From assembly GCA_000769715.1 (NCBI GenBank), contig JROS01000055.1, positions 51,547 to 115,546 of the forward strand: a DNA stretch of 64,000 nucleotides. The letters are read 5' to 3'. The position numbers and the translations under genes are program-made. This document shows, piece after piece, positions 1-64,000 of the stretch. Source of the stretch: Desulfobulbus sp. Tol-SR. GTDB lineage: Bacteria; Desulfobacterota; Desulfobulbia; Desulfobulbales; Desulfocapsaceae. Below the pieces are notes generated by a model, which saw only the letters and a list, made by a program, of their open reading frames with translations, ran no database searches and was not told the origin of the DNA. How positions within the stretch are numbered: the first letter of the stretch is position 1; each line of letters begins with the position of its first letter.

Positions 1-1218
1 CTGTCGAAGAAGTTCGGCCGGAAGCACCCGATGATGGTCAAGGCCAACGACGAACTGCGGATCCTGAGGGAGGAGCGCCGTTTTGAGATCGACCGCATCG
101 TCTCCTCGGTCAAGAATTCCCTGGCCCTCGCCTCCTCGAAGAAGAAGAGCCTGGACGAACTGCTGGCCTCGACCAAGCTGGAGGTGCTCAACCTCAACGA
201 GCGATTTGTCCAGTACTCGATCATGAAGCGGGAGGTCGACAGCAACCGCCTCGTCTATGACACCCTCCAGGCGGGGATCAAAAAGGAAGGGGTGACCGAG
301 CAGTCCCAGAGCATCAACGTCTGGGTGGTCAAGCCGGCCGAATTGCCGGGTGCCCCGACCAAGCCGAACAAGAAGCGGAACATCCTCATCGGCCTCATTC
401 TCGGTCTGTGCAGCGGTGTCGGCCTGGCATTCTTCATCGACTACCTCGACAACACCATCAGGCAGCCGAAGGAACTGGAAGAGCGTTTCGGCCTGACGGT
501 GCTCGGGGCCGTCGACGATATGCGCGGTGACGGCCAGGATATCGAATCCTTCATCAAACTGCAGCCGCTCTCGCCAACGGCCGAAAGCTACCGCCTGATC
601 CGCACCAGCCTGCTCCTGTCATCCGCCGAACATCCGCCGAAGACCCTCCTCGTGACCAGCATGGAGGCCCAGGACGGGAAATCGTCGACGACGGTCAACC
701 TGGCCCGGACCCTCGCCCAGGGGGGGAACAGCGTTCTGGTGATCGACTGCGATCTGAGGCGGCCGCGGATGCATTCCCTGCTCGGCATGGACAACAGTGT
801 CGGTCTGAGCCGTTTTCTGGCCGGCAACTGCGGACCTGACATCATCTTCAAGATCCAGGACGAAGCCATCTCGCTCATTCCATCGGGTCCGGTGCCACCG
901 GACCCGGCCGAGCTGCTGGGGTCGAAGAAGATGAAGGACCTGATCGATCAGATGAACGGGCAATTCGATTTCGTTCTGCTCGATTCGCCGCCTATCCAGA
1001 GCGTGACCGACAGTCTCGCCCTCAGCCGGTTTGTCAGCGGCACCATTCTGGTGGTCCGGGCCGGCAAGACGACCTTCGAGGTCCTTGAAGGCGGATTGAA
1101 GAAACTGGGCGATATCAACAGCCGCGTCCTGGGCTTCGTCCTCAACGGGATCAAGCAACGGGATGCCGGCAAGCATTATTACGGCTACCATTCCTACTAC
1201 GCCCGGGATGACGATTAA
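1..1218 (+). CDS. Polysaccharide co-polymerase / BY-kinase (Wzz-CpsD type), 5' truncated
   Basis: C-terminal 405 codons of an exopolysaccharide chain-length regulator fused to a bacterial tyrosine kinase; the reading frame is open to base 1, so the N-terminus lies outside the window. The visible part begins in the periplasmic coiled coil, then has the Pro-rich turn (PGAPTKPNKK) and one membrane helix. The cytoplasmic kinase shows Walker A (AQDGKSSTTVNLA), Walker A' (VLVIDCDLRRP) and Walker B (FVLLDSPP). The tail carries a Tyr cluster (HYYGYHSYY), the usual autophosphorylation site. Such proteins control polymer length and export. The O-antigen ligase gene follows 50 bp downstream on the same strand. 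Confidence 0.93.
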   Translation: MSKKFGRKHPMMVKANDELRILREERRFEIDRIVSSVKNSLALASSKKKSLDELLASTKLEVLNLNERFVQYSIMKREVDSNRLVYDTLQAGIKKEGVTEQSQSINVWVVKPAELPGAPTKPNKKRNILIGLILGLCSGVGLAFFIDYLDNTIRQPKELEERFGLTVLGAVDDMRGDGQDIESFIKLQPLSPTAESYRLIRTSLLLSSAEHPPKTLLVTSMEAQDGKSSTTVNLARTLAQGGNSVLVIDCDLRRPRMHSLLGMDNSVGLSRFLAGNCGPDIIFKIQDEAISLIPSGPVPPDPAELLGSKKMKDLIDQMNGQFDFVLLDSPPIQSVTDSLALSRFVSGTILVVRAGKTTFEVLEGGLKKLGDINSRVLGFVLNGIKQRDAGKHYYGYHSYYARDDD

Positions 1219-1268
1219 GGCTGTGTGACCGTAATTTTTCTGCATCTTCAGCTTGATCGGGCGGTACG

Positions 1269-3614
1269 ATGGCACATGTCCCTCTCCATGTCTTCACCCT
1301 TGCGCTCATCTTCGCCCCGCTCGCCTTCGGCACGGTCGAGCACTGGTCGATAACGACGCTGGAGCTGCTCGTCGGCGCCGCAGCGCTCCTGTATTTCGGC
1401 ATCACCTGGATTTCCCGGCAACAGCACCTGGCGGTGCCGGGGTTCCTCCCGCTCTTGCTGCTGCTGGCCCTGATGGTGGTCCAGATCGTGCCGTTGCCGC
1501 CGGCCGTGCTCAAGGTGCTGTCGCCGCACGCCTTTGCGGCCTATGTTCCTGTCGCCGATCTCGCCGATCAGGGAAGATGGCTGCCCATCTCGCTCAACCA
1601 GAAGGCCACCATCCAGGAATTGTTCAGGATCTCGTCCTGTGCCATGGCCTATATTCTGACGATCCAGTTGTTGAACGCCCCGGTGCCGTTGAAGAAGACC
1701 ACGAACTTCGTGATCTTCCTGGCGGTCGGGATCGCCTTTCTCGCCATTCTCCAGCAGGTCAGCTCTCCGGACAGGATTTACTGGTTCAGAACGGTCCCGG
1801 AAAATGCCCATCCCTTCGGCCCGTGGGTGAATCCCAATCAGTTTGCGGGCTATATCGAGATGATCAGCCCTCTCGCTCTGGCCCTGTTCCTGTTCTATAA
1901 ACCGAGAATCGACTCGGATCAATCGTGGCGCGAAAGATTCGTTGCCCTGTTCACCCAGCCTGAGGCCAATCGATACTTCTACTATGGTTTCGGCAGCATC
2001 CTGTTGGTCCTCGCAGTCTTTGTCAGCCTCTGCCGGGGGGGTATCATCTCGGTGACCCTTGCCTGCATGGCCTTTATCGTTCTGTACGGTACCAAGAAAC
2101 AGCAGCGGGGCCGCCTTACGCTCATGATGCTGATCTGTTTCGCCTTCCTGGCGGTATCGTGGTTCGGCTGGGACCTCGTGGTGGCCGAATTCAGGCACGG
2201 CTTCGACAGCGAGGGGCGGATCCGGGACGCACGGCTGACCCTGTGGCGCGATTCGCTCGCCATTGTCAAAGACTACCCTCTGCTGGGATCGGGTTTCGGC
2301 ACCTTCCAGCAGGTGTATCCGCGATACAAAAGTCTGACGGATCCCCTGAGTTACAATCACGCCCACAATGATTATCTCGAACTGCTGACGGACGGCGGCC
2401 TCGCAGGCTTCCTCCTCGCTTCCTGGTTTGTGCTCGCCGTACTTCGGCATGGTTGGAGGATGGTGCGGGCCAGGCGGGATCATTACGCCGTCCTGGTGGG
2501 CATCGGGGCCATATCCGGCATTTTTGCCATGCTGATGCATGGCATCACCGATTTCAACATGCACAACGGGGCGGTCGGGCTGTATTTTTTCTTCCTGTGC
2601 GGCCTGCTCGTTGCTGCCGTCAATGTCCGCTTCAACTACGCGGCCCAGGAAAGCCTGCTCGCAAAACTGCCGATACGGCATAATGGCGTGTTTGTCCTCC
2701 TGAGCGGCTGCCTGTTTGGTGTCATCCTGATCGTCCAGTCCGGTGTCGGCATGGCCAGGGCGCAGTACAGCGAGGTCAGGAAGGTGTACCTCAGCGGCCG
2801 CCTGGCCGCCGATCGGCTTGTGGAACTTGCCGAACGGCTGGAAAAGGCGATGGGCTGGGATCCCCTCGAGGGGCTGTATCCGTTCACCATGGGGACGGTG
2901 CAGTGGTTCCTGACAGACGACAGGAACCTGGCGCAGCGGTATTATCTTCTCGCTGCCCTGGACAGTCCGATGGAAGGGGCCTTCCTGCAGCGACTCGGAT
3001 TTTTCCTGACCGATGAGGAAAAGGGTGGTCAGCTTATCCGGGAGGGCTACGCACGGGCGCAGAACAAAGACGAACTGGCCGTCAGTCTGGCGGAATGGCT
3101 GCTATCGAAGGACCGCCGCGAGGAAGCCGGGACGGTCATCAGGGAACGGTTGCAGGCCCGCCCCCAGCTGATGGGGGTGATCCTGCCGCTGCTCGAGCAC
3201 TATTCCTTCGACCGGAAGGAGATCGCGGGCATCCTCCCCCCTTCGGTCGAGGCCTGGCTGCGCTTCGGGGAAATGAGGGAAAGGATGGGGGATGTGACCG
3301 GTGCCGAATTCTATACCGGCAGAGCCCTTGAGCTGCTCGCCCGCGACAACCGGCCGAAACCGGGGTGGTTCCAGCAGATCATCAGCTTCTACCAGGCGCA
3401 TGGGGATGAAGGCCGGAGCCAGGAAGTCCTGCGGCAGGCGATCGAGGCCTTTCCAGACCACGCCTCATTTCACGTCCAGCTTGGGCGGTACTATGAAAAG
3501 GAAGGGATCATCTATCGGGCGAAAGAGGAATTCGAGCGCGCCCTGATGCTGGAGCCAGCCAACCAAACGGCACAGCGCTCCCTCAGACGTCTCGGATTCG
3601 CCGACAGTTACTGA
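1269..3614 (+). CDS. O-antigen ligase/polymerase family protein with C-terminal TPR region
   Basis: A 781-residue polytopic inner-membrane protein of the Wzy/WaaL type, which joins or polymerises undecaprenyl-linked glycans on the periplasmic face. The first ~480 residues are hydrophobic helices; a large loop contains the family signature around WRDSLAIVKDYPLLGSGFGT followed by NHAHNDYLELL. The last ~250 residues are soluble and end in TPR-like helices (residues ~660-775), an architecture common in exopolysaccharide clusters. The ATG at 1269 is the first good start after the kinase gene; no strong Shine-Dalgarno is visible. Next to a BY-kinase, a polymerase role in EPS assembly is more likely than LPS ligation, but the two cannot be separated by sequence alone. 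Confidence 0.9.
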   Translation: MAHVPLHVFTLALIFAPLAFGTVEHWSITTLELLVGAAALLYFGITWISRQQHLAVPGFLPLLLLLALMVVQIVPLPPAVLKVLSPHAFAAYVPVADLADQGRWLPISLNQKATIQELFRISSCAMAYILTIQLLNAPVPLKKTTNFVIFLAVGIAFLAILQQVSSPDRIYWFRTVPENAHPFGPWVNPNQFAGYIEMISPLALALFLFYKPRIDSDQSWRERFVALFTQPEANRYFYYGFGSILLVLAVFVSLCRGGIISVTLACMAFIVLYGTKKQQRGRLTLMMLICFAFLAVSWFGWDLVVAEFRHGFDSEGRIRDARLTLWRDSLAIVKDYPLLGSGFGTFQQVYPRYKSLTDPLSYNHAHNDYLELLTDGGLAGFLLASWFVLAVLRHGWRMVRARRDHYAVLVGIGAISGIFAMLMHGITDFNMHNGAVGLYFFFLCGLLVAAVNVRFNYAAQESLLAKLPIRHNGVFVLLSGCLFGVILIVQSGVGMARAQYSEVRKVYLSGRLAADRLVELAERLEKAMGWDPLEGLYPFTMGTVQWFLTDDRNLAQRYYLLAALDSPMEGAFLQRLGFFLTDEEKGGQLIREGYARAQNKDELAVSLAEWLLSKDRREEAGTVIRERLQARPQLMGVILPLLEHYSFDRKEIAGILPPSVEAWLRFGEMRERMGDVTGAEFYTGRALELLARDNRPKPGWFQQIISFYQAHGDEGRSQEVLRQAIEAFPDHASFHVQLGRYYEKEGIIYRAKEEFERALMLEPANQTAQRSLRRLGFADSY

Positions 3615-3719
3615 GCGGGGGATGGTGCAGTCCGGCCCGTCAACGGGATGCCGCAGGCCCCGCAAAGATCAATGGAAATCCCCTGCATCCGTCCTGCCGG
3701 CAATGCGCACAGACGAGGC

Positions 3720-4556
3720 TCAGTCGGCGATATGTTTTTCCGCAAACTGCGCCATCAACTCATGGATGGTATACGGCGGGCGTTCCGTAAAGTAGTGGTC
3801 GACGATGGCATGCCCCATTTCATGGGCGATGACTTCAAGCCGGGTATCCTCGACGGAAACATAGATCGTGTCTTCCGATAACGAATAATAGGCGATGTGA
3901 TTGACCTTTTTGCCGTAATTGCGCTGGTAAACCTCTGACACATCATCGGCCGAGGGCAGCAGGACCAGGGTGATGTGGAGGTCCGGCGGGAACATGTCGA
4001 GGGTTACCTCCACCTTTTCCATGATGGCGTCAAGTTTGGCCCGCACTTCGTCCTCGACGGTCACGATATCCTTGTTCTTGATCAGATAGCCAAGCCTGCG
4101 GCCGAGATACAGTTCTTCATTGAATACCTTCAGCAGATCCCGGCTGATGGATTCGACGGTCACATATCTCCCCTTGACCTCGTTGCCGCTGGGCTCGTCT
4201 CCCCTGGCCGCCGATTTCTGAGCCTGGGCCTCCGTGGCTCCATTTTCCCCGGTCTCGGGCTGATCGGACCCGGTATGCTGGTCTTCGGATTTGTGCCGAT
4301 CGCCTGCCTTGACCTCGGTTCCCTCGGTTTCAGTCGCCGGTGCAGAACTCCCCGCGAACCCGGATCCCTCGACCTTGGTTTCCTCAACCCTGGTTCCCTC
4401 GATCGGCGTTTTTTCGACCTCTGTTCCCTTGACTGCGGTTCCTCCGCTCGAGGTTTCTTCGAACTCGATCTCGGCCTCGGCCCAGGCCGGCAGCGGTATG
4501 GCCGGGAGGGAACCGACCAGGAGCAGCACGATCAGCAGATGGACGGGGCTATTCAT
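3720..4556 (-). CDS. Secreted HExxH metallopeptidase-like protein with repeat-rich linker
   Basis: 278 residues. A signal peptide (residues 1-26, ending LPAWAEA) is followed by a Glu/Thr/Gly-rich, probably disordered linker (about 28-130) and a C-terminal domain with HEMGH at 245-249 and a downstream HE pair at 265-266 that could supply a third metal ligand. This looks like the DUF/gluzincin-type Zn-peptidase group, but the exact family was not recognised. The ATG at 4556 was chosen because it starts the signal peptide; it overlaps the end of the upstream HAMP gene by 8 bp, suggesting translational coupling. It is the last gene of a three-gene minus-strand operon next to an EPS locus. Function is inferred only. 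Confidence 0.75.
   Translation of the reverse strand: MNSPVHLLIVLLLVGSLPAIPLPAWAEAEIEFEETSSGGTAVKGTEVEKTPIEGTRVEETKVEGSGFAGSSAPATETEGTEVKAGDRHKSEDQHTGSDQPETGENGATEAQAQKSAARGDEPSGNEVKGRYVTVESISRDLLKVFNEELYLGRRLGYLIKNKDIVTVEDEVRAKLDAIMEKVEVTLDMFPPDLHITLVLLPSADDVSEVYQRNYGKKVNHIAYYSLSEDTIYVSVEDTRLEVIAHEMGHAIVDHYFTERPPYTIHELMAQFAEKHIAD
4368..4442 (-). repeat. Five 15-bp tandem repeats inside the metallopeptidase linker
   Basis: Residues 39-63 of the protein read GTAVK, GTEVE, KTPIE, GTRVE, ETKVE: five degenerate copies of a pentapeptide (G/E/K-T-x-V/I-E/K). At DNA level each is a 15-bp unit. A further isolated unit (GTEVK) occurs downstream. Such an in-frame array can expand or contract without frameshift and probably only changes linker length. 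Confidence 0.75.
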
Positions 4557-5151
4557 TCCCGAGCATGAAGGAAGAACATACCTGGCGGATCTGGCCGGCC
4601 GACTCGTCGATCTTGCGGTAGATCTCGGCGACATCGGCAGACTGGTCGCCCGGGTTGGCGGCGGCCCGGGCCTGCATTACCAGACTGGAGAGCAGGATGG
4701 CATTGGTATCGATCATTCTGATCGTGCCGGACAATTTCCGGTTGAACGTATTGATCTTTTCCGCCAGCTCCTTGCCCTCGTCGTTCTCACGTAACGAGAT
4801 GAAATCGTTGAGTTTCCCATCGATCATGCTATCCACCGCCCGTTCAAACCGGAACAGGGGGCCGGCGATCCGGTGGGTGATCAGCATGGCGGCGAGAACG
4901 AGCAGGGTGCCGCCGAGGATGAGGAAGATCCAGTTGGCGGCGATGACGTTCTTGAGAAGGATGACAGGGGTCTGGCCGAACTGGAGGTCATGATCCGAAT
5001 AGGTGATGGTGAGGGTATCGGCCGAGAGGATGCCGAGGAGGATGATGAAGAGCAGGCAGCCGCCCATGACAAAGAGGAAATAGCCGAGTATCAGCTTGCC
5101 TTGAAAATCCTTCTTGATGAAAAAATTTCTGCGCTTGTACGGCTTTTTCAT
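4549..5151 (-). CDS. Two-TM membrane protein with HAMP-like domain and no output domain
   Basis: 200 residues. A basic N-terminus (KKPYKRRNFFIKKDFQ) precedes TM1 (~20-42), a short extracytoplasmic loop, TM2 (~70-93) and a HAMP-like segment beginning ITHRIAGPLFRFERAVDSM and containing the conserved Asn/Asp-Glu turn (RENDEGKELAEK). The remaining ~60 residues are helical, without a methyl-accepting, kinase or cyclase domain. HAMP units normally relay a transmembrane signal to an output domain, so this may act on a partner protein or be a structural relay. The gene sits 7 bp after the SurA-like gene and overlaps the metallopeptidase gene, so all three are probably co-transcribed. Confidence 0.8.
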   Translation of the reverse strand: MKKPYKRRNFFIKKDFQGKLILGYFLFVMGGCLLFIILLGILSADTLTITYSDHDLQFGQTPVILLKNVIAANWIFLILGGTLLVLAAMLITHRIAGPLFRFERAVDSMIDGKLNDFISLRENDEGKELAEKINTFNRKLSGTIRMIDTNAILLSSLVMQARAAANPGDQSADVAEIYRKIDESAGQIRQVCSSFMLGNE

Positions 5152-5158
5152 GTCTGAC

Positions 5159-5893
5159 CTATTTGCTGTGAATGGTGATGGAAGCAGATTTTCTCAGGTC
5201 GTTCAGCCAGATATTGATCTGTTGTTCCCGCTTGTGTTCGACCAGGAGCCGGCGCACTGCCTGGCGATCAGGAGGAGTCCCGCTGCCGGTTGGGGCGAAG
5301 GTCATGCTGTCCAGGCGAATAATGTACTGGTCGCTGCCCGTATCGTATTTTGTCGTCGATTCCCCGGGTTTGAGGGAGGAGATGATGACCTGCAGCGGTT
5401 CGGCCAGATCATCGAAAATGGCCGACGTCTGCTGGCCATTCCCGGCAGTCCGGGGCTCAGATGATCCGTCTTTTGTCGGCAGGCGGGAGAAGACCACCCG
5501 CTGGCCGTAGCAGGCGAGAAAGGTGTCGATCTCCTCCTCGGACACGGTCGCCTCCGCCTTGCGATATTGGCGATCAAGGAGGACCTTGATCAATGACTGT
5601 TCGTAGAAGGTTTCGAGCGAGGTCCTGAAGGTCGGCTCCTTGTCGATGGCTTGCCTTTGCGCTTCCTGCAGGAGCAGTTCGCGGGTGATTGCCGATTCCA
5701 TCAACTCCGCCTGGCTGCCGCGGTGATACCCATCGCCGCCAGATTCCTGTTCTATGACCGACTTCGCCAGCCGATGACCGTTGATGGTAACGGCGGTATC
5801 CTTCTCGTTGGGCTGCTTTGCAGGCCACAGGGAAAACAGGGCAATGACGCTCGCCAGACAGGCGATCGCCAGGATTGTCAGGAGATATTTCAT
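5159..5893 (-). CDS. SurA N-domain-like periplasmic chaperone / EpsD-type peptidyl-prolyl isomerase-like protein
   Basis: 244 residues with an N-terminal hydrophobic anchor or signal (residues 4-24). The region TAVTINGHRLAKSVIEQE through ITRELLLQEAQRQAID is the SurA/parvulin N-terminal helical module, including the typical 'I-ELLLQEA' helix. A later segment (VFSRLPTKDG ... SSLKPGESTTKYDTG) resembles a diverged parvulin core, but without a clear full-length PPIase domain, so enzymatic activity is doubtful. EPS and exosortase loci often contain such EpsD-family proteins; the nearby kinase/ligase genes fit that. First gene of a minus-strand operon with the HAMP and metallopeptidase genes. Confidence 0.7.
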   Translation of the reverse strand: MKYLLTILAIACLASVIALFSLWPAKQPNEKDTAVTINGHRLAKSVIEQESGGDGYHRGSQAELMESAITRELLLQEAQRQAIDKEPTFRTSLETFYEQSLIKVLLDRQYRKAEATVSEEEIDTFLACYGQRVVFSRLPTKDGSSEPRTAGNGQQTSAIFDDLAEPLQVIISSLKPGESTTKYDTGSDQYIIRLDSMTFAPTGSGTPPDRQAVRRLLVEHKREQQINIWLNDLRKSASITIHSK

Positions 5894-5984
5894 GTTTCGA
5901 GGCGCTGGAGTAAGGTTTCATGGTGATGATCGCCGGCTGGCGGTGCAGGCTGCCGTGGGCTCTGACGATCGCGCTATTGCTGTG

Positions 5985-6014
5985 AGTGTAGCCCAGAAAA
6001 TCATGGAATTGCAA
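5985..6014 (-). promoter_or_regulatory. Candidate promoter for the minus-strand envelope operon
   Basis: Reading the minus strand, TTGCAA (6014-6009) is separated by 18 bp from TACACT (5990-5985), about 90 bp before the SurA-like start codon. Both hexamers are 4 of 6 matches to the sigma-70 consensus. Inference only. Confidence 0.35.
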
Positions 6015-6086
6015 GGACAAGAAGCATGACAGGGGGGCTTTCGCCGAGGCGGCGGCCCTCTTTTTCCCGGGTTGGGGGAGGCGCAT

Positions 6087-6338
6087 CTACAGGCAGCCTG
6101 TCTGGTGGAGGAAATTCTCGATCCGCTGCCGATGAAGGTAGATCCCGCTCAGCACCCGGTCGCCGATCCGGATTGCCGGTATCATCGTGATCCCGTCGCG
6201 GCCGGCGGCAATCAGGTCACGGAGAATCTCCCGTTCCTCGACGATCAGGTCGGGCCGGTGGCGGGTCAGATCGAGGAGGTGCTTCCTGGCCATATGGCAG
6301 CGCGGGCAGAGCCGGGTGCGGTAGAGAATGATGGTCAT
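6087..6338 (-). CDS. Glutaredoxin/thioredoxin-like protein
   Basis: 83 residues forming a minimal thioredoxin fold: beta strand TIILYRT, active site CPRC at residues 11-14, a helix, and the cis-Pro segment TMIPAIRIGD followed by the terminal helix. This is the size of NrdH/glutaredoxin-like proteins that reduce disulfides or receive electrons from low-potential donors. The partner is not evident from the neighbours, because the gene stands alone between two differently oriented units. No good Shine-Dalgarno precedes the ATG at 6338. A C-terminal Cys (TGCL) is an extra possible redox residue. Confidence 0.8.
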   Translation of the reverse strand: MTIILYRTRLCPRCHMARKHLLDLTRHRPDLIVEEREILRDLIAAGRDGITMIPAIRIGDRVLSGIYLHRQRIENFLHQTGCL

Positions 6339-6687
6339 AATTTGCTTGTTATTCAGGGGACGGCCCCCTATACTCGGTGGGTGGAGGTAGCCGGGGTTTC
6401 GCGCCGCCGGTGATCCAAATCCGCCCTACCATACACCAGAGCATGAGGTCTGTCCAATTTCCCCGTGGCCGGGCAACGGGAAATGTTTCGCCCGCACCAC
6501 TCGCCAGGTCGACCGAGCTCTCCTCTTTCGGCCCTGACTCCGGTGGGGTGGCGATCATTCAACGACGGCCGGCCAGGATGAAATCGTCGGCGATACCGCA
6601 GCGTCCGACGACCTGTTCGACGTCACGCGGAGACTGTTGCAGCACGCCGGTTTCACACTCATCCAACCATAACCAGGCCTGTCAACC
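6339..6687. other. Intergenic region, 349 bp, between divergent grx-like and acyl-CoA synthetase genes
   Basis: It must hold divergent promoters, but no convincing -35/-10 pair was seen. Bases 6538-6672 (+) form an open stretch with protein-like composition ending QHAGFTLIQP and a TAA, but with no ATG, GTG or TTG start in frame, so no gene is called. Confidence 0.5.
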
Positions 6688-8820
6688 ATGAATGCATCCG
6701 AAAAAAAGCCGAAACGGCCCGGTGATCTGGAAAAACTGTTCCGTCCTGCATCCGTGGCGGTGATCGGGGCCTCGCGGCAGCCCGGCAAGGTCGGTCATGA
6801 CGTCCTCGCCAACCTGATCCAGGGCGGCTTTGCCGGCCGGCTGGTCCCGATCAATCCGGCGACCGACAGCATCCTCGGCCTGCCGTGTTTCCCGACGCTG
6901 GCCGATTATGGGCAGGAGGTGGATCTGGCGATCGTGGTCGTACCGCAGTCCTCGGTGCTGGCGGTACTGAATGACGCCATCAGGGCCAAGATCAAGGCGG
7001 CCATCGTCATCACCGCCGGCTTCCGCGAGATCGGCAACGAAGGGGCGGCCCTCGAGCAGCAGCTGGTCGAGCTCTGCACCCGACACGGGGTGCGGATGCT
7101 GGGGCCGAACTGTCTCGGCATCATCAATACCGGGACCCGGCTCAACGCCTCGTTCGCCCCCCATATGCCCCAGACCGGCGGCATCTCGATCTTTTCCCAA
7201 TCCGGGGCGATCTGCACGGCGATGCTCGATCTCGCCACCAGGAAACACCTCGGCCTGGCCAAGCTCGCCAGTGTCGGCAACAAGGCCGACATCTCCGAGG
7301 TCGACCTGCTGACCTACCTCGCCCACGACGACGAGACCCAGATCATCCTCGGCTACCTCGAGGATATCAGCACCGGCGACAAGTTCGTCAAGGCCGCCGA
7401 GGAGGCCGCCTCGAACAAGCCGGTGATCATTCTCAAGGCCGGAACCACGGCCGCCGGCCTGCGGGCCGCCGCCTCCCATACCGGCGTCCTGGCCGGGGCC
7501 GACACCGCCTATGGCGCCGCCTTCAATAAATCGGGAGTCGTGCGGGCCGACACCTTCGACGCCCTGTTCGATTACGCCCAGGCCCTGGCCCTGCAGCCGT
7601 TGCCGAAAGGCGACCGGGTGCTGATCATCACCAACGCCGGCGGCCCCGGGACCATCGCCGCCGACGCGGTGGAGAAGGCCGGGATGCGGGTGGCCTCGCT
7701 CGCCGCCGGGACCTCGGTGCTGCTGCGCGAGCAGCTGCCCCGCTTCGCCGCGGTCGACAATCCGATCGACGTCCTCGGCGACGCCGCCCCCGAACGCTAC
7801 ATCGTCGCCCTGCAGAGCGCCCAGAACGATCCCGCGGTCGATGCCATCCTCGTCATCCTCACCCCCCAGGTGATGACCAGGCCGGCGGCGACGGCGATGG
7901 CCCTGGCGATGCACCTCGACGGCTCGAAGCCGGTGGTGGCCTCGTTCATGGGCGGGACCGACGTCATGCCGGGCCGCAGCCAGCTGACGGGGGCCGGTCT
8001 CCCCGACTACGACTCGCCGGAGCGGGCGGTGGCGGCGCTGAAGGCGATGTACCATTACGCCCTGTGGAAGAACCGGCCGCCGCGGATGGTCACCCGCTTC
8101 CCGGTCAACTCGCGGCGGGTCGAGCGGATCATCACCCGGCGCCAGCGCACCGGCCGCCTCCACCTCGACGAGGTCAAGGGCAAGGCGGTGTTGAACGCCT
8201 ATGGCTTCAAGATCCCCAAGGGGGCGCTGGCCGCCGGTCCCGAGGAGGCGGTCGAGATCGCCGAACGGATCGGTTTTCCGGTGGCGATGAAGATCGTCTC
8301 CCCCGACATCATCAACAAGAGCGACCTGGGCGGGGTCCAGCTCAACGTCGGCGACGGCGAGATGGTCGAGGACCTGTTCGAGATGATGCTGCTGAAGATC
8401 GCCCGCAAGGTGCCGGCGGCCCGGATCGACGGCATCTATATCGAGCAGATGATCGGCAAGGGGCTCGAGGTCATCATCGGCATGAATCGCGACCCCCAGT
8501 TCGGGCCGATGCTGATGTTCGGTCTCGGCGGCATCTTCGTCGAGGTGATGAAGGACGTGACCTTCCACCTGGCCCCGATCACCGAGACCGAGGCGATCCA
8601 GATGCTGAAGTCGACCAAGTCCTATGCCATGCTCGAGGGGCGGCGGGGCAAGAAGGGCGTGGATATCGGCGCCATCGCCTCCGGGCTGCAGCGGATCAGC
8701 CAGCTGACCACCGATTTCCCGCAGATTCTCGAACTCGACATCAATCCGTTCATCGTCGGGGACATCGGTTCCGACCCGCTCGTCGCCGATGTCCACATGA
8801 CCCTGGCCGCACTCAAGTAA
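6688..8820 (+). CDS. Acetate/acyl-CoA ligase (ADP-forming), fused alpha-beta subunits
   Basis: 710 residues. Domains in order: CoA-binding Rossmann domain (VAVIGASRQPGKVG, residues ~20-150), two succinyl-CoA-ligase-like flavodoxin domains, then a C-terminal ATP-grasp domain (from ~480; SPDIINKSDLGGVQLNV). The phosphorylated catalytic His is H264 in ASHTGVLAGAD. The enzyme interconverts acyl-CoA, ADP and phosphate with acid, CoA and ATP, giving substrate-level phosphorylation in many anaerobes or acetate activation when run backwards. Domain order matches the fused AcdAB type. The CoA-transferase/GNAT gene follows by 28 bp, so both probably work on the same acyl-CoA pool. Confidence 0.93.
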   Translation: MNASEKKPKRPGDLEKLFRPASVAVIGASRQPGKVGHDVLANLIQGGFAGRLVPINPATDSILGLPCFPTLADYGQEVDLAIVVVPQSSVLAVLNDAIRAKIKAAIVITAGFREIGNEGAALEQQLVELCTRHGVRMLGPNCLGIINTGTRLNASFAPHMPQTGGISIFSQSGAICTAMLDLATRKHLGLAKLASVGNKADISEVDLLTYLAHDDETQIILGYLEDISTGDKFVKAAEEAASNKPVIILKAGTTAAGLRAAASHTGVLAGADTAYGAAFNKSGVVRADTFDALFDYAQALALQPLPKGDRVLIITNAGGPGTIAADAVEKAGMRVASLAAGTSVLLREQLPRFAAVDNPIDVLGDAAPERYIVALQSAQNDPAVDAILVILTPQVMTRPAATAMALAMHLDGSKPVVASFMGGTDVMPGRSQLTGAGLPDYDSPERAVAALKAMYHYALWKNRPPRMVTRFPVNSRRVERIITRRQRTGRLHLDEVKGKAVLNAYGFKIPKGALAAGPEEAVEIAERIGFPVAMKIVSPDIINKSDLGGVQLNVGDGEMVEDLFEMMLLKIARKVPAARIDGIYIEQMIGKGLEVIIGMNRDPQFGPMLMFGLGGIFVEVMKDVTFHLAPITETEAIQMLKSTKSYAMLEGRRGKKGVDIGAIASGLQRISQLTTDFPQILELDINPFIVGDIGSDPLVADVHMTLAALK

Positions 8821-8848
8821 CGACCGCATCCGCAGGGAGGATTCGCCG

Positions 8849-10726
8849 ATGGAATACGACGCCAACTGGCAGACGCGCTACCGGGACATGATCGAAACGC
8901 CGAAGAAGGCCGTGGCCCATGTCCGGTCGGGGCATCGGGTCTTTGTCGGCACCGGTTGCGGCGAGCCGACGGTGCTGGTCGAGGCGATGACCAAGGAGGC
9001 CGTCAACCTCGCCGATGTCGAGATCGTCCAGCTGCTGACCAAGGGCGACGCCCCGTACATCGACAGCCGTTACGGCGAGTCCTTCAAGGTCAACTCCTTC
9101 TTCATCGGCCATAACGTCAGGGCCGCCTTCATGGAGGGGCGGGGCAACTACACCCCGATCCTGATGTCCGATATCCCGCGGCTCTTCGACTCCGGCCAGC
9201 TCCCCCTCGATGTCGCCCTGATCCAGGTGACGCCGCCCGATGCCCGCGGCAAGATGAGTCTCGGGATCTCGGTCGATATCGTCAAGAGCGCGGCCGAAAA
9301 CGCCTCGCTGGTCATCGCCCAGGTCAATCCGCGGATGCCCTGGACCCGCGGCGACAGTCTGATCGATATCTACGATCTCGATATCCTGGTGCCGGCCGAC
9401 GTGCCGCTGCTCGGCCACGATTCCCGCCCGCTCACCGAGACCGGGAGGCGGATCGTCCAGTTGGCCGCCGCTTTGGTGCCGGACGGGGCGACCCTCGAGT
9501 TCGGCCTCGGCTGTGTCCCCGGCTGCGGCCGCATCACCCAGGCGGTCATCCCGCTGCTGCATGACAAGCACGACCTCGGCATCCACACCGAGCTGATCAC
9601 CGACGAGATCATCGACCTGATCGCCAGCGGCGCGGTCACCGGGGCCAAGAAATCGACCGATATGGGCAAGATCGTCGCCGGCAGCTGCATGGGTTCGCGG
9701 CGGCTCTACGATTACATCGACGACAACCCGCTGTTCTCCTTCCGTCCGACCCAGTACGTCAACGACTCCAACGTCATCGGCCGCCAGAACCTGATGGTCA
9801 CCTTCAACATGGCGCTCGAAATCGACCTGACCGGCCAGGTCTGTTCCGATTCGGAACAGGGTAATTTTTACTCCGGGATCGGCGGCCAGGTCGACTTCAA
9901 CCGCGGCGCGGCGATCTCCAAGGGCGGCCGGCCGGTCCTGCTGATGCCGTCGACCACCGAAGACGGCAAGTCGCGGATCGTGTCCCGCCTCAGTTCCGGC
10001 TCCGGGGTGGTGATCAGCCGCGGGACGGTGCATTACGTGGTCACCGAGCAGGGGGTCGCCTACCTCCATGGCAAGACGGTGCAGGATCGGACCCTGGCCC
10101 TGATCTCGGTGGCCCATCCCGATTTCCGCGCCCAGCTGCTGAAGGAGGCGATCGATGCCAAGTATATCCGCCAGGAGTTCGCCGAGGTCGAGGGCAAGTT
10201 CATCATCGCCAGCCAGGACTACATGAAGACCACCTGCCTGATGAAGAACGGCACCCAGATCTTTTTCCGCCCGGTCCACCCCACCGACGAACCGCGGATG
10301 CGCGACCTGCTCTACGACCTGTCGCAGGAAACCGTCTATTACCGTTTCATGAGCCATCACCAGCGCTTCGGCCAGCGGCAGGTCCAGAACTTCGTCTATG
10401 TCGACCACCGCAGGGACGTGGCCATCGTCGGCACCGTGCCGGCGGCCCACGGCGACGAGTTCATCGCTGTCGGCCGGTATTTCCTCGACGAGCGGAGCAA
10501 CCGGGCCGAGGTCGCCTTCGTCATTCGCGACGAATGGCAGAATCTCGGCGTCGGCAAGTTCCTCTTCAAGCATCTCCAGCATATCGCGATGGCCAGCGGC
10601 ATCAGCGGCTTCACTGCCGAGGTGCTGCGCAACAACAAGCGGATGCAGGCGATCTTCAACAATTCCGGGCTGAAGGTGAAGACCTCGATCGAAGAGGATG
10701 TCTTCGGCTATATCATGGACTTCTGA
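8849..10726 (+). CDS. Acetyl-CoA hydrolase/transferase-type protein fused to GNAT acetyltransferase
   Basis: 625 residues. Residues 1-~460 are a family-I CoA-transferase of the acetyl-CoA hydrolase/4-hydroxybutyrate CoA-transferase type, with the signature YSGIGGQVDFNRGA. Residues ~466-625 are a GNAT N-acetyltransferase domain (acetyl-CoA loop near EWQNLGVGKFLF). The position equivalent to the catalytic Glu of 4-hydroxybutyrate CoA-transferase appears to be Asp334 (QVCSDSEQG). Ribosome site AGGGAGG precedes the ATG. It probably moves CoA among acids and may acetylate a protein such as its ADP-forming ligase neighbour; that last step is inference. Confidence 0.9.
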   Translation: MEYDANWQTRYRDMIETPKKAVAHVRSGHRVFVGTGCGEPTVLVEAMTKEAVNLADVEIVQLLTKGDAPYIDSRYGESFKVNSFFIGHNVRAAFMEGRGNYTPILMSDIPRLFDSGQLPLDVALIQVTPPDARGKMSLGISVDIVKSAAENASLVIAQVNPRMPWTRGDSLIDIYDLDILVPADVPLLGHDSRPLTETGRRIVQLAAALVPDGATLEFGLGCVPGCGRITQAVIPLLHDKHDLGIHTELITDEIIDLIASGAVTGAKKSTDMGKIVAGSCMGSRRLYDYIDDNPLFSFRPTQYVNDSNVIGRQNLMVTFNMALEIDLTGQVCSDSEQGNFYSGIGGQVDFNRGAAISKGGRPVLLMPSTTEDGKSRIVSRLSSGSGVVISRGTVHYVVTEQGVAYLHGKTVQDRTLALISVAHPDFRAQLLKEAIDAKYIRQEFAEVEGKFIIASQDYMKTTCLMKNGTQIFFRPVHPTDEPRMRDLLYDLSQETVYYRFMSHHQRFGQRQVQNFVYVDHRRDVAIVGTVPAAHGDEFIAVGRYFLDERSNRAEVAFVIRDEWQNLGVGKFLFKHLQHIAMASGISGFTAEVLRNNKRMQAIFNNSGLKVKTSIEEDVFGYIMDF

Positions 10727-10762
10727 GCTGGGGCCAGGTCCGCTGTGTCCATTTCGAGCACC

Positions 10763-11425
10763 ATGTCAACGATGACGACACCCACCACCTGCCGGCGCTG
10801 CGGCCGCTGCTGCCTCCAGGGCGGTCCGGCCCTGCACCGGGCCGATCTGCCCCTGATCGGCGACGGCGGCATCCCGCTCGAGCGGCTGATCACCATCCGC
10901 CGGGGGGAACTGGCCGACAACCCCGTGGCCGGCGGGGTCCGGGCGACCCGGGTCGAGCTGGTGAAGATCGCCGGCAGCGGCCGGGACTGGCGCTGCTGCT
11001 ACTACGACGAGGCGGCCAGGGGCTGCCGGATCTACGGCCGGCGGCCGCAGGCCTGCGAGGTGCTGCAATGCTGGGATACGGCCGCGATCCTGGCCCTGGT
11101 CGAGACCGACGTCCTCAGCCGTCTTGATATCGTTGCCGCCGACGACCCGCTGCGACCGCTGATCATGAACCATGAGCGGGCTTGCCCCTGTCCGGATCTC
11201 GAGCGCCTGGGGAGTGGAATATCACAATTGACAGAGGGGGAACGGACGGCGTTGCAGGACCTGGTGGCCCGCGATCTGACCTTCCGCGACCGGGCGGTGC
11301 GGCGGCTGGGACTGTCGCTCGGACTCGAACTGTTCGCCTTCGGCCGGCCGGTCTTTCAACTGCTGCAGCCGCTCGGCCTTGGCATACGCATGACTTCCCG
11401 CGGCCCGGAGCTGCAGTGGCCGTAA
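10763..11425 (+). CDS. YkgJ-family cysteine-cluster protein
   Basis: About 220 residues. An N-terminal Cys cluster (TTCRRCGRCCLQGG), a middle pair (WRCCYYD) and later Cys in CRIYGRRPQACEVLQCWD form the zinc- or iron-binding pattern of the YkgJ/UPF0153 family, whose function is unknown. The C-terminal 90 residues are helical and lack Cys except CPCP. Start is uncertain: GTG at 10745, ATG at 10763 and ATG at 10772 are all in frame, and none has a strong ribosome site. The gene lies 36 bp downstream of the CoA-transferase gene, probably in the same transcript. Confidence 0.82.
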   Translation: MSTMTTPTTCRRCGRCCLQGGPALHRADLPLIGDGGIPLERLITIRRGELADNPVAGGVRATRVELVKIAGSGRDWRCCYYDEAARGCRIYGRRPQACEVLQCWDTAAILALVETDVLSRLDIVAADDPLRPLIMNHERACPCPDLERLGSGISQLTEGERTALQDLVARDLTFRDRAVRRLGLSLGLELFAFGRPVFQLLQPLGLGIRMTSRGPELQWP

Positions 11426-11432
11426 ACAACAG

Positions 11433-11463
11433 CGGGGCCGCTCCGCCAGGCGGAACAACCCCG
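11433..11463. terminator. GC-rich hairpin between convergent genes
   Basis: Outer arms CGGGG/CCCCG (11433-11437, 11459-11463) enclose an inner CCGCC/GGCGG hairpin. It lies just after the YkgJ-family stop and before the convergent ferredoxin gene. No long T-run follows, so it is a weak or bidirectional terminator candidate. Confidence 0.4.
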
Positions 11464-11499
11464 TCTTCTCTTCCCTGATGTGTCCGGTAGCAGCCGGTT

Positions 11500-12255
11500 T
11501 TACCAGCGTTTGCGCACCAGTTCCTCGCCGCGCACCGAAATGGTGATCTGGTCGATCGGCAGGTCGACGCCGGCCAGGTCGCGGGCCTTCTTGACGATGG
11601 CGTTCATCGCCGAGCAGCAGGGAACCTCCATGATCAGCACCGTCAGGCTCTTGAGCCGGCAGGTGGCGATGATCTCGGCGAAGCGCCGGACGTAGCTGTC
11701 GGCGTCGTCGAACTTCGGACAGCCCATCAGCACTGCCTTGCCCTGGAGGTATTTTTCCTGGAAATTGCGGGCGGCGACCGCGGTGCAGTCGGCGGCGACG
11801 AGCAGGTCGGCATTCTGCAGGAAAGGGGCCTGCGGCGGCACCAGGCGGATCTGGATCGGCCAGTGACCGAGCATCGAGGCCGCCTCCGCCCCGGTCGCCT
11901 GATGGCTCGCCGGGACATTGGCCTGCTGACAGGCCGACATCGGCTTCAGCGTCTGGATATGGCTGGAGGCGCAACCGCAGTCCATCGCCGGGGCGGCGGC
12001 CTTCTTCTTTTCCGTCTCGAGGTAGTGCTCGACCGCGACCTCGTCGAATTCCTCCGCCTCCCGCTCGACGATCTGCAGCGCCCCGGTGGGGCAGGAGCCG
12101 AGACAGGCGCCGAGCCCGTCGCAGAATTTATCGGCCACCAGCCTCGCCTTGCCGTCGATGATCTTCAGCGAGCCTTCGGCGCAGTCGGGGACGCACTGGC
12201 CGCAGCCATTGCACAGTTCTTCGTCGATCTCGATGATTTTGCGTACAGTCTTCAT
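11500..12255 (-). CDS. Dicluster 4Fe-4S ferredoxin with C-terminal Cys domain, Hcp-associated
   Basis: 251 residues. Two N-terminal cluster motifs are visible: CNGCGQCVPDC and the imperfect CDGLGACLGSCP, in which the second Cys position is Leu. After a Glu/Lys-rich linker and a Cys-rich spot (DCGCASS), a C-terminal domain of ~140 residues contains MGCPKFDD and EVPCCSAMN. Proteins of this build are encoded beside hcp in deltaproteobacteria and are thought to feed electrons to hybrid cluster protein. The gene has its own FNR-type operator and promoter (12307-12348) and a GGAG ribosome site. It lies one gene away from hcp on the same strand. Confidence 0.85.
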   Translation of the reverse strand: MKTVRKIIEIDEELCNGCGQCVPDCAEGSLKIIDGKARLVADKFCDGLGACLGSCPTGALQIVEREAEEFDEVAVEHYLETEKKKAAAPAMDCGCASSHIQTLKPMSACQQANVPASHQATGAEAASMLGHWPIQIRLVPPQAPFLQNADLLVAADCTAVAARNFQEKYLQGKAVLMGCPKFDDADSYVRRFAEIIATCRLKSLTVLIMEVPCCSAMNAIVKKARDLAGVDLPIDQITISVRGEELVRKRW

Positions 12256-12306
12256 GTGTGTTCTCCAGGGTAAAGGAGTTGGTCGGTAATGCCGGTGTAT
12301 GGCTCC

Positions 12307-12348
12307 AGTATAGCCGAAGATGGCTGGAGGTCTTTGACCTGGGTCAAA
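12307..12348 (-). promoter_or_regulatory. HcpR/FNR-type operator plus -10 box for the ferredoxin gene
   Basis: Perfect palindrome TTTGACCTGGGTCAAA at 12333-12348 (TTGAC-N4-GTCAA core). On the minus strand a -10 hexamer TATACT lies at 12312-12307, placing the expected start near 12300 and the palindrome centre at about -41, the classical class-II activator position for CRP/FNR proteins. HcpR is the known FNR-family regulator of hcp and its ferredoxin in sulfate reducers. Confidence 0.78.
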
Positions 12349-12521
12349 TGGCGGGATTTTTTATCTCAATCGGTGGCGATTTCCCAACTTCTCAAGGGAA
12401 TCTCTTGGTGATAACGAGAGCTTTGACGAAATCCGGCCGATCGTCCGATGCAACAGTATCTGTTTACAACATTACGATCATAGAGGAAAAGAGCAAGGTG
12501 GAAGCGGTCGGATATCGGGCC

Positions 12522-13130
12522 TCAACGCCACAGGGACAGGACTGCCCGGATCGAGGCAACGAAGTCGTAGAAGATATGGGTGCGCTGTCGTACCGGACGA
12601 TGGCCGAGATGGTCAAACATCTTTTCCCGCAGGCCCCGGGCGATCTCCAGCTGCACTCCTGCGCCGCTGGTGCAGCGGTTGCAGACATTGGCGGGATCCT
12701 GGCCGCGCAACCCGGTCGTTTCACTGATCTCCGCCGTGAAGCCGGCGGCGCGCAAGGCCTCGAGCATCCTCTGCTTCAGCTCGTCATTGCGGCCGCCGAT
12801 CAGAATCGTGTCGTTTTGGTCGCGGGTGCCATGGACGGAAACGACGATGGCGGCGTTGCCGGCGATCGACAGTCCGACAGGTTCATCGAAGCGGTTGCTG
12901 GTCAGGTGCAGGACCTTGTTCCCGGTCTTCTTGTTGCCCTTGAAGGCGTAAAAGGAAAAATCGCTGCCGGCCAGGGCATCGGCGATGTCCATCGTGCCGG
13001 GCTCTACCCCCCCGCCATGGGGGGCGATGATGGCGAACCGGGAATCTCGATGGCGAAACAGGATGGTAAAGTCTAGGCCATCCTGTTCATGTCGGGACAA
13101 TTCAGCGAAATTCGAATATCTGTCCATCAT
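12522..13130 (-). CDS. Poly-gamma-glutamate hydrolase family protein (DUF867)
   Basis: 202 residues from the ATG at 13130 (or 201 from the adjacent ATG at 13127); an upstream in-frame TTG at 13217 would add 29 residues of unlikely composition. Family hallmarks are FAIIAPHGGGVEPGT near the start, VVSVHGTRD in the middle and DPANVCNRCTSGAGVQLE near the end. Members, first known from phages and Bacillus YmaC, are zinc hydrolases of poly-gamma-glutamate. No signal peptide is visible, so a cytoplasmic or phage-type role is likely. It lies between hcp (terminator upstream) and the ferredoxin gene, same strand; a role in stress defence is not evident. Confidence 0.82.
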   Translation of the reverse strand: MMDRYSNFAELSRHEQDGLDFTILFRHRDSRFAIIAPHGGGVEPGTMDIADALAGSDFSFYAFKGNKKTGNKVLHLTSNRFDEPVGLSIAGNAAIVVSVHGTRDQNDTILIGGRNDELKQRMLEALRAAGFTAEISETTGLRGQDPANVCNRCTSGAGVQLEIARGLREKMFDHLGHRPVRQRTHIFYDFVASIRAVLSLWR

Positions 13131-13225
13131 GCTGGGGTTGATGCGCCCGGAGCCTTGACGGCTGACCGGACATCCGGGAGGGGCCTGGTCGCCCGGCCGG
13201 GGATGAATCTCCTCCAAATATACAA

Positions 13226-13256
13226 CCCGGCCCTGTTCATGGCAAACAGGGCCGGG
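13226..13256 (-). terminator. hcp terminator
   Basis: Perfect 12-bp stem: CCCGGCCCTGTT (13226-13237) pairs with AACAGGGCCGGG (13245-13256) around a 7-base loop. On the minus strand it is followed by TTGTATATTT. It lies 63 bp after the hcp stop. Confidence 0.7.
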
Positions 13257-13319
13257 ATCTCAGGCCTCCGGCCGGGGGAGGATGGCGGTCCCGGCCGGAG
13301 CATCGGCGGCGTGAGGGGA

Positions 13320-14954
13320 TCAGCCGAGGATCGCCCGCAGGTCTTCGGCCGGGGTGGCGGCAATCGGTTTCACCGCGAAATTCTCGACCAGGACGTTGAG
13401 AACGTTCGGGGTGATGAAGGCCGGCAGCGACGGTCCGAGCCGGATGTCCTTGATCCCGAGGCTGAACAGGGTCAGCAGGATGACCACCGCCTTCTGCTCG
13501 TACCAGGAGAGGACCAGCGACAGCGGCAGATCGTTGACCCCGCAGTTGAAGGCCCCGGCCAGGGCGACGGCGATCTGGATCGCCGAGTAGGCGTCGTTGC
13601 ACTGGCCGACATCGAGCAGACGGGGGATGCCGCCGATGTCGCCGAGCTGCTTGTCGAAGAAGCGGAACTTGCCGCAGGCCAGCGTCAGGACCATACAGTC
13701 GGCCGGGATCTGCTCGACCAGTTCGGTGTAGTAGTTGCGGCCCGGTTTGGCGCCGTCGCAGCCGCCGACCAGGAAGAAATGGCGGATGGCCTTGCTCTTG
13801 ACCCCTTCGATGACCTTGTCGGCCACACCCAGGACGGTGTTGCGGGCGAAACCGGTCAGCACCGTGCCGCGATCGGCGTCTTCGGTAAAGCCGGGCAGGG
13901 CCAGGGCGCGATTGATCACCGGGGTGAAGTCCTTGTCCGGTCCGACATGGGCGACATCCAGCCAGCCGACGAGGCCGGTGGTGAAGACGTTGGCCTTGTA
14001 GGATTCCTGCGGCTTCTGAATACAGTTGGTGGTGAAGAGGATGGCGCCGGGGAAATCGGGGAGTTCCTTCTGCTGGTTCTGCCAGGCGGTGCCGTAGTGG
14101 CCGAAGAAATGCGGGTATTTCTTCAGTCCGGGATAGGCGTGGGTCGGCAGCATTTCGCCGTGGGTGTAGATATTGATGCCCTTGCCCGCGGTCTGCTGCA
14201 GCAGCATGTCGAGGTCCTTGAGGTCATGGCCGGAGACCAGGATCGCCTTGCCCGTTTTGTGGCCGAGCGGGACCGGGGTCGGCACCGGGTGACCGTAGGT
14301 GCCGGTATTGCCGGCGTCGAGCAGGCCCATCGCCTTGAGGTTGACCTCGCCGCACTTGAGCGCCAGCCCGACCAGGGTCTCGAGGCCGAGATCGGTGCGG
14401 GTCAGGTCGGCCAAGGCCTGATGGATGAAGGCATAGACGCTGTCGTCCTCCTGGCCGAGGATCGCCGCATGGTCGGTATAGGCGGCGAGGCCGCGCAGGC
14501 CGTAGACCGTGATCTGCTTCAGCGAGCGCAGATCGGGGCTGGGGTCGAGGGTAGTGATGAAGTCGAGCTGCTGGCCCTGGGCGATCAGGCCCTCGAGGGT
14601 GGCGGCCGGGGCATAGGTCGCCGTAGCGGCCGCGAAATCGATCGTGCCGCCGGCGGCGGCAACCTTCTTCTTCAGTCCTTCGCGGAGCTCGACGGCGGTG
14701 CTGATCCAGTTCTGGAACCGGAGCGGATCGAAGTCGACATTGGTCAGGCAGGCGAACGTCGCCTCGGCGGTGAACCGGTTGATGGCCTGATCGACGACGC
14801 CGACCTTGCGGCCTTCGACGGCGACGAGCGCCAGGCCCTGCAGGGCGTAGGTGAGCAGATCCTGAAGGCCGGCGACCTCGTTGGTCTTGCCGCATACCCC
14901 GATCTTGGTACAGCCGGTTCCTTGAGCAGTCTGTTCGCATTGATTACAAAACAT
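13320..14954 (-). CDS. hcp: Hybrid cluster protein (hydroxylamine / NO reductase), class I
   Basis: 544 residues. N-terminal [4Fe-4S] motif C3-x2-C6-x8-C15-x5-C21 is the class-I (anaerobe) spacing. Hybrid-cluster ligands are recognisable in TTNCIQKP, LVGGCDGA, LACGKFRF and VGQCNDAY. The enzyme reduces NO to N2O and can reduce hydroxylamine; it is cytoplasmic. The start is set by a near-perfect ribosome site AGGAGGA four bases before ATG. An FNR-type operator lies 150-170 bp upstream. Oddly, the reading frame continues upstream without a stop through the leader and into the methyltransferase gene, so a read-through fusion of about 879 residues is formally possible. Confidence 0.96.
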   Translation of the reverse strand: MFCNQCEQTAQGTGCTKIGVCGKTNEVAGLQDLLTYALQGLALVAVEGRKVGVVDQAINRFTAEATFACLTNVDFDPLRFQNWISTAVELREGLKKKVAAAGGTIDFAAATATYAPAATLEGLIAQGQQLDFITTLDPSPDLRSLKQITVYGLRGLAAYTDHAAILGQEDDSVYAFIHQALADLTRTDLGLETLVGLALKCGEVNLKAMGLLDAGNTGTYGHPVPTPVPLGHKTGKAILVSGHDLKDLDMLLQQTAGKGINIYTHGEMLPTHAYPGLKKYPHFFGHYGTAWQNQQKELPDFPGAILFTTNCIQKPQESYKANVFTTGLVGWLDVAHVGPDKDFTPVINRALALPGFTEDADRGTVLTGFARNTVLGVADKVIEGVKSKAIRHFFLVGGCDGAKPGRNYYTELVEQIPADCMVLTLACGKFRFFDKQLGDIGGIPRLLDVGQCNDAYSAIQIAVALAGAFNCGVNDLPLSLVLSWYEQKAVVILLTLFSLGIKDIRLGPSLPAFITPNVLNVLVENFAVKPIAATPAEDLRAILG

Positions 14955-15959
14955 GGCATCCTCCTGAATGGTGTTGTGTATCCTTGAGGGGTTATCCTCA
15001 CTGGATACGCTTTTTAGGTGCTGCTTGTCAAATTGATGGCGGTCAGTGGTTGGATGTTTTCCGTCCGTTGATGAGGATGATCCTACAGGAGGGTTGTTGG
15101 CTTCTCCTTGATCTAGGTCAAGAGAAGTGATTTTTTTTCGAAAAAAGGGCGGAGCAGGGGGGCAGCTGCGGTCGGCGACCACCAGCAGGATGCTGCCGGT
15201 CCCGGAAATGAAGGGCGACAGGTCGTAACCGCCGAAGCAGCGGGTGACGGAGAATCCCGAACCGGCGAGGATATCGATCCATGTCTGCGCCGGCCAGGCC
15301 CGGAGACGCAGCTGCTGCGCGAAATCCTCGTTGACGGCGTCACCTCCGGTCGGGCGCAGGCGGTAGCGTTCCTCGAGTTCGAGGATCTGGAACTCGGGAT
15401 CGTAGACGCGGAGGATCTCCTTGACGATGCGGCCGAGCTGCGGATCGTCGAAGATCTGGAACTGGAAGAGCTTTTTGCCCGGTTGCCGGAGCAGCTGGGG
15501 GCCCGGGACGAAGAGCTGCAACAGCAGGCGGCCGTGGTCCTTCTGCACGGCGCGGCAGCCGGCAAGACAGGCGCGGATGTCGTCTTCGGCGACGAGGAGG
15601 TTGAGGCTGTTGTAGGCAATGATGATGGCATCGAAGCGGATGCGGAAGGCGAGCTGCCGCATGTCCATCGCCGCCAGCCGGCAGCTCGGCCGCCCTGTTT
15701 CGCCGGCCCGGCGCAGCATCGGCAGGGAAATGTCGATCCCGGTTACCCGTCGGGTGAAAGTTGCCAAGGCCCGGCCGAGCCGGCAGGTGCCGCAGGCGAT
15801 CTCGAGGACCTCGCCGGCGGCCGGCAGGTGCGCTTGATAGAAATCGATGTCATCGGCAAAGCCGGCCATCTCCACCGCGTACAGGCGGCTGTAGAGCGCC
15901 TCGGGGAGGGGTTGGAAGACGTCCACCGGTTCATCGCCGTAATCGTCGTAGATCTGCAT
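14955..15959 (-). CDS. SAM-dependent methyltransferase lacking a stop codon before hcp
   Basis: About 335 codons. SAM-binding motif I is VLEIACGTCRLGRALA, followed by VTGIDISLPML and the acidic segment FDAIIIAYNSLN, a class-I methyltransferase fold. The conserved part ends near FISGTGSILLVVADRS (about 15180); beyond it the frame continues through low-complexity sequence encoded by the hcp promoter/leader and then directly into hcp. Homopolymers (T8 at 15131-15138, A6 at 15141-15146) lie exactly where the gene should end, so a single-base indel could hide the true stop. Start ATG 15959 precedes QIYDDYGD; ATG 16016 is an alternative. Substrate unknown. Confidence 0.75.
15080..15122 (-). promoter_or_regulatory. 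HcpR/FNR-type operator plus -10 box for hcp
   Basis: Inverted repeat at 15107-15122, on the minus strand CTTGACCTAGATCAAG (TTGAC-N4-ATCAA; one base off perfect). A -10-like TAGGAT lies at 15085-15080, 32 bp from centre to centre, nearly the same spacing as in front of the ferredoxin gene (31 bp). Predicted start near 15073 gives a leader of about 120 nt. Confidence 0.7.
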
Positions 15960-16097
15960 AGGTCGTATGTACAGGCTCGCGCCGTTCGCTGCAAGGTACG
16001 AAGGGGCATTTTTCACTGGTGATCGGCAGGCAAGGGGGGCGCGGTGCGGGGCCCGGGTGATTATGGTCGCCGATCGTCCATTCGTGCCGAAAGACTT

Positions 16098-16123
16098 TTC
16101 ATTTCGAGAAATGAAGGTATAAT
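16098..16123 (+). promoter_or_regulatory. Superoxide reductase promoter with 18-bp palindrome
   Basis: A perfect TATAAT at 16118-16123 is preceded by the perfect palindrome TTCATTTCGAGAAATGAA (16098-16115), which covers where the -35 box should be; the -35 itself (TTTTCA) is poor. This layout suggests regulator-dependent transcription. The palindrome is not a Fur, PerR, Rex or FNR box that I recognise. Confidence 0.65.
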
Positions 16124-16138
16124 ATGAAGTTATTTTTT

Positions 16139-16155
16139 GTGGCAGGGTCTGCCAC
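16139..16155 (+). other. Short hairpin near the 5' end of the superoxide reductase mRNA
   Basis: GTGGCAG and CTGCCAC (16139-16145, 16149-16155) pair perfectly around a 3-base loop. It would sit about 10 nt after the predicted start site and could protect the mRNA 5' end. No T-run follows, so it is not an intrinsic terminator. Confidence 0.45.
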
Positions 16156-16211
16156 TTGCAACCAATCTGTACTGCTGCTGATGCCAGAGTATATTGCAGG
16201 GGAGAGAGAAC

Positions 16212-16619
16212 ATGCCGGATAGAAGGACATTTCTGAAGAGTTCACTCGCCGCGGCCGCGGCCGCCTTGATGGGAACGGGATCGGCCGAGGCCGCCGATTC
16301 GTCGTTGATGGGGAGTGTTATCTACACCGCCGAGCATCCGGGCAAATGGACGCAGAAGGAAGGCAGTCATGCGCCGGTGATCACCGTCGAGGGGGGCAAG
16401 GTCAAGGTGCAGACCAACCACCCGATGACGGAGAAGCATTTTATCGTCCGCCACACCCTGGTGCTGGCCGACGGCGTTGTCCTCGGCAGCAGGACCTTCA
16501 CCGCCAAGGATCCCGAGGCCGTGTCCACCTATGAGTTGCCGAAGGGCTATTCCGGCGTTCTCCTCGCCACCAGTTTCTGCAACCTCCACGATTTCTGGCT
16601 GACCGAAACCAAAATCTGA
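16212..16619 (+). CDS. Tat-exported superoxide reductase (neelaredoxin/desulfoferrodoxin centre II type)
   Basis: 135 residues. A twin-arginine signal (DRRTFLKSSLAAAAAALM) directs folded export. The mature domain keeps the SOR iron site: His in GSHAPVI, His in NHPM, His in TEKHF, and the C-terminal CNLH providing Cys and His. There is no N-terminal desulforedoxin domain, so it is of the short neelaredoxin type. It reduces superoxide to hydrogen peroxide in the periplasm, using an unknown donor. The ATG at 16212 follows a strong ribosome site (AGGGGAGAG). The promoter is a TATAAT preceded by a palindrome. Monocistronic, ending at a 12-bp hairpin. Confidence 0.92.
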   Translation: MPDRRTFLKSSLAAAAAALMGTGSAEAADSSLMGSVIYTAEHPGKWTQKEGSHAPVITVEGGKVKVQTNHPMTEKHFIVRHTLVLADGVVLGSRTFTAKDPEAVSTYELPKGYSGVLLATSFCNLHDFWLTETKI

Positions 16620-16622
16620 TCC

Positions 16623-16658
16623 CGTTTCCCTGTCTCCGACACCGGCGACAGGGAAACG
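16623..16658. terminator. 12-bp hairpin between convergent genes
   Basis: CGTTTCCCTGTC (16623-16634) pairs perfectly with GACAGGGAAACG (16647-16658) around a 12-base loop. It lies directly after the superoxide reductase stop and before the convergent rhodanese-MBL stop; only a short T-rich tail follows, so it may serve both directions. Confidence 0.6.
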
Positions 16659-16676
16659 TTCGTCTCCAGCAGTTCC

Positions 16677-17837
16677 CTAATTTCCGGCCTTCATCGCGGC
16701 ATAGGCCTCCGCCGCGCACTCGTTCTTGCCCAGATCGAGTTCCTCCGCCCGTTCGTCGTCAACTTGTTCGAGATTGGCGTTGATCAGCCTGATCGTGGCG
16801 TATTCGTCGGGCTGTTTGCGCATGTTGGCCTTGATGAAGGCCAGGAAGGCGGCGCTGTCGGCGATGGCGTGGATATCGCGGTTGTATTCCCGGGTCCTGG
16901 CCAGCGACGCGGCAAAGGTCAGGTGATCGTCGGCCTCGTTCCAACTCATGAAATGGGCCGGCAGGACGATCAGCCGGTCATCGAGGGCCCACATCATCTG
17001 CAGGGTGGAAAAGAGCGTGCCGGACCACTCGTCGACCTTGCCGCCGAGGTCGGGGCGGCCGATCGAATGGATAAAGATCGAATCGCCGGAGATCAGGTAC
17101 TGGTCATTGATGATGAAACTGGTGCTGCCGGGGGTATGGCCGGGGGTGAACAGGACCCGGACGGTCGGCCCGCCGGCCTGGCTGAAGGTGTGGATCTCAC
17201 CGTCGTTCAGCGTGCGGTAGCTCAGATTGGCGTGGGTAAAATCGCCGGCGTTGGCGTAAAATCCGGCGCCGGTGGCGGCGGCGATCAGCCGGCTGCCGGC
17301 GATATAGTCGGCCTGGAGATGGGTCTCGAAGGTGGCGACCAGCCGGCAACCGTGCTCGGCGGCGAAATCGAGGTAGAACCTGATGTTGCGCGACGGATCG
17401 AACAGCATCATTTCCTCCCTGAAGATCAGACCGTAGCTGCACGAAGCCTTGCCGGGGCGGATAAACTGGTAGAGCGAGAATTCGGCGCCGGGGTTGAGCA
17501 GGACCGGCACCAGCAGGTTGCCCCAGGTCTTGATTCCGCCTTCGAGGTAGCCGACATCCGCGTAACCATGGCGGTCGAAAATCTCGGCGACGAATCGGGC
17601 CGAGCTTTCCTTGGCGCAGACGATCCTGACCCGCCTTTCCGGCGATATCCTGGCGACACATCCCTCCTCGTCTTCGATGAAATCGAAGTAGGGGATGTTG
17701 TACATCTCGACCGGGAACGGTGATTCGAGGTGGAATCGGGTGAAATCGACGGAGTTGCGGACATCGATGATGACGATATCTTCTTTCCCGGTGACCCAGG
17801 AATAGAGCTCGGCGGCCGTATAGGTGAAAAGACTCAT
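16677..17837 (-). CDS. Rhodanese-metallo-beta-lactamase fusion, probable persulfide dioxygenase
   Basis: 386 residues. An N-terminal rhodanese domain (~1-120) has the active-site loop RIVCAKESSARF with its Cys. The C-terminal MBL domain (~130-340) keeps the mono-iron triad of ETHE1-like enzymes: His in ETHLQADYI, His in FTPGHTPGS and Asp in LISGDSIF. The usual HxHxDH is reduced to HLQADY, so the second metal site is lost. ETHE1/CstB-type enzymes oxidise glutathione or other persulfides to sulfite; the fused rhodanese would hand over sulfane sulfur. AGGAG precedes the ATG by six bases. It is last in a minus-strand run after fprA, a hypothetical and a rhodanese pseudogene. Confidence 0.85.
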   Translation of the reverse strand: MSLFTYTAAELYSWVTGKEDIVIIDVRNSVDFTRFHLESPFPVEMYNIPYFDFIEDEEGCVARISPERRVRIVCAKESSARFVAEIFDRHGYADVGYLEGGIKTWGNLLVPVLLNPGAEFSLYQFIRPGKASCSYGLIFREEMMLFDPSRNIRFYLDFAAEHGCRLVATFETHLQADYIAGSRLIAAATGAGFYANAGDFTHANLSYRTLNDGEIHTFSQAGGPTVRVLFTPGHTPGSTSFIINDQYLISGDSIFIHSIGRPDLGGKVDEWSGTLFSTLQMMWALDDRLIVLPAHFMSWNEADDHLTFAASLARTREYNRDIHAIADSAAFLAFIKANMRKQPDEYATIRLINANLEQVDDERAEELDLGKNECAAEAYAAMKAGN

Positions 17838-17904
17838 TGACGCTCCTTGATATAGATTGCTGGGGGAAAATCGGCTCGATCGCGGTCCATGGTCGATGAT
17901 ACCC

Positions 17905-18214
17905 TCATGCCAGCAGCTTGTCCAGTTCCCGGGCCAGTCTGTTGAGGTGGCGCTGTTCCTCGCCGGCCATTTCGAGGAAGAATTTAGACGATGGTGTTCC
18001 CGGCGGGATCGATCTCGCCTAATCGCTGCGGCAGTTCATTGAGGGGGATGAGTCTGGCGCCGGGGATGTGGGCCTCCCGGTATTCCTTGGGTTGGCGGAC
18101 ATCGATGAGCTGGAGGTCGTGCGGCGGCAGACTGCCGATATATCCACGGGCCTCTTCAGCGGTGATTTCCCTGCCTTGGTCGAACAATGACTGCCAGTTG
18201 ATCGGTTTTTCCAT
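17905..18214 (-). pseudogene. Remnant of a rhodanese-ferritin-like fusion gene with internal deletion
   Basis: The intact start encodes 76 residues of a rhodanese domain (LIDVRQPKEYREAHIPGA ... DPAGNTIV) and then stops at 17986 just where the catalytic Cys loop should follow. Immediately afterwards, in another frame, the sequence reads KFFLEMAGEEQRHLNRLARE and ends LDKLLA at a stop at 17905: the C-terminal helix of a rubrerythrin-like ferritin domain with an EEQRH metal motif. Rhodanese-rubrerythrin fusions are known in sulfate reducers. The simplest reading is an internal deletion of roughly 130-170 codons that also shifted the frame. Neither activity can remain. Confidence 0.75.
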
Positions 18215-18282
18215 CGTGGGTTTTCTGCTTGCCGGGGTTGGACTGTTTCGTAAATGTCGCCGTCAACGACGATATGCCGGGC

Positions 18283-18771
18283 TCAGCGCTGTTTGTGGAG
18301 CAGCGCCGCCTGATCCGGGGTCGCCGAGTAACCGTCGAGCTGGATGAGCCGGTATTTACCGGGATCTTTGCCGATGGCGGCGCTCGTCGCCTCCGGCAGC
18401 CAGTGGCTGTCGTCGATCAGGTTGTAGAAGTACGAGTCGATGCCGACGAAGCCGTCCAGGAAATGGGTGAGGATATGCAGGACCTTGCTCGGATACCCCT
18501 GTTGCAGAGAGGAGAGCTGGGCTATCGTGCGAATCCCGGTCTTTTCCAGGTCGACGACCAGCGCAGCGACGATTTTCCGGTTCTCGGCGACGGCGGCGGC
18601 CAGGGCCCCGACGAATCCCGGGTCGTCGCCGGCCAGCGACCGGTCCTGCCGGATCTCGAGACAGTCATAGACGACCAGCGAGGTCAGATCGAAGAAGCGA
18701 CGGACCTGCCGGCTGCAGGCGGCAAACGAATCGCCGGCGGCAAGGACCCGGTGCTGGGCGATGCGGGTCAT
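18283..18771 (-). CDS. Conserved-context hypothetical protein (fprA operon)
   Basis: 162 residues from ATG 18771, preceded by GGAG and 17 bp after the fprA stop. I do not recognise the family. It appears mostly helical and soluble, with a single-Cys cluster spot (AACSRQVRRFF, VVYDCLEI), an Ala/Val-rich middle (IVAALVVDLEKTGIRTIAQL) and an aromatic segment (VGIDSYFYNLIDDSHWLP). There is no signal peptide, membrane helix or metal motif. Codon use is like the neighbours. Its place between the flavoprotein and a rhodanese-ferritin remnant suggests a role in oxygen, NO or sulfane-sulfur handling, by context only. A longer open frame upstream overlaps fprA and is not real. Confidence 0.75.
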   Translation of the reverse strand: MTRIAQHRVLAAGDSFAACSRQVRRFFDLTSLVVYDCLEIRQDRSLAGDDPGFVGALAAAVAENRKIVAALVVDLEKTGIRTIAQLSSLQQGYPSKVLHILTHFLDGFVGIDSYFYNLIDDSHWLPEATSAAIGKDPGKYRLIQLDGYSATPDQAALLHKQR

Positions 18772-18788
18772 CGCCGCTCCATCCGGCG

Positions 18789-19997
18789 TCACCTGTCTTC
18801 CCCCGCAGCGCCCTTCACCACCGCCAGCCCTATCCTCTTGCCCATCTCCCGGCACTTCTCGAGCTGGGCGGCGGTCGGCACGTATTTCAGCCGCAGGCCT
18901 TCCTCGATCACATCGATCTTCATCTCGGTCAGGGCGGTGGTCAGCAGGTTGACCGCCTCGCCGCTCCAGCCGAAGGAGCCGAAGGCGGCGCCGAACTTGC
19001 CGGTCGGCTTGAGGCCGCGCATGTAGCTGAGGAAGCCGGCCATCCGGGGCAGGAGACCGTTGTTCATGGTCGAACTGCCGAGGATCACCGCCCTGGCTCC
19101 AAGGATCTGGGTCATTACGTCGCTGCGGTGGTGGTGCTTGAGGTTGATCATGGCGTACTCCACCCCGGCCTCTTCCAGGCCCAGAGCCACGGCCTCGGCC
19201 ATCTTTTCGGTCGAATGCCACATGGTGTCGTAGATGACGAGGGCCTTGCTGTCGGCCTGATGGCGGCTCCAGCGGTCGTAGGCCTTGACGATGGTGTCGA
19301 TATGGCTGCGCCAGATGACCCCGTGGTCGGGGGCGATCATCCTGATGTCGAGGTTCATGTCGCTCACCGTCTTCAGCAGCTTGCCGACCAGGGGCGAGTA
19401 GAGGTAGAGGATGTTGGCATAGTATTTGGCCGCCTCGTTCATCACGTCGCCGAGCGGGGCCTCGTCGTCGAACCGTTCGCTGGAGGCATAATGCTCGCCG
19501 AAGGCGTCGCTGGAGATGAGGATGCCGTCTTCCTTGAGGTAGGAGAACATCGAATCGGGCCAGTGCAGCATCTTCGTTTCGAGGAACTGGATGGTGCGCC
19601 GGCCGAGGGAGAGCTGGTCGCCGCTCTTGACGATCGTAAACGGCCAGTCCTCGCGGTGAAAATGGTCGACGATGGCCTTGTGGCCGGCCGGAGAGCAGAT
19701 CAGCTTTTCCGGCTTGATGATTTCCATCATCGCCGGCAGGGAGCCCGAATGATCCATCTCGACGTGGTTGACCACCAGGTAGTCGATCTTCTCGGGGTCG
19801 ATGATGGCGCGGATCCGGCGCAGCAGTTCATCGAGGTGCGAATGCTTGACCGTATCGAACAGGGTGATCTTTTCATCGATGACCAGGTAGGCGTTGTAGG
19901 TGGTGCCCCTGTCGGTGGAATATCCGTGAAAATCCCTGATGTCCCAATCGATCGCTCCGACCCAGTAGATTCCTTTGGTCAGTTCGGTTGTGCGCAT
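18789..19997 (-). CDS. fprA: A-type flavoprotein (rubredoxin:oxygen / NO oxidoreductase)
   Basis: 402 residues. The N-terminal MBL-like diiron domain contains NHVEMDHSGS, then the later ligand positions DAFGEH and APDHGVIW; the C-terminal flavodoxin domain begins near ALVIYDTMWHSTEKMA, the FMN phosphate loop. Enzymes of this type reduce O2 to water or NO to N2O with electrons from rubredoxin. No rubredoxin gene lies in the window; a divergent small ferredoxin is next door. First gene of a minus-strand run with a hypothetical, a rhodanese-ferritin remnant and a persulfide dioxygenase. A GGAGGGG ribosome site precedes the ATG. Confidence 0.94.
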   Translation of the reverse strand: MRTTELTKGIYWVGAIDWDIRDFHGYSTDRGTTYNAYLVIDEKITLFDTVKHSHLDELLRRIRAIIDPEKIDYLVVNHVEMDHSGSLPAMMEIIKPEKLICSPAGHKAIVDHFHREDWPFTIVKSGDQLSLGRRTIQFLETKMLHWPDSMFSYLKEDGILISSDAFGEHYASSERFDDEAPLGDVMNEAAKYYANILYLYSPLVGKLLKTVSDMNLDIRMIAPDHGVIWRSHIDTIVKAYDRWSRHQADSKALVIYDTMWHSTEKMAEAVALGLEEAGVEYAMINLKHHHRSDVMTQILGARAVILGSSTMNNGLLPRMAGFLSYMRGLKPTGKFGAAFGSFGWSGEAVNLLTTALTEMKIDVIEEGLRLKYVPTAAQLEKCREMGKRIGLAVVKGAAGEDR

Positions 19998-20112
19998 GCT
20001 TCCCCTCCAGTGATAAGGTGGATTTTTCAGTGACGGGCAGAGGATGACTCCATACTAAAATACGGCAACGATGATTACAATACCGGACAGAACTTTCTCC
20101 GCCGGATGCCGA

Positions 20113-20142
20113 TTGACATTCCCCTGCTGATTGCAATAGTAA
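20113..20142 (+). promoter_or_regulatory. Candidate promoter of the small ferredoxin gene
   Basis: Perfect -35 TTGACA (20113-20118), 18-bp spacer, -10-like TAGTAA (20137-20142). It lies in the divergent region between fprA and the ferredoxin gene, about 75 bp before the start codon. Confidence 0.45.
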
Positions 20143-20216
20143 TTCAAAAGGTTGGTCTTTTTTGCCTGATGTCAAGAGCGGCAGGTTGTTGTTCCTGCAG
20201 GGAAAGCGGAGGCGAT

Positions 20217-20507
20217 ATGCGGATGATACCGGTCATCGACCCGGGGCGTTGCAGTGAATGCCGGGGCTGTGTAGAGATCGCCCCCGAGGTGTTCCGGTTC
20301 AACGACCAGACCGGGCTGATGGAGGTTGCCGAGCTGCCGGAATATCCGCAGGAGAAGGTGGCCGAGGCGATCAGGTTCTGTCCCGAGGACTGCATCGCCT
20401 GGGAGCAGATCGATGAAGGGGACGGCGGTCGAGCATGGCCCGGGCCGCAACCGACGGATGATCGTCGCCGGGCGGCGATCGCGGTCAGGGCGGCGGTACC
20501 CCGATGA
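20217..20507 (+). CDS. Small single-cluster [4Fe-4S] ferredoxin
   Basis: 96 residues from ATG 20217 (ATG 20223 is an equal candidate; GGAGG lies at 20208-20212). The cluster motif is CSECRGC near the N-terminus with the fourth ligand in FCPEDC, the pattern of monocluster ferredoxins of anaerobes. The core is about 70 residues; the last ~28 (Pro/Arg/Ala-rich) look like a run-on tail, and the stop overlaps the convergent DUF882 gene by 23 bp. It is divergent from fprA and could carry electrons to that flavoprotein or to Hcp, though this is only inferred from position. Confidence 0.85.
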   Translation: MRMIPVIDPGRCSECRGCVEIAPEVFRFNDQTGLMEVAELPEYPQEKVAEAIRFCPEDCIAWEQIDEGDGGRAWPGPQPTDDRRRAAIAVRAAVPR

Positions 20508-21447
20508 CCTCGATGGCGTTGGACGTCGCCCGGTCAGGCATCTGCGGAAAGGGCCTGTTGCAGAATTCGAGGGCGATCCGATAGCGTCCCGGCGGCTGAT
20601 CCGCCGGCAGTGTGGCGTGCAGGAAGCGGGTGGCCTTGCGGTCCTGGAGCGGGATGCAGGCGCTGCCGGCCGCGGCGGGAAGGTCAAGCGCCAGCGGCGA
20701 TTGTTCCCCGGTTTTTTCGGATTCGACGACGGCCATGGGTCTGACTCCGAACCCGAAGGTGCTGAGTCCCGACAGCGACAGGCGCAGCCGCGCGCCCGGC
20801 CGGTAGCGGTCGTAATCGGTGGACAGATACAGGTGGCGGTTGTAGTCGGGTTCCACCGTTTTGGTCCCCGATGTCGCCGCCTCCCAGAACCTGGGCCTCC
20901 CGGCGTCGAGGTGGATGGCCTTGCCGCCGTAATGGCCGATGCCGCCGCAGTCAGCCTCCCTGATTGTCTGCCACAGGTGTTTGCCGTCGACGCCTTCGAG
21001 CCAGAAATCGAGGGCCATGCCGTCCATGTGGGTGCTGGTCCGGGCGGCATTGGCGCCTTTTTTGCGGATATTGTCGTTATACTCCGGACTGCGGTAGGCC
21101 GATTCGATGTTGATGGTCGCCCCGGGAGCGATGCGGTCGGCAAAATGGCTGACCATACCGAGGAGGCGGGGCGAGATGTGCTCTCCTTTTTCCGTCGTCG
21201 GGAAGCCGAAGACCCGATCGACTTCGTTCAGCGCGGCATCGTTCAACGAACCGTCGGGGTTGAGCAGTGCGACCCTGGCCTCCCGGCCGTTGCGCAGATT
21301 CTTCAGGTGGAGCCGGCCGCTGCCCATCAGGAAAAATACCCCCGGTTCCTCAGCCGCCCATGTTGGGACGGGGGAAAAGAGCATGATCACCAGCAGCAGG
21401 GAGGAGAGAGTCACGAAGGATGACGACGATGCGGGCAGGTTCTTCAT
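20485..21447 (-). CDS. DUF882 / YcbK (MepK)-like exported peptidase M15-type protein
   Basis: 320 residues with a signal peptide (LLLVIMLFSPVPTWAAEE). The M15-like fold is marked by INIESAYRSPEYND, STHMDGMALDF and AIHLDAG, the Zn-ligand His/Asp/His pattern of the YcbK group, which cleave peptidoglycan cross-links in E. coli (MepK). A C-terminal ~100-residue beta-rich region is extra relative to the ~180-residue E. coli protein. The gene is single, converging with the ferredoxin gene with a 23-bp overlap, and its start is about 210 bp from uvrB, which runs the other way. Confidence 0.82.
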   Translation of the reverse strand: MKNLPASSSSFVTLSSLLLVIMLFSPVPTWAAEEPGVFFLMGSGRLHLKNLRNGREARVALLNPDGSLNDAALNEVDRVFGFPTTEKGEHISPRLLGMVSHFADRIAPGATINIESAYRSPEYNDNIRKKGANAARTSTHMDGMALDFWLEGVDGKHLWQTIREADCGGIGHYGGKAIHLDAGRPRFWEAATSGTKTVEPDYNRHLYLSTDYDRYRPGARLRLSLSGLSTFGFGVRPMAVVESEKTGEQSPLALDLPAAAGSACIPLQDRKATRFLHATLPADQPPGRYRIALEFCNRPFPQMPDRATSNAIEVIGVPPP

Positions 21448-21658
21448 GGGCGGGCGGTAGTAATGGATTTGTATCCGTGAACGGGTATGGCCGAAGCTGA
21501 TCTGTACCCCAATCTACCACACTCCCTGCCCGGGGAACTTCAATTTTTCGTCCGGACCGGGTCGAATTCACGACCGGGCACCGGCGGACGTGGCAATACC
21601 GTCGCCTTTCTGGTAAAGTCCTTCATTTTATCCATTTGCCACCTTGATCGTACGCACC

Positions 21659-23680
21659 ATGGACCGACCTTTCGAAATCGTCACCTCCTTCACCGCCGCC
21701 GGGGATCAGCCGCATGCCATCGAGACGCTGGCGGCCGGGATCGTGCGCGGCGACAAGAGCCAGGTGCTGCTCGGGGTGACCGGGTCGGGCAAGACCTTCA
21801 CCATGGCCGGGATCGTCGAGCGGGTGCAGCGGCCGACCCTGGTCATCGCCCCCAACAAGACCCTGGCGGCCCAGCTGTTCGCCGAGTTCAAGGAGCTCTT
21901 CCCCCACAACGCCGTCGAGTACTTCGTCTCCTACTACGATTACTACCAGCCGGAGGCCTACATTCCGCAGTCGGACACTTACATCGAGAAGGACTCGGCG
22001 ATCAACGACGCGATCGACAAGATGCGCCACTCGGCCACCCGCTCGCTGCTGACCCGGCGCGACGTGCTGATCGTCGCCTCGGTCTCGTGCATCTACGGCC
22101 TCGGCTCCCCCGACGAATACAAGAACATGCATCTGTTCCTGCGGACCGGCGAGGACTACCCGATGGACGAGGTCAAGCGGCGGCTGACCTATATGCTCTA
22201 CGAGCGCAACGACATGTCGTTCCACCGCGGCACCTTCCGGGTGCGCGGCGACGTCATCGACATCTTCCCGGTGCACGAGGAGGAACGGGCCCTGCGGGTC
22301 GAGTTCTTCGGCGACACGATCGACAGGATCCTGCTGATCGACCCGCTGCGCGGCGTGGTCCTCGACGCCATGGCGGAGTACACGGTCTTTCCCGGCAGCC
22401 ACTTCGTCACCTCGAAGGACCGGCTGCAGACCGCGATGGCCACGATCAAGGACGAACTCAAGGCCCGGCTCGACGAGTTCCACCGCGCCAACCGGCTGGT
22501 GGAGGCCCAGCGGCTGGAACAGCGGACGATGTTCGATCTCGAGATGATCCTCGAGCTCGGCTACTGCAACGGCATCGAAAACTACAGCCGCCATCTCACC
22601 GGCAAGCCGCCGGGGGCGCCGCCCCCCAACCTCCTCGACTACTTTCCCGAGGATTACCTGCTGTTCATCGATGAGAGTCACATCGGCATCGGCCAGCTCA
22701 ACGGCATGTACAACGGCGACCGGTCGCGCAAGGAAACCCTGGTCAACTTCGGCTTCCGCCTGCCCTCGGCGCTCGACAACCGGCCGTTGCGCTTCGACGA
22801 GTTCGCCGGCCGGATCAACCAGGCGATCTACGTCTCGGCCACTCCCGGGCCCTACGAACTGGCCCAGGCCCAGGGGCGGGTGGTGGAACAGCTGATCCGG
22901 CCCACCGGCCTGCTCGACCCGCAGATCGAGGTGCGGCCGGCGGTCAGCCAGGTCGACGACCTGCTCGAGGAGATCCGCCTGCGGACCGAGCGCGGCGAGG
23001 CGGTGCTGGTCACCACCCTGACCAAACGGATGGCCGAGGACCTGACCGACTACTACCACAAGCTCGGGGTCAAGGTCCGTTATCTTCATTCCGACATCAA
23101 GACCCTGGAGCGGATCGAGCTGATCCGCGACCTGCGCCAGGGCGACTACAACGTCCTGGTCGGCATCAACCTGCTGCGCGAGGGCCTGGACATCCCGGAG
23201 GTGTCGCTGGTCGCCATCCTCGATGCCGACAAGGAGGGATTCCTGCGCTCGGAGCGCTCGCTGATCCAGACCTGCGGCCGGGCCGCCCGCAACAGCAACG
23301 GCCTGGTGATCATGTACGCCGACGTGATCACCGGGTCGATGCGGGTGACCATCGACGAGACCGAGCGGCGGCGCACGCTGCAGGAGGAGCATAACCGCCG
23401 GCACGGCATCACCCCGACCACCGTCATCACCTCGATCAAGGATTCGATGCAGCAGCATCTCCAGGCCAGCGGCTACACCCTGGCCGTCGACCGCCAGGCG
23501 GCACTGCTGCAGGCGGCGGAAGACCTGCCCTCCTTTGGCTCGATCGGCGAGTTGGAAAAGGAAATCGGCCGGCTGGAGAAGCGGATGCTGGCGGCGGCGA
23601 AGGAGCTGGCCTTCGAAGAGGCGGCCACCCTGCGGGACCGGATCAGGATGCTGCGCAAACTGGAGATCGAGATCGGATGA
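21659..23680 (+). CDS. uvrB: UvrABC system protein B
   Basis: 673 residues, the same length as E. coli UvrB. Walker A is GVTGSGKT, the beta-hairpin region is [20 protein letters not shown], helicase motifs include [13 protein letters not shown] and QTCGRAARN, and the C-terminal UVR domain ([20 protein letters not shown]) binds UvrC. It verifies DNA damage in nucleotide excision repair. ATG 21659 gives the standard N-terminus ([10 protein letters not shown]); an in-frame TTG at 21644 is less likely. No Shine-Dalgarno is visible. The stop overlaps the start of the acyltransferase gene (ATGA). Confidence 0.97.
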
Positions 23681-24351
23681 AAGAGGGGACCCTGCTGCAC
23701 CGGCTGTCGCTGCGGGTCGTGCCCTGGCTCGTCGCCTGGCTGGTGCGGGCCTGGTTCGGCACCTGCCGGATCACGGTGCATGGCCTTGAGCATCGCCGCA
23801 CCACCCTCGATGCGGGCAGGAAGGTGGTGGCCAGTTTCTGGCATTACACCTTTCTCTTCGTCTTCTATCAGCTGCGGCGGGAGTCGGCGACGGTGATGGT
23901 CAGTGCCAGCCGGGACGGCGAGTATATCGCCCGTCTGGCGAAGGAATTCGGCTTCTCGACCGCCCGCGGTTCGCGCAACAACCGGGGAGCCCAGGCCCTC
24001 AAGGACCTGTTGAAACTGGCGGCGACCGGCGAGAGCACGGCAATCGTCGCCGACGGGTCCCAGGGACCGCCGCGCCTTGCTCAGCCCGGCGCGATCCTGC
24101 TGGCCTCGCGGACCGGGGTGCCGATCCTGCCGGTGATGTGGTCGGCGTCGCGCTACCTGGCCTTCCGTTCCTGGGACCGGACGGCGATCCCGCAGCCCTT
24201 CGCCCGGGTGGATTTCTACTACGGCGAGCCGCTGTACGTGCCGGCCGATATCAAAGGGGCGGGCATCGAGGATTATCGGCAGGTATTGGAAAACCGGCTC
24301 AACGAACTCTACGACCGGGCCTGGCGGCGGCATGGACGGACCGGCCACTGA
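23677..24351 (+). CDS. Lysophospholipid acyltransferase-like protein (DUF374)
   Basis: 224 residues. A hydrophobic N-terminal helix ([15 protein letters not shown]) anchors the protein; the acyltransferase-like core contains [10 protein letters not shown] and later [11 protein letters not shown], as in the DUF374 family of LPLAT-like proteins found in Gram-negative bacteria. The family lies in the LpxL/PlsC superfamily, so a role in lipid A or phospholipid acylation is likely but the substrate is unknown. It is translationally coupled to uvrB through ATGA, and cbiA follows 36 bp later; these three seem to share a transcript although their functions differ. Confidence 0.85.
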
Positions 24352-24387
24352 AGGGGCGGGCGGGACAATCGGTAACCATAGACGAGG

Positions 24388-25776
24388 ATGAATGACGGTA
24401 CGATGCATACCAGGGGAATAACGGTGGCCGGCCTGGCCGGCGGCTCGGGCAAGAGCGTGGTCTCGGTCGGCCTGACGGCGGCGCTGGCCCGTCAGGGCAA
24501 AAAGGTCGTGCCGTTCAAGAAGGGCCCCGACTACATCGACGCCGGCTGGCTGCAGCTGGCGGCCGGACGCAGATGCTACAATCTCGACCCCTTCCTGATG
24601 AGCGGCGAGGCCCTGCACCGGTCGCTGCAGCGGCATGGCCAGGGCGCCGATGTGGTGATCCTCGAGGGCAACCGCGGCCTGTTCGACGGGGTCAACGCCG
24701 ACGGCGGCTATTCGACCGCCGATCTCGCCGTCGCCCTCGGCCTGCCGGTGCTGCTGGTCGTCAACTGCACCAAGACCACCCGCACCGTGGCGGCGATGGT
24801 CCTCGGCTGTCTGCGCTTCGACGAACGGCTGGATATCCGCGGCGTCATCCTCAACCAGATCGCCACCGAACGCCAGCGCCTGCTGATCACCGAGGCGGTC
24901 GAGCGCTACACCGGGGTGCCGGTGCTCGGCGCCATTCCGCGGCTGAAGCGGGACATCTTTCCGATGCGCCACCTCGGCATGATCCCCCATCAGGAGTACG
25001 ACGGTACCGCCGGGGCCCTGGATTTCCTGGTGGAGACGGTGTCTGCCGGCCTCGATCTGGCCCGGATCGACGCGTTGATGCAGCCCGTTCATTTCGACCG
25101 GAGCCTCGTCCTGGATGAACTCCTGCCCAAAGCGGATGTGCGGATCGGCATCCTCCAGGACGCCGCCTTCCAGTTCTACTATTCGGAGAATCTCGAGGCG
25201 CTGGAACGGGCCGGGGCGGAACTGGTCTTTGTCAACGCCCTGCAGGACCGGGAACTGCCGCAACTCGACGGGCTCTATATCGGCGGCGGCTTTCCCGAGA
25301 CCAGTGCCCGGGAACTGGCGGCCAACCGCGGCTTCCGCGACTCGGTGCGCCGGGCGGCGGAGGAGGGGATGCCGATCTATGCCGAATGCGGCGGCCTGAT
25401 CTATCTTGGGGAATCGATCCTTCTCGACGGCCGGGAACACGCACTGGCCGGGGTGTTCCCGGTGCGTTTCGGCATGGCGAAGAAACCGCAGGCCCATGGC
25501 TACTCGGTATGTATCGTGGAAAAGGACAATCCGTACTACCCGATCGGCACCGAAGTACGCGGCCATGAATTCCGCTATTCGACCGTTCTCGACTGGCGGG
25601 GCGACGAGGCCGACCTGGTGCTGAGGATGTCGCGGGGCAAAGGATTCGTCGGCGGTCGTGACGGCCTGTGCCGCGGCAATGTCTTCGCCCTCTATACCCA
25701 CGTCCATGCCGATGGCACCCCGGAATGGGCGCCGGCTTTGGTCAACTGTTGCCGGCGCTGGCGTGGGAGGGGTTGA
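24388..25776 (+). CDS. cbiA: Cobyrinic acid a,c-diamide synthase
   Basis: 462 residues. The N-terminal ATP-binding domain has the P-loop VAGLAGGSGKSVVSVGL and the corrin-binding-type segment KKGPDYIDAGWLQ. The C-terminal class-I glutamine amidotransferase domain has the catalytic Cys in YAECGGLIYL and the His in YTHVHADGTPEW. The enzyme amidates the a and c side chains of cobyrinic acid with glutamine and ATP in anaerobic cobalamin synthesis; a Ni-tetrapyrrole role (CfbB) is an alternative in methanogens only. The ATG at 24388 follows GAGGA. No other cobalamin gene lies in the window. Confidence 0.92.
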   Translation: MNDGTMHTRGITVAGLAGGSGKSVVSVGLTAALARQGKKVVPFKKGPDYIDAGWLQLAAGRRCYNLDPFLMSGEALHRSLQRHGQGADVVILEGNRGLFDGVNADGGYSTADLAVALGLPVLLVVNCTKTTRTVAAMVLGCLRFDERLDIRGVILNQIATERQRLLITEAVERYTGVPVLGAIPRLKRDIFPMRHLGMIPHQEYDGTAGALDFLVETVSAGLDLARIDALMQPVHFDRSLVLDELLPKADVRIGILQDAAFQFYYSENLEALERAGAELVFVNALQDRELPQLDGLYIGGGFPETSARELAANRGFRDSVRRAAEEGMPIYAECGGLIYLGESILLDGREHALAGVFPVRFGMAKKPQAHGYSVCIVEKDNPYYPIGTEVRGHEFRYSTVLDWRGDEADLVLRMSRGKGFVGGRDGLCRGNVFALYTHVHADGTPEWAPALVNCCRRWRGRG

Positions 25777-25813
25777 CGGGCCCTTGCCCGGAAGCAGTAC
25801 GGCCGGGGCCGGC

Positions 25814-26164
25814 TCAGTGGGACGGTTGGCTGCCGAGGACCTTGCGGTAGATCGTCTCCTGGTCCTCTTCGCTGGGGGCCGGTTCGACCCAGTGGATGAA
25901 GGATTCGGTGACCCGGACAAAGGCCCCGTTGTCCTGTTTGCATTTGTCGCAGATGCTTTCCGCCATGTCCCGGTACATGATGATCTTCGAGGCCGGTTCG
26001 CCGTCCCTGGCCACGGCCGCCATCTTGCGGCAGCCGCATTCCAGACGGATGACGACGACGCCGATGCCGTCGGGACTGCCTTCGAGGATGCCTTCGATCA
26101 TCGCCTGTTCACGTTTTTCTGCCTTCAGGGCCTTTTTGCGTAATTCCGGGGCTTTCTTTTTCAT
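25814..26164 (-). CDS. Conserved hypothetical protein with two CxC/CxxC metal-binding pairs
   Basis: 116 residues. A Lys-rich N-terminus (KKKAPELRKKALKAEKREQ) precedes a small domain with ECGCRKM and, ~28 residues later, SICDKCKQ, which together could make a zinc knuckle or rubredoxin-like site. The rest is hydrophilic. I do not recognise a named family. A good minus-strand promoter lies at 26247-26274, so the gene is transcribed alone and converges with cbiA 37 bp away. Confidence 0.75.
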   Translation of the reverse strand: MKKKAPELRKKALKAEKREQAMIEGILEGSPDGIGVVVIRLECGCRKMAAVARDGEPASKIIMYRDMAESICDKCKQDNGAFVRVTESFIHWVEPAPSEEDQETIYRKVLGSQPSH

Positions 26165-26246
26165 GATGTCAGTTTGACGGATTTTTTCCTGGCTGGTTTG
26201 CGGATGCGGCGGCAGCCTGAGTGGCCGAGCCCGATGCGAGCCCTAC

Positions 26247-26274
26247 CTTATATGGAAAGGCCGGCCAGGGTCAA
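26247..26274 (-). promoter_or_regulatory. Promoter of the CxxC hypothetical gene
   Basis: On the minus strand, TTGACC (26274-26269), 16-bp spacer, TATAAG (26252-26247). Predicted leader about 75 nt. Confidence 0.55.
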
Positions 26275-26446
26275 CGATATTCCGGCGGCAGGCAGGAGAT
26301 GGGTGTCGGGGTCGGCGAGTGGCTGTCGAATCAGCTCCGCCGAAGGTCACCATGCCCGGTTTCAGGGACGGCAATCCCTTCAAATCCGGTAAGTGTATGT
26401 GGGGCAAGGCTTTTATTTTCATTCATTTTTTCCCGGCCATTTTTGC

Positions 26447-26475
26447 TTGACAAAAAACTGGGGGTCGGATATTGG
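26447..26475 (+). promoter_or_regulatory. Promoter of the 7Fe-type ferredoxin gene
   Basis: Perfect -35 TTGACA (26447-26452), 17-bp spacer, -10-like TATTGG (26470-26475). Predicted start near 26482, leader about 88 nt, ending in the strong ribosome site GGAGGTG. Confidence 0.6.
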
Positions 26476-26520
26476 ATGATTACACGGAACAAGTATCCGT
26501 GCAAGTGTTTGGACTGCTGA

Positions 26521-26541
26521 ATAAGTATGACAAATACTTAT
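26521..26541 (+). promoter_or_regulatory. Palindrome in the ferredoxin leader
   Basis: ATAAGTAT (26521-26528) and ATACTTAT (26534-26541) are perfect 8-bp arms around GACAA, in an AT-rich patch 20 bp before the ribosome site. It could be a protein operator downstream of the start site or an mRNA hairpin. Confidence 0.5.
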
Positions 26542-26569
26542 ATTAATTCTCACTTTATGGAGGTGAATC

Positions 26570-26755
26570 ATGTTTGAGGTTGTTGTCGATAAAGACAAAT
26601 GCGTTGGTGATGAAGAGTGTGTTGCAGCATGTCCTGCTCAGGTATTCGAGATGGTGGATGGCAAGGCCGAGCCGGTAGAGATGGACGAATGTCTCGGCTG
26701 CGAGACCTGTGTCGAAGTATGTCCTGAGAACGCCATTACCGTAACAGAGATGTAA
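26570..26755 (+). CDS. Ferredoxin, 7Fe type ([3Fe-4S]/[4Fe-4S], Asp-substituted)
   Basis: 61 residues. The second cluster motif is regular (CLGCETCVEVCP). The first is CVGDEECVAACP, a C-x2-D-x2-C-x3-CP motif in which Asp replaces the second Cys. The same replacement occurs in Desulfovibrio africanus ferredoxin III and Pyrococcus ferredoxin, whose variable cluster converts between [3Fe-4S] and [4Fe-4S]. It is a soluble low-potential electron carrier. The gene is highly likely to be well expressed: perfect -35 box, GGAGGTG ribosome site, and its own strong terminator. It is monocistronic. Confidence 0.93.
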   Translation: MFEVVVDKDKCVGDEECVAACPAQVFEMVDGKAEPVEMDECLGCETCVEVCPENAITVTEM

Positions 26756-26780
26756 TAGCTGCGCTCACCAGGTAGCATAT

Positions 26781-26821
26781 CAAGCCCATCTTCCTGTCGG
26801 GGGATGGGCTTGTCTTTTTTT
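26781..26821 (+). terminator. Intrinsic terminator of the ferredoxin gene
   Basis: Perfect 10-bp stem CAAGCCCATC (26781-26790) / GATGGGCTTG (26803-26812), 12-base loop, followed by a T-run (26813-26821, one C). Confidence 0.9.
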
Positions 26822-26836
26822 CTTCGGGATGCGGTT

Positions 26837-27271
26837 GTGACGACCAGCGGTCTGAAACGGTTTACGCCTGGTGTCGACAAACGGGTGCATCTGCTCCTGT
26901 CCGCGGTGCTGTGGACCGCCGTCGGCATGTGGCTGCTGGTGCGAGGCGGACTGTGGCTGCGGTCGGCCGATGCCTTGTGGCTGATCATTCCCGCCCTGCT
27001 TCTGGGCAGCGCCAAGTCGCTGCTGATTCTCGACCGGACGGCCGAAAAAGGCATCCAGCGGATTCTTCGTTTCAACGGCACGGCCTGTGTCGGGGCGGTG
27101 TATTCCATCCGGACCTGGCTGCTGGTCATGGCGATGATGGCGATGGGCTACCTCCTTCGGCATTCGGGTATCCCGAAACCGGTGCTCGGAGCTCTCTATG
27201 TCACGATCGGCTGGGCCCTGGTGCTGTCGAGCCGGCATGCCTGGCGGCTCCGGCGGCAATTCAACAGATGA
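26837..27271 (+). CDS. Hypothetical four-TM membrane protein
   Basis: About 144 residues. Four hydrophobic helices: LLLSAVLWTAVGMWLLV, ALWLIIPALLLGSA, TWLLVMAMMAMGYLL and VLGALYVTIGWALVL, with basic ends (KRF, RRQFNR). I do not recognise a named family. The first ATG in frame (26804) falls inside the preceding terminator stem, so GTG at 26837 (VTTSGLKRF) is a better start; this is uncertain. It ends 3 bp before alr and is probably co-transcribed with alr and argS. Confidence 0.7.
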   Translation: MTTSGLKRFTPGVDKRVHLLLSAVLWTAVGMWLLVRGGLWLRSADALWLIIPALLLGSAKSLLILDRTAEKGIQRILRFNGTACVGAVYSIRTWLLVMAMMAMGYLLRHSGIPKPVLGALYVTIGWALVLSSRHAWRLRRQFNR

Positions 27272-27274
27272 CTG

Positions 27275-28426
27275 ATGGTGATGGAACAGAGACTGGTGGT
27301 ATCGAGGAATGAGGTCCGTATCGATTGTCGGGCCCTGCGACACAATTTCCGCTGCATAACCGAAGGGGTCGGACCAGGCGTCGCGGTGATGGCCATGGTC
27401 AAGGGCGATGCCTATGGTCATGGCATGGTCGAGACCGCTGCCGTCCTGGCCGACTGCGGCTGCCGGACCTTCGGCGTCGCCGAGCTGGTCGAGGCGGTCG
27501 CCCTGCGCGGGGCCGGAATCGGCGGCGATATTTTCGTCATCCTCGGCTTTGTCCCGGAGGAGGCGGAGCAGTTTCTCCTCCACGACCTGACCCCGGTAGT
27601 CTTCCTCGACCAGGACATCCGGGCCCTGTCGCAGGCGGCGGTGAGGCACGGGCGGGAAATCGGGGTGCATCTGAAGCTCGATTGCGGCATGGGCCGGCTC
27701 GGCCTGCTGCCGGCCGAGGTTCCGGCCTTCAAGCAGCGGATCGATGCCCTGCCCGGGATTTTCCTGGCCGGGGTCATGGCCCACCTGCCGGAGGCCGACC
27801 AGCGTCAGGCGGCAAGTACACCACAGATCTTTTCCTGCTTCCAGGAGACCATTGCCCGGATTGGCGCCGGTTTCACCGGTATCCGCCATATCGCCAATTC
27901 CGGGGCGACCATGTATTTTCAGGATACGCACTGCGAGATGGTGCGGGCCGGCATCTCGCTCTACGGCTGCTATCCGGACGGGAGCGACGGCGCCGACATC
28001 GCCGCCGGCTCCAGGCTGCAGCCGGTGATGTCGTTCGCCACCCGGGTCGCCCAGGTCAGGGACCTGCCGGCCGGCAGCGGCATCAGCTACGGCCATACCT
28101 ATATCACCACCCGGCCGACCCGGATCGCCGTCCTGCCGATTGGCTACGAGGACGGCTATCTGCGTGATCTGTCCAACAAGGGCGAGGTGCTGGTTCACGG
28201 CCGGCGGGCACCGATCCGGGGCCGGATCTGCATGAACCTGTGCATGGCCGATGTGACCGGGATCCCCGGGGTTACGGTCGGTGACGAGGTCGTGCTGCTG
28301 GGACGGCAGGGAGAGGCGGAGATCACCGCCGACGAGATTGCCGGCTGGATGGGGACCATCAGCTATGAGGTCCTGTGCCTGTTCGGCAACAACAACAGCA
28401 GAATTCACATTGATGGGGAGAGATGA
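27275..28426 (+). CDS. alr: Alanine racemase
   Basis: 383 residues. The PLP lysine lies in AMVKGDAYGHG and the second catalytic base, Tyr, in GISYGHTYIT. The C-terminal beta domain includes RGRICMNLCMADVT, the motif with the substrate-gate Met. The enzyme interconverts L- and D-alanine for peptidoglycan. The start follows the membrane protein stop by 3 bp, and the stop overlaps the argS start (ATGA), so the genes are translationally coupled. Confidence 0.95.
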   Translation: MVMEQRLVVSRNEVRIDCRALRHNFRCITEGVGPGVAVMAMVKGDAYGHGMVETAAVLADCGCRTFGVAELVEAVALRGAGIGGDIFVILGFVPEEAEQFLLHDLTPVVFLDQDIRALSQAAVRHGREIGVHLKLDCGMGRLGLLPAEVPAFKQRIDALPGIFLAGVMAHLPEADQRQAASTPQIFSCFQETIARIGAGFTGIRHIANSGATMYFQDTHCEMVRAGISLYGCYPDGSDGADIAAGSRLQPVMSFATRVAQVRDLPAGSGISYGHTYITTRPTRIAVLPIGYEDGYLRDLSNKGEVLVHGRRAPIRGRICMNLCMADVTGIPGVTVGDEVVLLGRQGEAEITADEIAGWMGTISYEVLCLFGNNNSRIHIDGER

Positions 28427-30081
28427 TCCGTTCACGGTTGAAAGGTGTCCTTGAGGAGTGTTTTGATCGGGGGGTGGCCGAAGGGGCCTGGTCGGCCGCC
28501 GGGGCCGGCAGGTTCGCCCTCGAACTGCCGAAGCGCGAAGGCCAGGGCGATTATGCCACCAATATGGCCCTGGTCCTGGCCGGCATCGAGAAGGCCAACC
28601 CCCGGGAGCTGGCGGCCAGGATTGCGGCCATGCTGGAGACGGGCAGCGATCTGGTCGACCGGGTCGAGGTCGCCGGGCCGGGGTTTGTCAACATCTTCAT
28701 CCGCCCCGGGGTCTGGCGCGAGGTGGTGCCGCAGATCATCGCCCGCGGCCGGGATTTCGGCCGCAGCACCGTCGGCGGCGGGCGGAAGGTGATGGTCGAA
28801 TTCGTCAGCGCCAATCCCACCGGGCCGCTGAGCATCGGCCACGGCCGCCAGGCCATCCTCGGCGATGCGATCGCCCGCCTGCTGGCGGTGACCGGCCACG
28901 ACGTCTTCCGCGAGTACTACTACAACGATGCCGGGCGGCAGATGCGGGTGCTGGGCGAGTCGACCCGGGCCCGGTACCTCGAGCTGCTCGGGCTGCCGAA
29001 TCAGTTTCCGGAGGACGGCTACCAGGGCGACTACATCCTCGACATCGCCCGCTCGCTGATGAACGAGGTCGGCGACAGCCTCAAGGATCACACCGATGTC
29101 ACTCCCTTCAAGGAGAAGGCCGAGCGTCATATCTTCGCCGATATCTCCGCCACCCTCGAGCGGATGGGGATCGCCTTCGACAACTACTTCAACGAGCATT
29201 CGCTCTACGAGGACGGCAAGATCGACGAGGTGGTGGCCGAACTGCGGGCCAAGGGCTACGTCTACGAAAAGGACGGGGCGGTGTGGTTCCGGACCACCGA
29301 GTTCGGCCACGAGAAGGACCGGGTCATCATCAAGAACACCGGCGAACCGACCTACCGCCTGCCCGACATCGCCTACCATCGCGAGAAGTTCCGCCGCAAT
29401 TTCGACTGGCTCGTCAACATCTTCGGCTCGGACCATATCGCCACGGTACCCGACGTCCTGGCCGGGGTGCGGGCCCTGGGCTACGACGACAGCAAGGTGA
29501 CGGTGGTGCTGCACCAGTTCGTCACCCTGACGCGCGACGGCCGGCAGGTCAAGATGTCGACCCGCAAGGCGACCTTCGTCACCGTCGATGAGCTGATGAA
29601 CGAGGTCGGCGTCGATGTCGTCCGCTTTTTCTTCATGATGCGCAAGGCCGACAGCCAGCTCGAGTTCGATCTCGATCTGGCGACCAAGGAGAGCCAGGAA
29701 AATCCGGTCTACTATGTCCAGTACGCCCATGCCCGGCTGTGCTCGATCCTGGCCCAGGCGCGGGAAAAAGGGGTGGAGCGGGCCGACTGCGCTAGCGTCG
29801 ATCTGTCGCTGCTGGTGCAGCCGGAGGAGTTGCTGCTGTTCAAGACCATGTCGGCCTTTCCCGCCATGATCGAGACCGCGGCCCTGGAACTGGCGCCGCA
29901 CAAGGTGATTTTTTACCTGATGGAACTTGCGGGGCAGTTCCATAGTTACTATAACAGACACAAAGTGATCACCGAGGACCTCGCCCTGAGCCGGGCCCGG
30001 CTCTGCCTGGTCGATGCCCTGCTCGTGGTACTCGGCAACGGCCTGGCCTTTGTCGGCCTGACGGCCCCGGAAAAGATGTAG
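28423..30081 (+). CDS. argS: Arginyl-tRNA synthetase
   Basis: 552 residues, normal length. The N-terminal Arg-tRNA-specific domain is followed by the class-I HIGH equivalent SIGHGRQAI (in FVSANPTGPLSIGHG), the KMSKS equivalent KMSTRKATF, and the anticodon-binding DALR domain near the end (QYAHARLCSI ... ELAGQFHSYYNRHKV). It charges tRNA-Arg in the cytoplasm. Translationally coupled to alr by a 4-bp overlap. Confidence 0.97.
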   Translation: MIRSRLKGVLEECFDRGVAEGAWSAAGAGRFALELPKREGQGDYATNMALVLAGIEKANPRELAARIAAMLETGSDLVDRVEVAGPGFVNIFIRPGVWREVVPQIIARGRDFGRSTVGGGRKVMVEFVSANPTGPLSIGHGRQAILGDAIARLLAVTGHDVFREYYYNDAGRQMRVLGESTRARYLELLGLPNQFPEDGYQGDYILDIARSLMNEVGDSLKDHTDVTPFKEKAERHIFADISATLERMGIAFDNYFNEHSLYEDGKIDEVVAELRAKGYVYEKDGAVWFRTTEFGHEKDRVIIKNTGEPTYRLPDIAYHREKFRRNFDWLVNIFGSDHIATVPDVLAGVRALGYDDSKVTVVLHQFVTLTRDGRQVKMSTRKATFVTVDELMNEVGVDVVRFFFMMRKADSQLEFDLDLATKESQENPVYYVQYAHARLCSILAQAREKGVERADCASVDLSLLVQPEELLLFKTMSAFPAMIETAALELAPHKVIFYLMELAGQFHSYYNRHKVITEDLALSRARLCLVDALLVVLGNGLAFVGLTAPEKM

Positions 30082-30083
30082 GA

Positions 30084-30323
30084 ATGTCCGCTCGGGAGAT
30101 GAAACAGAACCGCAAGGTCAGGTTCGAGCTGAGTTGGGGCGGTGTCGCCGGGATCATGGCGGCCTGCGTCTGCATCTGCCTGTGGATGTTCGTCCTCGGG
30201 GTATGGACCGGCCAGGCGCTGCTCCAGCCTCCTTCTCCCCGGCAGCAATCGGCGGTAGAGGCCGGTCTGGCGATTATCGCCCCGCTGTTCGGGATTGAAC
30301 GGCAGGGCGGACCGGACCGGTAA
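30084..30323 (+). CDS. Small single-TM hypothetical protein
   Basis: 79 residues: a basic N-terminus (KQNRKVRFELS), one TM helix (VAGIMAACVCICLWMFVLGVW) and a short C-terminal tail. The position 2 bp after argS and the N-terminal anchor pattern recall SPOR-domain proteins encoded after argS in related bacteria, but no SPOR domain follows here, so it may be a truncated or minimal version. That comparison is from memory and uncertain. Confidence 0.6.
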   Translation: MSAREMKQNRKVRFELSWGGVAGIMAACVCICLWMFVLGVWTGQALLQPPSPRQQSAVEAGLAIIAPLFGIERQGGPDR

Positions 30324-30365
30324 CCTGCGATTCGTCTGGAACCAACCCCCTCACTGGCCTCAACG

Positions 30366-30387
30366 GCGGGTTGAGCTGTCAACCCGC
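30366..30387 (+). other. 9-bp hairpin before the GNAT gene
   Basis: GCGGGTTGA and TCAACCCGC pair perfectly around GCTG (30366-30387), 11 bp before the GNAT start. There is no T-run. It uses the same GCTG loop as the secA terminator, and could be an attenuating or mRNA-processing structure. Confidence 0.45.
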
Positions 30388-30398
30388 AAGCGGATGTA

Positions 30399-30875
30399 AT
30401 GCGTATGATACGTGCTGCACGGATGGAGGACGTGAAGAACATTCACGCCCTCATCAACAGTTTTGCCGGCGACGGGCTGCTGCTTCCCCGATCGATCAGC
30501 TCCCTCTACGACAAGCTGCGGGACTTCGTCGTCTATATCGACGACGATGAAATGCTGGTCGGCGTCTGCGCCCTGCAGATCACCTGGGACAACCTCGCCG
30601 AGATCCGGTCGCTGGCGGTGGATCGCAGTCTCCAGCGTCGCGGTATCGGGTCGCAACTGGTCCGGATCTGTCTTGACGAGGCCGCCAGGCTGGGGATCGA
30701 ACGGGTATTCACGCTGACCTACCAGCCCGGATTTTTCCGCAAGCTCGGGTTCCGGGATATCGACAAGAAAAATCTGCCGCATAAGATCTGGAGCGACTGC
30801 CTCCACTGCCATAAGTTTCCGGACTGTGACGAGGATGCGCTGATGTTCGACAGCAGCCGGGGAGCGGAGGCCTAG
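30399..30875 (+). CDS. N-acetyltransferase, short ArgA-like (N-acetylglutamate synthase type)
   Basis: 158 residues of a single GNAT domain; the acetyl-CoA motif is QRRGIGSQLVRICLDEA. The tail has the Cys motif DCLHCHKFPDCDE, typical of short N-acetylglutamate synthases such as mycobacterial Rv2747. It would make N-acetylglutamate from glutamate and acetyl-CoA for arginine synthesis; argJ at 38.5 kb, which can recycle the acetyl group, fits with it. It sits after argS and before secA. No strong ribosome site is visible before ATG 30399. Confidence 0.8.
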   Translation: MRMIRAARMEDVKNIHALINSFAGDGLLLPRSISSLYDKLRDFVVYIDDDEMLVGVCALQITWDNLAEIRSLAVDRSLQRRGIGSQLVRICLDEAARLGIERVFTLTYQPGFFRKLGFRDIDKKNLPHKIWSDCLHCHKFPDCDEDALMFDSSRGAEA

Positions 30876-30968
30876 GATGGCGATGCGGTCTCCGGAGCAG
30901 CGGTCGACAGTCTCGCTATCCGGCGAGTTGAGCGGCAATAGATATTTCACCTCAATTTCATAACGACA

Positions 30969-33524
<2,556 letters not shown>

Positions 33525-33570
33525 GCCGTTCTATAAAAATAACCGTAACAGTGGAGCGTCGTTACTGGCA

Positions 33571-33627
33571 TCAGGGGCCGTAACGAAAGGGGTGAATATG
33601 TAGTGGCTGTTTCGTAACGGCCCCTGA
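33571..33627. repeat. 18-bp inverted repeat downstream of secA
   Basis: TCAGGGGCCGTAACGAAA (33571-33588) and TTTCGTAACGGCCCCTGA (33610-33627) pair with one mismatch around a 21-base spacer. The end sequence TCAGGGGC recurs again at 33694-33700. This is separate from the terminator that follows it. Confidence 0.75.
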
Positions 33628-33649
33628 ATCGCGCCGAAGATTGGACGAC

Positions 33650-33693
33650 CGACAATGGCCGATACCCGCTGGGGTATCGGCCATTGTCGTTTT
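33650..33693 (+). terminator. secA terminator, 18-bp perfect stem
   Basis: CGACAATGGCCGATACCC (33650-33667), loop GCTG, GGGTATCGGCCATTGTCG (33672-33689), then TTTT. It stands between convergent secA and ppk2. Confidence 0.85.
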
Positions 33694-33703
33694 CAGGGGC
33701 GAA

Positions 33704-34609
33704 TCAACCGCGCAGTTCCCGGGGCTGCATCAGGTTCTCCTCCATGTGTTTCAGCTCCTCGATGCCCGAGATGATGATCTCCGGGTCGGGGCGCAGTTCC
33801 TCTTCCGCCAGCCTGTCCCGGTAGTCCATGTTGCTGAGGACGAATTTCATGCAGTTGAGCCGGGCCTGTTTCTTGTTGTCGGAACGGACGATGGTCCAGG
33901 GGGCGATGGTACGGTTGGTCTCCGACAGCATCTGAAACTTGCGCACGGAATACTGGTCCCAGTATTTCTGGGCGAGATTGTCGATCGGCGATAGTTTGTA
34001 CTGCTTCAGGAGGTCGGTCTTGCGGCACTCGAACCGTTCCTTCTGCACTTCCTTGGAAACAGAAAAATAGAACTTGAACAGCTTGATGCCGTTTTTGACC
34101 AGCATCTCCTCGAACATCGGCACATCCTTGAGAAAGCGTTTGTTCTGTTCGTCGGTGCAGAAGCCCATCACCGGTTCGACCATCGCCCGGTTGTACCAGC
34201 TGCGGTCGAACAGGACGATCTCCCCGGCCGAGGGCAGGTGGGCGATGTAGCGCTGGAAATACCACTGGGTCATCTCGGTTTCGTTCGGTTTGGTCAGGGC
34301 CACCACCCGGGCGTTGCGGGGGTTGAGGTGTTCGGTGAAACGTTTGATGGTCCCTCCCTTGCCGGCGGCATCCCGCCCCTCGAAGATGGCGAGGACCTTG
34401 TCGCCGTTTTCCTTCATCGTCAGCTGCAGCTTCATCAGCTCGATCTGCAGTTTCTTCAGTTCCTTCTCATACTCGATCTGGCTCCTGCTGACCCATACCG
34501 CGATCTTGTCTTCGCCCTTCTTGCCGTCGCTATTCTTGTAGGCGGTTCCTTCGGCGAGTCTGATGTTTTCATCCTCAGCTTTTTCCTGTTTCTTTGCTTT
34601 CTTGGCCAT
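33704..34609 (-). CDS. ppk2: Polyphosphate kinase 2 family protein
   Basis: 301 residues from ATG 34609; a longer frame adds 39 residues without PPK2 resemblance. One PPK2 domain: Walker A in FEGRDAAGKGGTIKRF, the lid/Walker B in VLFDRSWYNRAMVEP. A Lys-rich N-terminal extension (AKKAKKQEKAEDE) precedes it. Class-I PPK2 uses polyphosphate to phosphorylate NDP (or the reverse), linking polyphosphate to nucleotide pools. GGAGG lies 12 bases before the start, rather far. Together with the CHAD and SixA genes 5-8 kb away it hints at polyphosphate storage in this organism. Confidence 0.92.
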   Translation of the reverse strand: MAKKAKKQEKAEDENIRLAEGTAYKNSDGKKGEDKIAVWVSRSQIEYEKELKKLQIELMKLQLTMKENGDKVLAIFEGRDAAGKGGTIKRFTEHLNPRNARVVALTKPNETEMTQWYFQRYIAHLPSAGEIVLFDRSWYNRAMVEPVMGFCTDEQNKRFLKDVPMFEEMLVKNGIKLFKFYFSVSKEVQKERFECRKTDLLKQYKLSPIDNLAQKYWDQYSVRKFQMLSETNRTIAPWTIVRSDNKKQARLNCMKFVLSNMDYRDRLAEEELRPDPEIIISGIEELKHMEENLMQPRELRG

Positions 34610-34730
34610 GGTGCCTGGTATCCTCCGGTTCAGGTTGTGCTTGAGTCGATCGGGGTTGGGTGCCGACGTGGTCGGGTAGGGCGCGGTATCGTTGCTACGG
34701 TAGCAGATTTCCGGCGGAAAGTGCAATTAC

Positions 34731-35471
34731 TCAATTGAGTTTTCTTCCCTCCCGGTACATCCTGGCGTAAATCTCCGGGAGCCGACAGCCGGCCAGGGCC
34801 CTGATCACCGTCTCGATGTCGTAGGCGATGCGGAAATGCTCGACCTCGACCGCATCGGCGGACAGGCGGAGCACGGCGCAGCTGACCCGCGGATCGCCGT
34901 CGAACATCCGGCCGGCCGAGCCGGGGTTGATGAAGTGGATGCCGGCGATCAGCTTGTGGTAGGGGGTATGGGAATGACCGGTGACGATGATCTCGGAACG
35001 GCTGGCGGCGGCGAGTTCGGCAAAGCGCTCGTTCGGGGTATCGGCAAAGAGGAACTCGTGCGGTTCGGCCGGGCTGCCGTGGTGGAGGCCCACCGTCCGG
35101 CCGACCGGCCCGCTATCCCCCACGGCCAACTGCAGGTCGAGATACGCCGGCATGGCGAACAGGTCGTTACGGCCTTCCTCGTCGAGCTGGCCGGCGGTCG
35201 AGGTGTACATGATCCGCTTGTCGATATTCCGCGGCTTGTTGAGCGGTTTTCCCTGCAGCAGGCGGATGACCTTTTTGTCGGTATTGCCGAGGATCGAGAT
35301 CGCCTGATGCTGTCTGAGCCAGCGCAGGGTCTCGGAGGGAAAGGGGGCGTAGACGACGGAATCGCCGCCGTTGAGGATCAGGTCGAAATGCTCGTCGGCG
35401 AAGAATTGTTCGATCGCCGCCAGGGCCGGGAAATTGCCATGAATGTCCGAGAGCAGCAGGATGTTGAGCAT
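34731..35471 (-). CDS. Metallophosphoesterase (YfcE/MJ0936-like)
   Basis: 246 residues from ATG 35471. Dimetal motifs are LLSDIHGNFPA, LNGGDSVVY, ILGNTDK, LHHGSP and VTGHSHTPY, the pattern of Mre11-like calcineurin phosphoesterases in the YfcE group, which act on small phosphodiesters. Substrate unknown. A longer frame to 35534 adds an unlikely N-terminus. The gene is upstream of ppk2 on the same strand (122 bp apart) and may be co-transcribed. Confidence 0.87.
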   Translation of the reverse strand: MLNILLLSDIHGNFPALAAIEQFFADEHFDLILNGGDSVVYAPFPSETLRWLRQHQAISILGNTDKKVIRLLQGKPLNKPRNIDKRIMYTSTAGQLDEEGRNDLFAMPAYLDLQLAVGDSGPVGRTVGLHHGSPAEPHEFLFADTPNERFAELAAASRSEIIVTGHSHTPYHKLIAGIHFINPGSAGRMFDGDPRVSCAVLRLSADAVEVEHFRIAYDIETVIRALAGCRLPEIYARMYREGRKLN

Positions 35472-35724
35472 ATGGCCGTAACTGTCGTGGGGAAAGGCGA
35501 TGGAGGGGAGCGGACCATGGTGGCGGCCGATCATTCGTCAGACACCGCCACCTGCCAGACTATCAGCTCGGGTCTTCCAGGGCAACCGGAAATCCCGAGA
35601 ATCTTCGGCCGTTGTGCCTGCCGGGAGCACCTTGAGGTTTTGCATCCGTTCATTTCATGCTACCCTGGTTGCCGAGGCGTACAGACCGGTACGCGACATC
35701 AAATTCAGGGAAAAGGAGACCGGA

Positions 35725-36159
35725 ATGGTGAGAAAGTTTCTGTCCGTCGGCGCTGCCGCCATGCTGCTGCTGTCAGCCGTGGTCTGTCAGGCCGGCGACA
35801 AATACGAGGAGGCCCGGCAGCTGTTCGAGGAGTATGTGCCGGCGCTCGAGACCTATCTCGACGTCGTCGAAAAGGCGGAAAGCGCCCCGGTCTGTGCCAG
35901 GGCGATCAACACCCTCGCCAACGAGGCGGAGGAACTGGCGCCGAAGTTGCGGGAGCTGAACAGAAAATATCCGGAACTGCAGTATGAGCAGTCGGTCCCG
36001 CCGCGCTATGCCGAACTCGAGAAGAAGGCCGATGCCCTGGGAGTGAGGTTCGGCCGGTCGTTCATCCGCATCGCCCGGTTCATGGAGGATCCGGCGGTCG
36101 CCAAGGCCAACGACCGCCTCATCACCGCCATGGCCAGGCTGGATCCGGCAGGAGAATAG
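35725..36159 (+). CDS. Small exported hypothetical protein
   Basis: 144 residues. Signal peptide FLSVGAAAMLLLSAVVCQAG is cut near residue 22. The mature part is helical and charged with one Cys (SAPVCARAINTL), resembling small periplasmic coiled-coil proteins; no family is recognised. AAGGAGA precedes ATG 35725. It ends 3 bp before the ferritin-like gene, so both are probably one operon. Confidence 0.75.
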   Translation: MVRKFLSVGAAAMLLLSAVVCQAGDKYEEARQLFEEYVPALETYLDVVEKAESAPVCARAINTLANEAEELAPKLRELNRKYPELQYEQSVPPRYAELEKKADALGVRFGRSFIRIARFMEDPAVAKANDRLITAMARLDPAGE

Positions 36160-36162
36160 ACG

Positions 36163-36630
36163 ATGTTCACCTTTGACGATATCCGCGCCATTGCGGTCCA
36201 GATCGAAAACAACGGCGAGGCGGCGTACCGGCGGGCGGCGGCCCGGGTCGACGATCCGCGGTTGGCCGAGCTGTTCAGGTGGATGGCCGAGGAAGAACAA
36301 CGGCACGGCCGATATTTCGCCGGCATCAAGGGGGCGAGGCTGGCCGAAGCCGGGGCGGAGGCGGCTCAACGGATGGGGCGGGAGCTGCTGCAGGAGATGG
36401 TCAAGGATCAGACCTTCTCCCTCGACGGCGACGATCTCGCGGCCGCGGTCGATATCTCCGCGGCCCTGCGGCAGTCGCTGGCCTTTGAGGAGGATACCAT
36501 CCTCTTCTATCAGTTTCTCAGTGATCTCATCGATGATGCGGTCGTCAAGGAGCAACTGGCCGCGATCATCACCGAGGAGCGCCGTCATGTGACGCTGCTG
36601 GCCGGGATGCTCGACGACGGCGGGGCCTGA
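36163..36630 (+). CDS. Ferritin-like (rubrerythrin-type) diiron protein
   Basis: 155 residues forming a four-helix ferritin-like bundle. Candidate diiron ligands are the Glu in NNGEAAYRRA, EEEQRH, the Glu pair in LAFEEDTILFY and ITEERRH. There is no C-terminal rubredoxin domain, so it is an erythrin-like form. Related proteins reduce peroxide or store iron in anaerobes. It follows a small exported protein by 3 bp. Confidence 0.85.
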   Translation: MFTFDDIRAIAVQIENNGEAAYRRAAARVDDPRLAELFRWMAEEEQRHGRYFAGIKGARLAEAGAEAAQRMGRELLQEMVKDQTFSLDGDDLAAAVDISAALRQSLAFEEDTILFYQFLSDLIDDAVVKEQLAAIITEERRHVTLLAGMLDDGGA

Positions 36631-36651
36631 GCGACCATTCTCTTCGCCATC

Positions 36652-38157
36652 CTACAGCAGCGGTCCGATCAGGAGGGCAAAGTTCTCCTTGAACCGTTCG
36701 ACCCGTGAACGGTGCGCCAGGGTCGAACGGTCGAGCGGCACCGACTGGTCTTCGTACTGCTGCTGCAGAGTGCACAACCGGCGGGTGAACGCCGTATTGT
36801 AGACGAAGAGGGTCGATTCGAAGTTGAGCCAGAAACTGCGCATATCGAGGTTGACCGAGCCGACCAGGGCGAAGTCGCGGTCGACGGTGATGGTCTTGGC
36901 GTGGAGGAGGCCGTCGGTAAACTGGAGGATGGTCACTCCGGCCTCGACCAGTTCCTCGAACCGGGCCCGGCTGGCATATTCGACCAGCAGCGAGTCGTTC
37001 TTCGAAGGGACGATGATCCGCACGTTGACGCCGCGCTGGGCGGCGGACTTCAAGGCGACGAGCAGAGGTTCGTCGGGGATGAAGTAGGGCGTGGTGAGCA
37101 CCAGTTCCCGGCGGGCGGCGTAGATGGTGGTCAGCAGCAGGCTGTGGATCGCGTCCTGGGTCATGCCGGGGCCGGAGGGAACGAGCTGGACGGCGATATC
37201 CCCGGTCGGCGGCGACGGATGGATATCGGCGATCCGCCGGACCGTGTCGATATCCTCGCGCACCGATTTCGGCCGGAAATGGCGGATGTCGGCATCGAGG
37301 ATCCAGTCGCTGACGAAGGTGCCGGCCAGGGTCTCGACCACCGGACCGCGGATGCGCACCATCAGGTCGATCCACCTGCCGACCCCGGCGTCCTGCTTGA
37401 ACACCTGGGGGTCGACCATGTTCTGGCTGCCGGTATAGGCGATCCTGCCGTCGATGACCACCAGCTTGCGGTGGTTGCGGATATCGATTCTGGCGAACAG
37501 GGCGGAGAAGATTCCGGCCGGCAGCGATTCCTGGATCCTCACCCCCACCTTCCGCATCCCCGCCGCCTCCCGGCTGCGGAGAAAATCCCGGCTGCCGATG
37601 GCATCGAGCAGCAGGCGGCAGCGCACCCCCCGCCGCGTCGCCCGGACGATGGCGGCCATCACCTCGTCCACCATCCCTCCCGGCTCCCAGATATAGAACT
37701 GGAGATGACAGGTGGACCGGGCCTTTTCGATATCGTCGATAATGGCCCTGATGATGTCTTCCGTTCTCTCGATCAGTTCCAGGGCGTTGCCGTCGAGGGC
37801 GGGAATGCCGGCCAGTGCCTCGGCCTGCAGCTGCAGGGGGCCGCACCCGGGGCTGAGGTGCTGCCATTGCACCGGTGGCCGGCCGTGCAGGGTCTGCAGC
37901 CAGTGCTGGTAATGGGCATTGGAATTCAATATCCGCGCCGTCCTCTTGTCGGACAGGCGGTTCTCGCCAAGCAGCAGATAGATGACCCCCCCGGCGAAGG
38001 GGATGAGGAGGATGACGACCAGCCAGGCGAGGGTGATCGGGTACGGGCGCCGGCGCATGATGACCCGGAGCGACAGTCCGACCCGGATGGTCAGGTCGGC
38101 GAGGAGTACGATGGTCGAAATCAGGTGATAGCTCCAGTGTACCGGATCGGGGGCCAT
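36652..38157 (-). CDS. cls: Cardiolipin synthase
   Basis: 501 residues from ATG 38157. Two N-terminal TM helices (HLISTIVLLADLTI; LAWLVVILLIPFAGGVIYLLLG) are followed by two HKD phospholipase-D motifs: NHRKLVVIDG and LHAKTITVDRD. The enzyme condenses phosphatidylglycerol to cardiolipin at the inner membrane. A longer frame upstream adds 42 residues before the first helix and is unlikely. The gene converges with the ferritin-like gene and diverges from argJ. Confidence 0.95.
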   Translation of the reverse strand: MAPDPVHWSYHLISTIVLLADLTIRVGLSLRVIMRRRPYPITLAWLVVILLIPFAGGVIYLLLGENRLSDKRTARILNSNAHYQHWLQTLHGRPPVQWQHLSPGCGPLQLQAEALAGIPALDGNALELIERTEDIIRAIIDDIEKARSTCHLQFYIWEPGGMVDEVMAAIVRATRRGVRCRLLLDAIGSRDFLRSREAAGMRKVGVRIQESLPAGIFSALFARIDIRNHRKLVVIDGRIAYTGSQNMVDPQVFKQDAGVGRWIDLMVRIRGPVVETLAGTFVSDWILDADIRHFRPKSVREDIDTVRRIADIHPSPPTGDIAVQLVPSGPGMTQDAIHSLLLTTIYAARRELVLTTPYFIPDEPLLVALKSAAQRGVNVRIIVPSKNDSLLVEYASRARFEELVEAGVTILQFTDGLLHAKTITVDRDFALVGSVNLDMRSFWLNFESTLFVYNTAFTRRLCTLQQQYEDQSVPLDRSTLAHRSRVERFKENFALLIGPLL

Positions 38158-38470
38158 AAGGAAAAAAACACCGTGTCGGGAATCGTCGTTTGATGATGGG
38201 CCATGCCGCCGCACCGGAATCGAGGGGTAGTAATACTGTCTTTTTTCCGGAACGCAGCGATCGGCGGCTCCGGAAGGGAGCATACTGCCAGCCCATTTTA
38301 TACTAGCATAGGCAGGGATAGCGGTGGTAGATTATTATGAATATTATTTTCCGAGCGGGGGCAGGCGCCGCTTTCGGAGGGTCGGAGGAGGCCGGTCTGG
38401 GTAGACCGTCGTGCGGCCAGGGGGACCGTGCATGCCGGAAGAGGGAGATTTTTTTTGAATGGAAGGTTGC
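38158..38470. other. Divergent intergenic region, 313 bp, cls/argJ
   Basis: An AT-rich island at about 38296-38353 has -10-like hexamers on both strands (TATACT at 38299-38304 on plus, TATAAA at 38302-38297 on minus) but no matching -35 boxes. Nothing else recognisable. Confidence 0.4.
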
Positions 38471-39658
38471 ATGGGTGTCAAAGGTTTTTCCACCTCCGCT
38501 GTCGCGGCCGGCATCAGGTACGCCGATCGGCTTGACCTCGGACTGATTTTCAGCGATACGCCGGCAGTCACCGCCGGGGTATTCACCACCAACCAGATCA
38601 AGGCGGCGCCGGTACTGATCGATGTCGAACGCCTGAAACAGGGACGAGCGCAGGCGATCCTCGTCAACAGCGGCTGCGCCAATGCCTGCACCGGCGAGCA
38701 GGGCATGGAGAATGCCCGCCATGCCGGCATGCTGGTTTCGCAAGCGCTGAACATCCAGGATGTCCTGGTCCAGCTGGCCTCGACCGGGGTGATCGGCGAA
38801 CAGCTGAACGTCACGGCCATCGAGAACAGCGTCGATCAGCTCGTTGCCGGGCTGTCGCCCGACAATTTCGAACAGGTGGCTCGAGCGATCATGACCACCG
38901 ATACGGTCCCGAAGACGGTCTGCCGCACGATCAATATTGGCGGCAAGGATGTCAATATTGCCGGGATGGCGAAGGGCTCGGGGATGATCATGCCGAATAT
39001 GGCGACCATGCTCGCCTTTGTCCTGACCGATGTCCAGATCAGTTTTCCCGAACTCCACGCCGCCCTCGTCAGCGGTGTCGCGAGTACCTTCAACCGCATC
39101 ACCGTCGATGGCGATACCAGCACCAACGACATGGCCCTGGTGATGGCCAACGGTTGTGCCGGCAACCCCTGGATCGACGAGGATGCCCCGCAGCAGGACC
39201 GGCAGCTCTTCCGCGATACCCTTGAAGAGGTACTGAAGGAACTGGCCCTGATGATCGTCACCGATGGCGAGGGGGCGACCAAGACCATCACCATCCGGGT
39301 CTGCGGGGCGAAAGAAAACGAGGAGGCCGAGCGTCTGGCCAGGACCATCGCCAATTCCAGCCTGGTGAAAACCGCCTTTTTCGGGGAGGATGCCAACTGG
39401 GGCCGGATCATCGCCGCCATGGGACGTTCGGGCGTGCGATTCAATCCGGACAAGGTCGACATCGCCTTCAACGACGTGCTGATCGTCAAGAACGGCCAGG
39501 GCCTCGGCAAGGAAGCCGAGTCTGCCGCCACCCGGGTGCTCAAGGAGAAAAATTTCGCCGTGTGCGTCGACCTCAAGGACGGGGCGGGCTGCGAAGAGAT
39601 TTACACCTGTGATTTTTCTGTCGATTATGTGAAGATCAACGCCAACTACCGGTCCTGA
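38471..39658 (+). CDS. argJ: Glutamate N-acetyltransferase / ArgJ
   Basis: 395 residues from ATG 38471; an in-frame ATG at 38459 is possible, but GGAAGG just before 38471 favours the shorter form. ArgJ is an Ntn-like hydrolase that self-cleaves before Thr in KGSGMIMPNMATMLAF. It transfers acetyl from N-acetylornithine to glutamate; bifunctional forms also use acetyl-CoA. This completes the cyclic arginine pathway. First gene of a run with the CHAD, ParA, SixA and MFS genes (12 bp to the CHAD gene). Confidence 0.96.
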   Translation: MGVKGFSTSAVAAGIRYADRLDLGLIFSDTPAVTAGVFTTNQIKAAPVLIDVERLKQGRAQAILVNSGCANACTGEQGMENARHAGMLVSQALNIQDVLVQLASTGVIGEQLNVTAIENSVDQLVAGLSPDNFEQVARAIMTTDTVPKTVCRTINIGGKDVNIAGMAKGSGMIMPNMATMLAFVLTDVQISFPELHAALVSGVASTFNRITVDGDTSTNDMALVMANGCAGNPWIDEDAPQQDRQLFRDTLEEVLKELALMIVTDGEGATKTITIRVCGAKENEEAERLARTIANSSLVKTAFFGEDANWGRIIAAMGRSGVRFNPDKVDIAFNDVLIVKNGQGLGKEAESAATRVLKEKNFAVCVDLKDGAGCEEIYTCDFSVDYVKINANYRS

Positions 39659-39670
39659 CGGCCGCTGCCG

Positions 39671-41263
39671 ATGATCGAACAGGCCCCCGCCTCCATCTTC
39701 CTCGTCGGTGCTGATTTTGATGCCGCCGCCATCGCTTTTCGCCTCGGTGGCGACTGCGCCGTCAGAGAGGTGGAGATCGATGAAGGGAAGGAGGAATTCC
39801 TCGACACCTTCGAATGGGGACTGTACCGGTCAGACCTGGCGCTGGCCCGCAGGGGACAGCGGTATCGGCTGTATGCGGCGGATGGGACGGTGCTGGGGGA
39901 AGGGAAGGGGCCGCGCAGAAAAAGGCCGTTCCGGTGGGATTTTCCCGACGGCCCGATTCGCGACGGGATCAGCGAAGGGGCCGATATCCGCGCCCTCTGT
40001 CCGAAACTGCAGTTGTCCAGGGTTCGCCGGTCGTTTCATCTCCTCAACGAAGACGAGAAAACCGTTCTCAGGCTGTGGCTCGACCACGTTGTCGTCAACG
40101 GCGACAATCGGGGACCGGTCACGCAGACGCAGCTGCATCTGGTCGGAGTCCGCGGCTATGACCACGAATATCAGGCTGTCCGTAGTCTGCTTGAGGAAGA
40201 TGGACTGGAGCAGCCGACCGACCGGACGCACTTCCTGGCCCCGGTCCTCTCGGGGGCGGGTATCACCATTGGTGCCGCCGGCTCGAAGACGGTTGTGATC
40301 CTCGAGCGGGATATCTCCATGCGGGACGGTCTGCGCCAGGTGGGGCTGGCCGTGTTCGGCGACATCCGGAGAAACCTGCCGGGGACGATCGACGACATCG
40401 ATACCGAATTTCTCCATGACCTGAGGATATCGCTGCGTCGCACCCGTTCGCTGCTGTCGATCTTGGCCAGGGCCCTCCCCGGTGTTCATTGTGATCATTT
40501 CCGCTCCGAGTTCCGGTGGATCACCCAGGCGACCGGCAAGGTCCGTGACTGCGATGTCTATCTGCTGAAGGAGGAAGAGTACCGCAGCATGCTGCCGGTC
40601 AGCCTCCATCCCGGGCTTGCCGGTTTTGTCCGGGGAATGCGGGCGTTCAGGAACAAAGAATTCAGGGCGATGAAAAAACAACTGAAATCGCCGCGGCTGG
40701 TGCGTCTGCTCAAGGAATGGCAGCATTTTCTGGAAAATCTGCCCCAGCCGGCCGACTCGACGGAGCAGGACCGTCCGTGCCGGGGTTTTGCCGCCAGGGC
40801 GGTAAAGAAACGATTCAGGAAGGTCCTGCTGGAGGGTGAAAAACTGGGTCCCGACAGCCCCGACACCATGCTTCACGCCCTGCGGATCGAGGCGAAAAAA
40901 CTGCGCTATCTCCTCGAATTCTTTTACTCGCTGTTCCCTGCGGAGGAGGTTGGCCTGCTGGTCAAGCACCTGAAGAAACTGCAGAACAATCTCGGAGACT
41001 ACAACGATCTGGCCGTGCAGCAGGCGATGCTCGGAACCTTTCGCAGCCCTGGCCGGGTCGATGACCCGAAACAGGTCCTGGCCATTGCCGCCGCCCTTGG
41101 CGGCCTGGTGACCCGGATCGCCGAACGGCAGCAGCAGGTTCGCGGTGAGTTCGAGGCCACCTTCGCCGATTTTGCCGGCGACGACAACAGGGAACTGGTG
41201 CGCAGGATCACCGCAACCGCAGGCGATGGCCAACTCTCCGCAGGACATGGTGCCCGGCAATGA
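39671..41263 (+). CDS. CHAD-domain protein with diverged CYTH-like N-terminus
   Basis: 530 residues. Residues ~30-190 resemble a CYTH-like barrel (FEWGLYRSDLALARRG, RRSFHLL) but lack the ExExK signature, so no catalysis is expected. Residues ~210-515 are a CHAD domain with its two conserved His motifs, FLHDLRISLRRTR (H249) and MLHALRIEAKKLRYLL (~H402), plus many Arg/Lys. CHAD domains bind inorganic polyphosphate and some localise to polyphosphate granules. The stop overlaps the ParA start (ATGA), which argues strongly for a shared function with that ATPase. Confidence 0.88.
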   Translation: MIEQAPASIFLVGADFDAAAIAFRLGGDCAVREVEIDEGKEEFLDTFEWGLYRSDLALARRGQRYRLYAADGTVLGEGKGPRRKRPFRWDFPDGPIRDGISEGADIRALCPKLQLSRVRRSFHLLNEDEKTVLRLWLDHVVVNGDNRGPVTQTQLHLVGVRGYDHEYQAVRSLLEEDGLEQPTDRTHFLAPVLSGAGITIGAAGSKTVVILERDISMRDGLRQVGLAVFGDIRRNLPGTIDDIDTEFLHDLRISLRRTRSLLSILARALPGVHCDHFRSEFRWITQATGKVRDCDVYLLKEEEYRSMLPVSLHPGLAGFVRGMRAFRNKEFRAMKKQLKSPRLVRLLKEWQHFLENLPQPADSTEQDRPCRGFAARAVKKRFRKVLLEGEKLGPDSPDTMLHALRIEAKKLRYLLEFFYSLFPAEEVGLLVKHLKKLQNNLGDYNDLAVQQAMLGTFRSPGRVDDPKQVLAIAAALGGLVTRIAERQQQVRGEFEATFADFAGDDNRELVRRITATAGDGQLSAGHGARQ

Positions 41264-42006
41264 AAACAGTGGCTATCTACAGCAGCAAGGGCGGGGTGGG
41301 CAAGACCGCCACCGCCGTCAACCTCGCCTACACCGCTTCCATGTCCGGGCAGCGGACCCTGCTCTGCGACATGGACTCGCAGGGGGCGGCTTCGTACTAT
41401 TTCCGGATCAAGGCGAAGAAGAAATTCAACAGCGAGAGACTGCTCGATGGCGATATCGCGAAGAATATCCGGGGGACGGATTTTATTCACCTTGACCTGC
41501 TGCCGGCACATTTTTCCTTCCGCAACCTTGATCTCGCCCTGAACGAATTCAGCAAAAAAAAACGGCGGCAGGCCCTGGTCAGACTTTTTGCCCCCTTAGC
41601 CGAGGACTATGAAATCCTCATCCTCGATTGCCCTCCGAATCTGACCCTGCTCTCGGAGAACATCATCGAGGCGGCCGATGTCCTCATCTGTCCGGTCATT
41701 CCCACCACGCTGTCGCTGATCGCCCTGGAGCAACTGCTCAAGCTGTTCACCAAACTCGGTGCCGACAAGGACAAGATCCTCGCCTTTTTCTCCATGGTCG
41801 AACGGCGGAAGTCCATGCACCTGGCGACCATGGAGAAGTACAGCAAATATCAGTTGTTTTTAAAGACCTCGATCCCCTTTCTGGCCGAGATCGAAAAAAT
41901 GGGCATCCTCCGCCAGCCGGTCGGGGCGGCGGCTCGACAGTCACCGGCCGCCCGGCAGTACGAAAAACTGTGGCAGGAAGTGATACAACGGAGCGAACCG
42001 GCATGA
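41260..42006 (+). CDS. ParA/Soj-family ATPase
   Basis: 248 residues. Deviant Walker A SKGGVGKTATAVNLA carries the signature Lys; Walker A' is LLCDMDSQGAAS and Walker B ILILDCPPN. There is no N-terminal HTH, so it is the small chromosomal/cargo-positioning type. No parB and no centromere-like repeats lie nearby. Such ATPases form gradients on the nucleoid to move DNA, carboxysomes or other cargo. It is coupled by ATGA to both the CHAD gene before it and the sixA gene after it, suggesting CHAD-bound cargo, possibly polyphosphate granules. Confidence 0.92.
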   Translation: MKTVAIYSSKGGVGKTATAVNLAYTASMSGQRTLLCDMDSQGAASYYFRIKAKKKFNSERLLDGDIAKNIRGTDFIHLDLLPAHFSFRNLDLALNEFSKKKRRQALVRLFAPLAEDYEILILDCPPNLTLLSENIIEAADVLICPVIPTTLSLIALEQLLKLFTKLGADKDKILAFFSMVERRKSMHLATMEKYSKYQLFLKTSIPFLAEIEKMGILRQPVGAAARQSPAARQYEKLWQEVIQRSEPA

Positions 42007-42506
42007 GAAGGCTGTATCTGATCCGTCATGCCAAATCGAGTTGGGCGGAGGCGGGGCTGGACGATTTTGACCGGCCGCTGAACCACCGCGGCAAGGCCGA
42101 CGCCCCCTTCATGGGGCGGAGACTGTCCGGCCACGGGGTACGCCCCGACCTCATTGTCGCCAGTCCGGCGAAAAGGGCCAGGAAGACGGCCCGCATCATC
42201 GCCGAGGCGCTTGGATTCGCGGAGAAATCGATTCACCTTGATTCGGCGCTGTACATGGCCGAGGTGCCGGCCCTGCTCGAGACCATCGCCGGGGTACCGG
42301 ACAGCACCGAGGAACTGGCCCTCGTCGGTCACAACTACGGCATCACCGACCTCGCCGAATGGCTGACCGGGCGGAGCATCGGCAATATCCCCACCTGCGG
42401 CGCCGTCGGCATCGAATTCGACTGCCGGTCATGGTCAGAGCTCAAGGAAGGCTCCGGCCGCCTGCTGTTCTTCGACTACCCCAAAAAACATTCCGGCCGC
42501 GAATAA
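42003..42506 (+). CDS. sixA: SixA-like phosphohistidine phosphatase
   Basis: 167 residues. Histidine phosphatase (RHG) motif LIRHAKSSWAE at the N-terminus and the second His in ALVGHNYGITD. SixA dephosphorylates phosphohistidine on proteins such as ArcB HPt or the NPr arm of the nitrogen phosphotransfer system. The start overlaps the ParA stop (ATGA), and the stop overlaps the MFS start (TAATG). SixA genes are often next to CHAD genes, but the shared substrate is not known. Confidence 0.92.
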   Translation: MRRLYLIRHAKSSWAEAGLDDFDRPLNHRGKADAPFMGRRLSGHGVRPDLIVASPAKRARKTARIIAEALGFAEKSIHLDSALYMAEVPALLETIAGVPDSTEELALVGHNYGITDLAEWLTGRSIGNIPTCGAVGIEFDCRSWSELKEGSGRLLFFDYPKKHSGRE

Positions 42507-43735
42507 TGACGGCCGGCACGCAGGCCATGGCAGACGGCGGATACCTGCCGTTCCGACGGGTACTGCCGCAGCTGGCACTCCTGTCGTCGCTCTTTCTGCT
42601 CAATTTTCTCTCCCGCATCATCTTTGCACCGCTGCTGCCGCAGATCGAGCAGGAACTCGGCTTCGGCCATACGGTGTCGGGCTCCTTTTTTCTGTGGATT
42701 TCCGTTGGTTATTTCCCCTCGGTGCTGACCTCCGGGTTTGTCTCGGCGCGCATCACCTTCAAACGGACAATCGTCCTGTCCACCCTCGCCGCCGGCTGTG
42801 TCCTCGTCATGCTGGCCCATTGCCGGACCATGACCGGCATCCGTGCCGCCCTGTTCGGGCTCGGCCTCGCCTCCGGTCTCTACCTGCCGGCGGGACTGTC
42901 GACGATCACCGGGATGGTGGCACCGACTTTCTGGGGGCGGGGCATCGCCGTCCACGAACTGGCGCCGAATATCGGTTTCATCATTGCGCCGCTGATCTGC
43001 GGGGTGATGGTGCGGTGGTCGACCTGGCGCCACGGGATCGAGGGCATCGGTGTCGGCCTGATCGTCATGGCGGTGCTGTACGGTCTGAAGGGGCGGGGCG
43101 GCAGGGATCGGGGGGTGCCTCCCGATCTCGCGGTCTTTCGCGTCTTTCTGGCCATGCCGCAGTTTTGGCTGATGATCCTGCTGTTTTCCCTGGCCATCTG
43201 CTCGACCATGGGGATCTATGCGATGCTGCCGTTGCTGCTGGTCACCGGCCAGGGGATGGATGGCGACAGCGCCAACCGTCTCCTCTCGCTGTCGCGGTTC
43301 TGCACGATCATCATGCCGGTCCCGGCCGGCTGGCTCGGCGATCGCTACGGCAACCGGCGGGTGATGGTGGCGGCCCTGCTGCTCGCCGGCCTGCTGACGA
43401 TCCCGCTCGGCCTCCTGTCCGGCGGCCCTCTGCTCGCCGCGGTCTTTCTCCAGCCGCTGGTCGCCGTCTGTTTCTTCCCCTCGGCCTTCGCCGTCCTCAG
43501 CACGCTGGGGGGAAAGAAGCTGGGGGCGGCGGCGGTTTCCCTCTCCATCCCGATGGCGTTTCTGGTCGGCGGCGGAGTCATGCCGACCCTGATCGGCGGC
43601 ATCGGCGATCACTTCGACCTCGGCGCCGGTTTTGTCGTGGCCGGCCTGGCGATGACTGTTGCCGCCGTCCTGGCCGCGGTTATCCTGCGGCGGGAGGCGA
43701 GGGCGAGGGGTGCGGAGCATGATCCGCGGTCATAA
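42506..43735 (+). CDS. MFS transporter
   Basis: 409 residues with about twelve TM helices. The cytoplasmic loop motif is diverged; loop 8-9 reads GWLGDRYGNRRVM, the MFS signature. The substrate cannot be told. The ATG at 42506 overlaps the sixA stop (TAATG), making it the last gene of the argJ-CHAD-ParA-SixA-MFS run. A longer frame that extends into sixA is not real. Confidence 0.88.
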   Translation: MTAGTQAMADGGYLPFRRVLPQLALLSSLFLLNFLSRIIFAPLLPQIEQELGFGHTVSGSFFLWISVGYFPSVLTSGFVSARITFKRTIVLSTLAAGCVLVMLAHCRTMTGIRAALFGLGLASGLYLPAGLSTITGMVAPTFWGRGIAVHELAPNIGFIIAPLICGVMVRWSTWRHGIEGIGVGLIVMAVLYGLKGRGGRDRGVPPDLAVFRVFLAMPQFWLMILLFSLAICSTMGIYAMLPLLLVTGQGMDGDSANRLLSLSRFCTIIMPVPAGWLGDRYGNRRVMVAALLLAGLLTIPLGLLSGGPLLAAVFLQPLVAVCFFPSAFAVLSTLGGKKLGAAAVSLSIPMAFLVGGGVMPTLIGGIGDHFDLGAGFVVAGLAMTVAAVLAAVILRREARARGAEHDPRS

Positions 43736-43881
43736 AGGTTGCCATAGCTGTTGAAATACCGTTTTCCGTCCGGTATATCCGCCACTGGATTGCCAACGCC
43801 CCGGCGAGGCTGATCGACCATCAAACTTCATCCTCCGCCGAGAAAAAGAGAAGGACGGTACAATGAATAAGGGGAACTTGG

Positions 43882-44874
43882 GTGTCTGAAACGGAAAACA
43901 ACGCCACGTCCAGCCGCAGCGACTTGATCCGGGACGTATTTCTCTCCCTGCTGCGGGAAACGGCGCTCACCAGCTGGGAGCTGATCAAGATCACCGTGCC
44001 GGTGGTGATCATCACCAAGGTCCTCGAGGAACTGGGGATGATCACCTGGCTCGGCTACCTGCTCGAACCGGTGATGGGCCTGGTCGGATTGCCCGGCTCC
44101 CTCGGCCTGGTCTGGGCGATGGCGATGCTGACCAGCATCTACGGCGGCATGGCGGTCTTCGCCGCCCTGGCGCCCGGCCTGGCGCTGACCGGGGCGCAGG
44201 TGACGATCCTCTGCTCGATGATGCTGATCGCCCACACCCTGCCGCTGGAGTTGAGCATCAGCAAAAAGGCCGGGGCGGCAGTGCTGCCGATTGCCGTCCT
44301 GCGGGTCGGCGGGGCGGTCCTCTACGCCGTCCTGCTCGACCGGCTCTGCCGGTGGCTGGACCTGTGGCAGGGACCGGCCCGGCTGCTGTTCAAGACCGGC
44401 GAGATCGAACGCGACCTCGGCGGCTGGGCCCTTGATCAGATCATCAACCTCGGCATGATCATTTTGGTGATCTTTGCTATCATGGTCTGCATGCGCCTCC
44501 TCCGGGCGATCGGCGTCCTGGCGCTGTTCGAGCGCCTGCTCGGCCCGGTGCTGCCGGTGTTCGGCATGAGCCGGCAGGCGGCGCCGCTCACCGTCGTCGG
44601 CATGGTCATGGGGCTCAGCTACGGCGGCGCCCTGATCATCCGCGAGGCCTGTTCGGGCAAGCTCGATCGCCGGGAGATCTTCTATTCGATGGCCCTGATG
44701 GGGATCTGCCACTCCCTGGTCGAGGACACCCTGCTGATGCTGGCGCTCGGCGGCCGGTTCGGCGGCATATTTTGGGGGAGGATTCTCTTTTCTCTTGGTA
44801 TAGTGTTCGGTATTGTCCGCCTGGCCCGCTACATTGAACAACGAAGGACAAGGATCCCGACAGGAACGGCCTGA
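43882..44874 (+). CDS. Nucleoside recognition (Gate) domain membrane protein
   Basis: 330 residues with two Gate-type halves. The first contains KITVPVVIITKVLEELG and GLVWAMAMLTSIYGGMAV, the second GVLALFERLLGPVLPVFGMS and GMVMGLSYGGALI, as in SpmA/SpmB-type and Fe/nucleoside-transport Gate proteins. The substrate is unknown. Start is GTG 43882 with AAGGGG upstream. It precedes avtA by 31 bp. Confidence 0.85.
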   Translation: MSETENNATSSRSDLIRDVFLSLLRETALTSWELIKITVPVVIITKVLEELGMITWLGYLLEPVMGLVGLPGSLGLVWAMAMLTSIYGGMAVFAALAPGLALTGAQVTILCSMMLIAHTLPLELSISKKAGAAVLPIAVLRVGGAVLYAVLLDRLCRWLDLWQGPARLLFKTGEIERDLGGWALDQIINLGMIILVIFAIMVCMRLLRAIGVLALFERLLGPVLPVFGMSRQAAPLTVVGMVMGLSYGGALIIREACSGKLDRREIFYSMALMGICHSLVEDTLLMLALGGRFGGIFWGRILFSLGIVFGIVRLARYIEQRRTRIPTGTA

Positions 44875-44905
44875 ATGGCGGAACAGGCTGCTGTCTCACA
44901 CTGCT

Positions 44906-46171
44906 ATGCGCTTTTCGAAATTTGGTCAACGATTGACCTGCGACGCCGGCATCCTCTCGCTGATGGACGATCTGGGGGCGGCCCGCAGCGAATACGAAGG
45001 GGAAATGATGATGATGGGCGGCGGCAATCCCGGTCATGTCCCCGAATTCCAGGAACTGCTCCGCCGCAACCTCCAGGAGATCTGCGGCGACCCTGCGGCC
45101 TTCCGGGAACTGGTCGGGGCCTACAGTCCGCCCCAGGGCGATGCGGCATTCATCGAGGTCCTCGCCGACCTGCTGTCCCGGCACTGCGGCTGGCCGGTCG
45201 GACCGGACAACATCTGCCTCACCAACGGCAGCCAGACCGCCTTCTTCATGCTGTTCAACCTCCTGGCCGGCGTTTGTCCCGACGGCAGCTGCAGGAAGAT
45301 CTGCCTGCCGCTGGCCCCTGAATATATCGGCTATGCCGATCTCGGTCTGTGCGACGATTTCTTCGTCGCCACCAAACCGAAAATCGAGCGGATCGGCGAC
45401 GATATGTTCAAGTACCATATCGACTTCGACGCCCTCGAGATCACCCCTGATATCGGCGCCATCTGCGTTTCGCGCCCGACCAATCCGAGCGGCAACGTCA
45501 TCACCGACAGTGAGGTCCAGGCCCTCGACCGCCTGGCCCGGAGGCATGGCGTGCCGCTGATCATCGACAACGCCTACGGCCTGCCCTTCCCGGGGATGGT
45601 CTATGCCGAGGCCGCCCCGTTCTGGAACGACAACACCGTGGTCTGCCTGTCGCTGTCCAAGCTCGGGCTGCCGGCGGTCCGGACCGGCATTATCGTCGCC
45701 CGGCCGGAGATCGTCCGCGCCCTGGCCAGCATGAATGCCATCATGTCGCTGTCGCCGGGCAGCTTCGGCGCCATGGTGACGAGGAAACTGTTTGCCTCCG
45801 GCGAGGTGGTCGATCTCAGCCGCAACCTGATCGGCCCCTTTTACCGCCGCAAGATGGAAAAGGCGGTGGCGGCGGTTCGCCGGGAATGCGCCGGTCTGCC
45901 CTATCGGATCCACAGGCCGGAGGGGGCGATGTTTCTGTGGCTGTGGTTCGAGGGGCTGCCGCTGTCGAGCCTCGACTTCTACCGCCGATTGAAGCGCCGG
46001 GGCGCCCTGGTGGTATCCGGGCATTATTTCTTCCCGGGGTTGAAGGAGGAGTGGCGGCATCGGCAGGAATGTGTTCGGGTAACCTATTCCCAGAACGACG
46101 AGGATGTGGCCAACGGCATCGCCATCATCGGCCGCGAGGCCGGAAAGGCGTATGCCGGTTCGGGTCAATAG
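44906..46171 (+). CDS. avtA: Valine-pyruvate aminotransferase
   Basis: 421 residues from ATG 44906, which gives the family's N-terminus RFSKFGQRLTCDAGILSLMD. The PLP-Lys lies in SLSKLGLPAVRTG; other fold-I landmarks are SRPTNPSGNV and IIDNAYGLPF. AvtA converts 2-oxoisovalerate and alanine to valine and pyruvate. No Shine-Dalgarno is obvious. It follows the Gate-domain gene and precedes the MORN gene by 36 bp. Confidence 0.93.
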   Translation: MRFSKFGQRLTCDAGILSLMDDLGAARSEYEGEMMMMGGGNPGHVPEFQELLRRNLQEICGDPAAFRELVGAYSPPQGDAAFIEVLADLLSRHCGWPVGPDNICLTNGSQTAFFMLFNLLAGVCPDGSCRKICLPLAPEYIGYADLGLCDDFFVATKPKIERIGDDMFKYHIDFDALEITPDIGAICVSRPTNPSGNVITDSEVQALDRLARRHGVPLIIDNAYGLPFPGMVYAEAAPFWNDNTVVCLSLSKLGLPAVRTGIIVARPEIVRALASMNAIMSLSPGSFGAMVTRKLFASGEVVDLSRNLIGPFYRRKMEKAVAAVRRECAGLPYRIHRPEGAMFLWLWFEGLPLSSLDFYRRLKRRGALVVSGHYFFPGLKEEWRHRQECVRVTYSQNDEDVANGIAIIGREAGKAYAGSGQ

Positions 46172-46207
46172 TTAATTCGCCGTATATTTCCGGAGGTCTG
46201 TCGATCT

Positions 46208-47977
46208 ATGAAACATCCTGCAGTGCATATCTGTCTTGTGCTCCTGGCGATCCTGTCGGCACCGTCCCTGGTTGCCGCCGACTGCCTCGAAGGGGACTGT
46301 CGGAACGGCAAGGGGGTCTTCGTCCACAAGGACGGCCGGCGTTACCAGGGAGAATTCAAGAATGGCGTCATCAGTGGCACCGGTACACTGACCCTGCCCA
46401 ATGGGGTTGAGTACAGCGGGCAGTTCCGCAACGGCCGGCTCTACGGTGTCGGTCGGATGACCGGCCCGAAAGGATTGAGCTACGAGGGGGAATTCCGGGA
46501 CAACCTCTTCCATGGCAAGGGGACACTGGTTGGTGGTGATGGCCTGCAGTACATGGGTGAATTCGACAGCGGCCGCTATCATGGAGAAGGCATCCTGTTC
46601 TACCCCGACGGTCGGGAATACAAGGGAAGGTTCCTGAACAACACCGTCGATGGTCATGGCAAGCTCACTTACCCGGACGGCACCTGGTACGAGGGGGAGT
46701 TCCGTAACGGCAAGCCCGAGGGGCGAGGCACCCGCAAATATATTGACGGCGGATCGTATACCGGCGATTTCCGCGGCTCGGTCCGCCATGGCTTCGGGGT
46801 CTATACCGCCGCCAATGGCGAGGAGTTCGAGGGAGGCTTCAGCGAGGACAAGCCGCATGGCGAGGGCATCAAACGCTATCCCGGCGGGGGCACGTACAAG
46901 GGGACGTTCAAGGATGGATTGCGGTACGGCAAGGGAAAGATGGACTACGCCGATGGATCCTGGTATGAAGGCGAGTTTGTCGAGGACCGGGAAGAGGGCC
47001 GGGGCATTCGCGAATATGCCGACGGCAGCCGCTACGAAGGCGAATTCTCCCACGGCAAGCGTCACGGCAAAGGCCGATTGACCCTCGCCGACGGCGGCGT
47101 CTACAAAGGGGAGTTCGCGGGTGACGTCATGCATGGGGAAGGGTCCATCCGCTATGCCGACGGCCGCAAATATCAGGGAGCCTTCCTCAACGGTAAACCG
47201 GCCCCCCAATCCGAACCGTCACCGGCGCCGGCGGTTATGACCGGCAACGACGATGAAGTCCCTGACTGGCTGTTGAAGCCTGAGGAAGAGGTGGCGGACG
47301 AAGACCCTGATGCGACTGCAGCCGCCGGCGGTGGTGCCGGTCAGCCCGATGCCTATCGCTTCGAGGATGGCAGGATTGTTGTCGCCGCAAGCGGCCGCGC
47401 GGCCAACGGCAAGGTGCAGGTGGTCTTCCCGGATGGCCGTGTCTACGAGGGAATGGCCAGGGATGGGCGCATGGACGGGAAAGGGGCGTTGCTGCTCCCC
47501 GGCGGTGATACCTACAAGGGCGGTTTCTCGCAGGGAAAGTTCGAGGGCAGGGGGGTCTACCGCTATGCCGATGGTCGCGAATATGATGGAATCTTCCGTG
47601 CCGGGTTGAAGGAGGGGAAAGGAACGTTCTCCTATACCGATGGGACCAAATATGTCGGCCAGTTCAAGGCCGATCTGTTTTCAGGCAAAGGGGAATACAG
47701 TTTTGCCGACGGCAGTCATTACAGCGGCGAATTTGCCGGCGGCGAGTTCAACGGCAGGGGGAAACTGCGCTATCTGGATGGATCGGTGTACCAGGGCGAT
47801 TTCAAGGATGACCTGCCGGATGGAGAAGGGGTGCTGGTCGGCAAGGACGGCAGCCGCTACGAGGGAGAATTCCGGCGCGGCAAGCGCAATGGGCAGGGGC
47901 GTCTGGAGTTGAAAACAGGCAAGATCTACGAAGGGTTGTTCGACAACAACCGATTTATCGGTTCGAGAAAGTCATAA
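46208..47977 (+). CDS. Exported MORN-repeat protein (21 units)
   Basis: 589 residues. A signal peptide (VHICLVLLAILSAPSLVAAD) is followed by 13 consecutive 23-residue MORN units (YxGxF-x6-GxG pattern), a Pro/Glu/Asp-rich linker (~335-385) and 8 further units. MORN arrays form long beta-hairpin sheets that act as scaffolds or bind lipid/peptide partners. As a secreted or periplasmic scaffold its partner is unknown. The gene lies between avtA and the DUF4177 gene; no SD of standard spacing except GGAGG 11 bases before ATG. Confidence 0.92.
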   Translation: MKHPAVHICLVLLAILSAPSLVAADCLEGDCRNGKGVFVHKDGRRYQGEFKNGVISGTGTLTLPNGVEYSGQFRNGRLYGVGRMTGPKGLSYEGEFRDNLFHGKGTLVGGDGLQYMGEFDSGRYHGEGILFYPDGREYKGRFLNNTVDGHGKLTYPDGTWYEGEFRNGKPEGRGTRKYIDGGSYTGDFRGSVRHGFGVYTAANGEEFEGGFSEDKPHGEGIKRYPGGGTYKGTFKDGLRYGKGKMDYADGSWYEGEFVEDREEGRGIREYADGSRYEGEFSHGKRHGKGRLTLADGGVYKGEFAGDVMHGEGSIRYADGRKYQGAFLNGKPAPQSEPSPAPAVMTGNDDEVPDWLLKPEEEVADEDPDATAAAGGGAGQPDAYRFEDGRIVVAASGRAANGKVQVVFPDGRVYEGMARDGRMDGKGALLLPGGDTYKGGFSQGKFEGRGVYRYADGREYDGIFRAGLKEGKGTFSYTDGTKYVGQFKADLFSGKGEYSFADGSHYSGEFAGGEFNGRGKLRYLDGSVYQGDFKDDLPDGEGVLVGKDGSRYEGEFRRGKRNGQGRLELKTGKIYEGLFDNNRFIGSRKS

Positions 47978-47979
47978 GC

Positions 47980-48387
47980 ATGAATGAGGTAGAAACGAGG
48001 ATGCGCTGGAGCTATAAAACCGTTTTATACGAGTTGAAAAAGGAAGGGCTGCTCGGCAACGCCTTCCTGGATGAGTCGGAAATCGAGCTGTCGCTCAACG
48101 AGTTCGGGGCGGCGGGGTGGGAATTGATTTCGATGATCGAGACCCGCGACGGCATTATCGCCGTGTTCAAACAGCCGTTGGGCCGGATTCCGGTCCAACC
48201 CGAGATCGATGAAGAGCAGGAAGAGCGAGTGGCGAGGCCGCCGTTGCACTCGCCGCCGTTGCAGCCGTCGCCTCCGGTGATTCGGGAGAGAATCGTTCCC
48301 CCTGTCCGGCCGGTCGTCAAGACCAATGCTGAACCGGAGCAGGAGCGGGAAACGCAGTACTCGATCGGCTCGATTCGAATCGAATAG
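47980..48387 (+). CDS. DUF4177 domain protein
   Basis: 135 residues. The first ~60 (WSYKTVLYELKKEG ... FGAAGWELISMIE ... IAVFKQPL) match the small DUF4177 fold of unknown function. The C-terminal half is Pro/Glu-rich and probably disordered. It starts 2 bp after the MORN gene, so the two are co-translated. No signal peptide is seen. Confidence 0.85.
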   Translation: MNEVETRMRWSYKTVLYELKKEGLLGNAFLDESEIELSLNEFGAAGWELISMIETRDGIIAVFKQPLGRIPVQPEIDEEQEERVARPPLHSPPLQPSPPVIRERIVPPVRPVVKTNAEPEQERETQYSIGSIRIE

Positions 48388-48397
48388 CCGCGGCCAT

Positions 48398-48435
48398 CGG
48401 GGCCCATCGCCGTTGCCGGATGGCGATGGACCCCG
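48398..48435. terminator. Hairpin between convergent DUF4177 and feoB genes
   Basis: CGGGGCCCATCGCC (48398-48411) pairs with GGCGATGGACCCCG (48422-48435) with one mismatch around ten bases. No T-run on either side; candidate bidirectional stop. Confidence 0.5.
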
Positions 48436-48446
48436 CTTCCCGGATC

Positions 48447-50585
48447 TCAGCCGAGATGGAAGAAGCTGCCGATCTGGAACACCAGCACGGCAAGGGTGAA
48501 GGCGAAGACGGTATTGAAGCCGATCGAGAACAGGGCCCATCGCCATGACGCCTCCCGGGCGATGCAGACCACGGTGACGAAACAGGGGGCATAGAACATG
48601 ATGAAGACCAGGGCGGCGACCGCTACCACCCGGTTCCAGTTCGCGTCCTTTTTGAGACGCTCGCCGAGCGAATCCGTTTGTTCCGTATCCACCTCCCCCA
48701 TCGAGTAGGCAGTGCCAAGCGTCGAGATGATGACCTCCTTGGCGGCGAACCCGCCGATCAGGGCGATATTGGTGCGCCAGTCGAAACCGGCGAGGTGTGA
48801 TACCTTCCCGATGGCGGTGCCGATCCTGCCGGCGAGCGAATGGCGCAACGCCTCCTCGGCCTGCCGTTTGTCGATTTCCAGCAACTTCCCGGCGGCAACA
48901 TTCTGCCGCATCGCCGCGTAGCCGGCCACCCGATCTGCCGGGAGTTGCGGGAAGGTCATCATTGCCCACAGCAGGATCGAGATCCCGAGAATGACCGTCC
49001 CCGCCTTTTTGATGTACTGCCAGGTCCGCTCCCAGGTGTGAATGAGCAGACCGCGCAGCGTGGGAAAGCGGTAGGGCGGCAGTTCCATGACGAAGGGCGT
49101 CGGGGCCCCGCGCAGCACCGTCGAGCGCAGCAGCCTGGCGGCGAGCAGGGCGACGATCCAGGCCAGCATGGTGAAGAGGAACATATACTGGGCCTTGTTT
49201 TCGCTGAAGAAGGCGCCGATCAGCAGGGCCAGTACCGGCATCTTGGCACCGCAATTCATGAACGGGACCGTCAGCAGGGTCGCCATCCGCTCCTTCGGCG
49301 AACGCAGGGTGCGGGTGGCCATGACCCCGGGGACGGCGCAGCCGCCGGCAATACCGCCGGAGACGATGAACGGCATCACCGAGGAGCCGTGCAGGCCGAA
49401 GATCCTGAAGACCCGGTCCATCATGTAGGCAACCCGGGCGAGGTAGCCCGAGTCCTCGAGGATGGCGATGGCGAAAAACATGAACATGATCAGCGGCACA
49501 AAACCGAGCACCCCGCCGACGCCGTCGATGACACCGGAGATGACGAGGGATTTGAGGAGTCCGTCGGGGAGGATCGTCTCGATCGAGGCGGAGAGCCAGC
49601 CGAAGAAATCCTCGAGCAGGGCCACCGGCCATTCGCTCCAGGAGAAGGTGAACTGGTAGACCCCGAACAGGATCGCCAGCATGATCACCGGTCCGATCAG
49701 GCGGTTGGTGAGCACCTTGTCGATCCGGTCGGAGGTGTAGAGGCGGTCGGTGTCGAACTGGTGGGTCACCACCCCCTGGCGGAGGATCGACTTGATGTAA
49801 CCATAGCGGTGGTCGGCGATGATCGCTTCCGGATAGACATCGAGCGTCCTGGTCGTGTGTTCGCCGACCTTGCTGACAATGGCTTCAAGCTCGGAGGCGG
49901 TCGCCGGGTCGGTGTCGCTGCCCTTGGCCACGATCTGTTCGTCGTTCTCGAGGTACTTGATGGCGACGTATCGCGGCGGGTACAGCCCGTCGAGGAAGTG
50001 CGCCGCCTCGATCCTCGTCACCAGCGCGGCGACTGCGGCATCGAGGTCGTCGCCGTAGGAGATGTCGCGTGGCTGCCATGGCAGCTTTTTCCCGGCCAGG
50101 GCGAGGGCCTCGTCGATCAGTTTGTCCTTGCCGAAGCCGGAGCGGGCGATGATCGGCACGACGGGAACTCCCAGGAGTTCGGCCAGTTTTTCGGCCTTGA
50201 TCTCGATCCCGCGATCCCGCGCCACATCGATCATGTTCAGGGCGATGACCAGCGGCACGCCGAGTTCGAGGAACTGGCAGGTCAGATAGAGGTTGCGCTC
50301 GAGGTTGGAGGCATCGACGATGTTGATGACGACCTCCGGGCGGTGGCTGATCAGGTAATCGCGGGCAACCAGTTCCTCGACCGAGTAGGCGGTCATCGAG
50401 TAGGTGCCGGGGAGATCGGTGATGGTGATCCTCGTTCCCTTGTGGTCGAGTAATCCTTCCTTGTGGTCGACGGTGATGCCGGGGTAGTTGCCGACGTGCT
50501 GCCGGGCACCGGTAAGCTGGTTGAACAGGGTGGTTTTGCCGGCGTTGGGGTTGCCCGCGAGGGCCATGATGGCTTGTCTGGTCAT
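48447..50585 (-). CDS. feoB: Ferrous iron transporter FeoB
   Basis: 712 residues. N-terminal G domain: G1 GNPNAGKTTLFN, G2 GNYPGITVDHKEG, G3 DLPGTYSM and G4 NMID. It is followed by Gate-type membrane domains with FGLHGSSVMPFIVSGGIAGG and MNCGAKMPVLALLIGAFF. FeoB moves Fe(II) across the inner membrane. The gene follows feoA and a small Cys-rich membrane protein on the minus strand (51-bp gap). Confidence 0.97.
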   Translation of the reverse strand: MTRQAIMALAGNPNAGKTTLFNQLTGARQHVGNYPGITVDHKEGLLDHKGTRITITDLPGTYSMTAYSVEELVARDYLISHRPEVVINIVDASNLERNLYLTCQFLELGVPLVIALNMIDVARDRGIEIKAEKLAELLGVPVVPIIARSGFGKDKLIDEALALAGKKLPWQPRDISYGDDLDAAVAALVTRIEAAHFLDGLYPPRYVAIKYLENDEQIVAKGSDTDPATASELEAIVSKVGEHTTRTLDVYPEAIIADHRYGYIKSILRQGVVTHQFDTDRLYTSDRIDKVLTNRLIGPVIMLAILFGVYQFTFSWSEWPVALLEDFFGWLSASIETILPDGLLKSLVISGVIDGVGGVLGFVPLIMFMFFAIAILEDSGYLARVAYMMDRVFRIFGLHGSSVMPFIVSGGIAGGCAVPGVMATRTLRSPKERMATLLTVPFMNCGAKMPVLALLIGAFFSENKAQYMFLFTMLAWIVALLAARLLRSTVLRGAPTPFVMELPPYRFPTLRGLLIHTWERTWQYIKKAGTVILGISILLWAMMTFPQLPADRVAGYAAMRQNVAAGKLLEIDKRQAEEALRHSLAGRIGTAIGKVSHLAGFDWRTNIALIGGFAAKEVIISTLGTAYSMGEVDTEQTDSLGERLKKDANWNRVVAVAALVFIMFYAPCFVTVVCIAREASWRWALFSIGFNTVFAFTLAVLVFQIGSFFHLG

Positions 50586-50636
50586 GAATTCCCGGAGATG
50601 CGTCAGAAGGAAAGGGTATGAGTGCGGGGAGAGAGC

Positions 50637-50870
50637 CTATTGGACCTCGACCTGGATATAGTCGGCTTCGCTGTTGCGCAGGGTCAGGGTACCGTTCATG
50701 ACCCTGATCGCCACCGGGTCGTTCAGCGGCGCGCGCCCGTGGATGGTGATCTGCGCTCCCGGGATCAGGCCCATCTCCCGGATCCGGCGGCCGAGTTCAC
50801 CGCCGACCTTGACGGCGCGGATAATTCCCGTCTGTCCCTTCTGCATCTGCCTGAGGAGTATTGTCGGCAT
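50637..50870 (-). CDS. feoA: FeoA family protein
   Basis: 77 residues from ATG 50870, preceded by AAGGAAC. SH3-like FeoA fold: GIIRAVKVGGELGRRIREMG, GLIPGAQITIHGRAPL and PVAIRVMNGTLTLRNSEA. It acts as cytosolic partner of FeoB. Starts one base after the Cys-rich membrane protein stop; feoB follows. Confidence 0.92.
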   Translation of the reverse strand: MPTILLRQMQKGQTGIIRAVKVGGELGRRIREMGLIPGAQITIHGRAPLNDPVAIRVMNGTLTLRNSEADYIQVEVQ

Positions 50871-50871
50871 A

Positions 50872-51051
50872 TCAGTTCCTTGATTCGGGCTGTTTTCGGT
50901 TGTCACAAATCGAGTCGCAGCCGGCGCAACCGCAGCCGCAGGCGATAGCGGCACCGGGCCTGACCGCCGCCCGCCATTGCCGGAAAATCCTGCGTCCGAT
51001 AAAGAAAGCGGCTGTCGCGATGATCAGCCAGATAATAATGTTCTGCCACAT
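50872..51051 (-). CDS. FeoB-associated Cys-rich membrane protein
   Basis: 59 residues from ATG 51051. One TM helix (NIIIWLIIATAAFFIGRRIF) and a Cys-rich tail (CGCGCAGCDSICDNRK), as in the small FeoB-associated membrane proteins that may play the FeoC role. The ribosome site GGAGGG lies five bases before ATG. It is first in the run, before feoA and feoB; in most clusters it is last. Confidence 0.87.
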   Translation of the reverse strand: MWQNIIIWLIIATAAFFIGRRIFRQWRAAVRPGAAIACGCGCAGCDSICDNRKQPESRN

Positions 51052-51076
51052 ATATTCCCTCCATCGTCCCTGTAAG

Positions 51077-51090
51077 TTAGGGGGTCCTAA
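51077..51090 (-). promoter_or_regulatory. Candidate metal-regulator operator in front of the feo run
   Basis: TTAGG-GGGT-CCTAA (51077-51090), a perfect palindrome 26 bp before the Cys-rich protein start. The same TTAGG-N4-CCxAA frame lies in the promoter of the second FeoA gene. TTAGG half-sites occur in DtxR/IdeR boxes; no -10/-35 pair is convincing here. Confidence 0.45.
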
Positions 51091-51100
51091 TTGAATGGGC

Positions 51101-51130
51101 CAAAAAAAAGAGCCCGCGACTACAGGCTCT
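51101..51130 (-). terminator. Terminator of the second FeoA-like gene
   Basis: On the minus strand AGAGCC and GGCTCT pair around a ten-base loop and are followed by eight T (51109-51102). It separates the second FeoA-like gene from the feo run below it. Confidence 0.8.
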
Positions 51131-51142
51131 GCACAGTGCTGG

Positions 51143-51454
51143 TTACAGGGCGGTGACGAGTATATTGTCACTGACGCTGTTGTCGAGACTTATCGTTCCC
51201 CCTTCGATCTTGAGGATGCATTGGCTGCCGTTCTCCGGACAGATGACCTCCGCCTCGATGCCTGGGTAGACGCCCATCGAGGCCATCCGGGCACACAGCC
51301 GTCGGTCGCCGGTGACCTTGCAGATGCGGATCCGACCGGTCCTTCCCTTCTGTGACAGCGGTGCGACGCTTTCGGAGCATTTCTCTTTCCCCCAGCAATT
51401 CCGCACCCTGTTGGCCAAACAGTGACAACCGTGGTGTAAGTCTCTCAGATCCAT
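51143..51454 (-). CDS. Second FeoA-domain protein with Cys/His-rich N-terminus
   Basis: 103 residues from ATG 51454, preceded six bases by GGAG; an ATG four codons upstream would use no ribosome site. The N-terminal ~35 residues (DLHHGCHCLANRVRNCWGKEKC) are rich in Cys and His and could bind metal; then a FeoA domain follows (GRTGRIRICKVTGDRRLCAR, SMGVYPGIEAEVI, GGTISLDNSVS). It has its own promoter/operator and terminator, so it may be expressed separately from feoB, perhaps as an iron sensor. Inference only. Confidence 0.83.
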   Translation of the reverse strand: MDLRDLHHGCHCLANRVRNCWGKEKCSESVAPLSQKGRTGRIRICKVTGDRRLCARMASMGVYPGIEAEVICPENGSQCILKIEGGTISLDNSVSDNILVTAL

Positions 51455-51481
51455 GTCGGTCTCCATCTTGAAAAGATGTTA

Positions 51482-51511
51482 TTAGGTACACCAAACATTA
51501 GTCACAGTCAA
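51482..51511 (-). promoter_or_regulatory. Promoter/operator of the second FeoA-like gene
   Basis: On the minus strand, -35 TTGACT (51511-51506), 17-bp spacer, -10 TACCTA (51488-51483). A near-palindrome TTAGGTACACCAAA (51482-51495, plus strand) covers the -10, as expected for a repressor site. Confidence 0.5.
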
Positions 51512-51580
51512 CAGATATTTCAAGAAGGCGGAATAAAATCAGGTGTGTCTAAAATATCCGGATTTGGTTGAGGCCGGCAA

Positions 51581-51658
51581 CCCCGCATTCAGCGACTATG
51601 CGGGGGCAACGGCGTTGCCGGGATTGATGCAAGTGGATTCAATCGCATCAATCCCGGC
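51581..51658. repeat. Three successive hairpins downstream of glnS
   Basis: (1) CCCCGCAT/ATGCGGGG at 51581-51588 and 51598-51605. (2) GGCAAC/GTTGCC at 51605-51610 and 51614-51619. (3) GCCGGGATTGATGC/GCATCAATCCCGGC, 14-bp perfect arms at 51617-51630 and 51645-51658. The set starts 12 bp after the glnS stop. No T-run follows on the minus strand. Confidence 0.75.
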
Positions 51659-51670
51659 GGGGAGGAAGAA

Positions 51671-53365
51671 TCAGTCGAGCTTCTGCTGGGTCCTGGCCCA
51701 GGTGTCGCGCAGGGTGACGATCCGGTTGAAGACCGGTCTGCCGGGGGCCGAGTCGACGGTATCGGCACAGAAGTACCCCTGCCGCTCGAACTGCACCTGC
51801 GTGCCGGCGGCCAGCCCGGCCAGCGACGGTTCGGCCATGGCCGTTTCGATGGCGATGCGCGAGTGGGGATTGAGGTGCTGCTTGAAATTGATATCCTTGT
51901 CCGCCTCCGGATTTTCGACGACAAACAGTCGATCGTAGAGTCGGACCTGACAGGGCAGGGCGTGACCGGCGGAGACCCAGTGGATGGTCCCCTTGACCTT
52001 GCGGCCGTCCGGGGCCGACCCGCCTCTGGTGGCGGGGTCGTAGGTGCAGTGGATCTCCCGGATCGCCCCGCCCTCGTCCTTGACGACCGAAGTGCAGGTG
52101 ATCAGATAGCCGTAGCGCAGCCGGACCTCGCGGCCGGGGCCGAGGCGGTGGAATTTCGCCGGCGGGTTGTCCATGAAGTCCGCCCGTTCGATATAGAGTT
52201 CGCGCGAGAACGGCAGTTTGCGGCTGCCCATGGCCGGATCCTGGGGGTGATTGGCCGCCTCCAATTCCTCCGCCTGGTCCTCGGGATAGTTGTCGATGAC
52301 GACCTTGACCGGGTCGAGGACGCACATCACCCGTGGGGCGGTGACGTTGAGGTCGTCGCGGACGGCGTTCTCGAGGACGGTCATGTCGATCCAGCTCTCC
52401 CGTTTGCCGAGGCCGATCTCGTTGCAGAAACTGCGGATCGCGGCCGGGGTGTAGCCCCGCCGTCGGAGCCCGGAGATGGTCAGCATCCGCGGGTCGTCCC
52501 AGCCGTCGACATAGCCTTCCTTCACCAGCTGCAGCAGCTTGCGCTTGCTCATGACGGTGTAGGTCAGGTTGAGGCGGGCGAACTCGATCTGCTGGGGATG
52601 GCAGGGCGTCTGCAGAGTATCGAGGACCCAGTCGTAGAGCGGCCGGTGATCCTCGAACTCGAGGGTGCAGAGGGAGTGGGTGATCCCTTCGATGGCATCG
52701 GACAGGCAGTGGGTGTAATCGTACATCGGGTAGATGCACCAGGTGTCGCCGGTCCGGTGGTGCGGCACCTTGAGAATCCGGTAGATGACCGGGTCGCGCA
52801 GGTTGAGGTTGGGGGAGGCCATGTCGATTCTGGCCCGCAGGACATGGCTGCCCTCTGCGAACTCGCCGTTTCGCATGCGCTGGAAGAGATCGAGGCTGTC
52901 CTCGACGCTGCGATTGCGCCACGGGCTCTCCCGCCCCGGTTCGGTCAGGGTGCCGCGGTACTCCCGGATGGCCTCGGCCGACAGCTCGCAGACATAGGCC
53001 TTGCCGAGCCGGATGAGCTGCAGGGCAAAGTCGTAGAGGGCGGGAAAATAGTCGGAGGCGTAGAACAGCTTGTCGTGCCAGTCGAAACCGAGCCACCTGA
53101 CATCGCGCATGATCGACTCGACGTAGGCGACCTCTTCCTTGCTCGGGTTGGTATCGTCGAAGCGCATGTGGCAGACGCCGTTGTTTTCCAGGGCGATGCC
53201 GAAATTGAGGCAGATCGACTTGGCATGACCGATGTGGAGAAAGCCGTTCGGCTCCGGCGGGAACCGGGTCACCGTGGTCCGGTGTTTGCCGGTCCGGAGA
53301 TCGTCGGCAATGATCTGCCGGATGAAATCGATGGGTCTGCTGGCTGTTTTCTCTGGAGTGTCCAT
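51671..53365 (-). CDS. glnS: Glutaminyl-tRNA synthetase
   Basis: 564 residues. Class-I HIGH motif in [20 protein letters not shown] equivalent in VMSKRKLLQ, and C-terminal beta-barrel anticodon domain. Charges tRNA-Gln directly; GlnRS is found in only some bacteria, whose gene came from eukaryotes by transfer. It follows gltX by 34 bp in the same transcript. The genome's tRNA-Gln(UUG) is in this window at 58.3 kb. Confidence 0.97.
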
Positions 53366-53399
53366 GTCGATGTGTATTTGCTGGGGCTGAGGGTAGAGG

Positions 53400-54884
53400 T
53401 CAAGGAGCCGGGAAAAAGCGGGTGATGTTGCGCATCCGCCTGACGACCCGGTCCCTGCCGATGACCGGCAGGATCTCGAACATCGATGGCCCGGCCAGCT
53501 GGCCGGTGACGACGGTCCGCATGGCGTTGATCAGCACGCCCGGCTTGATGTCGAGTTCCTCGGCCATCTCGCGGGCGACCCGCTCGGTCTCGACGGCGTC
53601 GAAGGTCTCCAACTGCTCATAGCGGTCGGCAAGGGCCGGCAGCCAGGTCGCCAGGTCGGGAAACTTCAGGACGTTTTTCTGCAGCGGCTTGTCGTCGACG
53701 GTGAAATCGTCGGCAAAGTAGGCCCGGCCGAGGCTGGTAAAGTCCTTCAGCGTGTGGAAGCGGTCGCGAATCAGATCGATGGTGTGGAGAAACCACTCCT
53801 GCCGTGCACCGGCCCAGGCGTCATCCCACAGTCCCGCCGCCTCGAGCTCCTTTTGCACCATCGGCGCCAGGTCGGCGATCGGCATGGTCCGCAGGTAGTG
53901 CTCGTTGATGGCGATGGCCTTCGGGTCGGTGAAGAACTTCGGGTCGTCGCGGCGGAAGTTGAAGACGGCGCTGGAGCGGTTGATCCGTTCGAGGGTGAAG
54001 GCCTCGATCAGTTCCTCCCGGGAGAAGATCTCCCGGTCGTTGCCGGGCGACCAGCCGAGAAGGACGAGAAAGTTGTTGAAGGCCCAGGGGATGAAGCCGT
54101 GGTCACGGTAGAAATGGACGGCGACGATCTCGCCGTGGCTGCGCTTGGAGATCTTCGCCTTCTTGTTGTCGAGGGTCAGCGGGATGTGGGCGAAGACCGG
54201 CAGCGGCGCCTCCAGGGCCTCATAGAGCAGGACCTGGCGGATCGTGTTGGTCATGTGGTCCTGACCGCGGATGATGTGGGTGATGCGATCGCGGATGTCG
54301 TCGACGACGTTGGACAGGAGGTACAGCGGTTTGCCGTTGGAGCGGAGGATGACGAAGTCGTCCACCTCCCGGTAGTCGCATTCGATCCGGCCCATGACCT
54401 TGTCGTCGTAGCCGAGCAGGCCCTGGCGGTCAGGCACCTTGAAGCGGATGACCGAGGGCAGTCCGGCCGCCTCTTTCTCCGCCACCTGCTGAGGCGTCAG
54501 GTTGCGGCAGGTCCGGTCGTAGCCGAGCGCCTGTTTGGCGGCGAGCGCCTTCTCCCGCTTGGCATCGAGCTCCTCCTTGGTGCAGAAGCAGCGGTAGGCC
54601 CGGCCGGCCTGCAGCAGTTTTTCGGCGGCAGCCACGTGGTCGGCGGTGAAATCGGTCTGGAAGTACGGGCCTTCATCGTAGGTGATACCCAGCCATTCCA
54701 GACCCTCCATGATACCGCGAATCGATTCCTCGGTCGAACGCTCGGCATCGGTATCCTCGATCCTCAGGATCAGCTTGCCGCCGGTTTTTTTGACGTACAG
54801 CCAGTTATACAGTGCCGTGCGGGCCCCGCCGATGTGCAGATAACCGGTGGGGCTCGGGGGAAAACGCAGTCGTGTTTCAGTCAT
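53400..54884 (-). CDS. gltX: Glutamyl-tRNA synthetase
   Basis: 494 residues from ATG 54884, preceded by AGGAG. HIGH motif in [22 protein letters not shown] equivalent KISKRSHGE. Charges tRNA-Glu. With GlnRS next door it should be the discriminating type. The C-terminal helical domain binds the anticodon. Confidence 0.97.
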
Positions 54885-55393
54885 CAACAACTCCTTTTCG
54901 GAAACATCAGGCGACCATCGCCGGACCAGGTATCAATGCAGGCTCAGCGTCCGGCATTGCCTGTTGAATACAAATATTGGTATTCTCTATCGGATTCGCA
55001 ATCCATGGGATGACAATTCCTGCCGATCCGGGCGCTGCCCGTGGCAAACGAAATAGTCGGCCGCAGCCCCTGGAGGCGAATGCGTTATATCGTCTTCACT
55101 GGATTTGTTCAAGATAATCATTGCCTGGAATACTTTCCGGGCAGGCGGCGGCGATCCGGTTGCCGCTCTTTGCCGCTGCCGAGCGACGAAAATCCGTCGC
55201 CTCGCATTTTTATTGTCCTCTTTCAAGGATATCATTATAATTACCAATTTTATCGGGCAAATAATTTCAGGAGACCTGCCCCGGTTTTTCAGGAAAAACG
55301 TGGGCGACATCCGGGGAGATTTGCGTACTTGCAGATGGAAGCAGCCTGTTCTGAGATCGGGCAGGCATACACAGCGGAGGAGAAGGAGCGGAG
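54885..55393. other. Divergent intergenic region, 509 bp, gltX/serA
   Basis: Holds the serA promoter (55213-55241) and a leader of about 145 nt with hairpins GTTTTTC/GAAAAAC (55284-55299) inside CCCCGG/CCGGGG (55279-55284, 55311-55316). A hairpin GCGACG/CGTCGC (55183-55200) followed by T5 ends 2 bp before the promoter and could end an unrecognised transcript. No known riboswitch or gene was recognised. Confidence 0.5.
55213..55241 (+). promoter_or_regulatory. serA promoter
   Basis: -35 TTGTCC (55213-55218), 17-bp spacer, perfect -10 TATAAT (55236-55241). Confidence 0.7.
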
Positions 55394-56986
55394 ATGAAGG
55401 TACTGATCAGTGACAATCTGTCGCCCGCGGGAGTCAAGATACTGGAGGCAGCCGGTCTTGAGGTGGATAGCATCCCAGGCCTGAAACCCGAGGAGCTGAA
55501 GAAGATCATCGGCAATTACGAGGGGCTGGTAATCCGCAGCGCCACCAAGGTCACGGCCGACCTGCTCGAGGCGGCCCACCGGCTCAAGGTCGTCGGCCGC
55601 GCCGGTATCGGCCTGGACAACGTCGATATCCCGGCTGCCAGCCAGAAGGGCATCGTCGTGATGAACGCCCCGAGCGGCAACGCCACCACCGCCGCCGAGC
55701 ATGCAATCGCGATGATGATGTCCCTGTCCCGCAACATCCCGCAGGCGACGGCCTCGATGAAGGCGGGCAAGTGGGAAAAGAAAAGTTTCATGGGCAGGGA
55801 ATTGACCGGCAAGACCTTCGGTGTCGTCGGTATCGGCAGGATCGGCGGTATCGCCGCCAGCCGGGCCCAGGGACTGAAGATGAAGACCATCGCCTACGAC
55901 CCCCATATGCCGAAGGAGATGGCGGAAAAGATCGGGGTCGAGCTGGTCGATCTGATGGAATTGGCGAACCGTGCCGATTATATCTCCGTCCATGTCCCGC
56001 TGACCAAGGAAACCAGGAATCTGCTGTCCACCGACTTCTTCAAGGCGATGAGGAAGGATGCGATGTTCATCGACTGTGCCCGGGGCGGGGTCTGCGACGA
56101 GCAGGCGCTGTACGAGGCGCTGGTCGACGGCGAGATCGCCGGGGCGGCGCTCGATGTCTTTGCCGGCGAACCGACCACGCTTGAAAACTGCCCGCTGCTA
56201 GGCCTGAAGAACTTCATCTGCACGCCGCACCTGGGCGCTTCGACCAGCGAGGCCCAGGAAAACGTCGCCCTGATCATCGCCGAGCAGGTGGCCGACTATC
56301 TCCTTCGCGGCTCGGTCACCAACGCGGTCAATGTCCCATCGGTCAGTGCCGACGTCCTGGCCCAGGTCGGCCCCTATATCACCCTCGGCGAGATGCTGGG
56401 CTCCCTGCACATGCAGATGGCGAAGGGAGGGGTGCAGGCGGTCAATATCGAATACAGCGGCCAGCTGGCGGATCTCAACACCGCTCCGGTGACTGTCGCC
56501 TTCCTCAAGGGCCTGTTCACCCCGATTCTCCAGGATGCGGTGAATTATGTCAATGCCCCGGTCATCGCCAAGGACCGTGGGATCAGGGTCATAGAGTCGA
56601 AGTCGGAAAAAGCCCATGACTTCAATAATGTTCTGTCGGTCAAGGTCGTGACCACCGAGGGAGAGAATGTCCTGGTCGGCACGGTATTCGGCAAGAACGA
56701 ACCGCGTCTGGTCCGTCTCAATTCGTTCCGTCTGGAGGCGCTGCCTTCAGGTCCGATGCTGCTGGTCTACAACAAGGATGTCCCGGGCGTGATCGGCGCC
56801 CTCGGCACCACCCTCGGCCACGCCGGGGTCAATATCTCCCGCATGACCGTGGGGCGGGAAGAGGCGAGCAACCAGAATATCATTTTCCTCAGTACCGACG
56901 AATTGATCTCCCGGGAACTGCTCGCCAAGGTGCGGGAACTGGAACATATCGACGATGCGGTGGTTCTTGAATTGAACCGCTTCTAA
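55394..56986 (+). CDS. serA: D-3-phosphoglycerate dehydrogenase
   Basis: 530 residues, the long type-1 form. NAD loop VVGIGRIGG, catalytic residues in ARGGVCDE and CTPHLGAST, then the ASB insert and a C-terminal ACT domain (GPMLLVYNKDVPGVIGALG) for serine feedback. It makes 3-phosphohydroxypyruvate, first step of serine synthesis. ATG 55394 follows GGAGCGGAG. A strong promoter and a structured leader lie upstream. Confidence 0.96.
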   Translation: MKVLISDNLSPAGVKILEAAGLEVDSIPGLKPEELKKIIGNYEGLVIRSATKVTADLLEAAHRLKVVGRAGIGLDNVDIPAASQKGIVVMNAPSGNATTAAEHAIAMMMSLSRNIPQATASMKAGKWEKKSFMGRELTGKTFGVVGIGRIGGIAASRAQGLKMKTIAYDPHMPKEMAEKIGVELVDLMELANRADYISVHVPLTKETRNLLSTDFFKAMRKDAMFIDCARGGVCDEQALYEALVDGEIAGAALDVFAGEPTTLENCPLLGLKNFICTPHLGASTSEAQENVALIIAEQVADYLLRGSVTNAVNVPSVSADVLAQVGPYITLGEMLGSLHMQMAKGGVQAVNIEYSGQLADLNTAPVTVAFLKGLFTPILQDAVNYVNAPVIAKDRGIRVIESKSEKAHDFNNVLSVKVVTTEGENVLVGTVFGKNEPRLVRLNSFRLEALPSGPMLLVYNKDVPGVIGALGTTLGHAGVNISRMTVGREEASNQNIIFLSTDELISRELLAKVRELEHIDDAVVLELNRF

Positions 56987-57024
56987 AGACAATCCTGGCG
57001 CTTGCGGAAGGAGAGGACGGAATT

Positions 57025-57363
57025 ATGGAAGAACATGCGACGGCAAAGAACGGGCAGAAGGAAGATTGCCACTGTGAAGAAGGAAAGGTCCCGGATCGGC
57101 ATGGGAAATGTGTCATGCCGGAAGTCACCTTTTCGGCCTTCATCATGTCTTTGAATACCTCCGTCCTCTACCATCTCGGGGAGATTGCCGATCCCGCTAC
57201 CGGCAAGCGGGAGCCGGACTTCGAACTGGCGCGGCATGCGATCGACACCCTGGTCGTATTGGAACAGAAGACCAGAGGCAATCTCGAGAAGGATGAAGAG
57301 GAACTGCTGAAGAACATCATTTACGACGTGAAACTGCGGTTCGTCAAGGCGGTGAAACGATAG
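57025..57363 (+). CDS. DUF1844 family protein
   Basis: 112 residues. After a Cys/His-bearing N-terminus (DCHCEEGKVPDRHGKC), the DUF1844 core follows: VTFSAFIMSLNTSVLYHLGE and HAIDTLVVLEQKTRGNL. The family is small, helical and of unknown role, common in Desulfobacterota and other anaerobes beside ispE. Co-directional with serA (38 bp) and ispE (55 bp). Confidence 0.9.
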   Translation: MEEHATAKNGQKEDCHCEEGKVPDRHGKCVMPEVTFSAFIMSLNTSVLYHLGEIADPATGKREPDFELARHAIDTLVVLEQKTRGNLEKDEEELLKNIIYDVKLRFVKAVKR

Positions 57364-57418
57364 CCGGTCAATTGACGGCGGATGAGTGGCGGTGCCGAGA
57401 GCTGCTGCCCGACTCCCT

Positions 57419-58315
57419 ATGACGGATATCAATCTCCATAGGTCCGTGGAGCTTTTCGCCCCGGCCAAGATCAACCTCTTCCTTCATGTCCTCCGCAGGC
57501 GGGCGGATGGATATCACGATCTTGAGACCTGGATGCAGAAGCTCGACTTCGGCGACACGGTGGAACTGCACCTCCGGAATGATGGTCTTCTGGGGTTGGT
57601 CTGCAGCGATCCATCGCTGCCGACGGACCGATCCAATCTTGCCTGGAGGGCGGCCGAAGAATTTTTTTCTGCCGATCGGCGGGGGAAAGGGTATGGTGTC
57701 GACATCCGGATCGACAAGCGGATCCCGGTGGCAGCCGGGCTTGGCGGTGGGAGCAGCGATGCCGGATCGGTTCTGCGGGGATTGAACCGTCTGTTCGACA
57801 ATGAATTTTCCCGCGCGGAGCTCTGTGCCATGGCCCTCCGCCTCGGGGCCGATGTTCCATTTTTTGTCGTCGAGGATGATGCTGTTGTCGCCGAAGGGGT
57901 CGGTGAAGTGATGTACCCGGCCCAGAGCTTGAGGGAATATCACGTTCTCCTGGTAAATCCTGGATTTTCTGTTTCCACCCGTTGGGTGTTTGAGAATTTA
58001 GGATTGACAAGAACATTGAAAGAATCTAAATTAGCGAGTTTTCGAAAAGATGCGCCCGCTCTACCGTCACTGGGTGCGCTCTCGAACGATCTGGAACGCG
58101 TTACCCTTGCTCAATATCCGGAATTAGCCAGTATCAAAGATAATCTTCTGGAAGCGGGAGCTGAACTTGCGCTGATGTCGGGGAGCGGACCAACGGTGTT
58201 TGGCCTGTTTTCCGATCTGTCGACGAGCGCCGTTGAGGTGCGGGCAATCGCGGACAGGTTGAAGCGGAAATTCGGGAAGATGGTATTTGTTGCACGGGCG
58301 AATGGTGGGGCGTAG
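57419..58315 (+). CDS. ispE: 4-diphosphocytidyl-2-C-methyl-D-erythritol kinase
   Basis: 298 residues from ATG 57419. GHMP kinase motifs: [15 protein letters not shown] loop [14 protein letters not shown] and C-terminal [11 protein letters not shown]. Catalyses the ATP-dependent step four of the MEP isoprenoid pathway. The last ten bases, including the TAG stop, lie inside the following tRNA-Gln gene; the C-terminus is ARANGGA. Confidence 0.95.
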
Positions 58316-58381
58316 CCAAGCGGCTAAGGCACCGGGTTTTGATCCCGGCATTCGTAGGTTCGAATCCTTCCGCCCCAGCCA
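58306..58381 (+). tRNA. tRNA-Gln (anticodon TTG)
   Basis: 76 bases with encoded CCA (58379-58381). Acceptor arms TGGGGCG (58306-58312) and CGCCCCA (58371-58377) pair perfectly. Anticodon stem CCGGG/CCCGG around loop TTTTGAT gives anticodon TTG. T-arm GTAGGTTCGAATCCTTC is typical. It overlaps the last ten bases of ispE, and prs follows 38 bp later. This tRNA position between ispE and prs is typical of the group. Confidence 0.96.
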
Positions 58382-58419
58382 ATCATGCGCTTCATATCCA
58401 TATTTGGAAGTACGGGACG

Positions 58420-59358
58420 ATGGCCAATATAATCAAGATATTCTCAGGAAACGCCCATAAAGATCTGGCCCTTGATATTGCCACACACCTCGACCTGCCC
58501 CTGTCCAAGGCGGAGGTGAGGAAATTCAGTGATGGCGAAATCTTCGTCGAGATCGGGGAGAATGTCCGGGGAATGGATGTCTTTGTCGTGCAGCCCACCT
58601 GTACTCCGGTCAATGATCATCTGATGGAGCTGGTGATCATGGTGGACGCGCTGCGGCGGGCTTCGGCGAGGAGAATTACCGCCGTCATGCCCTATTACGG
58701 GTATGCCCGTCAGGATCGGAAAAATGCCCCCCGGGTGCCGATATCAGCCAAGGTCGTCGCCGAGATGCTGATGGTGGTGGGGGTGAGGCGGGTTCTCTGC
58801 ATGGATCTGCATGCCGGGCAGATCCAGGGGTTCTTCAATATCCCTGTCGATCATCTCTACGCCGCGCCGGTTCTGCTGAGGCATATCGACCGCCAGTACG
58901 ACAACCCGATCATGGTCTCCCCCGATGCGGGCGGGGTCGAGAGGACCCGGGCCTTCGCCAAGAGGCTGAACATCGGTCTCGCGATCATCGACAAACGGCG
59001 TGACCGCCCCAACGAGTGCGAGGCCCTGCACGTGATCGGTGATGTCAAGGGCAAGACGGCGATACTGCTCGACGATATGGTCGATACGGCCGGAACCTTG
59101 TGCAGCGCCGCCGCCACGCTCTTGAAAAACGGGGCGAAAGAGGTGCATGCCTGCTGCTCTCATCCGGTTCTGTCCGGTCCGGCGGTTGAACGCATCACTC
59201 ACTCCGAGATCAAGACCCTGGTCGTGACCAACTCCATCCCATTGCGGGAAGAGGCGCAACGGTGCGGCAAGATCAAGGTTCTGTCGGTATCCTCGCTCCT
59301 GGCCGAGGCCATCCGTCGGATCCATAACGAAGACTCGGTCAGTTCGCTGTTTGTGTAA
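58420..59358 (+). CDS. prs: Ribose-phosphate pyrophosphokinase
   Basis: 312 residues from ATG 58420. PRPP synthase landmarks: [31 protein letters not shown], and the PRPP loop [12 protein letters not shown]. Makes PRPP from ribose-5-phosphate and ATP for nucleotide, His and Trp synthesis. In-frame codons extend upstream into the tRNA and are not translated. Confidence 0.96.
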
Positions 59359-59458
59359 TTGATCTGTGAACATTGCGATATAACATAACTTATAATTACA
59401 AACCGCCCGGCTGCACTGGAACTGGTTCCTGCGCCGGCCATTGGGTGAAGGAGGAAGT

Positions 59459-60022
59459 ATGCTTCAGGTGGAATTGTCGGCCTCGGTGAGGACTGCAACA
59501 GGTAAAGGTGCAATGCGGCAGCTGCGGATGAAGGGCAAGACACCGGCTGTTGTCTACGGCGGCGGCGCTGCGGCCTTGTCTCTTGAGATGGATACGAAGT
59601 CGCTGATGCAGCAGCTGCTCGAGATCTATCGCCGGAATGCAGTGGTGACGCTCAAGATCGATGGGGACAAGGATCGGCATGTCCTGGTCGGGGAGGTGCA
59701 GACCGATCCGGTTCGTGATACCCTGATCCATGCCGATTTCTGTGAGATCGATCTCCAGAAGGCGCGTCGTTTTGACGTGCCGGTAGTCTTCACCGGAGTG
59801 GCCAAAGGTGTCGACCTGGGCGGTGAGATGTTCATCGAGCACGACAGCGTCACCCTCGAAGGAATGCCGCTCGACATCCCCGATCAGTTCTCCCTCGATG
59901 TCACCGATCTGCGGATCGGCGACCACCTGACCTTCGGCAATATTTCCCTGTCGCCGAGCCTGAAACTCATTTCCAAGGCGGATACGGTCAGCGTCAAGGT
60001 GGGCAAGAAGATCAGCATCTGA
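59459..60022 (+). CDS. rplY: Ribosomal protein L25/Ctc
   Basis: 187 residues from ATG 59459, preceded by AAGGAGG. L25 domain (VELSASVRTATGKGAMRQLR, TPAVVYGGG) binds 5S rRNA; a C-terminal TL5/Ctc domain follows (VPVVFTGVAKGVDLGGEMF). The long Ctc form. Ended by a clear terminator. Confidence 0.94.
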   Translation: MLQVELSASVRTATGKGAMRQLRMKGKTPAVVYGGGAAALSLEMDTKSLMQQLLEIYRRNAVVTLKIDGDKDRHVLVGEVQTDPVRDTLIHADFCEIDLQKARRFDVPVVFTGVAKGVDLGGEMFIEHDSVTLEGMPLDIPDQFSLDVTDLRIGDHLTFGNISLSPSLKLISKADTVSVKVGKKISI

Positions 60023-60067
60023 AGAGTTGCCGGTGCCTCGAGGCGCCGCTGCGGCGAATCTGAAACG

Positions 60068-60105
60068 GATCCGGGAAGATCATGTCTTTCCGGATCTGTT
60101 TTTTT
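60068..60105 (+). terminator. rplY terminator
   Basis: 12-bp stem (GATCCGG plus GAAGA, one wobble; 60068-60079 with 60085-60096), loop TCATG, then TG and seven T (60099-60105). pth starts 16 bp later, so it may only partly stop transcription. Confidence 0.85.
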
Positions 60106-60120
60106 CGTCCATTGGAACGC

Positions 60121-60714
60121 ATGGTTGAAAGCGATTATCTCATCGTTGGCCTGGGGAATCCGGGTGAGAATTACCTCAATACCCGTCACAACGTCGGGTT
60201 TATCGTCGTTGATGAACTGGCCCGCAGGTGGGGGGGCGATTTTTCCACTGGAAAATGGCAGGCTTTTTTCTTACGCACCTCTCTCAATGGCAGGCGTGTT
60301 CACCTGCTGAAGCCCACCACCTACATGAACCTGAGCGGCCAGGTTGTCGTTCGGTACGCCGATTTCTACAGAATCCCTGCCCGGAATATTCTGGTCATCC
60401 ATGATGATCTGGACATGGCCCCGGGCCGGCTCAAACTGGTGAACGGGGGCGGTGCCGGCGGTCATAACGGCATCCGGTCTCTCATCCAGTACTTATCCTC
60501 CAGTGATTTCTCGCGGTTGAAGATCGGTATCGGTCGTCCCGGAAAAGGGGGAATCCATCCCGATATGGCCGTCGAGCGATTCGTGCTGTCGCCGATGACC
60601 GATGACGAGCGTCGCCTCCTCGATGAAAGGATGGACGTCATCGAGCAAGGGGTGCGTCTCTATTTCGAGAAAGGTCCTGCCTGGGCGATGAATCTCGTCA
60701 ATAGCGTCAAGTAG
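60121..60714 (+). CDS. pth: Peptidyl-tRNA hydrolase
   Basis: 197 residues from ATG 60121. Catalytic His in NTRHNVGF, Asn in TYMNLSGQ, Asp in VIHDDLDM, and the GGAGGHNGIRS loop. Frees peptidyl-tRNA released early from ribosomes. Starts 16 bp after the rplY terminator. Confidence 0.96.
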   Translation: MVESDYLIVGLGNPGENYLNTRHNVGFIVVDELARRWGGDFSTGKWQAFFLRTSLNGRRVHLLKPTTYMNLSGQVVVRYADFYRIPARNILVIHDDLDMAPGRLKLVNGGGAGGHNGIRSLIQYLSSSDFSRLKIGIGRPGKGGIHPDMAVERFVLSPMTDDERRLLDERMDVIEQGVRLYFEKGPAWAMNLVNSVK

Positions 60715-61000
60715 CTGAAAGCTTACCCGCAATTCCCTTGATTCAGGCGAGTCCGGGACTCCGCCGGTGGAAAAAACAGGCAATTTTTAACAAAATATGG
60801 TAGGGTATTTGTCCACGTCGGAGAAATAATCCCGCGCATTCACAATGATTGCAGGATTCCTGGATCGTTGCGAAGTTCCTGTCGTTTCCACATCTGCCGG
60901 GGATGTCCTGGAGTCTCTATCACTATGTTGAGTAGTACCGCTCGGTGGTGTCCGCATACAGTCTCGAGTAGCATGATGTTCTTCAAGGGGAGAGAAAAGA

Positions 61001-61480
61001 GTGTTTACTGAAGGCGATATGGCTGTATATCCAGCTCATGGCGTTGGCGTGATCAGATCGATTCAGAAGCAGACCGTCGGTGGGGTTGACCAGACGTTCT
61101 ATGTCCTGGAGATCCTCGAAAATCACATGACAATCATGATTCCCACCGCCAGCAGCAAGAGCGTGGGATTAAGGGCGATCGTCAACAAAAATCAGGTGCA
61201 GGAGGTCATCGCCATTCTCGAGGATCGAACCAGCGAGATCGGCACCCAGACCTGGAACCGGCGCTATCGGGATTATATGGATAAAATCAAGACCGGTTCC
61301 GTCCATGAAGTCGCAACGGTCCTGCGCGACCTCTTCCTGCTCAGCATCGATAAGGATCTGTCATACGGTGAGAGAAAAATGCTCGACACCGCCAAGAACC
61401 TGCTGGTCAAGGAACTGTCCCTGGCCCAGGATGTCGACGAGGCCAAGATCAGCCAGAAGATCGAAACCATATTTTCCTGA
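61001..61480 (+). CDS. carD: CarD-family transcription regulator
   Basis: 159 residues, GTG start with AAGGGGAGAG before it. N-terminal RNA-polymerase-interacting Tudor-like domain (GDMAVYPAHGVGVIRSIQ) and helical C-terminal domain (DLSYGERKMLDTAKNLLVKE). CarD proteins bind RNA-polymerase beta and stabilise open complexes. The 286 bp upstream hold no recognisable promoter or gene. rluD follows. Confidence 0.93.
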   Translation: MFTEGDMAVYPAHGVGVIRSIQKQTVGGVDQTFYVLEILENHMTIMIPTASSKSVGLRAIVNKNQVQEVIAILEDRTSEIGTQTWNRRYRDYMDKIKTGSVHEVATVLRDLFLLSIDKDLSYGERKMLDTAKNLLVKELSLAQDVDEAKISQKIETIFS

Positions 61481-61481
61481 T

Positions 61482-62543
61482 ATGATGGCAGGCCGTCCGC
61501 CTTCCATGCTCCAGTCCGCCTGTATAGGAAGCCAACCTGTTTCCTGTAAAAAAATGAGTCTCAGCACTGTTCAGTCGCCTCGCAGCCAGGAGGAGGCTGA
61601 ACCCATATCGATCACGGTCGACGATCGGATGGTCGGTATCCGACTCGATCATTTCCTCGTCCAGACCATCCCGGATCACTCCCGTTCGACCCTTGTTGCC
61701 TCCATCCGCTCCGGCTCCCTCAAGGTCAATGACCGGGAGCGGAAGAGCAGCTACCGGCTCAAGGAGGGCGATCGGGTCCATGGGCTGATCAGGACGGAGG
61801 CTTCGGACCTCCAGGTCGAGCCCGAGAAAATACCGCTGCAGATCCTGTTTGAGGATCAATACCTGCTGGCCCTGTCGAAACCCCCCGGATTGGTGGTCCA
61901 TCCCGGGAGCGGCAACCGGAGCGGCACCCTGGTCAATGGCCTGGTATACTACTGCCGTGCCATCGCCTTGGTGGGTGACAACGCCAGGCCCGGGATTGTG
62001 CATCGTCTCGATAAGGATACCTCGGGTTTGATGCTGGTGGCCAAGGACGAGCGGGTGCTGCGGTTGCTTGCCACCGATTTCAAGGAACGACGGGTCGACA
62101 AGGAATATCTCGCCATCGTCCATGGGATTCTGCCTGAAAAAAGCGGTCGAATCGTAGCAGCGATCGGCCGCCATCCGGTTAATCGCCAGAAGATGGCGGT
62201 GGTGGAGGGTTCCGGCCGCCATGCGGTGACCAACTGGCGGGTGCTGAGAGAGGCGGCGGGGCGATTCACCCTGCTCGCCGTCACGATCGAGACCGGGCGC
62301 ACCCACCAGATCCGGGTTCATATGAGCCATATCGGCCATCCTGTGGCCGGGGACCCCGTCTATGGCGGCAGACCCGGCGATCCCAGGTTTCCCCGGCAGA
62401 TGCTGCATGCCGCTCGTCTGCGTTTCGTTCACCCCGTAACCAGGAACCCGCTCGACATCGTTGCACCGATATGGCCTGATTTTGTCGAGGCCTTGAGGCA
62501 GATTTTTGGAGATATTCCGATGGAAATCGAGGGGATGGTGTGA
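61482..62543 (+). CDS. RluD-family 23S rRNA pseudouridine synthase
   Basis: Up to 353 residues. S4 domain (MVGIRLDHFLVQTIPDHSRS) and catalytic domain with the Asp in PGIVHRLDKDTSGLM, also ETGRTHQIRVHMSHIGHP. Pseudouridylates helix-69-type sites in 23S rRNA. Start unsure: ATG 61482 (1 bp after carD), 61485, 61506 or 61554 are in frame, none with a good ribosome site; the conserved part begins at about codon 40. The end overlaps coaE. Confidence 0.92.
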   Translation: MMAGRPPSMLQSACIGSQPVSCKKMSLSTVQSPRSQEEAEPISITVDDRMVGIRLDHFLVQTIPDHSRSTLVASIRSGSLKVNDRERKSSYRLKEGDRVHGLIRTEASDLQVEPEKIPLQILFEDQYLLALSKPPGLVVHPGSGNRSGTLVNGLVYYCRAIALVGDNARPGIVHRLDKDTSGLMLVAKDERVLRLLATDFKERRVDKEYLAIVHGILPEKSGRIVAAIGRHPVNRQKMAVVEGSGRHAVTNWRVLREAAGRFTLLAVTIETGRTHQIRVHMSHIGHPVAGDPVYGGRPGDPRFPRQMLHAARLRFVHPVTRNPLDIVAPIWPDFVEALRQIFGDIPMEIEGMV

Positions 62544-63190
62544 AGATCGCGGTAACCGGCGGGATAGGCTCCGGCAAGAGCAGTGTCGCGGCGCTGCTGG
62601 CCGATGCCGTGCAGGCGGACCTGTTCAGCGCCGACCTTGTCTGCCATGAACTGATGCAGCCGGACGCCGATGGCTGGCTGGGGATCGTTGCGGCATGGGG
62701 GGAACGTTACCTCAAGCCTGACCGGTCCATCGACAGGGGCCTCATGCGTGACGCCGTTTTCCGGGATGAGGCGATGCGAAAGCAGCTCGAGACGATCCTG
62801 CACCCACTCATCCGCCGGGAGTTGATGCAGAAAATGGCAGCAGTCGCGGGGCAGGGAGGCAGATGCGTCGTTGAAATCCCCCTGCTGTTCGAGGTTGGAT
62901 GGCAGGACGAGTTTGATGCGACGGTTGTCGTCTATGCCCCGGAAGATGTCTGTGTCGGACGGATTGTTGCCAGGGACGGCATCGGCGAAGAGGCGGCCCG
63001 AAGGATACTTGACGCCCAGATGTCGCCGGAGAAAAAGGCCGAAATGGCCACCCACGTGATCAGTAATGCCGGCCTGTGGGCCCAGACCGTGCAGCAGGTT
63101 TCCAGCCTTGCCCGGTTGCTGGAGAAAAAAATCAAGGAAAGGGGAAAACCTGCCGATACGGCAAGACAAGGCTTGACACCGCAGAACTGA
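62540..63190 (+). CDS. coaE: Dephospho-CoA kinase
   Basis: 216 residues with GTG start overlapping the rluD stop (GTGA). P-loop TGGIGSGKSSVA, ADLVCHELMQPD substrate segment, and VVEIPLLFEVGW in the CoA-binding part. Final step of CoA synthesis. The rho promoter lies in its last 20 codons. Confidence 0.95.
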   Translation: MKIAVTGGIGSGKSSVAALLADAVQADLFSADLVCHELMQPDADGWLGIVAAWGERYLKPDRSIDRGLMRDAVFRDEAMRKQLETILHPLIRRELMQKMAAVAGQGGRCVVEIPLLFEVGWQDEFDATVVVYAPEDVCVGRIVARDGIGEEAARRILDAQMSPEKKAEMATHVISNAGLWAQTVQQVSSLARLLEKKIKERGKPADTARQGLTPQN

Positions 63191-63201
63191 ATACGTATAA
63201 G
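63173..63201 (+). promoter_or_regulatory. rho promoter inside the coaE 3' end
   Basis: Perfect TTGACA (63173-63178), 17-bp spacer, TATAAG (63196-63201). Predicted start near 63208, giving a leader of about 390 nt. Confidence 0.75.
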
Positions 63202-63597
63202 GGAGAAAGCGAAACGAAGTGCACTTCCTGCCTTTTCTCTGGTGGATCCGTATAACTTCAGTACTACACTCTTGCTGGTCAAATCCCTTTCTGGGGTAGG
63301 TTTGGGTTGAATCCCGTTGTCGCTGTGAAATCACTGTTTCCGTGATACGTCTTCACTCCATTCTCTTTTGATCTTACAGACCTCTACCAGAAACACGAAG
63401 TCTCTGTTTTCCAAGGCCATGATGCCCCGATGCGGTGGTGAGCGCTCACGGTACGGATTCTTGCTGGGAAATACTATCAATTATAACATGCGGCATCATC
63501 GACGTATGGCGATCCTGACTCATATTTTCTCCGGACCCGCTGCTATTCGTTTGCCGTCCATCCATCCTGCCACGCGTCTTAGAGGAGAAGGGTTTTA
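63191..63597 (+). other. Long rho leader region
   Basis: 407 bp without a clear gene. It holds a 12-bp palindrome GTGAGCGCTCAC (63438-63449), a small hairpin ATCAC/GTGAT, and a 59-codon frame from ATG 63419 whose TAA overlaps the rho ATG (TAATG). Long leaders with autoregulation by Rho are known upstream of rho in enterobacteria. Confidence 0.5.
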
Positions 63598-64000
63598 ATG
63601 AATTTGGCGGAATTAAAGATGATGAAAATCGGCGAGTTGGTCAAACTCGCCCGGAATGCGAAGGTCGAGGGCTACAGTTCCATGCGCAAGCAGGAATTGA
63701 TCTTCGCCCTGCTCCAGGATCAGGCCGACAAGGATGGCAAGCTGCGGGGCAGTGGGGTTCTTGAAATACTCCCCGACGGCTTTGGTTTTCTCCGCGCCCC
63801 GGATTACAACTACCTTCCCGGTCCCGATGACATCTATGTCTCTCCCTCGCAGATCCGCCGCCTCAATCTGAGAACCGGTGATGTCATCGACGGTCTGGTC
63901 CGCTCGCCCAAGGAGGGAGAGAGGTACCTGGCGCTGCTCAAGGTCGAAACGATCAATTTCGATCCCCCCGAGGCCTCGAAACAGAAGACGCTGTTCGGCA
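63598..64000 (+). CDS. rho: Transcription termination factor Rho, 3' truncated
   Basis: First 134 codons; the gene runs off the window. N-terminal domain ([31 protein letters not shown]) and the start of the cold-shock-like RNA-binding domain ([41 protein letters not shown]) are typical. Rho ends untranslated transcripts. AGAGGAGAAGGG precedes ATG 63598. The ATPase domain is not in the window. Confidence 0.95.

Follow-up and report, generated by a model that had tools for sequence, protein, structure and literature searches.

Among described systems, those closest to the locus reported here are repressor operators over core promoter elements, such as the HcpR sites over the -10 elements of sat and apsAB in Desulfovibrio, and the PerR motif GtTAATgATnATcATTAaC predicted for Desulfotalea psychrophila, both from one published study (PMC545781). 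The HcpR sites are likewise inverted repeats over the core promoter of a metabolic or stress gene in an anaerobe; unlike them, the repeat considered here has no regulon that we could find and no known regulator, and its sequence is dissimilar. PerR- and Fur-type boxes resemble it in their setting, an oxidative-stress gene in a related organism, and orthologs of the gene in relatives carry such a motif. The TAT-SOR class of proteins is described in SORGOdb (PMC3116461). The control of superoxide reductases in strict anaerobes is poorly mapped.

The gene and its promoter

The window, i.e., the whole 64,000-nucleotide stretch of DNA analyzed, belongs to a Desulfoprunum-like genome whose nearest named relative is Desulfoprunum benzoelyticum DSM 28570 (89% protein identity). 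On its forward strand, positions 16212 to 16619 encode a 135-residue protein resembling TAT-signal desulfoferrodoxins/superoxide reductases, with profile matches to PF01880 (39.8 bits; cutoff, 22.2) and TAT_signal (28.4 bits; cutoff, 22.7); it scores below the NCBIfam cutoffs of both narrower desulfoferrodoxin models, and the solved structures closest to it in sequence are those of desulfoferrodoxins. The product fits the TAT-SOR class, with a desulfoferrodoxin iron domain, a twin-arginine signal, and a predicted superoxide reductase activity. The gene order FDP, rhodanese, MBL-rhodanese, superoxide reductase (SOR), methyltransferase, hcp is syntenic in D. benzoelyticum, and no regulator gene was recognized among the neighboring genes that were scanned or read.

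The first predicted iron-ligand histidine of the 16212-16619 product lies in the sequence GSH, compared to EKH or AKH in the aligned solved desulfoferrodoxins; the lysine that precedes this histidine is thus missing or displaced, and D. benzoelyticum likewise has GSH. That lysine is important in characterized enzymes.

Upstream of the gene, a -35-like hexamer TTTTCA (16096 to 16101, forward strand; four of six consensus positions) is followed after a 16-nt spacer by a consensus -10 hexamer, TATAAT (16118 to 16123, forward strand), and the pair matches the consensus at 10 of 12 positions. Transcription would start about 7 nt 3' of TATAAT. A leader hairpin, GTGGCAG-GGT-CTGCCAC, with a 7-bp stem is predicted at 16139 to 16155 (forward strand). 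The early mRNA hairpin noted in the sequence-only reading is present, but its stability is ordinary and not significant against shuffles: over 28 nt the z score is -1.53, with 17 of 200 shuffled sequences equally stable, and the whole leader gives z = -0.93. A search of positions 15900 to 16300 against Rfam returned no family match up to E=5. A sigma-54 promoter was considered, a TTGCA being found 3' of the hairpin, and was rejected: there is no fitting -24 element, and D. benzoelyticum reads TTTACA at that place (by eye).

The inverted repeat

Positions 16098 to 16115 read TTCATTTCGAGAAATGAA, an inverted repeat without strand, in which 8-bp arms (TTCATTTC and GAAATGAA) flank an asymmetric 2-nt center, GA. 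It had been described as a perfect 18-bp palindrome; the repeat, its coordinates, and its distances are as described, but it is not perfect, the sequence differing from its own reverse complement at two positions (16 of 18 symmetric). It does end 2 bp before TATAAT, with GG between the two. The left arm overlaps the -35 element, also as described, but to call that element poor was an overstatement for a hexamer with four of six matches. With the start site placed as above, the repeat is centered near -24, in the spacer of the promoter. No other match with up to three mismatches occurs in the window except the reverse complement of the repeat itself.

Arms of at least 8 bp with a loop of at most 4 nt arise in 0.5 to 0.6% of random 50-nt stretches of the same composition; for simulated upstream regions of 250 nt the figure is 1.2%. 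The window as a whole has 15 inverted repeats of this kind, compared to a mean of 6.5 in 20 Markov simulations. Because some 27 upstream regions in the window were looked at, one such repeat among them by chance is not very surprising. A separate hairpin with 18-bp arms (33650 to 33689) lies between convergent genes and is probably a terminator.

Conservation among relatives

From AAAGAC to TATAATA, 34 of 35 bases are identical in D. benzoelyticum, against 62% identity over the remaining 212 intergenic columns; within this intergenic region a block that good was reached in only 2 of 5,000 column shuffles. D. benzoelyticum keeps the core TTCATTT-N4-AAATGAA and seven of eight pairs, and its sole change breaks the innermost pair and is not compensatory. 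When the sequences are aligned on the -10 hexamer, the number of pairs formed out of eight falls from 8 in the window and 7 in D. benzoelyticum to 4 in SB20, 2 in C5, and 1 in bin_102. Among 59 orthologous upstream regions (the window plus 58 fetched loci, leaving out fragments lacking an upstream region, weak distant matches, and duplicate loci), only those of the window and D. benzoelyticum contain the core with up to two mismatches. The sequence-only reading was to be refuted if the palindrome proved absent upstream of orthologous SOR genes in close relatives, and on this point the outcome is mixed: the core is found in the closest species, with its seven pairs, and is degraded or absent in the other three genus members and in all other orthologous regions examined.

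To calibrate the 34-of-35 match, we used the 27 upstream regions in the window for which a counterpart exists on the same D. benzoelyticum contig, a set that includes one probable antisense open frame (18440 to 18670) and regions possibly containing coding sequence. Blocks of 35 columns with 34 or 35 identities occur in 9 of the 27, the repeat's own region being one of the 9. The promoter spacer, with 15 of 16 bases identical, reaches the upper end of the range of 14 promoter-like sites but does not exceed it. Conservation in D. benzoelyticum is therefore ordinary for this species pair and is weak evidence of function, since a third of the regions, 9 of 27, have an equally good block; as proof of function it was rejected after this calibration. 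The analysis establishes the repeat, the promoter match, and the restriction of the repeat to two species; the repeat is real but limited to this lineage.

Search for further targets

The core with up to two mismatches was matched 19, 11, 14, 16, and 24 times in five genus genomes (G000, G001, G004, G003, and G002, respectively), and two rotated-arm controls gave 11, 10, 28, 15, and 32 and 19, 23, 24, 35, and 58 matches in the same order. An apparent regulon excess, 84 matches compared to 23 for a reversed control (five genomes, forward counts), was gone when measured against the rotated-arm totals of 96 and 159. No oxidative-stress gene was seen by eye beside any of the 17 further sites in G000 (inspected in 16 fetched regions and one in L003) or of the 10 in G001 (10 regions); the sites inspected cover the window's genome and D. 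benzoelyticum, plus one site in G004.

In the order as a whole, the exact 16-base pattern is found in 2 of 257 genomes: the window's and one other, in which it sits between unrelated genes and has no -10 element close by. The core together with TATAAT occurs without mismatch only in the window and D. benzoelyticum, and with up to two mismatches in 12 of the 257. The expectation that the palindrome would recur before other oxidative-stress genes was thus not borne out, no second target having been found in the genus (five genomes) or the order (257 genomes) at the sensitivity used. A literature search, judged largely from search listings, found no report of the 16098-16115 element.

A different motif pair, resembling AATTTTGTAAAT and AATTTTACAAAT, is kept in what is probably an intergenic region of three Desulfoprunum genomes (L124, approximately 777 to 820; L135, approximately 762 to 805; L138, approximately 725 to 768), near an MFS-type transporter frame in L138 (by eye). 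As a candidate operator, this pair may be superior to the 16098-16115 repeat.

Comparison with known regulator families

The published Fur/PerR motifs of the group do not fit the repeat, nor do the Rex and FNR consensus sequences, which were compared by eye, in agreement with the sequence-only reading on all four families. Fur/PerR boxes are odd centered and TGATAATnATTATCA-like, whereas the window repeat is even centered (N2) and has different half-sites; the best Fur 15-mer in the 200 nt upstream of the gene has six mismatches. For FNR and CRP the consensus sequences are TTGAT-N4-ATCAA and TGTGA-N6-TCACA, and for Rex it is TTGTGAA-N4-TTCACAA; by eye, none matches at 16098 to 16115.

The HcpR motif published for the group likewise does not fit at 16098 to 16115, and its core TTGACCnnGGTCAA has no match there with up to two mismatches. 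HcpR boxes of the Desulfuromonas/Desulfotalea type (atTTGAccnnggTCAAat) have the same 8-2-8 architecture as the repeat, but the arms agree by eye at just two of eight positions. HcpR-type sites do occur elsewhere in the window, at 12334 to 12347 (TTGACCTGGGTCAA, no mismatch) before a ferredoxin-domain gene and at 15108 to 15121 (TTGATCTAGGTCAA, one mismatch) before hcp, an arrangement that agrees with the published HcpR regulon (PMC545781); by count, the four matches with up to two mismatches are not above chance. With such sites before hcp and ferredoxin-type genes, a known regulator, whose motif the palindrome does not match, accounts for part of the redox neighborhood.

The wider relatives present a different picture. 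An expectation-maximization (EM) search of the 59 upstream regions (150 nt each) yielded the motif aanAAtAATTatCATTAnt at a posterior of at least 0.9 in 31 of them, its strongest sites lying mostly 36 to 46 nt before the start codon. Its log-likelihood was 130, compared to 61 to 70 in four simulated sets, a comparison in which the effort was unequal (60 starts of 30 rounds for the real data, 25 of 20 for the simulated) and the sequences are related. A stricter test with the Fur 15-mer was much weaker than the motif model, with 8 of 59 regions at P ≤ 0.05. The motif resembles the predicted D. psychrophila PerR motif (PMC545781). One of the 31 regions is that of D. benzoelyticum itself, with the motif at its -10 element; the window has a posterior of 0.16. 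All five genus genomes contain Fur-family genes, and when as many as three mismatches are allowed, the D. psychrophila motif has a few matches in four of the five. In many relatives, then, a Fur/PerR-type repressor probably controls the SOR-like gene, judging from these motifs, and the window promoter is without a clear box. This contrast between the wider relatives and the window is the more solid observation.

Competing explanations

We consider that the stretch would be the core of an ordinary sigma-70 promoter (TTTTCA-16-TATAAT) for a TAT-exported superoxide-reductase-like gene, with a spacer whose mirror symmetry is most likely fortuitous and lineage-limited, and with the sequence between the promoter elements kept in the closest species, as happens at many promoters of the pair; no dedicated protein, we infer, reads the symmetry. 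We give this reading about an even chance, nearly level with a repressor operator and slightly favored over it. Against fortuity, the 34-of-35 block stands out within its own intergenic region, the spacer identity is the highest in its range, and the arms fall exactly on the -35/-10 interval, a frequent location of operators; moreover, a regulator with a single target would show no regulon. The main rival is a lineage-limited operator, on both arms of which a putative dimeric helix-turn-helix repressor would block RNA polymerase at the -35/-10 interval until released by an oxidative or related signal, the SOR-like gene being its only known target. That reading, which we hold to be somewhat short of an even chance, gains from the center near -24, from the pairs and bases kept in D. 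benzoelyticum, from the rarity of perfect 8-bp arms in stretches of this length, and from the missing Fur/PerR-type box: since the box of the wider relatives is not seen in the window, other control, or none, must apply there. It is weakened by degradation or loss of the repeat in three of four other genus members, by the lack of a second target or a recognized nearby regulator gene, and by conservation no better than ordinary for the species pair. That a dedicated repressor outside the Fur/PerR, HcpR, Rex, and FNR families took over, in the D. benzoelyticum lineage, an exported superoxide reductase that elsewhere is apparently under Fur/PerR-type control, with the 18-bp element as its single operator, we regard as improbable. 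If the element is an operator, it would illustrate on a small scale how control of an oxidative-defense gene turns over in strict anaerobes; if not, it shows that a repeat with 8-bp arms in one of a few dozen promoters is expected by chance so often that a footprint is required.

The suggestion of another redox regulator, perhaps an activator, is not supported, with no second target in the genomes searched and with match counts not above the rotated-arm controls. A center near -24 suits a repressor or a MerR-type protein, not an ordinary activator. SoxR is a redox-sensing member of the MerR family, and in activation of this type a dimer on the spacer dyad would twist an over-long spacer for use by RNA polymerase; the dyad center precedes the -10 element by about 11 nt, as in MerR-family promoters, in which 19 to 20 nt separate recognizable -35 and -10 elements. 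However, the hexamers at spacings of 18, 19, and 20 nt match TTGACA at none of six positions, the best -35 element (four of six) being at 16 nt, and published delta-proteobacterial genomes are reported to be without SoxR/SoxS orthologs (PMC545781). We consider activation unlikely in general and MerR/SoxR-type activation very unlikely; with no usable -35 element at MerR spacing, a repressor operator or fortuitous symmetry is left. The least probable of the readings is that the element descends from the Fur/PerR box of the wider family and has diverged. The PerR-like motif in 31 of 59 regions, its likeness to the D. psychrophila motif, and the Fur-family genes throughout the genus would agree with it, but the low window posterior, the six mismatches to the Fur 15-mer, the even-centered symmetry, and a position upstream of the -10 element rather than around the start all argue against it.

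Other features of the neighborhood

On the reverse strand, a rhodanese gene (17840 to 18214) is truncated to 76 residues, compared to a 275-residue rhodanese-rubrerythrin gene in D. benzoelyticum; approximately 520 bp are lost internally, although the 3' end can still be seen downstream, owing to either a real deletion or an assembly error. Also on the reverse strand, a methyltransferase frame (13320 to 15959) has no stop and continues in frame into hcp (prismane, PF03063), and the methyltransferase of D. benzoelyticum ends at 266 residues.

Follow-up and report, generated by a model that had tools for sequence, protein, structure and literature searches.

A conserved CHAD-ParA gene pair in at least seven phyla and its possible role in positioning polyphosphate granules

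Introduction

How bacteria place their polyphosphate granules is poorly understood, and CHAD proteins, although they bind polyphosphate, have no further defined physiological role. In Desulfobulbus sp. Tol-SR, a CHAD gene is translationally coupled to a gene for a ParA-type ATPase, which raises the question of what a ParA would do beside a polyphosphate-binding protein. The original prediction, made from the sequence of this locus, was that the two form a positioning system in which CHAD links ParA to the granules. If this is true, the module would be a mechanism for polyphosphate granule placement, and it would assign a cargo to a large ParB-less clade of ParAs and give long CHAD proteins a role. 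We examined the locus within the 64,000-nt stretch of DNA that was analyzed (hereafter the window) and surveyed its relatives.

Results

The CHAD-ParA locus and its boundaries

The long CHAD gene (39671..41263, plus strand; ATG at 39671, TGA at 41261-41263) encodes 530 aa with a match to Pfam CHAD (PF05235, 2e-57). It is followed by a gene for a 248-aa ParA/MinD-family ATPase (41260..42006, plus strand; ATG at 41260, stop at 42004-42006; AAA_31/ParA, 3e-34) and by one for a 167-aa histidine phosphatase (42003..42506, plus strand; ATG at 42003, TAA at 42504-42506). The open reading frames and their coordinates confirm the proposed ATGA overlaps between CHAD and ParA and between ParA and the phosphatase gene. 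The phosphatase had been named SixA; it belongs to the His_Phos_1 family (1.4e-13), but scores 56.0 bits against the NCBIfam SixA equivalog, below the cut-off of 74.5, and we therefore refer to it as SixA-like. A longer TTG-initiated frame at 41628-42506 was rejected for this gene as having the wrong start.

Upstream, argJ (38459..39658, plus strand; Pfam ArgJ, 3e-147) ends 12 bp before CHAD; it is the upstream neighbor of CHAD across the order and has no part in the mechanism considered here. Downstream, the start of an MFS transporter gene (42506..43735, plus strand; MFS_1, 5e-31) overlaps the SixA-like stop by 1 nt (TAATG), and an MFS gene also lies 3′ of the SixA-like or ParA gene in several relatives. 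PADLOC annotation of defense systems returned no match for the CHAD, ParA or SixA-like protein.

A PPK2 polyphosphate kinase frame (33704..34726, minus strand; PPK2, 1.2e-94), whose true start is probably internal, adjoins a metallophosphoesterase gene (34731..35534, minus strand; Metallophos_2, 8e-17). The kinase lies approximately 5 kb from CHAD-ParA, as had been noted, and since it is on the opposite strand, it forms a separate transcription unit outside the CHAD-ParA operon. The PPK2 neighborhood nonetheless recurs, and a block of CHAD, metallophosphoesterase and PPK2 is found in other families (loci L159 and L160). The Tol-SR genome contains a single CHAD gene and several PPK2 matches, with PPK1 on the same contig as CHAD, approximately 61 kb upstream of it.

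The statement that no parB or parS-like sequence accompanies the ParA also held. No parS was found in the window at up to 3 mismatches, nor any parS-like repeat or centromere, only short chance repeats; ParB_N had no match over the cut-off in the draft genome (approximately 90% complete) and none on the CHAD contig.

CHAD and ParA are paired across at least seven phyla

We surveyed 194 genomes of the order by protein search for CHAD and with a profile of the ParA clade, finding 95 long CHAD loci in 91 genomes and a clade ParA in 92 genomes. At 83 of the 95 long CHAD loci, a clade ParA on the same strand follows at a distance of no more than 450 bp, in every case 3′ of CHAD. Both genes occurred in 85 genomes, CHAD only in 6, ParA only in 7 and neither in 96, a co-occurrence with a Fisher p of ~1e-38, uncorrected for shared ancestry.

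Across a phylum sample of 297 genomes, the ParA clade is delimited by a gap in score, its lowest member reaching 257.9 bits and the next ParA 135.1 bits. Twelve of the 14 clade ParAs in this sample adjoin CHAD. The pairing involves 12/15 long CHAD proteins (frames of more than 500 aa, including loci of the L165/L164 type that were confirmed later) compared to 0/19 CHAD-only proteins.

For a wider view, we searched one genome per species (84,980 species) and considered the best 80 loci, which are a biased rather than representative sample of bacteria. Among these best 80 loci, clade ParAs are found in Gamma-, Alpha- and Betaproteobacteria, Desulfobacterota and Acidobacteriota, as well as in Actinomycetota, Chloroflexota, Gemmatimonadota and Calditrichota, as judged from the titles of the records. 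A long CHAD gene is directly upstream of the clade ParA at 61 of the 80, spanning seven phyla. The median spacing at these 61 adjacent loci is -4; the genes overlap in 46 cases, 38 of them by exactly 4 nt (ATGA). We note that the simple gene caller used was unreliable in a few very GC-rich loci (e.g., L163 and L183) and called ParA starts too short in L178 and L179.

Among 17 genomes with an unlinked or contig-edge ParA, 16 have CHAD elsewhere, the exception being a 1.9 Mb record, and 12 of these 16 CHADs have an open frame of more than 500 aa. At one locus (L133), CHAD is 5 kb from ParA within a ParA-CYTH/ppk1-ppx/CHAD cluster. We saw no natural CHAD-ParA fusion among the best 80 loci. Distances between CHAD proteins correlate with those between ParAs (r 0.67, against a maximum of 0.18 in 2000 permutations), as shared ancestry would also lead one to expect. 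The pair is thus not peculiar to a single strain: CHAD and ParA form a genuine and specific pairing of ancient origin, and not a local accident.

The long CHAD protein has the features of a polyphosphate-binding protein

The CHAD protein consists of an N-terminal degenerate TTM/CYTH-like domain (residues ~1-205), a CHAD domain (229-454) and C-terminal helices. Its closest solved structures are those of Chlorobium tepidum CtCHAD (6qv7 and 6qva, E 8e-49), and the best fold match of its model (pLDDT 92) is the CtCHAD-polyphosphate complex 6qva, with a TM score of 0.91 (normalized to target length) for the C-terminal portion. The modeled N-terminal domain weakly matches TTM enzymes.

According to the CtCHAD study (PMC6537752), mutants of His253, Arg256, Arg260, Arg296 and Arg418/Tyr419 have reduced polyphosphate binding. 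The aligned equivalents here, H249, R252, R256, R292, R412 and Y413, are invariant in 59/59 ParA-linked CHADs. Judged by its modeled fold and these aligned residues, the protein is a putative CHAD phosin and is predicted to bind polyphosphate. None of the 59 N-termini contains the TTM/CYTH ExExK motif within the first 40 residues, suggesting that long CHAD is most likely a binding protein and not an enzyme. The same study reports no apparent phenotype for deletions of CHAD genes in Ralstonia, which weighs against a function in granule positioning.

The ParA retains its catalytic site and has a rebuilt ParB pocket

The ParA model (pLDDT 93.8) matches Soj/ParA structures best. KGGVGKT, D37, D39 and D123 are invariant in 54/54 ParA sequences, with D37 and D39 being catalytic. 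The deviant Walker A in the original prediction is therefore present, and together with Walker A′, Walker B and the ParA fold it identifies the protein as a ParA/MinD-family ATPase.

We compared the 54 sequences residue by residue with Myxococcus xanthus ParA (8ray). L155 of the hydrophobic ParB pocket is replaced by Glu133 in 54/54 sequences; charged residues or Gly prevail at the position of L187, L192 has no counterpart, and Lys or Arg usually takes the place of Y81/E82, the Arg-binding site. As the ParB pocket has been rebuilt, the alignment indicates that the partner of these ParAs is probably something other than ParB. A separate, lower-scoring ParA is also present in many relatives in the phylum sample.

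DNA-binding residues are partly retained. The equivalent of Bacillus subtilis R189, mapped by spacing, is R183 and is kept in 53/54 sequences, and the equivalent of M. xanthus R238, which is needed for DNA binding in that protein, is Asp or Glu in 34/54. A comparative paper describes DNA-binding sites as poorly conserved between ParA-family members.

Arg49 is a candidate contact point for CHAD

One ParA residue, Arg49 (codon 41404..41406, plus strand), follows the presence of long CHAD. It occurs in 93/93 ParAs adjoining a long CHAD and in 13/13 with a long CHAD elsewhere in the genome, compared to 4/11 when no such CHAD was found; D74 and G72 show a similar pattern. The contig-edge locus L079 is not counted in the group of 13. 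Arg49 directly follows Motif 2, near which MinE and other regulators are presumed to act, and the corresponding residue in M. xanthus ParA is Gly. This pattern makes the Arg49 region a candidate CHAD contact patch on ParA. Loss of Arg49 may in part reflect general divergence, as the CHAD-less ParAs show greater overall divergence, and the relatives are not independent.

The pair is surrounded by polyphosphate metabolism

In the order survey, 12 CHAD loci have a PPK1 gene no more than 3 kb away, mostly divergent from CHAD-ParA. At the best 80 loci, we found PPK1 within approximately 6 kb in 6, PPK2 in 6, CYTH in 4 and SixA in 12, and at one locus (L138) the gene order is PPK2-CHAD-ParA-PPK1-PPX. 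A Pfam census of 129 neighboring genes, taken regardless of function, is headed by His_Phos_1 (8), PPK1 (5) and PPK2 (4), and PhoR and CYTH each count 3; 4 PLDc_2 matches in this census are probably the PPK1 proteins themselves. The surroundings of CHAD-ParA are those of polyphosphate metabolism.

SixA had been placed within the module. Since it is present at just 12/80 loci and missing from most loci outside the order, we instead consider it an optional, though frequent, neighbor.

Discussion

A proposed positioning mechanism

In McdAB-like positioning systems, a cargo-binding partner is encoded with the ParA, and here the conserved, translationally coupled CHAD gene would provide such a partner. 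We put at even chances the hypothesis that CHAD and ParA form a positioning system that spaces or partitions polyphosphate granules with CHAD as the adaptor. Slightly short of even, and hence tentative, is the wider claim that a dedicated ParA/MinD-family granule machine exists in at least seven phyla and uses a new adaptor-binding surface around Arg49 and residues 71-75.

CHAD would coat polyphosphate through its conserved basic pore, as has been shown for a homologue. The ATP-bound ParA dimer would reside on a matrix in the cell, most likely the nucleoid, although its DNA-binding residues are half conserved. Granule-bound CHAD, acting as the adaptor, would touch ParA at a clade-specific surface around Arg49 and residues 71-75, and this contact would trigger ATP hydrolysis and release of ParA. 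The resulting depletion zone would move granules apart, across the cell and into both daughters, as McdA-McdB does with carboxysomes. SixA, PPK1, PPK2, CYTH and PPX would be the metabolic surroundings and lie outside the machine.

ParA without CHAD and the alternatives

Exceptions to the pairing exist in both directions. In one genus, five genomes retain the clade ParA and have no CHAD of any kind; in two of them, ParA sits at the argJ-ParA-MFS place. PPK2 is present in these CHAD-less genomes, and we found no PPK1 in the five. Conversely, four genomes of the order survey (G011, G066, G158 and G170) keep CHAD and lack an adjoining ParA. Two second-copy ParAs in the order survey directly adjoin a second PPK1 without CHAD, and the most divergent clade members (L175 and L176) are found among Amphi-Trp and ATP-grasp proteins. 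CHAD is thus not an obligate adaptor; what remains constant for this ParA may be polyphosphate, and CHAD would then be the usual but not the sole partner.

Some of these exceptions lend weight to the main rival explanation, in which ParA is an ATP-driven switch: by recruiting CHAD, PPK1 or PPK2 to the granule or releasing them from it, ParA would set where or when polyphosphate is made. The paralogues beside the second PPK1 and the retention of ParA with PPK2 support such a switch, and the loss of one canonical DNA-binding Arg and the frequency of polyphosphate enzymes among the commonest neighbors are consistent with it. However, the partner seen most constantly, CHAD, is no kinase and has no known enzyme activity, its TTM motif being lost, and most adjacent CHAD-ParA loci have no kinase nearby. 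We consider this explanation unlikely on balance, while taking it seriously.

Less probable still, and in our view rather improbable, is that CHAD-ParA is a static or cell-cycle tether between polyphosphate and the nucleoid, similar in function to AlgP or PhaF and working without ATP-driven spacing. Nucleoid tethering by AlgP does space granules in Pseudomonas, and small proteins with helix-hairpin-helix and Lys-rich sequences are encoded 3′ of ParA at three loci (L078, L082 and L164), but a passive tether would have no need of the catalytic residues that are invariant in this ParA.

It is very improbable that the two genes are operon hitch-hikers with no common function: in the order, the pair is indeed embedded among functionally unrelated genes (argJ and MFS), but the same arrangement with its ATGA overlap is seen in seven phyla amid differing surroundings and the genes co-occur even when unlinked, so that the survey already contradicts this reading. 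That ParA serves the partition of a chromosome or plasmid, with its ParB encoded elsewhere, is hardly credible despite the ParA/Soj fold, given the lack of a ParB_N match over the cut-off in the draft genome and of parS in the window, the separate lower-scoring ParA in many relatives and the pocket residues that are not conserved.

Relation to known systems

The positioning hypothesis has its closest parallel in McdA-McdB, where a ParA-family ATPase and a cargo-bound protein are likewise encoded together, here proposed to spread intracellular bodies. Unlike McdA-McdB, the cargo would be polyphosphate, the adaptor would be a folded TTM-like plus CHAD protein that does not resemble McdB, and the ParA scores nearer to Soj/ParA than to McdA. 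With ParABS, the system shares the ATPase fold, deviant Walker A, catalytic Asp and one of two canonical DNA-binding Arg residues; it differs in that ParB and parS were not found, the ParB pocket is replaced and the second DNA-binding Arg is mostly acidic.

The CHAD protein resembles CtCHAD in its fold and in the six tested polyphosphate-binding residues, whereas a dedicated, coupled ParA is particular to the present system; the consulted sections of PMC6537752 mention no such partner. The proposed outcome, an even spacing of polyphosphate granules, is the same as that of AlgP in Pseudomonas aeruginosa, although AlgP, a histone H1-like tether, works without an ATPase. Organelle positioning was reviewed in 2025; that review discusses polyphosphate granules in terms of nucleoid tethering by AlgP and coupling to chromosome segregation, and makes no mention of CHAD.

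The original prediction had also held that a ParA-CHAD pair was undescribed. Within the open-licence literature, this is correct only for the function: papers of 2019 (PMC6416229) and 2024 (PMC10892726) show a parA-CHAD adjacency in Acidithiobacillus, and their relevant sections read the ParA only as a partition protein, with no idea of positioning. The folD-ppk-parA-CHAD neighborhood given there has both the parA-CHAD adjacency and ppk1 in common with the loci described here. Among the loci found in our survey, the culturable Methylotuvimicrobium buryatense 5G also carries a CHAD-ParA pair (L065).

Clade ParA genes apart from CHAD

The clade ParA, a ParA/MinD-family ATPase that usually lies directly downstream of the long CHAD gene, also occurs in genomes where no CHAD was found. 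Its most divergent members are those at 4507-5262 of locus L175 and 4111-4839 of locus L176 (coordinates local to each relative's locus), both of which neighbor Amphi-Trp small proteins, a RimK-like ATP-grasp protein, and an HPr-kinase-like protein, surroundings that resemble a GAK-type cassette. Neither of these two genomes has a CHAD. Loci L170 (ParA at 4064-4798) and L171 (4294-5028) show the order argJ-ParA-MFS with CHAD missing at its usual place; CHAD was likewise not found elsewhere in these two genomes, and the gap in L170 contained nothing convincing as a CHAD remnant.

In L178 (4430-5023) and L179 (3989-4585), a second clade ParA lies directly 3′ of a second PPK1, without CHAD. Position 49, an Arg in ParAs beside the long CHAD, is Gln in these second copies, as read from a shortened frame. 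The ParA frame of Fodinicola feengrottensis (L141:6001-7440) extends to about 480 aa, possibly reflecting a C-terminal fusion.

Unlike several relatives, the draft assembly containing the window (about 90% complete) yielded no second close ParA, nor did any ParB match exceed the cut-off. Assembly gaps probably explain both absences.

Neighboring genes

Downstream of the CHAD, ParA, and SixA-like genes, window positions 43882-48387 encode a membrane protein (at 43882), an aminotransferase-like protein (at 44813), and a small 135-aa protein (at 47980). Counterparts of these genes adjoin a second ParA-SixA copy of L177 in the same order, so the region is an old syntenic block. Window positions 46208-47977 hold a long ORF that consists of many glycine-rich MORN-like repeats.

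In three genomes, from the Gammaproteobacteria and, in one case, from a relative in the window's own phylum, ParA is followed by a gene for a small protein that combines a helix-hairpin-helix domain with a long Lys-rich tail (L078:6707-7054, L082:6330-6689, and L164:4414-4812; in L164, a CYTH gene and then a short ORF come in between). This protein may tether to the nucleoid in the manner of AlgP or PhaH. In L078 and L082, its gene is followed by a PstS-like gene.
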